22,686 bases of DNA from a virus. Location: positions 1-22,686 of the IMG/VR virus record IMGVR_UViG_3300010412_000084. The stretch is one strand, 5' to 3'. Positions 1-22,686 of this stretch are shown piece by piece. Both the position numbers and the translations under genes were made by a program. How positions within the stretch are numbered: the first letter of the stretch is position 1; every line of letters begins with the position of its first letter. The notes beneath the pieces were generated by a model, which saw only the letters and a list, made by a program, of their open reading frames with translations, did no database searches and was not told where the DNA came from.

Positions 1-1
1 A

Positions 2-208
2 GATACTGACTCTGGTGAGTTTATGTGGCACAGAGATAGAGAAGATAGAATTATCGAATCTATTGGTGAAACAGACTGGCAAATACAGTTAGACGATGAA
101 TTACCTAAAAGAATAGAAGGTCAGATTTTTATACCGATGGGTGTTTATCATAGAGTTATAAAAGGAAATAATAATCTTAAAATAAAATTGACTAAAATCT
201 TTCAATAG
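2..208 (+). CDS. Cupin-like protein, 5' truncated by window edge
   Basis: The reading frame is open from the first bases of the window, so the true start lies upstream and only the last 68 residues are seen; an ATG at 23 is internal. The visible part has a WHRDREDR stretch, then W-Q-I-Q-L-D, then a second histidine in VYHRVIKG. This His-x-Asp ... His spacing on short beta strands resembles the small cupin or double-stranded beta-helix proteins common in T4-like phages, where the metal ligands sit on such strands. The function cannot be fixed from the fragment: it could be a metal-binding cupin or the end of a 2-oxoglutarate/Fe(II) oxygenase. The next gene begins 22 bases downstream on the same strand, suggesting co-transcription. 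Confidence 0.5.
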   Translation, partial: DTDSGEFMWHRDREDRIIESIGETDWQIQLDDELPKRIEGQIFIPMGVYHRVIKGNNNLKIKLTKIFQ

Positions 209-230
209 ACTAAAAAATAATTAAATAAAA

Positions 231-581
231 ATGATAGAATGTCCAATTTGTCCAGTAGTGCTTCAACACGCAAAAGAATATATCTTAGATATTAAAGAAA
301 TATTCACAAAAAATTTCATAAAAGAAAGATACTATTTACACTTATTTTTAAGTATGTTTTTAACAATGGGTGCAGTGTGGTTTCTAAGAGAATATGCTTA
401 CTTAGATGAGACTCCTTATCTATTTCAAATGTTTATAGGTGGGTTCGGTGCTTTTGGTGTAAACTTTGCTAGAGAATGGTATTATGCAAGAAAAGGAGCT
501 CCATTTAGTATGACAGATATAAGAATGGGTTCTTATGGAGGTGTATTAGGAACTATAATCTTACTTTACTTTTCAGTGTAA
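231..581 (+). CDS. Small multi-pass membrane protein
   Basis: The protein has 116 residues. The N-terminus carries a C-P-I-C motif (residues 4-7) and an amphipathic stretch. Hydrophobic segments follow at about residues 36-53, 62-80 (rich in Gly and Phe) and 99-115, so it is probably an integral inner-membrane protein with two or three passes. I do not recognise a characterised family. Its size and topology would fit a holin-like or envelope-modifying phage protein, but no lysin gene is adjacent, so that is only a possibility. The gene follows the cupin-like gene closely and ends at a hairpin terminator shared with the convergent metallophosphoesterase gene. The start is preceded by an A-rich stretch with no Shine-Dalgarno sequence, as is usual in this window. 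Confidence 0.7.
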   Translation: MIECPICPVVLQHAKEYILDIKEIFTKNFIKERYYLHLFLSMFLTMGAVWFLREYAYLDETPYLFQMFIGGFGAFGVNFAREWYYARKGAPFSMTDIRMGSYGGVLGTIILLYFSV

Positions 582-587
582 AAAAAT

Positions 588-615
588 AAAAAGAATAAGT
601 TTACTTATTCTTTTT
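588..615. terminator. Bidirectional terminator between convergent genes
   Basis: A 12-bp perfect stem (AAAAAGAATAAG / CTTATTCTTTTT) closes a TTTA loop and has a T-run on either strand. It serves the plus-strand membrane gene and the minus-strand metallophosphoesterase gene; the TAA stop of the latter lies inside the stem. Confidence 0.8.
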
Positions 616-1723
616 TGTTTCTATACCCTTCGTTATAAATATCTATCACTTGATCATATTCAGATAACAAACCATCCTTAAAGTTCGGATTATATTTTTG
701 CTTAGAAATATATTCTTTTATATAATCAGCATAATCTAATTGTATAGATATATCAATACTTTCACCATCGATAGCTACTTCAACTTCTGAATCAACATCT
801 ACTTTCTCAACAATATCATCTAAATACTCAATAGATGAGAAACTATTACTTTCAAGTATAACTTCTAATTTTCTTCTTAGTTTTCGATTACTAACCAATA
901 AACTATTTGATATAGATAAATCGATATAATCATTTGTTAGTTTTAGATTATCTAATTGCTCAATATCATCCTCATTAGTAACTCTAAACTTCTTAAAAAC
1001 AGGTGAAACTTTATTCTCAATAAATGTTTCTTCACCGGAATCAGTATCTAAAACAAAAATACCTTTTTGATCCCCATAATCATTTCTATCCATTTGGAAG
1101 ATAGATCCAACGAAATTAAAGTTTTTACTTCTTTGTACAATATGTATGTGACCTGAATAAACTTTTCTAAAAGATGAAAAGCTTTCAACATCAATCTTAT
1201 CGCTATTTTTATGTGCAACTGACGTTAAGTGCATTTTACAACCATTAAGATCAGAATGGCAAAATAAATAATCACAAAAGTTAAATTGATTTATTAGTTT
1301 AATTTGCTCTTTCTTTGTTTCTATATAAGGCATCATTAGTAATTTCAGACCGTTATACTCTAAAATAGAAGTTTTATCATATACAGAAACATTTGGTATG
1401 TATTTGAACGGTCTAACTGAATTAACCTCACTTGCACTTTTAGACCAAAGATCGTGATTACCGATGATAATATGTAACGGAGCTATTTTAGCAATTTCTT
1501 CAACTATATCCATACCATAGTTTAATAGATTAATTGGAATAATATTTCTATTATCAAATAAATCTCCTAAGTGTACGATAATATCTCCGGGTTTTATTTC
1601 TTTTTTTAGAAGTGGAATTAAAAACTTATCAAAGTATTCTTTATGGACTTTATACCATTTATCAACATTATTGGGATAACCTAAGCCAATGTGGGTATCA
1701 CCAATCAAGTATATTTTACTCAT
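605..1723 (-). CDS. SbcD/Mre11-type metallophosphoesterase (T4 gp47-like nuclease subunit)
   Basis: The 372-residue protein has every calcineurin-like phosphoesterase motif in order: D9-x-H11 (GDTHIG), G53-D54-L-F-D57, G88-N89-H90-D91, H156 (CHSD) and G191-H192-I-H194. These residues bind the two catalytic metal ions. The arrangement and length match the SbcD/Mre11 family; T4 gp47 (about 340 residues) is the phage counterpart. That protein pairs with an SbcC/Rad50-type ATPase (gp46) to process double-strand ends for recombination-dependent replication and host DNA degradation. No gp46 partner lies in this window, so it should be outside it or the protein may act differently. The C-terminal 130 residues (after about 240) would be the capping and partner-binding region. 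The gene is transcribed alone, convergent with the membrane protein gene. Confidence 0.85.
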   Translation of the reverse strand: MSKIYLIGDTHIGLGYPNNVDKWYKVHKEYFDKFLIPLLKKEIKPGDIIVHLGDLFDNRNIIPINLLNYGMDIVEEIAKIAPLHIIIGNHDLWSKSASEVNSVRPFKYIPNVSVYDKTSILEYNGLKLLMMPYIETKKEQIKLINQFNFCDYLFCHSDLNGCKMHLTSVAHKNSDKIDVESFSSFRKVYSGHIHIVQRSKNFNFVGSIFQMDRNDYGDQKGIFVLDTDSGEETFIENKVSPVFKKFRVTNEDDIEQLDNLKLTNDYIDLSISNSLLVSNRKLRRKLEVILESNSFSSIEYLDDIVEKVDVDSEVEVAIDGESIDISIQLDYADYIKEYISKQKYNPNFKDGLLSEYDQVIDIYNEGYRNKKE

Positions 1724-1764
1724 TAAAATATCTTTTTATTTTTATATGAAAAAATAAGTATTTG

Positions 1765-1782
1765 TTTTTAATATATAAGAAA
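1765..1782 (+). promoter_or_regulatory. Putative phage late-type promoter
   Basis: TTTTTAATATATAAGAAA matches the recurring element of this window. It lies in the gap between the divergent genes at 1723 and 1835. The predicted start site near 1783 gives a leader of about 50 bases, longer than at other copies. Confidence 0.45.
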
Positions 1783-1834
1783 TGGAAATCTAGTTGTTCA
1801 AAGTAACTGATTTGTAAAAAATATTTGTAAGATA

Positions 1835-2350
1835 ATGAGTAGATTAATGAAATTCCAACCTTTTAATGAAAGTAAGGCACAAGAAGATATTAATAAAATG
1901 CAAGATGATGTAAGATCCAAAATAGAAGTTATTGCTAATAAATGGAAAGAAGATATACACGAATGTTTACTTAATTTATTGGATAATTATGAATGTAAAA
2001 ATATGGAGTTAACTTGGGATTTAACACCTAGTTACTCAATATCTGGGTATAATCGAGATATAGTTAAGCAAATTCTAAATAAATGTAAGTTAAAATATCT
2101 TATGACTGTTATTATAAACACATCACAAACTGATGAATTTATAGATAATTTTAATTATGTTAAAGATTTTTTGAAATCGTATTTAGATGCTAAAATTCAA
2201 ATTTATAATTTAAGCATATTAAAGAATGGTTCTATTATTCAATCAATGCGTGGTCAATCGCTTATGGACTTTAATAAAATAATAGATCAATTAAATAAAG
2301 TAAAAGATAATCCTAATCTAAAATTAGAATTAAAGATGAAGATTTACTAA
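1835..2350 (+). CDS. Hypothetical protein with capsid-targeting-like N-terminus
   Basis: The 171-residue protein is not recognised. The N-terminus, MSRLMKFQPFNESKAQ, has the K-F-x-x-F-x-E pattern shared with several other proteins in this window. Residues 20-55 look helical (QEDINKMQDDVRSKIEVI and onward). The rest has an alternating strand/helix pattern: a beta strand at YLMTVIINT, a helix, then a strand and loop around QIYNLSILKNG. By analogy with T4 internal proteins carrying a capsid-targeting sequence, it may be packaged in the head, but that is inference. It is transcribed alone from the intergenic region at 1724-1834 and is followed by the tail tube gene, which has its own promoter element. 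Confidence 0.7.
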   Translation: MSRLMKFQPFNESKAQEDINKMQDDVRSKIEVIANKWKEDIHECLLNLLDNYECKNMELTWDLTPSYSISGYNRDIVKQILNKCKLKYLMTVIINTSQTDEFIDNFNYVKDFLKSYLDAKIQIYNLSILKNGSIIQSMRGQSLMDFNKIIDQLNKVKDNPNLKLELKMKIY

Positions 2351-2424
2351 AGATTTGTTTTTAATAAAATAGTTGAAAAAAGTGACTTTTAGAAATAAAT
2401 ATATACTTAGAGAAATAAAAATTA

Positions 2425-2440
2425 TTAATATATATTTTTA
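2425..2440 (+). promoter_or_regulatory. Putative phage late-type promoter (tail tube)
   Basis: TTAATATATATTTTTA resembles the recurring AATATATA element and lies 22 bases before the tail tube ATG, a spacing typical of this window. Confidence 0.5.
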
Positions 2441-2461
2441 TAAAAAATAATAAAAAACAAT

Positions 2462-3082
2462 ATGCCATTACCACATTTTACTCAATTACAAGGCGTAGGT
2501 TCACCTGGAGGACCAGGTACATTACCTGATGAAGTTGTATATACTAACCTTTTTGAGATAACATTTATTTTACCTGTTATCTTACAAGCACAAGGTAGAG
2601 ATCCAATTTTATTGCTACAAAACTCAACTAAGATTGATCTTAACTTAACAGAGTTTGACGTTGTAACTAAACAACAAAGATTCAAATACTCTACAAGAGA
2701 GTTTGTTACTACTCCAACTAAAACCTCTGGTGTATTATCAATTCCTTTCCAAGTGAATGTTAATCAACAAGGTTCTATGGAGAACTGGAATACTATGAAA
2801 GCATGGTATGACTTAGTATTCAACTCTCAAAATGGTGCTCTTCACTATAAAAGTGATATTATCGGTACTATTATTGTTAATCAACACGATAAAAAAGGTG
2901 TTGTTTTAAGAAGAGTTACTTTCCAAAACTGTCAAATTACTAAGTTACAAGGTTATTCTATGGATTGGTCTCAAAACAATATTATAGAATCACTTCAAGC
3001 TGATTTTGTTTATGACTACTTCATTGATGAATACATTGATAATCAATTTACAATTAATCCACCACTTGTTTCTGGATATTAA
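2462..3082 (+). CDS. Tail tube protein (T4 gp19-like)
   Basis: The 206-residue protein fits the gp19-type tail tube family: length near T4 gp19 (163) with small extensions, a mostly beta-strand pattern, a central W-N-T-M-K-A-W-Y-D motif followed by FNSQNG, and a C-terminal VTFQNCQIT ... GYSMDW ... ADFVYDYF run typical of this fold. The protein would stack as hexameric rings forming the inner tube of the contractile tail, through which DNA passes. It is the only core tail gene here on the plus strand; sheath and baseplate genes are on the minus strand. It has its own promoter element and ends in a strong terminator. A tube-initiator protein (gp54-like) of the same fold is the main alternative. 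Confidence 0.75.
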   Translation: MPLPHFTQLQGVGSPGGPGTLPDEVVYTNLFEITFILPVILQAQGRDPILLLQNSTKIDLNLTEFDVVTKQQRFKYSTREFVTTPTKTSGVLSIPFQVNVNQQGSMENWNTMKAWYDLVFNSQNGALHYKSDIIGTIIVNQHDKKGVVLRRVTFQNCQITKLQGYSMDWSQNNIIESLQADFVYDYFIDEYIDNQFTINPPLVSGY

Positions 3083-3084
3083 TA

Positions 3085-3113
3085 AAAAAAGCCACTTTTT
3101 AAGTGGCTTTTTT
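3085..3113. terminator. Bidirectional terminator after tail tube gene
   Basis: A 13-bp perfect stem (AAAAAAGCCACTT / AAGTGGCTTTTTT) with a TTT loop and T-runs on both strands separates the tail tube gene from the convergent gp51-like gene. Confidence 0.85.
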
Positions 3114-3117
3114 ATTT

Positions 3118-3372
3118 TTAGAACTTAGGAAAGTTCATATTACTTGTCATATTTTGAGCATTTTTCATCATTGAACTTGTATCTGGCATAGAAGCTCTTT
3201 GCGACTCTTCATCAGATTTTCTATGTTTTTCTTCTTCTTCCATAATCTCATTAACTAACTTAATGTTTTCTTCAAACATCCAAAATGGCCATAAATCCAT
3301 AGCCATTTCTTGAGTATGAAAGTGCTTTTGTAATTGAAGCTTATTCTTTAAGATATGCTTCAAAGGCATCAT
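3118..3372 (-). CDS. Small gp51-like baseplate-hub assembly protein
   Basis: About 84 residues if translation starts at the paired ATGATG (3372/3369), giving M-M-P-L-K-H-I-L. The frame is open further upstream to 3468, within the preceding gene. The middle has an aromatic patch (DLWPFWMFEENIKLVNEI), then a charged helix (EEEEKHRKSDEES), then a low-complexity tail rich in Met, Asn and Ser. In T4, gene 26 is followed by gene 51, whose product helps assemble the baseplate hub. The same order here, directly behind a gp26-type gene and overlapping it by about 30 bases, supports a gp51-like role, but similarity is judged by context and general character only. It may be translated by coupling to the upstream gene; a frameshift fusion is less likely. 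Confidence 0.55.
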   Translation of the reverse strand: MMPLKHILKNKLQLQKHFHTQEMAMDLWPFWMFEENIKLVNEIMEEEEKHRKSDEESQRASMPDTSSMMKNAQNMTSNMNFPKF

Positions 3373-4288
3373 GAACAACGAAAATACCTGAGGCTCCGTT
3401 GGGAAATTGCATATCCGTGTGGACCTCCTCGCCACACGTACATTTTTTAGATAACTTTTGGATACCAAAAGTCATCTTATCAACAGCAGCATTTAAGAAT
3501 TGGAAAGAAATATCATCCATATTTTGGAACTCATCTAATTTAGCTTTAATTCCATCATAAGTTATACTTGTTCTTCCATTTAACATAAATGGAATAATTT
3601 TCAAGAATGATAAGTTTGGTGATTTCTTTTCAGCATTTTCTTTAATAATATAATCAGTAAATGCTTTTTGTAAACCAATTGTAGGTGGTGTAATCTCATA
3701 CTCTTTACCATTAACTGTTTTGAATACAAAAGAACCAGTAGATGGTGAGAAATATCTATCTAATTTAGGATCTATATCATGAAATCTAAAGTTTTCTCTT
3801 TTTAACTCAACTGCTAATTCTTGACCACAAGTACAGTTAGCAGTAACCGATAATGAGTTTCCTTGTTGGAATGTTAGTTCTCTAATTAAGAAAACTAAGT
3901 AAATTCTGTCTTGATCTTTTACATCTAAGTAAGAACCCATTCTTCCATCAGAATACTTGATACGAACACAAGACATTAACATATCATTCATTTTTTCTAC
4001 TACATCATAGATATTTTTATCATCAACCATAGAATAAGCTTGAATTTCTCTAACTTGAGCTGGTCTAATCATAAACATAGTTCCCACCGGATAAAACTTC
4101 CCACAAGGAAAATCTTTAACATCAAATGATAAGTATTGTAAGTCAGTTGTTCTATTAGATTCAACAGCTTGTGGCTCTACTAAATCTGAAAATGAACTTG
4201 GTATATTTGTTTTTTTAGATGATTCTACATCACCTAAATGTCTTTTTAAGTAATCTTCTTCAGACATGTCATTTTTATTATTACTCAT
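3341..4288 (-). CDS. T4 gp26-like baseplate protein
   Basis: I choose the ATG at 4288 (MSNNKNDMSEEDYLKRH), giving 315 residues. An in-frame ATG at 4375 would place the promoter element and the upstream terminator inside the gene. Residues around 60-75 (FPCGKFYPVGTMFMIRPA) match the conserved start of the T4 base-plate protein family typified by gp26, followed by a helix REIQAYSMVDD. Two C-x-C-G pairs, C152/C154 and C283/C285, flank the C-terminal half and could form one zinc site; I do not know that T4 gp26 has these. The product would sit in the baseplate hub or help build it. The gp51-like gene follows with overlap, and the sheath gene lies upstream behind a terminator. Confidence 0.7.
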   Translation of the reverse strand: MSNNKNDMSEEDYLKRHLGDVESSKKTNIPSSFSDLVEPQAVESNRTTDLQYLSFDVKDFPCGKFYPVGTMFMIRPAQVREIQAYSMVDDKNIYDVVEKMNDMLMSCVRIKYSDGRMGSYLDVKDQDRIYLVFLIRELTFQQGNSLSVTANCTCGQELAVELKRENFRFHDIDPKLDRYFSPSTGSFVFKTVNGKEYEITPPTIGLQKAFTDYIIKENAEKKSPNLSFLKIIPFMLNGRTSITYDGIKAKLDEFQNMDDISFQFLNAAVDKMTFGIQKLSKKCTCGEEVHTDMQFPNGASGIFVVHDAFEAYLKE

Positions 4289-4300
4289 AAATAAGTTTTT

Positions 4301-4320
4301 ATTTTTATATATTGAGATAT
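4301..4320 (-). promoter_or_regulatory. Putative phage late-type promoter (baseplate operon)
   Basis: On the minus strand this reads ATATCTCAATATATAAAAAT, a copy of the recurring AATATATA element. It lies just downstream of the sheath terminator and 12 bases before the chosen ATG at 4288. Confidence 0.5.
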
Positions 4321-4373
4321 TTATCCTCTCTATTATATAAATAAATAATAAAGTTGTTTTGTTATATAAAAAC

Positions 4374-4405
4374 AAAAAATCCTTAGATTTCTCTAAGGAT
4401 TTTTT
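4374..4405 (-). terminator. Terminator after tail sheath gene
   Basis: A perfect 14-bp stem (AAAAAATCCTTAGA / TCTAAGGATTTTTT) with a 4-base loop lies 20 bases past the sheath stop codon, separating it from the baseplate operon. The hairpin is symmetrical, but only the minus strand has a gene upstream. Confidence 0.85.
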
Positions 4406-4424
4406 ATATAGATTTGTAATTTAG

Positions 4425-7400
4425 TTACGCATTAATAAAACCACCTGCTGCAATAGCTCCTGTTCTTAAAATAGTGATGTTATTTACTATAATACCCATA
4501 CCTTTAATTGGTTCTACATAAGTATCTAATACACCAATTTGATTATCGATAATATCAGAAGTATTATTTTCATCATCCATTTTATTAAAGTAGTTAAATA
4601 AACCATTTTTATTTACGTAAGTCTCACAGATAACATCAGCTCTTAACTTAATTTCAGCTCTAACATCAGGAGTATTAAATCTCCATTGGTAATCAAGTAA
4701 CATTGCTGCTAACTCTCTTTCTAACTCTACAAGAACTTCTCTTACGTGAATGAAAGATAAAGCTGATTTATAAAGTGTAAGTGCAGTATTCTCAGTTTCG
4801 ATCACATAACCTCTATTACGTTTAAGAACAATAGGGTTCATTTGTGCACCATTTAAGAATTCAATATCTGTTGGATCAAACTCATGTTCAACACCAGCAA
4901 TATTTGTTACTCTACCGTTTACAACACCCGCTGCAATTGTCCAAGGTGTAACTGAACTAACATTAGAGATGTGTTTTCTCATAAATGTTGTAGCTACATA
5001 TGATGCAGGCGGAACATCTAATGGTCTACCATTATCATTTACTGTAACATATGGAGTAAAATAACCAACTGTTGTTACACCTGGTCCATCACCGAATGAG
5101 TACAAGAAAGCTGGATTACTTTCAGGATCACCACCTTTAGCGATATACTCAGCTTGTAAAACACCCTCAGCATTTACGAAGCTTGGAGATGATGAGTTTT
5201 TGAATGATTTTAATGAAGGCATATTAATGAAACCAAATACATTTAATCTCTCACCACAAATATCTACTAATTGTTGTTTTGATCTTTCTGTTAAACCTAA
5301 ACCAAATGCATCAACTAAATATCTAAAGTCAAATGCTTCTTTATTAATTAAAGCTTTGAATAAAGGTGTTCCTTTAGCTACTAAGTTTAAGATTTGATTT
5401 TGTTTAGCTTCTGTACCATCAGGCATAGACGCTTGTCTAATTCTAAATCCTTTAAGAGCGATACCTTTATAAGTAGTAGCATATTGATCTACTGTTGAAT
5501 ATCTTGTTGTTTGATAATCTAAACCACCATTATCATTAGTATAAGCTACTTTCTTGATTTTAGCATCACAAGTAATTTCAGCTAATTCTGTATTACCAGC
5601 ATATTGTCTTTTACTTAATACTCTAGTGTAATTTCTTTGGAACTCTTGTCCTAACTCCATTGCAATATCAGAGTTATCTGCTTCTAAGAAATCACCAACT
5701 TTTATTTCAGCATATCTTGCACCATTAACAAGAATCTTGTTTGGAACTTCTGCATATCCCGAAACTTTCTCAATCTCAACGGTCTGTCTTAAGTTAGACA
5801 ATTCCGATTGAACTTGAATACTATAGTTAGCAACTCTACTTACTTCATCAACATTAGTTTGTAATGTATTATCTGTCATATAGTTTACTTCTAAAGTTCC
5901 GTCAATATCAGTAATCATTTGTAAGAAATAAGTACTATCAGCATTTACTCCCCACATCATCTTAACATCCTCAAGTAATTCAAATGTAACATTCTCAGCT
6001 ACTGTATATGCAATATAATTACTACCTGTGAATCCTAAAGATGTCGCTAACTGAGCAGGTGATTGATTTGTAGGATTAACAGTATTTGCTACAAGTGTAA
6101 ATGTAGTTGTATTTTCAGAAGAATCTGGGAATTTAACTTTCTCTAAAACTTGTAAATTAATAGCTTGGTAAGCTTGAGTTGCACCTAAAGTAGGAGTTTC
6201 AAAAACAATATAATTATATCCTGCATAATCACTAGTTAAACCAGTTACTACATTAGTAGGACTTGGTGATGCTTCTCCATTTATAAATCTAACATTTACT
6301 TTGTGGCTACCTGTTAGAATAGAATTCTTCATAGTAAAACTTTCATCTGTATATAATCTATTTACGTAGAAGTAATCTTTAGAATTTATTAATCCATTTT
6401 CAAAGTTTTGATAAAATTCTGAATATTTAGCAGCAATACCAATCTGATCGGTAGCAGCATCATCATGTGTTCTCAATCCTTTTTTACCAACAATATATTC
6501 ATTATCTGTTAAATATATAGTAAGTAAACCATTATCAGTTATGTAACTAACATCAGATAATCCAGTCTTTAATACAAATGATTTATTCTGAGAATCTGAT
6601 GAAACTACTTCTGTTAATGTCATAGTAGCACAACTTTTCTTAACTTTGTCATCTCCATTAGCAGACCATACTAATGTAGCTCTATCCTTAAATGTACCCA
6701 ATGCACTTAAAATATTAGTAAATGCTTTATATTTTCTATATTGATTATAATTTTTTGGATTAGGAGTAGCATCAGTTCCCCAGAAAACAACTTTAATATC
6801 ACCAACTGAATAACCAGGTGTATTACTCATATCATAAATATAGTAATCATCACTCGCAGAGAATGTACCATATGCAAAATCATTTGATGAACCAGCACCG
6901 AAAGTATATGCATCATCTACATATTCAGGAACAACAACATCAATACCTCCAACATTTCCAGTTAAATAAACACCTTCAAATGAAGTACCAACAAAAGTTT
7001 GAGATGAAACTCCAACTTTAATAAAGCCTAATACTAAATCACTAATATTAACTGTTGGATTAACACCAGGTGTATAAGAAGTAACACTTGAAATTTCACC
7101 ATTAGATCCTAAAATAAATGCAGTTGAATAAGTTGCAACAGTTGTACTAAATGGATAATCAATTGATCTTAATGTAGTAGAATAAGTACCAGCAGATACT
7201 CCCACATATTCTCCACCAATAACAGCATATGCATCAGCAGCAGCATTATAAGATACTCTAATATAGGAAGAAGTACCAGATGCAGTTATACCAGTATTTT
7301 CAGTATAGTTAATATTTAATATAGCACCCTCTGCAAACCAAGCAGTTCTATTACCATTATAAACAACACCCGAAGTTGTAGGATATCCATATGCGTGCGG

Positions 7401-8480
7401 ATTTTGTTGAGTAAATGAATAAGTACCAAATAAAGCAACAACATTACCAGGTAAGTCTAACGGAGTAGCTACATAATCTACTGATTGTACGATAGTTTCT
7501 TTATAAGAAAGGAAATCAATTTCTCTTTTCTCAGAACCAACTAGTGTAGCACCAAGTAAATCAACTACCCCAGAGTAGAAATCTTTTTCAACTAAATCTG
7601 CATTAAATGCACAGAAAACACCATGTTGATCTGTTCCTCTATTAATAACAGTTTCGATAAATATATTTTGACCTTCTAAATCTCTAAAATATGGAATTAA
7701 TGAAAGACCTTCTGCATAAGCTAAAGTAGTAATATTTCTATCATTAGCAAAAGCTCTTAATTGAGTTTTGATCAAACCTTCTGCATTAAAGTATTGACCC
7801 CATCTGTTATCAACCGCTAAGTTTTTATAGTCAGTCCAATCACCTGCAATAACCACTACATCCACTAAATAATCAGATGCATAATCTTGTGGATTTAAGT
7901 AAGCAGGCATTTTCTCAATAGAACCATACCATTCTAATAATGTTCTATCAAAACCTGTTCTCTGTGATTTGATAACAAAAACAGTAACATATCTATCAGA
8001 TAAGTTAGTAAAGCTAAAAGCTCTTTCTGAATATCCTGTATTAGGTTTTGTTAAATTTATGAAAGATTCAGTGTCTCTTTTCCAGAAACCAGTCGTGTCA
8101 AAGAATCTTCTGTAAGGTCCTTCTCTCTTAATATCATTAAGATAATATGCAGAGGAAGAAAGTGATTTATACTCAATTACGTCCAATGTGTCATCAGTAA
8201 GTAATAAGTTCATCGCAAAAACAGGAGATGTCTCAAGCATTTTTGAAACAGTTCTGTGGAAAAAAGAACCTTTTCTTTCTAAATTTCTATCTAGAGGTCC
8301 GAAAACAGCCTCTAAGTCATTGACACTAGTCAATCTGATTGGTGTATTAACAGGTCCTTTTTTGGAAACACCCATAACTAAGTTTGTAATACCCTCAACA
8401 GTTGGTGTTGTAAAAACTGACTTATCAATCTCTTCTATGAAGATACCAGGTCTTTTGTATTTTCCAATTTGAATTGCCAT
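4425..8480 (-). CDS. Contractile tail sheath protein, unusually long
   Basis: The 1351-residue protein has classic sheath ends. The N-terminus reads YKRPGIFIEEID, followed by VEGITNLVMGVSKKGP and SVNDLEAVFGP. The C-terminus has FIHVREVLVELERELA, a helix around DYQWRFNTPDVRAEI, and ends in a beta strand (GMGIIVNNITILRTG) of the kind that links neighbouring subunits. T4 gp18 has 659 residues, so this one is twice as long. The extra length is mostly at about residues 370-900, a Ser/Thr/Tyr/Val-rich region that looks like several inserted beta domains likely exposed on the outside of the tail. The sheath surrounds the tube and contracts to drive it into the host. The start is fixed by the GKYKRPGIF motif and the promoter element just upstream. 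Confidence 0.92.
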   Translation of the reverse strand: MAIQIGKYKRPGIFIEEIDKSVFTTPTVEGITNLVMGVSKKGPVNTPIRLTSVNDLEAVFGPLDRNLERKGSFFHRTVSKMLETSPVFAMNLLLTDDTLDVIEYKSLSSSAYYLNDIKREGPYRRFFDTTGFWKRDTESFINLTKPNTGYSERAFSFTNLSDRYVTVFVIKSQRTGFDRTLLEWYGSIEKMPAYLNPQDYASDYLVDVVVIAGDWTDYKNLAVDNRWGQYFNAEGLIKTQLRAFANDRNITTLAYAEGLSLIPYFRDLEGQNIFIETVINRGTDQHGVFCAFNADLVEKDFYSGVVDLLGATLVGSEKREIDFLSYKETIVQSVDYVATPLDLPGNVVALFGTYSFTQQNPHAYGYPTTSGVVYNGNRTAWFAEGAILNINYTENTGITASGTSSYIRVSYNAAADAYAVIGGEYVGVSAGTYSTTLRSIDYPFSTTVATYSTAFILGSNGEISSVTSYTPGVNPTVNISDLVLGFIKVGVSSQTFVGTSFEGVYLTGNVGGIDVVVPEYVDDAYTFGAGSSNDFAYGTFSASDDYYIYDMSNTPGYSVGDIKVVFWGTDATPNPKNYNQYRKYKAFTNILSALGTFKDRATLVWSANGDDKVKKSCATMTLTEVVSSDSQNKSFVLKTGLSDVSYITDNGLLTIYLTDNEYIVGKKGLRTHDDAATDQIGIAAKYSEFYQNFENGLINSKDYFYVNRLYTDESFTMKNSILTGSHKVNVRFINGEASPSPTNVVTGLTSDYAGYNYIVFETPTLGATQAYQAINLQVLEKVKFPDSSENTTTFTLVANTVNPTNQSPAQLATSLGFTGSNYIAYTVAENVTFELLEDVKMMWGVNADSTYFLQMITDIDGTLEVNYMTDNTLQTNVDEVSRVANYSIQVQSELSNLRQTVEIEKVSGYAEVPNKILVNGARYAEIKVGDFLEADNSDIAMELGQEFQRNYTRVLSKRQYAGNTELAEITCDAKIKKVAYTNDNGGLDYQTTRYSTVDQYATTYKGIALKGFRIRQASMPDGTEAKQNQILNLVAKGTPLFKALINKEAFDFRYLVDAFGLGLTERSKQQLVDICGERLNVFGFINMPSLKSFKNSSSPSFVNAEGVLQAEYIAKGGDPESNPAFLYSFGDGPGVTTVGYFTPYVTVNDNGRPLDVPPASYVATTFMRKHISNVSSVTPWTIAAGVVNGRVTNIAGVEHEFDPTDIEFLNGAQMNPIVLKRNRGYVIETENTALTLYKSALSFIHVREVLVELERELAAMLLDYQWRFNTPDVRAEIKLRADVICETYVNKNGLFNYFNKMDDENNTSDIIDNQIGVLDTYVEPIKGMGIIVNNITILRTGAIAAGGFINA

Positions 8481-8499
8481 ATTTATTTTTTTATTTTTA

Positions 8500-8520
8500 T
8501 TTTAATGTATATATTAAAAG
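8500..8520 (-). promoter_or_regulatory. Putative phage late-type promoter (tail sheath)
   Basis: On the minus strand the core is TTTTAATATATACATTAAAA, one of the best copies of the recurring element. It predicts a transcript start near 8502 and a leader of about 22 bases. Confidence 0.6.
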
Positions 8521-8544
8521 AAAAAAATGATATTTTTTCTATTT

Positions 8545-9105
8545 TTAGATTACATTAGATATTTTTTTAATATTATCGGACATTTCTTTTTCAATCTTGC
8601 CCATTTTATCTGTATGCTCCTTCAAACTTTGTCTATACTGATTACTTAATGTTTGTATATTCTTAGTTCTATCTAACATTCTTTTATTTACATCTGCTAT
8701 TTTTTTATTAACAACATCTTTAACCGTTTGTTCTTTAGCATATCTTAATTCCTGCTGAAAATCATCCAATTTTATTTTATCATTTAGGTTATCTTTACCC
8801 ATTTGTGTAACATCAGCATTTAGTTTTGCAACGTGAGTGTATTCAACCAAAAATGGATTTCTATCTTTACCATTCATAACATCATTTTGCCCTAAAACTT
8901 TTTTTAACTCATCTTCAATTTTTTTAGGATCTTTAATTTCAGTATAAATTTTATCGATTAGTGGTTTTTTATTCTTATAGTCAGTTATATAAGTTTTCAT
9001 GGTTTGCATTTTTTCTTTTGCAACCTTAACGTCAGCAGAATCAGAGCTTAAAACATCAAACTCTGCTTCTTCTAAGAATAATTTATAACTTTTTATATAA
9101 TTCAT
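8545..9105 (-). CDS. Coiled-coil protein with capsid-targeting-like N-terminus
   Basis: The 186-residue protein is not recognised. It is lysine- and glutamate-rich and almost wholly helical, with long heptad-like stretches at about 25-75 and 100-180 (KEQTVKDVVNKKIADVN and onward). The N-terminus MNYIKSYKLFLEEAEF resembles the T4 capsid-targeting sequence (MKTYQEFIAEA): a basic/aromatic start, F-L-E-E and then Ala, which also fits the (L/I)-x-E cleavage rule of the T4 prohead protease. Its stop-start junction with the upstream 854-residue gene is TAATG, implying translational coupling and probably a shared function. It could be a core/scaffold, internal or tail protein; the evidence does not decide. 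No strong terminator follows it before the sheath promoter. Confidence 0.7.
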   Translation of the reverse strand: MNYIKSYKLFLEEAEFDVLSSDSADVKVAKEKMQTMKTYITDYKNKKPLIDKIYTEIKDPKKIEDELKKVLGQNDVMNGKDRNPFLVEYTHVAKLNADVTQMGKDNLNDKIKLDDFQQELRYAKEQTVKDVVNKKIADVNKRMLDRTKNIQTLSNQYRQSLKEHTDKMGKIEKEMSDNIKKISNVI

Positions 9106-11669
9106 TATACTTTCTTTATTTCAGGATTTTTTATATCTACTCTAGATTTAATACTAGGTATATTTTTACTTCTTAAAATATTATTCCATTTTGTTAAATC
9201 ATCACCTTCTAATCTATAAAGCTTACCTGGTTCTTTCTCATAGACTAATCTATATAACCCAGTTAGTTTTATTTTTTGATTTTTAAGAATAGACTCTTTT
9301 GCTATCTGAACATATCCTAAATCAAGAGTATTTCCTGCTAGAATATTTCTAATATCTTTAATACGAGTAAAGTACATATCACCTCTACTATTAGACAAAT
9401 TATCCATTTCTCCTTTATCAATACTTCTCTTAGGACCAATAGAGGTAAGCATATCACTAAATAAACTAATCCCAGGATTAAACATTAAATTAAATTCGTT
9501 ATCTCCAACATAGAAAGAATATTGACCTTTTCCAGTTTCTTTTCCATCTTTATCTAACTTATCAAAAGTAATGGTAAAAAAAGTATTAACATAGTTACCA
9601 TCAGTATTCTCACTTTTAATCATCTTAAGATTAATGGCGTTATTATTAATTTGCTCTTCTATCTGAGCATTATCTTGTAATCCAGTACTATCTATTCTAC
9701 CTTGTTGTTCTTTTGTAGTAGAACCATCACCAAAATATTCATCTAAAAATCTAGCAACAGAACCTCTACTATCAGATGATTTATATAATTTATCACCATC
9801 CATAACATCATTAATAAATTTACTAAATTGTCTACCTGCTTTTGGTCTAACTTTCCAGTCTTCTGGATTATAAGGATTTGGATCTGGAACGGACGGTAAT
9901 CTAAGACTAGCTTGATCTGTAAAGAAAACTTGATATTTTCTATTCTTTCTAATATTATTTACAGCTTCTTCCCACATATCAAATAGCTTATTATTTCTAT
10001 AAGGACCTTTTCTACCAGTATCATCAGCAGAACCTAAAGGTGTATATTCTGATAAAGTATTAGTATCAACATTCTCTGTTCTCTTAGTAATTGTTTTAAC
10101 TGTATAAAGCTTATAAGATTTTATGAATAGATTCATTATTTCTATAATAGGATCCATAGACATAATAACTTCAGATTCATCTTTGCTTTTTTCTTCATAT
10201 TCCTTTATAGCTTTCTCTAAATCTTCTTTACTTAAAGTAAATTTTCTAACCTCAATACAAGTTTCATTAAAGAAATCTAATATTTTTTTAGAATCACCTT
10301 CTAATGTAGTAACTTGTTCTAAAAATAAAGAATATGATAAAACACTCTCACTAATAGAACTTAATTTGAACGATTTTATTTGCTTAATAGTATCTACAAA
10401 TGATTTTAGATTAGCACCAAAGTCACCTAACCCACCATACATATTCTGACCATCAAACTGAATTGCTCTTTTAGAAAATCTTGCAATTTTCTCAGCAACA
10501 ATAGCAAGTTTATTTTTATCAGAAAGAATATCAATACTTTCTTTATATAAAGCATCCTTTTCTTGTATTGTAGCTTTCTTATCACCAACTAAATATCTAT
10601 TAATCTCAGTATATAAAGACTTTATAATATCTTTAGACTTTGTATTCTTTGAATTAGTTAAAATATCATTAATAAAATTATAATCAACTGATATTCCTTT
10701 TTCTTTAGCTGATATTAAAACATCTATATCTTTTTTAAGCTTTGAAAAAGCTTGTGTTAAATGATCTTCTGCTCCAGTAACATTATTTCTATCAATATTA
10801 GAACCCCCGACATTACCATATGAATTACTTCTAATAGGAGAGACAGCTTCTTTTGTTAATTCTTTTAACTTAGCAGCAGGAACAACAACTGGTTTAGAAT
10901 TAGGTTTATATGTTTTTGTAACCTTATCTCTATAAATAACAGTAACTTTCGGTTGTTCTGGTGTCCCAACATTTGTAGGATCTACCAACTTAACAACATT
11001 ATCATCAAGCATATATTCTTTATCCTTAATTAATTCTGGTATTAATTTTGATTGTGTCGTAACACCTAAATTAACTTTTTTATAATTAGACAAAATAAGA
11101 GCTAAAGCTTGTAGATTTTTAATCATAGTTCCGTACTGAGAAACATTACCACTTGGATTAACTTCATCAGTTTTAGATTCTTCACCATCCTTAAATTGAT
11201 CTAAAAATTCTCTAAACTTTTTTAATTCCTCTAATAAAATATCTTTTTTATCAAAGTCCGGTAAATTTTTTGTTTTTAATATTGCTTCATCAGTTAATTT
11301 TTTTAATACAGATACAGGTTCACCAGCTTCAACTGCTTTGATTAATTCAAAATAAAATGATGCAACTTGAGCTTGCATAGCAATTGTTTGTGTTTCAGAA
11401 CTAGTCTTAAATACGGTAGACTGTCCAACTAACTCCTCAAAAGCAGCATTTAGTCTCTCTATAAGATTTTTAATTCTTGGAACTTTAGCTGCTATCCTAG
11501 CTTTTCTAATCATGTGATTTATCAATCTACCCAATAGAGAATCATTCCATCCAACATCATTAGCAAAAGGACCAGCACCTGATTGTGCTTCATAAATAGA
11601 CTCAATTTTCTCTGTTTTTATATGTTGTCTTTGTGAAAGAAAGTCAGCTCTTTTATCTAAATATCTCAT
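9105..11669 (-). CDS. Large probable virion protein, 854 residues
   Basis: I choose the ATG at 11669 (MRYLDKRADFLSQRQH); an in-frame ATG at 11714 would overlap the promoter element. No known family is recognised. The first 35 residues are polar, with K-I-E-S-I-Y-E followed by A-Q-S-G-A-G-P-F; I-Y-E/A fits the T4-type prohead protease site. Then comes a helical segment rich in basic residues (LLGRLINHMIRKARIAAK, about 45-65) and long helical stretches to about 600. The C-terminal third is mixed alpha/beta, ending with a strand-rich RLVYEKEPGKLYRLEG. Size, position next to the sheath gene, and its late-type promoter suggest a structural or packaged protein. It is coupled to the coiled-coil gene downstream. 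Confidence 0.75.
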   Translation of the reverse strand: MRYLDKRADFLSQRQHIKTEKIESIYEAQSGAGPFANDVGWNDSLLGRLINHMIRKARIAAKVPRIKNLIERLNAAFEELVGQSTVFKTSSETQTIAMQAQVASFYFELIKAVEAGEPVSVLKKLTDEAILKTKNLPDFDKKDILLEELKKFREFLDQFKDGEESKTDEVNPSGNVSQYGTMIKNLQALALILSNYKKVNLGVTTQSKLIPELIKDKEYMLDDNVVKLVDPTNVGTPEQPKVTVIYRDKVTKTYKPNSKPVVVPAAKLKELTKEAVSPIRSNSYGNVGGSNIDRNNVTGAEDHLTQAFSKLKKDIDVLISAKEKGISVDYNFINDILTNSKNTKSKDIIKSLYTEINRYLVGDKKATIQEKDALYKESIDILSDKNKLAIVAEKIARFSKRAIQFDGQNMYGGLGDFGANLKSFVDTIKQIKSFKLSSISESVLSYSLFLEQVTTLEGDSKKILDFFNETCIEVRKFTLSKEDLEKAIKEYEEKSKDESEVIMSMDPIIEIMNLFIKSYKLYTVKTITKRTENVDTNTLSEYTPLGSADDTGRKGPYRNNKLFDMWEEAVNNIRKNRKYQVFFTDQASLRLPSVPDPNPYNPEDWKVRPKAGRQFSKFINDVMDGDKLYKSSDSRGSVARFLDEYFGDGSTTKEQQGRIDSTGLQDNAQIEEQINNNAINLKMIKSENTDGNYVNTFFTITFDKLDKDGKETGKGQYSFYVGDNEFNLMFNPGISLFSDMLTSIGPKRSIDKGEMDNLSNSRGDMYFTRIKDIRNILAGNTLDLGYVQIAKESILKNQKIKLTGLYRLVYEKEPGKLYRLEGDDLTKWNNILRSKNIPSIKSRVDIKNPEIKKV

Positions 11670-11680
11670 TATTAAAAAAA

Positions 11681-11700
11681 TTTTTAGTATATATATAAAA
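11681..11700 (-). promoter_or_regulatory. Putative phage late-type promoter (large virion protein)
   Basis: On the minus strand this reads TTTTATATATATACTAAAAA, ending 11 bases before the ATG at 11669. The predicted leader is about 13 bases. Confidence 0.55.
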
Positions 11701-11716
11701 ATAATGATTATCATTT

Positions 11717-11747
11717 TTGTACAATTAAGAAAAATATATTACCTTTA
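11717..11747 (+). promoter_or_regulatory. Possible host-type (Bacteroidota) promoter
   Basis: TTG at 11717-11719, a 20-base spacer and TACCTTTA at 11740-11747 approximate the Bacteroidota consensus TTG-N19-TAnnTTTG, with the last G missing. It would start a transcript close to the gene at 11762. No AATATATA element of the other class is present here. Confidence 0.4.
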
Positions 11748-11761
11748 CAAAAAATAGAATT

Positions 11762-12307
11762 ATGGCCTATAACGCAAAAGACATTATATGTATTAGCTTT
11801 AGTGTAAATGATTTACAACTATTTTCAATATCACTTGAATATGGTTTAGATTTTGGCATTCTCTATGGGATGAAAGATGTTACTGATTATTTATGGGTAG
11901 AGACTAAGACCGGACGAGTGTTATTTTACGGAAACAAAGACATTATACTTGTACAAGGTAATGGAGTAAAAGGTTATACCTCCAAAGAACTAAAAATGCT
12001 TAGAAAGATGGAACCAGTAAAACCGAAAAAGATTAAAAAAGATCTTTTAACTTGTGCTAAATACTTAAGATTTGTTAATGACTTTCCTACAATAAGATTG
12101 GAAAGCCTAGATAGATTTATAGAAAATAATATAGTAGTAGAAAATGACACTTTTTATATGAAAAATAATTTTCAAAATAAAATACAAAGTGAGATGCAAA
12201 CTTTGGATACTTTAGATTTAGATAGTATATTAGATAAAATAAATGAGAGTGGTATTAATTCACTAACAAAAGAAGAAAAAGAATTTTTAGATAAATTAGC
12301 AGAGTAA
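11762..12307 (+). CDS. Hypothetical protein with Bacteroidota-type C-terminal helical tail
   Basis: The 181-residue protein is of unknown function. The N-terminal 75 residues look like a small beta-rich domain (SISLEYGLDFGILYGM ... GRVLFYGNKDIILVQGNG). A basic linker follows (KPKKIKKD, about 94-102), then a helical part. The last 27 residues, with ILDKInesGInSLTkEEK and FLD, closely match the tail of the 201-residue protein encoded at 21479-22084. They also match a short C-terminal segment I recall on Bacteroidota membrane and cytoplasmic proteins (a DUF6576-like tail). Outside the tail the two proteins look unrelated. The gene ends in a terminator fused to the promoter of the next gene. Confidence 0.7.
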   Translation: MAYNAKDIICISFSVNDLQLFSISLEYGLDFGILYGMKDVTDYLWVETKTGRVLFYGNKDIILVQGNGVKGYTSKELKMLRKMEPVKPKKIKKDLLTCAKYLRFVNDFPTIRLESLDRFIENNIVVENDTFYMKNNFQNKIQSEMQTLDTLDLDSILDKINESGINSLTKEEKEFLDKLAE

Positions 12308-12324
12308 TTAGCTCTGCTTTTTTT
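12298..12324 (+). terminator. Terminator fused to downstream promoter element
   Basis: AGCAGAG / CTCTGCT (7 bp) encloses TAATTA and is followed by seven T. The stem contains the end of the coding region, and the T-run is the first part of the promoter-like element that abuts the next ATG. Confidence 0.75.
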
Positions 12325-12335
12325 ATATATACTAT
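12318..12335 (+). promoter_or_regulatory. Promoter-like element abutting ATG (possible leaderless start)
   Basis: TTTTTTTATATATACTAT runs directly into the ATG at 12336. If TATATATA (12324-12331) acts like the T4 late box, transcription would begin within a base or two of the ATG. The same 18 bases plus ATG recur at 14088-14108. Confidence 0.5.
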
Positions 12336-12836
12336 ATGAAAATTATAAAAGCATTCGAGAAATTCTCCGGTAAAATTAAAGAAGATCAAGATCTTGATAC
12401 TCAAGATGTTTTAGATCTAGCCAATTTACTTTTAGAGCTAAAACCTCAATTATCAGATGATTTTCCAGATTTAGAAATGTCTAAACTTATCAAAAATAAT
12501 GTTAGATACAAATCAGATGATGATGTCTATAACATAAATGTTATTTTTAACGAAAGTGATGTTCATAAAGATGAAGAGGATATCAATAAAGGTAAATATA
12601 AAACTATTTATAAAGTTAAAATAACAAGACAAGATAGAGAATCAATAAAAATATCAGAAGTAAAAGACTTTATAAGCTTAATTATACAGTTAATCGAGAA
12701 AACTTATGATGATGTTGAGCATCTAATTAAATTTACAGAAGATAAAGAAATAACTAAAATAAAATTAGAAGATTTTGAAAAGCTAAAAGATAGTAAAAAA
12801 GTTGATAGCATCTACTTTATAATAAAAATTATGTAA
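12336..12836 (+). CDS. Hypothetical protein with capsid-targeting-like N-terminus
   Basis: The 166-residue acidic and lysine-rich protein is not recognised. The first residues, MKIIKAFEKFSGKIKE, are among the clearest examples here of the K-x-F-x-x-F pattern, with an I-K-E site at residues 14-16 that fits a T4-type prohead protease. After a helical segment (LDTQDVLDLANLLLELK), the rest alternates strands and helices: YNINVIFNESD, then TIYKVKITR, then a helix around DFISLIIQLIEKTYDD. The gene stands alone between a promoter-like element touching its ATG and its own terminator, so it should be expressed as a single unit. Packaging into the head is an inference from the N-terminus only. Confidence 0.7.
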   Translation: MKIIKAFEKFSGKIKEDQDLDTQDVLDLANLLLELKPQLSDDFPDLEMSKLIKNNVRYKSDDDVYNINVIFNESDVHKDEEDINKGKYKTIYKVKITRQDRESIKISEVKDFISLIIQLIEKTYDDVEHLIKFTEDKEITKIKLEDFEKLKDSKKVDSIYFIIKIM

Positions 12837-12862
12837 AAAACCGAGCATTAAACTCGGTTTTT
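12836..12862 (+). terminator. Terminator
   Basis: A perfect 10-bp stem (AAAAACCGAG / CTCGGTTTTT) with a 7-base loop begins at the last base of the stop codon and is followed by more T. The 95 bases from here to the next promoter element hold no further feature that I can see. Confidence 0.85.
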
Positions 12863-12955
12863 ATTTTTTTTTGAAAAAATTTAACATAAAAAATCCGTTT
12901 TTTTACTTAATTTTTTAAGATACTTAAAATTATTATACAAAGCGATAGTTTTCAA

Positions 12956-12975
12956 TTTTAATATATACTAAAAAA
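12956..12975 (+). promoter_or_regulatory. Putative phage late-type promoter
   Basis: TTTTAATATATACTAAAAAA is close to the consensus of this window. The predicted start near 12973 gives a leader of about 15 bases before the ATG at 12988. It probably drives the run of genes to 14056. Confidence 0.6.
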
Positions 12976-12987
12976 CAATTTAACAAC

Positions 12988-13245
12988 ATGAAAAGTTCAA
13001 ATAAAGTAAAAAGTTTCGGAGAATTCAATGAAAACTTGAATATATCTGATGTTAGTGAGAGTAAATTAATCAATTTTATAAATAAATTAGGAGACTTTTT
13101 TAGTATAATGTGTCCTAAATGTGATGAGAATGGTATAAGAACAAGAATGGATAAAAACTATTATATGTTGGGTGTACCAGATAGTATGTATTGGACTTGT
13201 AAAAAGTGTGGACATAAAGAAGATATGCCTGACTCAATTGATTAA
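12988..13245 (+). CDS. Small zinc-ribbon protein with capsid-targeting-like N-terminus
   Basis: The 85-residue protein has two clear parts. The N-terminal 35 residues start MKSSNKVKSFGEFNEN, with the K-x-F-x-x-F-x-E pattern, followed by a helix. The C-terminal part is a zinc ribbon: C42-P-K-C45 and C71-K-K-C74-G-H, 25 residues apart, with a beta-hairpin between (RTRMDKNYYML ... MYWTCKKCG). Such ribbons bind nucleic acid or protein; the target here is unknown. It is the first gene of a plus-strand group driven by the promoter element 13 bases upstream. A ribbon coupled to a possible head-targeting peptide would fit a small DNA- or RNA-binding protein delivered with the genome, but this is speculation. 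Confidence 0.75.
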   Translation: MKSSNKVKSFGEFNENLNISDVSESKLINFINKLGDFFSIMCPKCDENGIRTRMDKNYYMLGVPDSMYWTCKKCGHKEDMPDSID

Positions 13246-13289
13246 TTTATTATCACTAACTAAAAAATAACTGTAAAATAAATTACAAA

Positions 13290-13580
13290 ATGGGAATAAA
13301 AGAATTAAAGTATAACAATAAGTCTTTAACTACTAAATCTGAAATCTTAAAAGTTTTGAAAGATAATAAACTATTCTGGTTAATCGACTCAGAAATAGAG
13401 TCAGCTATTATAGAAATCAAACATAACACATTAATTTGGCACGAAGGAATATTTAAGTATGGTAATTGGCATTACGGCATATTTAAGAACGGTGGGTTCT
13501 ATGGGAACTGGGAAAATGGTATTTGGGAAAATGGAACCTTCAAGGGGAAATGGAAGAGCGGTTTGAATAAGCCAATCTAA
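13290..13580 (+). CDS. WxxG/FxxG-repeat protein (MORN-like)
   Basis: The 96-residue protein has a polar, helical N-terminal half. From about residue 48 it has a run of short repeats of the form aromatic-x-x-G: IWHEGIFKYGNW, HYGIFKNGGF, YGNWENGIWENGTF, KGKWKSG. This spacing of W/F and G every four to six residues makes a flat beta structure like MORN or related bacterial repeats, and similar repeats occur in proteins of large phages. The function is unknown; the repeats suggest a binding surface. It lies 44 bases after the zinc-ribbon gene and 20 bases before the next gene, so the three probably share a transcript. There is no signal peptide or membrane segment. Confidence 0.7.
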   Translation: MGIKELKYNNKSLTTKSEILKVLKDNKLFWLIDSEIESAIIEIKHNTLIWHEGIFKYGNWHYGIFKNGGFYGNWENGIWENGTFKGKWKSGLNKPI

Positions 13581-13600
13581 ATAAAAATAATCAAAGAACA

Positions 13601-14056
13601 ATGAGAAAGAAAAAAACTTTACTAGAAAGAATCGGAACTAAAGTAATTTATAATGATAATAAAATAAAAATTAGTAGGGAGGGAAACGAATGGTTCTTTG
13701 AAATTGGTAAGGAATTAACAACAGATTTAGCAGAAGCGGTTTCTATTTTAATAAGAAAATATGATAAAACAAACCCAATTTGGAATATAGAGTTAAGAGA
13801 AATTGATATTGATAGTATAACACCAGAAAAAAGCTTATACTGGCTAACAGGTGGTGATGCTGAATGGAAGTCTTTAGAACATTATAATACACCTTGGTGT
13901 GACTGTTACTTAGATTTTCAAGAAGAATTTGGCTTCTTGATAGTAAATATTATAAAAAGAGCTAAAAACTTAGATGATATAAGAAAATACTTTTTAGAAT
14001 ATCTAAATTTACCAACACTATATGAGTTTGCACTTAGTAAAAATTTAGTAAGATAA
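13601..14056 (+). CDS. Hypothetical protein
   Basis: The 151-residue protein is not recognised. It starts with a basic segment (MRKKKTLLERIG), followed by a beta-hairpin (KVIYNDNKIKISREGNEWFFEIG), a helix at about 42-56 (LAEAVSILIRKYD), a Trp-rich middle (SLYWLTGGDAEWKSL, then PWCDCYLDF) and C-terminal helices. The single C-x-C is too little for a zinc site. It is the third gene of the group starting at 12988 and ends just before a terminator that is fused to the promoter-like element of the next gene. Lack of signal or membrane segments suggests a cytoplasmic or packaged protein. Confidence 0.65.
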   Translation: MRKKKTLLERIGTKVIYNDNKIKISREGNEWFFEIGKELTTDLAEAVSILIRKYDKTNPIWNIELREIDIDSITPEKSLYWLTGGDAEWKSLEHYNTPWCDCYLDFQEEFGFLIVNIIKRAKNLDDIRKYFLEYLNLPTLYEFALSKNLVR

Positions 14057-14060
14057 AAAT

Positions 14061-14091
14061 AAAATAAAACCACACTAAGTGGTTTTATTTT
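14061..14091 (+). terminator. Terminator fused to downstream promoter element
   Basis: A perfect 13-bp stem (AAAATAAAACCAC / GTGGTTTTATTTT) with a 5-base loop begins 4 bases after the stop codon. Its T-run continues into the element that touches the next ATG, as at 12298-12335. Confidence 0.85.
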
Positions 14092-14105
14092 TTTATATAT
14101 ACTAT
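14088..14105 (+). promoter_or_regulatory. Promoter-like element abutting ATG (possible leaderless start)
   Basis: TTTTTTTATATATACTAT followed at once by the ATG at 14106, identical to 12318-12335. It predicts a transcript with essentially no leader. Confidence 0.5.
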
Positions 14106-14321
14106 ATGGAAGAATTAAAATCAGTTTGTACTAATGTATGGTGTAAAGCAACATTTGTATATAGAGAAGAAAATATGATTGATGGACTACCACCGAAAAT
14201 GTGTCCTAAATGCTTTAAGGATGCTCCACAAGTTACTTGGACAGATAAAAAATATGAAAATGAAGAATCATATGAAGGTTCTCCAGTAATGTTCTCATAT
14301 AAAATAAAAAAATGGTATTAA
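14106..14321 (+). CDS. Small zinc-finger-like protein
   Basis: The 71-residue protein starts at 14106 (MEELKSVCTNVWCK); an upstream in-frame ATG at 14079 lies inside the terminator and is unlikely. It has C8-x4-C13 and, 20 residues on, C33-P-K-C36, a pattern fitting one zinc ion in a small treble-clef or ribbon fold. The C-terminal half is polar with an aromatic end (FSYKIKKWY). It is too short for an enzyme, so a nucleic-acid- or protein-binding role is likely, with target unknown. The stop codon is one base from the next ATG (14323), implying coupling to the 286-residue protein. Confidence 0.7.
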   Translation: MEELKSVCTNVWCKATFVYREENMIDGLPPKMCPKCFKDAPQVTWTDKKYENEESYEGSPVMFSYKIKKWY

Positions 14322-14322
14322 A

Positions 14323-15183
14323 ATGAATGCTCACTTTTTTGACTTAAATACTTTAATTACAATAAATAGTAAAGTTTGGATTGTAGAAAATACTAATCCA
14401 AATACTCCATTATTAAGAATCTCAAAACATGAGTTTAATTTAATTAAGAAAGGTGTTTATAAAAACTTTAATATTAAGATTAAATTATCAGGTAACGATT
14501 ACTGGATTAGTGAAGAAATTTATAATAATCTAAAGGTATCTTGTAAAAATAAAAAAGCTAATATTGCGGATTTAGCATTTTCTATGCAAGAGTTTATGAA
14601 TCCAGAAATAATAGAAAAAGGTGACTATCAAATTCATATTGAAAATATTAGACACTTAAAAAATACACAAGATGATATTTTTATTATTTGTTCAAAGAAT
14701 AGTAAAAAAGCTTATGAACCAATAATTGAAAAACTTGAAGATAAGATAAAAGAACTTGGCCTTTCTATAAAGAAATATTTCTTTATTTCCGAAACATTCT
14801 ATAATAAAGATAAAGCAGAGATTGTAAATGCTAAAGCAAAATTACTTCTTCAGTTTTTAATTGGTCTAAAGATAGAAGATAATAAGTTTATTAATGAAGA
14901 AGTAAAAAGATATGACGGAGTTACTTTATATGAAGATGATGCTAATACAGTTAAAATGCTAATGAATGCAAACGATACTCTTCACTTCTTAGTAAATAAT
15001 ACAGAAGAAGCACTTAAAGAACAAATAAGAACCACAATAAAAGATAAAGAGTGTGAAATTATTATAAAACAAGTAACATTCAATAAAGCAAACATATTCA
15101 TTGATTCTAAAGTTGAACTTCAATGGAGAAACATTGTTAGAAAATTTGAAAGCTTCCAATATGATTTATTTAAGAAAGTTTAA
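14323..15183 (+). CDS. Hypothetical protein, possible HAD-like C-terminal part
   Basis: The 286-residue protein has a beta-rich N-terminal 75 residues (KVWIVENTNPNTPLLRI, then a second strand pair) and a helical middle. From about 110 it alternates: a strand with IFIICSKNSKKAYEPI, then helices and KKYFFISETFYNKDKAEI, then RYDGVTLYEDDANTVKM. The strand ending in an acidic pair followed by a helix (YEDDANTV) resembles the last motif of HAD-superfamily phosphatases, and the Ser in CSK could be motif II. However, no D-x-D-x-T motif I is visible, so it is at best a degenerate or partial HAD fold. The next gene starts inside its 3' end (23-base overlap). Function unknown. Confidence 0.65.
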   Translation: MNAHFFDLNTLITINSKVWIVENTNPNTPLLRISKHEFNLIKKGVYKNFNIKIKLSGNDYWISEEIYNNLKVSCKNKKANIADLAFSMQEFMNPEIIEKGDYQIHIENIRHLKNTQDDIFIICSKNSKKAYEPIIEKLEDKIKELGLSIKKYFFISETFYNKDKAEIVNAKAKLLLQFLIGLKIEDNKFINEEVKRYDGVTLYEDDANTVKMLMNANDTLHFLVNNTEEALKEQIRTTIKDKECEIIIKQVTFNKANIFIDSKVELQWRNIVRKFESFQYDLFKKV

Positions 15184-15619
15184 CGAAAATACAGAAACTG
15201 AAAAAGATCTTCAATCATTATTTAGTGATTTACTCGCTAGCTTAATAGACGAAGATTTTAACATAGATGTTAATAGCTGGGGAACATCAGAAGCTAAGAT
15301 AAAGGCTAAATCAATAAATAACATTACTAGCAATATCTATAAGTTAAAAATAACTAAAGGTAATAAAAGTATATTCTCAGGCAGAACCGAAGTATTTGAC
15401 TGGTTTGATATAAGAGATAATTTTATACCATTTATGTCATTTATGAATAATGAATATACTATACTTGATATTTTTTGTGAAACTCCTTCCAATACAGTAG
15501 GATATCAATCCAGAACAAACAGAATAAATATAGATATGGATTCTGAAAATATAATAAGTGACAATTTGATAAACTATAAATTAATTGACATAAATATTAT
15601 TTTTCAAGTTTCTCTATAA
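15161..15619 (+). CDS. Hypothetical protein with capsid-targeting-like N-terminus
   Basis: I choose the ATG at 15161 (MIYLRKFNENTETEKD), giving 152 residues. The in-frame ATG at 15101 would lengthen the overlap with the upstream gene and lose the shared N-terminal pattern. The start has R-K-F-N-E, the shorter form of the pattern in this window. It is followed by a helix (LQSLFSDLLASLIDEDF) and alternating strands (KIKAKSIN, IYKLKIT, INIDMDSE). The plan, targeting-like start, then helix, then several strands, recalls the genes at 1835 and 12336, so these may be distant relatives. The stop overlaps the tail of the convergent 36-codon gene. No terminator hairpin is visible here. Confidence 0.65.
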   Translation: MIYLRKFNENTETEKDLQSLFSDLLASLIDEDFNIDVNSWGTSEAKIKAKSINNITSNIYKLKITKGNKSIFSGRTEVFDWFDIRDNFIPFMSFMNNEYTILDIFCETPSNTVGYQSRTNRINIDMDSENIISDNLINYKLIDINIIFQVSL

Positions 15620-15707
15620 TTCTTTTAATCTTTTTAATTCTAAGTATTTTCTTGAACTCAGGACTCCAATTAAATCCTTGTGGATTGGGATAATGTGGTA
15701 ATGGCAT
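15597..15707 (-). CDS. Small basic protein, 36 residues
   Basis: This short frame begins with ATG at 15707, one base past the stop of the upstream minus-strand gene (15709), and ends with TAA at 15597. The product starts MPLPHYPNPQGFNWSPEF and ends in a basic helix (IKKIKRIIEKLEK). Its first 16 bases (ATGCCATTACCACATT) are identical to the start of the tail tube gene, so both proteins begin M-P-L-P-H. Tight coupling to the probable small terminase gene and a protein-like composition support it being real. Its role is unknown; the basic helix could bind nucleic acid or a partner in packaging. It overlaps the convergent plus-strand gene by 23 bases. Confidence 0.6.
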   Translation of the reverse strand: MPLPHYPNPQGFNWSPEFKKILRIKKIKRIIEKLEK

Positions 15708-15708
15708 A

Positions 15709-16332
15709 TTATTTCTCGTCTTTTTTAACCATAGCGTTCTTAATTAAATCATTAAGCTTTCTATTATCCATAACCATTCCATCATTACTCTCTTCTGAAT
15801 TTTGTTGTTCTTCTGCTTTCTTAACTTCTGGATTCTCAATTTCGTTATAACCTAAGTCTTTTCTTAAAGTCTTATAAAATTTTTCAAGTTCAGTTCTTTG
15901 TGTTAAAAGGAATTTACTATTCTCTCTAATCTGACCAATTGTTTGATTGACAACCTCGTGCATTCTAGCAGCATTATCACCATTATCAACTTGTTTTAAT
16001 TGTGATAAAAAGTTTTTTCTAGTCATTTTAGCTAAAAAAAGTGCTTCTGCATAAACAGTAGCATCTTCACGCATTTTATTTTTTATATAATTGTGATCTT
16101 TAAGTTTAGGTATATCACTCAAATACAAATCAACTAACGACTCTAATACACCCATTGATTGTTGCATTGAAACAGTTAAATCAGCATCATAATCATAAAG
16201 TTCAATTTCACCTAAATCTGGTAAATCCTCAGGTCTTGCTAAGTGCTTTGATATATCAAATTCAGAGTTTTCTGATTGTATTTGATCGAACTCATCTTGT
16301 AATCTAATTCTTTCTTGTTCTTGTTTTGACAT
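15709..16332 (-). CDS. Probable terminase small subunit (gp16-like)
   Basis: I choose the ATG at 16332 (MSKQEQERIRLQDEF), giving 207 residues. An upstream ATG at 16404 would lie inside the divergent terminase gene. The product is acidic at the N-terminus (PEDLPDLGEIELYDYDADL). It has a helical core with a likely coiled coil at about 75-170 (VSMQQSMGVLESLVDLYL ... VVNQTIGQIRENSKFLL) and a charged, Gln/Glu-rich tail. This layout, acidic linker, D-Y-x-x-D-x-x-x-S start of a central helical pair, and variable tail, is like T4 gp16. It also lies directly divergent from the large terminase, so I assign it as the small subunit that selects DNA for packaging. No direct sequence match is claimed. It heads a two-gene unit with the 36-codon gene. 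Confidence 0.5.
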   Translation of the reverse strand: MSKQEQERIRLQDEFDQIQSENSEFDISKHLARPEDLPDLGEIELYDYDADLTVSMQQSMGVLESLVDLYLSDIPKLKDHNYIKNKMREDATVYAEALFLAKMTRKNFLSQLKQVDNGDNAARMHEVVNQTIGQIRENSKFLLTQRTELEKFYKTLRKDLGYNEIENPEVKKAEEQQNSEESNDGMVMDNRKLNDLIKNAMVKKDEK

Positions 16333-16401
16333 ATGTAGATGGTTTTTTACAATATATATAAAAAAATAAATACTCCTATGGCTAAACAAGAACAAGAAAG
16401 A
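16309..16401. repeat. 18-bp inverted repeat spanning divergent gene starts
   Basis: The arms at 16309-16326 and 16384-16401 are perfect inverted copies of AAACAAGAACAAGAAAGA. Each arm is inside a different divergent gene, so both proteins carry the peptide KQEQER at residues 3-8. The arms enclose the shared promoter region. Confidence 0.9.
16343..16366. promoter_or_regulatory. Putative bidirectional late-type promoter
   Basis: TTTTTTACAATATATATAAAAA contains a palindromic TATATATA (16353-16360) flanked by T on one side and A on the other. Read either way it gives the recurring element, with predicted leaders of about 12 bases to the large terminase ATG and 15 bases to the divergent ATG. Confidence 0.6.
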
Positions 16402-18495
16402 CAAATGGTCTTTACTACTAGACTTGTTGATGAAGCAACTGATAAGATCAATGACGGTATAGTTATTAAGAGGTTTCAGAACCCTTGGTTAAAGTCCGAA
16501 GTAGGTTTGAGAAGAGCTGGTGTTTCTTTTAGAATGTCACCAGAAGAACAAGAAGAATATATAAAATGTGCCTTAAACGTAGATTACTTCACAGAAAAGT
16601 ACTGTAAGGTAAAAACAGAAGATGGTTCAATTGATCATATACAACTAAGAGATTATCAAGAAGAAATACTAGAAAACTTTGTAAAAAATAGATTTAATAT
16701 CCTAATGGCATCTCGTCAGGTAGGTAAAACAATTTCATCAGCAATATTCATGTTGCATACAATCTTATTTAACAATGATAAAAATATAATGATTGTGGCG
16801 AATAAAGGTGATACAGCAGTTGAGATTGTTGATAAAATTAAATCAATCTATACACTTTTACCTTTCTTCTTAAAACCAGGAATTAAAACTTGGAATCAAA
16901 AATCACTAACATTTGAGAATGGTTGTAGAATAAAAACATCAGCAAGATCTAAAACTCCTGCGATCGGTTTTACGATTGACGTACTTTATCTTGATGAGTT
17001 TGCTCACATTCCTTCAAATATTATTGAACCTTACTATACTGCTGCTTTTCCAACAGTATCAGCGGTACAAAACTCAAAAATTATTATTACTTCCACACCA
17101 AACGGTATGAACTTATTTCATAAGTTACTAACCGATGCAGAAAGACCAGATGGTGATCCACTTAAAAACAACTATAAACCAATGAGGGTTTATTGGCATC
17201 AAGTTCCTGGTCGTTTTGTTACTTACATAAGATTAAATGAACATAAATTATATGAATATGGCGTAACAAAAGAACATATATATGATTTAGTAAATGGTTA
17301 CTTTGGTGATAAAACTAAATTAAAAATGGGATTTAATATGGATTTACAAAAAAATGTAATTTCCGTATTTAACAATGAACAATGTACTGACGAAGATGTA
17401 AAATCTTTATCATTCATAGACTCAAAAGGATTAGAAACACCAATTAGAGCTATTGCAGAGCTAACAACTTGGAAAGAAGAAGCTATTAAAGACATTGGTG
17501 GTGAAGATGCATTCAACCAAGAATATGGTTTGAGATTTATAAACTCAAGTAAATCATTACTAAGTGAAGCGATAATTGAAAACTTACTTAATAGTAAAAA
17601 GAATTATGTATTTGAAGAAATGCATGAGTTTGAAAGTAAATTAAGATTTAGTTATAAAGATTTAAGATGGGTAGATGATGATGATTTATTTATGCCCATC
17701 AATAGAAAAAATGAAAAATTTATACTTTCAGTCGATATATCAGAAGGTTTAGGACAAGATTACTCTATTATAAATATATTTAAGCTTGTCAAAAAGTCAA
17801 CTGATCTAATTGAGCAACAAAAAATGAAATATAAGTCAATAACAGATTTCTTTAGGTTAGAGCAAGTTGGTTTATATAGAAGTAACTTAGTATCGGTTAA
17901 ACAGCTAGCTGAATTATTATATGTTTTAGCTTATGATTACTTAAATCCAGAAAATGTAAAGATTGTTTTAGAGTTAAATAACTATGGTAATACTCTTTTA
18001 GCAGAGATGCCACATGTTTTTGATGGAAATAATGATTATGGTTCTTCTATATTCTTTAGATATAAACATCGAGTTGATGCGACCGAGGAAAAAGTTGGTC
18101 TAAAAGTTGGAGATAATAAAAATATGATGGTTAAAGATTATCAAGATTTGATGATTTCTAAAGGATTTTCTATCAATAATGAAGAAACGATTAGAGAAAT
18201 TACAACATTTGTTAAGCAAACAACGACATCCGGTAATACTAGATATGCTGCTGATGTTGGACATGACGACTGTGTTATGACAATTGTAAATGCTACATCA
18301 GTATTTAATAAGAATGACTTCAAAGAAATGTGTGAAGATTTATTGGATAAAGATTCAAACTTCAAAACATATGTAAATGAGTGTCTAAGAAGCTTAGAAT
18401 ACTCAGAAACAGTAGATTATGGTCAATTATTAAAAGTTAGAAGACAATATATAAACAAATCAAGAAATAATAACAATAGTTGGTTTGGTAAATAA
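16378..18495 (+). CDS. terL: Terminase large subunit (T4 gp17-like)
   Basis: I choose the ATG at 16378 (MAKQEQERQMVF), giving 705 residues; an earlier ATG (16339) lies in the promoter. The ATPase domain has Walker A at 111-118 (A-S-R-Q-V-G-K-T), Walker B with the catalytic D206-E207 (LYLDEF) and the coupling motif T-S-T-P-N-G at 238-243. The C-terminal RNase H-like nuclease has acidic residues D453 (SVDISEG), E532 (VLELNN) and D630/D631 (GHDD), matching the D-E-D triad of T4 gp17. The motor packs DNA into the prohead and cuts the concatemer. The length is a little above T4 gp17 (610). The gene is divergent from the probable small subunit and ends at a terminator shared with clpS. Confidence 0.95.
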   Translation: MAKQEQERQMVFTTRLVDEATDKINDGIVIKRFQNPWLKSEVGLRRAGVSFRMSPEEQEEYIKCALNVDYFTEKYCKVKTEDGSIDHIQLRDYQEEILENFVKNRFNILMASRQVGKTISSAIFMLHTILFNNDKNIMIVANKGDTAVEIVDKIKSIYTLLPFFLKPGIKTWNQKSLTFENGCRIKTSARSKTPAIGFTIDVLYLDEFAHIPSNIIEPYYTAAFPTVSAVQNSKIIITSTPNGMNLFHKLLTDAERPDGDPLKNNYKPMRVYWHQVPGRFVTYIRLNEHKLYEYGVTKEHIYDLVNGYFGDKTKLKMGFNMDLQKNVISVFNNEQCTDEDVKSLSFIDSKGLETPIRAIAELTTWKEEAIKDIGGEDAFNQEYGLRFINSSKSLLSEAIIENLLNSKKNYVFEEMHEFESKLRFSYKDLRWVDDDDLFMPINRKNEKFILSVDISEGLGQDYSIINIFKLVKKSTDLIEQQKMKYKSITDFFRLEQVGLYRSNLVSVKQLAELLYVLAYDYLNPENVKIVLELNNYGNTLLAEMPHVFDGNNDYGSSIFFRYKHRVDATEEKVGLKVGDNKNMMVKDYQDLMISKGFSINNEETIREITTFVKQTTTSGNTRYAADVGHDDCVMTIVNATSVFNKNDFKEMCEDLLDKDSNFKTYVNECLRSLEYSETVDYGQLLKVRRQYINKSRNNNNSWFGK

Positions 18496-18527
18496 AAAAA
18501 AAAGACATCCTAAGATGTCTTTTTTTT
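18496..18527. terminator. Bidirectional terminator between terL and clpS
   Basis: A 14-bp stem (eight A then GACATC / GATGTC then eight T) with a CTAA loop begins right after the terL stop codon. Its far end overlaps the clpS stop codon, so one hairpin serves both strands. Confidence 0.85.
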
Positions 18528-18810
18528 AATTATTTATTTCCATCGTAACAGATAGTCCTCTATTTTGTAAAGAGGTTTTCATTTCAGAAATAGTTTCTAA
18601 GTCACCATACTTAACATCACATTTCCCGTTATTATGAACGATATGAGCACACTGAGTTGCCTGTTCATACTCATGCTTACATATTTCCATAAGACTTGTT
18701 ATAACCCAATCAAATGAGTTATAATCATCATTATGCAATATAAGACGATAAGGTTTAGAAAGAATACTTTGTACCTTTGATTTTGTTTTTGTTTTAGTTA
18801 TAGTTGCCAT
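18526..18810 (-). CDS. clpS: ClpS-type adaptor for the Clp protease
   Basis: The 94-residue protein is a full ClpS domain. It has L-I-L-H-N27-D28-D29-Y30, the N-degron pocket loop, followed by NSFDWVITSLMEICKH; A-x-x-C-A-H-I-V-H59 with the conserved pocket histidine; G-K-C-D-V-K-Y-G; and the closing strand GLSVTMEI. Phe33 stands where E. coli ClpS has the gatekeeper Met40; I recall Bacteroidota ClpS proteins having N-T-F-D-H-V here, so this copy looks host-derived. ClpS binds the N-domain of ClpA or ClpC and delivers proteins with N-terminal Leu, Phe, Tyr or Trp, while blocking some other substrates. A phage copy could redirect host proteolysis. It lies one base after the HAD gene stop, in one operon. 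Confidence 0.9.
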   Translation of the reverse strand: MATITKTKTKSKVQSILSKPYRLILHNDDYNSFDWVITSLMEICKHEYEQATQCAHIVHNNGKCDVKYGDLETISEMKTSLQNRGLSVTMEINN

Positions 18811-18811
18811 T

Positions 18812-19324
18812 TTACTTAAAAACTTTTTTTGTTTTGTTTTTTACATCAATTATAGTAATTCTACAGTCAATTGTTTTAGCCCATTTTTCAAATTCAACTA
18901 AATGTTCGTAACGGTCGTCATACATAACGAATTCATCAACACCCAATTTTCTAATTAATTTCTCAAATAATCTACATTTGAATGTAAAAGTATCACCACC
19001 AGTATTCAAGTAAATAGCATCAAATGCTAAGTTTAATTTACTTAACAATGCTTCAACTTCTGGTCTTAATTTTTCAACACGACCAGTTGCACAAATAACA
19101 TAGTTATCTGGATCAGAGACAGCTTTAAGATACTCTTCATAAACATAAGGATTTACTTTTGTATCAAAAATATCTAAATCTAAAGTTTCTGGCTTACTCC
19201 ACCAACCACGATGAGGCCAATCTTGACCAGTTTTTTCTTTCCATAAAGGTTTTCCCTCCTCAGGTTTCATAGTATGACACAAAGTATCATCTAAATCAAA
19301 ACATATTAATTTCTTTAATCCCAT
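18812..19324 (-). CDS. HAD phosphatase, RNA-repair (HAD_SAK-like) type
   Basis: The 170-residue protein has HAD motif I at D10-L-D12-D13-T-L, motif II at T80 (CATGR), a motif III lysine probably at K116 (TFKCR) and motif IV at D136-D137 (MYDDR). The segment H-R-G-W-W-S-K-P-E-T-L (38-48) followed by I-F-D is typical of the HAD domain found in 'Swiss Army Knife' RNA repair proteins. It suggests a polynucleotide 3'-phosphatase or other nucleic-acid-end phosphatase; a nucleotidase is the alternative. The full motif set indicates an active enzyme. It is the first gene of an operon with clpS, read from a host-type promoter, so both are likely early genes. No RNA ligase or kinase is in this window. 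Confidence 0.8.
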   Translation of the reverse strand: MGLKKLICFDLDDTLCHTMKPEEGKPLWKEKTGQDWPHRGWWSKPETLDLDIFDTKVNPYVYEEYLKAVSDPDNYVICATGRVEKLRPEVEALLSKLNLAFDAIYLNTGGDTFTFKCRLFEKLIRKLGVDEFVMYDDRYEHLVEFEKWAKTIDCRITIIDVKNKTKKVFK

Positions 19325-19341
19325 ATTCTTTATAATTTTTA

Positions 19342-19371
19342 CAAAGATATATATTATTTTTTAATATATAA
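19342..19371 (-). promoter_or_regulatory. Host-type (Bacteroidota) promoter for HAD-clpS operon
   Basis: On the minus strand, TATCTTTG (19349-19342) matches the Bacteroidota -7 box TAnnTTTG exactly. A TTA (one mismatch from TTG) lies exactly 19 bases upstream. The predicted start site leaves a leader of about 12 bases before the ATG at 19324. Confidence 0.55.
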
Positions 19372-19378
19372 CTAAAAA
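19357..19378 (+). promoter_or_regulatory. Putative phage late-type promoter (LysM gene)
   Basis: TTTTAATATATAACTAAAAA on the plus strand is a good copy of the recurring element, 11 bases before the ATG at 19390. It overlaps the upstream part of the host-type promoter on the other strand. Confidence 0.6.
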
Positions 19379-19389
19379 TAGTAAAAATT

Positions 19390-20001
19390 ATGAAACTTGA
19401 TTTTACGAAAATTCTAATTTTATTTCTATTAATATCAACTATTGGATTCGGACTTACTTGGTATTTTGGTGGATTCGATGCATCAAAACAAAGAGTTAAA
19501 GAACTTGAGGAAGATTATAAGAAATTAGAAAAGGAGAAAGAAGCAGCAGAAGCAAAAGTTGAAGCTTGGAAAGAAATATTCAATGAGAAAGATAAACAAG
19601 ATAAGAAAATGACTCAAGAGGTTATTAATGCGAAAACCGATGCTAATATTGCAAGAATAAATGCGGAAAAAGCAAAAGCTGAGTTATCAAAAATTCAAAA
19701 TAGTATGTCAATAACTAGAAAAGAAATTGAAGAGATGAGAAATAATCCAAAAGCTATGACTGATGACGAACTTTTAGAGGATTTAATTAAAAATACATCT
19801 CCGTCACAACAGAAGAAAGTAAATAAGGTATCGGAAGTAAAAGATAAATTAGAGATTAAACACAGAGTAAAATCAGGAGAAACATTATACTCTTTATCTA
19901 AAGAATATAATATAAGTGCTTCTGAAATAATCGAACAAAATAAGTTTTTAAGTAAGAAGGGTTTGCAAGTAGGACAAATTTTAACAATTAAAACTAATTA
20001 A
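19390..20001 (+). CDS. Membrane-anchored coiled-coil protein with C-terminal LysM domain
   Basis: The 203-residue protein has an N-terminal membrane segment at about 7-27 (ILILFLLISTIGFGLTWYF) with a basic start, so it is probably anchored in the inner membrane facing the periplasm. A long charged coiled coil follows (about 33-130, KELEEDYKKLEKEKEAAE and onward), then a linker. A LysM domain spans about 157-202 (HRVKSGETLYSLSKEYNIS ... LSKKGLQVGQILTIK), which binds peptidoglycan. The plan, anchor, rod and wall-binding end, suggests an envelope-spanning lysis or host-envelope protein such as an inner-membrane spanin. The next gene encodes a second coiled-coil envelope protein 17 bases downstream, so they may act together. 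No lytic enzyme motif is present. Confidence 0.8.
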   Translation: MKLDFTKILILFLLISTIGFGLTWYFGGFDASKQRVKELEEDYKKLEKEKEAAEAKVEAWKEIFNEKDKQDKKMTQEVINAKTDANIARINAEKAKAELSKIQNSMSITRKEIEEMRNNPKAMTDDELLEDLIKNTSPSQQKKVNKVSEVKDKLEIKHRVKSGETLYSLSKEYNISASEIIEQNKFLSKKGLQVGQILTIKTN

Positions 20002-20018
20002 AAAATAAAATGAAATAA

Positions 20019-20531
20019 ATGAGAAAACTATTTATAATACTAATGACATTAACATTTGCAACAATGTTTTCACAGGTTACTCAACAAATTAGATATCCAA
20101 GATTTGAAGTAGATTCATTAGGACAAAAGGTTGTAGTAATGACTATACCACAAGCAATGAAACTTAATAACAATTCAAATATACTAACAAAGTTTGAACA
20201 ATTAGAAGCAGAGATGCAAGATTATGAGAATATGTGTATTAAAGTCGTTAATGAAAAAGATGAAGTAATTGTTAAATTGAATGTTGTTATCACAAAACAA
20301 GATCAACAATTAATTATCAAAGATGAAAAAATAAACGCACTTCAGGAAGAGATACTTGCTTGGATGCAAAAAAATAAAGTTCTTGAATCACAATTAGCTA
20401 ATAGACAAGAAGTAATTGATGAAAAGGACAGACAAATAAAAAGACTAAAACTCAAAATGGTTATTGGTGGTGTAGGTGGTGCTGCGATTATAATACCTTT
20501 AGTACTTAAAGTAGTTGGTGTTATAAAATAA
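20019..20531 (+). CDS. Secreted coiled-coil protein with C-terminal membrane segment
   Basis: The 170-residue protein has a signal peptide (MRKLFIILMTLTFATMFSQ), cleaved probably before the Gln as in many flavobacterial exported proteins. There is no lipobox cysteine, so it is not a lipoprotein. Next comes a short domain (IRYPRFEVDSLGQKVVVMTIPQ), then a coiled coil at about 60-145 with many charged residues. The C-terminal membrane segment is at about 149-168 (VIGGVGGAAIIIPLVLKVVG). Such a periplasmic rod anchored at its C-terminus, paired with the LysM protein, recalls phage spanins that fuse or disrupt the envelope at lysis. That role is inferred from topology and gene pairing only. Confidence 0.7.
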   Translation: MRKLFIILMTLTFATMFSQVTQQIRYPRFEVDSLGQKVVVMTIPQAMKLNNNSNILTKFEQLEAEMQDYENMCIKVVNEKDEVIVKLNVVITKQDQQLIIKDEKINALQEEILAWMQKNKVLESQLANRQEVIDEKDRQIKRLKLKMVIGGVGGAAIIIPLVLKVVGVIK

Positions 20532-20552
20532 TTAAAAAGTGCAAAAAATGAG

Positions 20553-20579
20553 TTTTTAATATTAATATATAATAAAAAA
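20553..20579 (+). promoter_or_regulatory. Putative phage late-type promoter
   Basis: TTTTTAAT is followed by ATTAATATATAATAAAAAA, a slightly extended copy of the recurring element. The predicted leader to the ATG at 20590 is about 13 bases. Confidence 0.5.
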
Positions 20580-20589
20580 TTAATCTTTA

Positions 20590-21153
20590 ATGATGAAACA
20601 CGTTAAAAAATTTGAATCTTTTCGTATTAAGAAAAATAGAGAAGAAATAATAAGAGAATCAGTATTACAAGTAAATGATATTTATAAAGTAAAAACTATG
20701 ATTGATATTCCTCAATCTCTTATTAATGCTTATGTAAAAAAAGTAAAAGACACCACAGGTAAAAATTTACGTCAATTTTTTGGTGATGTAGATATTGCTG
20801 AGGAAATAATTAAATATGTAACACTTAACTTTGTTGATGTTGATAAAATTCCAGGTGGTGCAATAATGGGTGGTCAAACTCAAGCTCAAACTCAAGGACA
20901 AGGTCAAGTACAAGTACAAACTGAACCACAAGCTCAGATGCAAGAGCAACCACAGATACAAGCTCAACCAGAAGGACAAGCACAAGGTGGTGATGAATTT
21001 GAAGAACCGCAAGCTCAACCAGAAGGACAAGCACAAGGTCAGGCACAGGGACAAGGACAAGCTCAGGCACAGGGACAAGGACAAGCTCAACCACAAGGAC
21101 AAGCACAACCTCAAGGTCAAACAGAAGAAGGAGAAGAAGAACTTCCACTATAA
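20590..21153 (+). CDS. Capsid-targeting-like protein with Gln-rich repeat tail
   Basis: The 187-residue protein starts at either of two adjacent ATGs (20590 or 20593), giving MKHVKKFESFRIKKN, the clearest K-x-F-x-x-F start in the window. An I-R-E site follows near residue 23, fitting a T4-type prohead protease. Residues 25-90 form a small helical domain (TMIDIPQSLINAYVKKV ... FFGDVDIAEEIIKYV). From about residue 98 to the end, the protein is low-complexity: repeats of G-Q-A-Q and related units, broken by D-E-F-E-E, ending in an acidic T-E-E-G-E-E-E-L-P-L. The tail is disordered and grows by DNA tandem repeats. It is likely a packaged or surface protein whose tail varies in length. It stands alone between promoter and terminator. 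Confidence 0.75.
   Translation: MMKHVKKFESFRIKKNREEIIRESVLQVNDIYKVKTMIDIPQSLINAYVKKVKDTTGKNLRQFFGDVDIAEEIIKYVTLNFVDVDKIPGGAIMGGQTQAQTQGQGQVQVQTEPQAQMQEQPQIQAQPEGQAQGGDEFEEPQAQPEGQAQGQAQGQGQAQAQGQGQAQPQGQAQPQGQTEEGEEELPL
20959..21087 (+). repeat. Direct and tandem repeats within Gln-rich gene
   Basis: A 30-base sequence at 20959-20988 recurs exactly at 21010-21039. A 24-base unit (21040-21063) is followed at once by an identical copy (21064-21087), encoding eight residues twice. Both are in frame. Confidence 0.9.
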
Positions 21154-21157
21154 AAAT

Positions 21158-21185
21158 AAAAACCACTCAATAGAGTGGTTTTTTT
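21158..21185. terminator. Bidirectional terminator
   Basis: An 11-bp stem (AAAAACCACTC / GAGTGGTTTTT) with an AATA loop and T-runs both ways lies between the Gln-rich gene and the convergent minus-strand unit. It touches the TAA stop of the latter. Confidence 0.85.
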
Positions 21186-21486
21186 ATAATTTATCAATAA
21201 TATAGTCTCTTCGTATAGATACCAAGTTTCTAAATAAATCATCATCTTCTAATTCTTTAGAGAATGAAATATGAGAATTAATAACTTCAAGTGTTAATTC
21301 TTTTTTATTATACTTATACCAGTCTTTTTTTATATAAACCGGCATCTTATCAACATCTTTTATTTTTTCAAAATCATCTTCAATATAAAAGTAATTATTA
21401 TCTATTTCAAAGATAATATTTATCGTACCTTGTATAGTTCTATAATCTTTTATAATAAATTGACTTATAGTATTAATATCATCCAT
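21184..21486 (-). CDS. Hypothetical protein, 100 residues
   Basis: This small acidic and Tyr-rich protein is not recognised. It has strands at about 18-35 (TIQGTINIIFEIDNNYFYI) and 62-75, and no signal or membrane segment. The start (MDDINTISQ) overlaps the end of the upstream gene by 8 bases, so it is the last of three overlapping minus-strand genes, likely one transcript that begins beyond the right edge of the window. Its stop codon touches the terminator. No function is proposed. Confidence 0.6.
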   Translation of the reverse strand: MDDINTISQFIIKDYRTIQGTINIIFEIDNNYFYIEDDFEKIKDVDKMPVYIKKDWYKYNKKELTLEVINSHISFSKELEDDDLFRNLVSIRRDYIIDKL

Positions 21487-22084
21487 TATAGTTATCTAAA
21501 AACTTTTTCTCTTCTAAAGTTAAGCTTTGAATACCTTGAGCACTAATTTTATCCAAGATTTCATCTATATTATAAGACTTAACACTTTTTTGCTTAGCTT
21601 TATTTTCAAACTCTTCATCGAAATTATACATTGCTTTTAAGTCAGATAACTTAATTCCAAATTTTGATTCAAATGTAGGTTTATAAAATACCATACCTAA
21701 AACACTTATAACGTCATTTATCTCTGACTTAAAATAGATATTAATAGTAGTTATCAATTCATCAACAATATTTTCATCAATACCATCGGTTGTATAAATA
21801 CACTTACCATTTCTAAAAATAGCAACGTCTTGTCTATTATCCATAATATAAACAATATCAATAAAACCAGTTCCTTCAATAGACGTTGTTAAAGTAACAG
21901 AATTATTTATTCTATCCTTAAATTGAACCTCGTTAGAGTAGATTTTTTCCAAAACCTTAGAAAAGAATGAATTTCTCTCTTTTAATACTTTATCAGATTC
22001 TCTCTTGTACATTATTTTATTATACAAGTTAGTTAAAAGAATACCTAAACAAAAAAATCCTAAACACGCAATACTAAAAACCAT
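21479..22084 (-). CDS. Membrane-anchored hypothetical protein with Bacteroidota-type C-terminal tail
   Basis: The 201-residue protein starts with a hydrophobic membrane anchor at about 2-20 (VFSIACLGFFCLGILLTNL), then a basic linker and a helix to about 45. A beta-rich domain follows (NSVTLTTSIEGTGFIDIVYIM ... VAIFRNGKCIYT) with further helices to about 165. The last 26 residues (IDEILDKIsaQGIQSLT-EEK and FLD) are nearly the same as the tail of the protein at 11762-12307. The rest of the two proteins is unlike, which points to a transferable tail module. The protein would face the cytoplasm or periplasm from the inner membrane; which is unclear. Its start overlaps the upstream nucleotidyltransferase gene by 11 bases. 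Confidence 0.65.
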   Translation of the reverse strand: MVFSIACLGFFCLGILLTNLYNKIMYKRESDKVLKERNSFFSKVLEKIYSNEVQFKDRINNSVTLTTSIEGTGFIDIVYIMDNRQDVAIFRNGKCIYTTDGIDENIVDELITTINIYFKSEINDVISVLGMVFYKPTFESKFGIKLSDLKAMYNFDEEFENKAKQKSVKSYNIDEILDKISAQGIQSLTLEEKKFLDNYNG

Positions 22085-22686
22085 ATGATATTTTTCTAAT
22101 TTTAATTAATAAATCATTTATAAACTCTTCTGATACTTTATCAGGTAGATTAGACTCTTTGAAAATTCTATCGATTTCAACAATCTCTTTTTCAACATAA
22201 TCAATCAAAGATTGAAGATCAACTTCACCTCTTCTAATCGCAAGAAGTTGCTCAGCATTAGGTCGTCTTACTATAATTCCTTTACCTTCCGCAATCTCAC
22301 GAGACATATCAACTAATCTTACACAATGAAGCATATTTTTACCGTCGATTTGTTGACCGTGTGATTTAACATCAACCCATCTTTGAGTGTTTCTTTTCTC
22401 TAACCATTCCTCATATTCTCTAAAGTCTTTACAATGCTCAGAGTAACCATCTTTGTTATAGAAAATTGTACAAATCGGAGTCTCACCTTTTGGAATACTT
22501 GAAAGACGTAGTTGGTTAGAGTTTACAATAGAACCAGAAATGTAATTTTTTAGTTCTTCTGTACTAATATCTAACATACCATTTTCATCAGACTTTTCAA
22601 GAACATCACCAAGCTTAACTAAACCTTTGTAACCTAAGCCTACTGGTAAATCAGCATCCTTTCTAAGTTTAATATGTGCTTCTCTA
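22074..22686 (-). CDS. Nucleotidyltransferase family protein, 5' truncated by window edge
   Basis: The frame stays open through the right edge, so the internal ATG at 22577 is not the start; codons before it read G-L-G-Y-K-G-L-V-K-L-G-D-V-L-E-K. The visible 203 residues show the C-terminal part of the DNA-polymerase-beta-like predicted nucleotidyltransferases common in T4-like phages (COG3541-like): a K-x-x-x-H-C-V-R-L motif (NMLHCVRLVDMSREI), then GIIVRRPNAEQLLAIRRGEV and a helical end. The catalytic G-S ... D-x-D part would lie outside the window. The substrate is unknown; members are thought to transfer a nucleotide to RNA or protein. It is the first visible gene of a three-gene overlapping unit. 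Confidence 0.7.
   Translation of the reverse strand, partial: REAHIKLRKDADLPVGLGYKGLVKLGDVLEKSDENGMLDISTEELKNYISGSIVNSNQLRLSSIPKGETPICTIFYNKDGYSEHCKDFREYEEWLEKRNTQRWVDVKSHGQQIDGKNMLHCVRLVDMSREIAEGKGIIVRRPNAEQLLAIRRGEVDLQSLIDYVEKEIVEIDRIFKESNLPDKVSEEFINDLLIKIRKISYGF

Follow-up and report, generated by a model that had tools for sequence, protein, structure and literature searches.

A conserved ClpS-family adaptor of a megaphage clade whose complete members carry ClpP and an N-domain-less ClpC

Introduction

ClpS is the bacterial adaptor that chooses which proteins a Clp protease destroys, and its normal dock is the Clp_N N-domain. In Escherichia coli, the pore loops of ClpA hold the ClpS tail (PMC9663308), and the ClpS residues E79, E82 and K84 contact the ClpA N-domain (PMC12493166). 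ClpS has also been found in jumbo phages, where delivery to host ClpAP was proposed (Iyer et al. 2021; PMC7824862), which is the only real mention of a phage ClpS that we found in the literature. Additionally, a 25-kDa phage protein, Gp53 of SPO1, has been characterised as adaptor-like for ClpC (PMC6873191). The concept of a phage Clp adaptor is therefore not new, and the statement in a sequence-only reading of the DNA studied here, that no characterised phage ClpS is known, has to be given up in view of these two reports.

The DNA analysed here, hereafter the window, is a viral contig of 22.7 kb, part of a megaphage genome whose relatives include LR745206 (634,780 bp; 635 kb) and LR756502 (642,428 bp; 642 kb). 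These two are among the largest phage genomes known, and Bacteroidetes are the predicted replication host for genomes >634 kb (PMC7162821, PMC9723777). Like Gp53, the window ClpS is phage-encoded; unlike Gp53, which is a 25-kDa adaptor-like protein acting on host ClpC, it is 94 aa long and belongs to the ClpS family. The ClpS proteins of other jumbo phages, such as Serratia phage BF, are likewise phage-borne and proposed adaptors of the host Clp protease, but they are ~34–41% identical to it over half of the protein. Moreover, ClpS was reported 'instead' of ClpP in the jumbo phages of Iyer et al., whereas ClpS, ClpP and ClpC occur together in the complete relatives of the window. As far as the literature shows, what is new is the core status of ClpS in a megaphage clade, its phage-specific tail, a conserved, putatively host-type promoter set against a virion-gene class, and the coexistence of ClpS with ClpP and an N-domain-less ClpC.

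Results and discussion

The window encodes a ClpS with an intact N-degron pocket

The gene and its neighbours are arranged as follows.

18526–18810, minus strand: ClpS, 94 aa (N-terminal extension aa 1–20, core aa 21–94), from PF02617, AlphaFold (AF2), Foldseek and VIA-align
18812–19324, minus strand: HAD-superfamily phosphatase of the Swiss-army-knife RNA-repair type, 170 aa, first gene of the operon, from PF10307, alignment and AF2
16339–18495, plus strand: terminase large subunit (TerL), convergent neighbour and syntenic anchor (PF03237, 3.2e-21; synteny in the fetched loci)
19390–20001, plus strand: LysM protein, divergent neighbour and syntenic anchor (PF01476, 4.9e-12; synteny)

The product of 18526–18810 is almost certainly a real ClpS. 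It matches the Pfam profile PF02617 with an E value of 4.5e-19 and 68.5 bits against a cut-off of 23, and the NCBIfam ClpS equivalog models match it with scores below their strict cut-offs. The AF2 model, built from 41 phage and host sequences, has a mean pLDDT of 89.7, and its top 38 Foldseek matches in the PDB are all ClpS structures. In particular, the best VIA-align match, 9ayo_B, is Mycobacterium smegmatis ClpS in complex with PheAla, at Z 16.0 and with 76 aa superposed to an rmsd of 1.0 Å, and the next different family is L7/L12 at Z 10.7; the structural match of the model is far above chance.

The pocket residues N27, D28, N31, F33, V36, A55, V58, H59 and L86 correspond to E. coli N34, D35, T38, M40, V43, M62, V65, H66 and L99. 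In the phages every one of these N-degron pocket residues is invariant or close to it, and each is the same as, or among, those of Bacteroidota hosts, with F33 and V36 at 100% in both phage and host ClpS and H59 also at 100%. The changes at the T38, M40 and M62 positions are Bacteroidota-type and also present in hosts, and F33 (E. coli M40) and A55 (M62) read as host-lineage features, not phage inventions. The sequence-only reading had described a complete ClpS domain with N27-D28-D29 and H59 intact; the profile match and the invariance of these residues in 50 distinct phage orthologues bear this out, and the predicted fold is that of ClpS. Compared with Bacteroidota ClpS, the fold, the pocket including its F, V and H residues, the length and the presence of a ~20-aa tail are the same, but the phage clade has its own conserved tail, lacks the proline of helix 3 and has H56, Y68, D70 and S75 fixed or nearly so.

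ClpS has a Bacteroidota origin and a fixed place in the clade

In a tree of 87 ClpS sequences set against Bacteroidota host ClpS, as the sequence-only reading had proposed, the proteins of the megaphage clade form one group nested inside Bacteroidota ClpS (support 100/99), the 91 alignment columns being too few to fix the exact donor. LR756504 (636 kb) is likewise a megaphage with an N-domain-less ClpC and ClpP copies, but its ClpS is 39% identical, stands apart from the main group among host sequences (96/84), as of separate host origin, and has other gene neighbours. Thus, ClpS has probably entered megaphages at least twice, and, as the LR756504 clpS has neither HAD nor TerL as a neighbour, the ClpS–HAD pairing is limited to the main clade. 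On the host side, 195 of the 198 Bacteroidota genomes sampled encode ClpS, which places the pathway in the hosts. Aat (leucyl/phenylalanyl transferase) is encoded in 8 of 14 host genomes and was found in none of the 15 phage records searched, which gives no sign of a full N-end-rule pathway brought by the phage.

Most window genes keep the same order in LR745206 and LR756502, whose ClpS reading frames are 77% and 73% identical to that of the window. A scan of IMG/VR returned at least 182 stretches with a relative, and 80 of these loci were fetched and read: nearly all preserve the order LysM-HAD-ClpS-TerL, and in 74 of them the HAD–ClpS gap is ≤100 bases. ClpS is ~69–84% identical across the clade, and the most conserved proteins of the region are ClpS, TerL and the tail sheath (4425–8480). 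With a median identity to the window of 76.6%, against 74.9% for TerL, 55.8% for HAD and 37.2% for LysM, ClpS is under strong purifying selection and, judged by its distribution, is a core gene of the megaphage clade.

In some relatives (loci L005, L013, L015, L016, L058, L078 and L081), ~0.3–1.5 kb of extra DNA separates either HAD from clpS or clpS from TerL, possibly as mobile (homing-type) insertions.

ClpS shares an operon with a HAD phosphatase

One base separates the clpS reading frame (18526–18810) from that of HAD (18812–19324), as expected from the operon proposed earlier. The HAD protein matches HAD_SAK_1 (PF10307, E 6.6e-11) and a polynucleotide-kinase PHROG (9.3e-8), and its motifs D10xD12xT14, T80-G-R, K116 and D136-D137 are invariant in a 27-sequence alignment. 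Its AF2 model (pLDDT 95.8) has as top fold match Pnkp1 (4xrp, E 5e-6) at a modest TM of 0.57; Pnkp1 belongs to the Pnkp1/Rnl/Hen1 RNA-repair complex. The protein therefore shares with Pnkp1 and other Swiss-army-knife HAD phosphatases the HAD motifs and the best fold match, but differs from Pnkp1 in being a stand-alone 170-aa domain. A role as a nucleic-acid-end phosphatase is a reasonable reading, and what would tie it functionally to ClpS is its position in the operon.

The operon carries a conserved, probably host-type promoter

Three elements frame the operon.

19342–19349, minus strand: −7 box TATCTTTG of the Bacteroidota TAnnTTTG class, serving the HAD–clpS operon, conserved in relatives
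19357–19373, plus strand: TTTTTTAATATATAACT, phage-class promoter-like motif of the divergent LysM gene, overlapping the −33 region of the HAD promoter
18496–18527, either strand: bidirectional intrinsic terminator between the TerL and clpS ends, with a 14-bp stem and T tails on both strands (z −7.35)

TAnnTTTG is the Bacteroidota −7 promoter element. In the window, 17 bases separate the box TATCTTTG from the HAD ATG downstream, and TTA stands at 19371–19369, 19 bases from the box. Across relatives, all 43 distinct HAD upstream regions contain TAnnTTTG, against 3.9 expected from first-order shuffles. Within 75 bases upstream of the 25 gene starts of the window, it is found at HAD only. The HAD–clpS promoter is thus very probably of host type; a scan for sigma-70-type promoters gave sites not above shuffles. 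The −33 region reads TTA, where the class consensus has TTG at ~19–21 bases, and because this TTA lies inside the LysM motif TTTTTTAATATATAACT, it is weak evidence. Of the box with TTA at 19-base spacing put forward in the sequence-only reading, the box therefore holds, and the TTA adds little.

By contrast, the genes for the tail tube (2462), tail sheath (4425), LysM protein (19390) and a Q/G-rich protein (20590) carry TAATATATA ~27–36 bases upstream, and at 20590 it recurs in 41 of 41 relatives. The earlier view that the other promoters in the window mostly belong to a different class fits this division, and the TTTTAATATATA motif of virion-type genes is a candidate phage (late) promoter. 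A TTTTAATATATA-like motif is repeated ~27–36 bases before the starts at 2462, 4425, 12988, 19390 and 20590. In some relatives, TAnnTTTG is also present at the 11762 and 14323 genes; across the clade, the host-type class therefore extends beyond the HAD–clpS operon. Additionally, TAATATATA occurs just upstream of clpS in 16 of 49 distinct relatives, and clpS may thus have a second promoter. The HAD and LysM promoter classes stand head to head and, with the LysM motif lying over the HAD −33 region, the two promoters may exclude each other.

Since the terminator closes the operon and both flanking genes run the opposite way, read-through is unlikely. Early in infection, host RNA polymerase would need no modification to express ClpS from a host-sigma-type promoter, and we infer that HAD–clpS transcription is of host type and probably early, a view well supported by the promoter comparison. 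Such sequence-defined promoter classes would allow expression timing to be predicted in uncultured megaphages.

In complete relatives, ClpS is accompanied by ClpP and an N-domain-less ClpC

LR745206 has two ClpP genes, and three ClpP-family matches were obtained in each of LR756502 and LR756504. Ser and His motifs are visible in the ClpP-family genes L121 and L124 (LR745206), L120, L122 and L125 (LR756502) and L119 and L123 (LR756504), L125 being a divergent, shorter ClpP-like protein. Each of the three genomes also encodes a two-AAA unfoldase, which in LR745206 and LR756502 reads plainly as ClpC from its UVR-like middle domain and VGF ClpP loop (profile domains AAA, AAA_2, ClpB_D2-small and UVR). 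Clp_N was sought in five phage records and found in none, whereas it is matched in 9 of 14 controls and by proteins of all five ClpS-bearing host genomes; host ClpC has the N-domain. In line with this, ~85–95 residues, comprising an acidic stretch and the start of D1, precede Walker A in phage ClpC, against ~200–285 in host reading frames. ClpC genes without the N-domain are L127 (LR745206 422969–426490), L128, L131, L132 and L149–L185. Because the window spans only 22.7 kb, ClpC and ClpP are ascribed to its own phage by way of these relatives.

Other phage ClpC proteins, of ~820–840 aa, have extra N-terminal sequence of N-domain length. All seven ClpC-bearing phage records of ≥380 kb have ClpS together with an N-domain-less ClpC, and no ClpS was seen in the long-ClpC records, many of which are fragments; the association between ClpS and N-domain loss (Fisher p 0.08) is confounded by fragments and shared ancestry. 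In the ClpC tree, short phage ClpCs are interleaved with host ClpC at weak support, so that more than one loss of the N-domain is possible. Upstream of phage clpC (L127–L185), AAACTT-N14,20-TATAA is found in 17 of 27 cases against 0.2 expected; having been found after looking at the data, it is a lead to a third candidate promoter class. The host-type promoter was not found as a class upstream of clpC in the main clade (1 of 27), and since the clpC motif differs from the HAD–clpS promoter, ClpS need not be co-expressed with phage ClpC.

Megaphages with ClpS, ClpP and an N-domain-less ClpC thus seem to run a partly rewired host protein-disposal system. That ClpS accompanies a ClpC devoid of the canonical dock is a real puzzle: the adaptor either targets host ClpC, which has the domain, or uses another site.

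Candidate partners of the phage ClpS

We consider it about an even chance that the phage ClpS works early in infection with host ClpC as its main partner. ClpS, acquired a single time from Bacteroidota and since retained among the core genes of the clade, would be an N-degron adaptor co-transcribed with a HAD phosphatase of nucleic-acid-end type from a host-sigma-type promoter. Its conserved pocket would bind proteins with bulky N-terminal residues, and it would dock on the N-domain of host ClpC, which is left as the canonical dock because phage ClpC has no Clp_N. The conserved 20-aa N-terminal tail would then enter the ClpC pore and hand over the cargo, biasing host ClpCP in favour of N-degron substrates at the expense of others. 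In this reading the early timing, the partner, the substrates and the effect on host proteolysis are inferred. If it holds, a gene that ranks among the best conserved in the largest known phages encodes a substrate selector for regulated proteolysis, and N-degron degradation would belong to the core programme of Bacteroidota infection, not to its accessories.

Several features count against docking on host ClpC. The complete relatives carry their own ClpP and N-domain-less ClpC alongside ClpS, which makes host proteolysis one possible target among others. The docking helix also looks unlike that of the host. Two positions do fit a host dock: that of E. coli E79 is acidic in 49 of 50 phages, and that of K84 holds M, which is also seen most often in hosts. 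However, E82 is S, and position 83, a proline in 47 of 55 hosts, is mostly E, T or K in phages, never proline; the dock thus appears partly remodelled, although Bacteroidota host ClpS mostly does not keep E82 and K84 either. The N-terminal extension, at 20 aa long enough for delivery and partly helical in the AF2 model (pLDDT ~60 over the first ten residues), has the clade consensus TITKKKT..KV..ILSKPY. At equal core distance (0.25–0.35) it shows 0.27 differences per site among phages against 0.81 among hosts (27% versus 81% of sites), which points to a phage-specific constraint on the tail and suggests a phage-specific partner.

Such a partner could be the phage's own machine, a possible but doubtful alternative in which ClpS feeds the N-domain-less ClpC and ClpP through a non-canonical site, namely the middle domain, contact of the conserved N-terminal tail with the pore, or both. 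The extension is conserved in phages only, phage ClpC retains its UVR-like middle domain and VGF loop, all seven of the large ClpC-bearing records pair ClpS with a dock-less ClpC, and LR756504, which acquired a different ClpS, has such a ClpC as well. There is also a precedent in Mycobacterium tuberculosis, whose ClpS inhibits ClpC1 without its N-domain, via the middle domain (PMC6274998), but this is inhibition, not delivery; moreover, the promoter classes of clpS and phage clpC differ, and the Fisher association given above is not significant. Equally tentative is the idea of a viral N-degron protease insulated from host control, whose ClpC would have shed the N-domain used by host adaptors while a phage-specific ClpS docks elsewhere. 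Whether the viral adaptor retargets the host machine or serves a viral one is a testable question posed by ClpS together with a dock-less ClpC.

On the other hand, ClpS might occupy host ClpC without delivery, shutting out host adaptors or SsrA-type substrates, or mask the N-termini of phage proteins. ClpS does inhibit the processing of SsrA substrates (PMC6274998), and SPO1 Gp53 is a phage precedent for dysregulated ClpCP (PMC6873191), yet a pure blocker needs no pocket, and here the pocket and a tail of delivery length are both conserved, which leaves this alternative unlikely. That ClpS is passive host-derived cargo without function in the window phage, as hosts already owning ClpS might suggest, is highly improbable, being contradicted by its conservation, which resembles that of TerL, its presence in at least 182 viral contigs and its fixed synteny.

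Other features of the window

The tail-sheath protein (4425–8480, minus strand) is very large, at 1351 aa, and its best tail-sheath PHROG stretch lies in the C-terminal part. The protein encoded at 20590–21153 (plus strand) has a long QAQGQ repeat tail, whose coding DNA consists of tandem repeats of 6, 18 and 24 bases. A small DUF6576 domain ends two separate window proteins, at 11762–12307 (plus strand) and 21479–22084 (minus strand).
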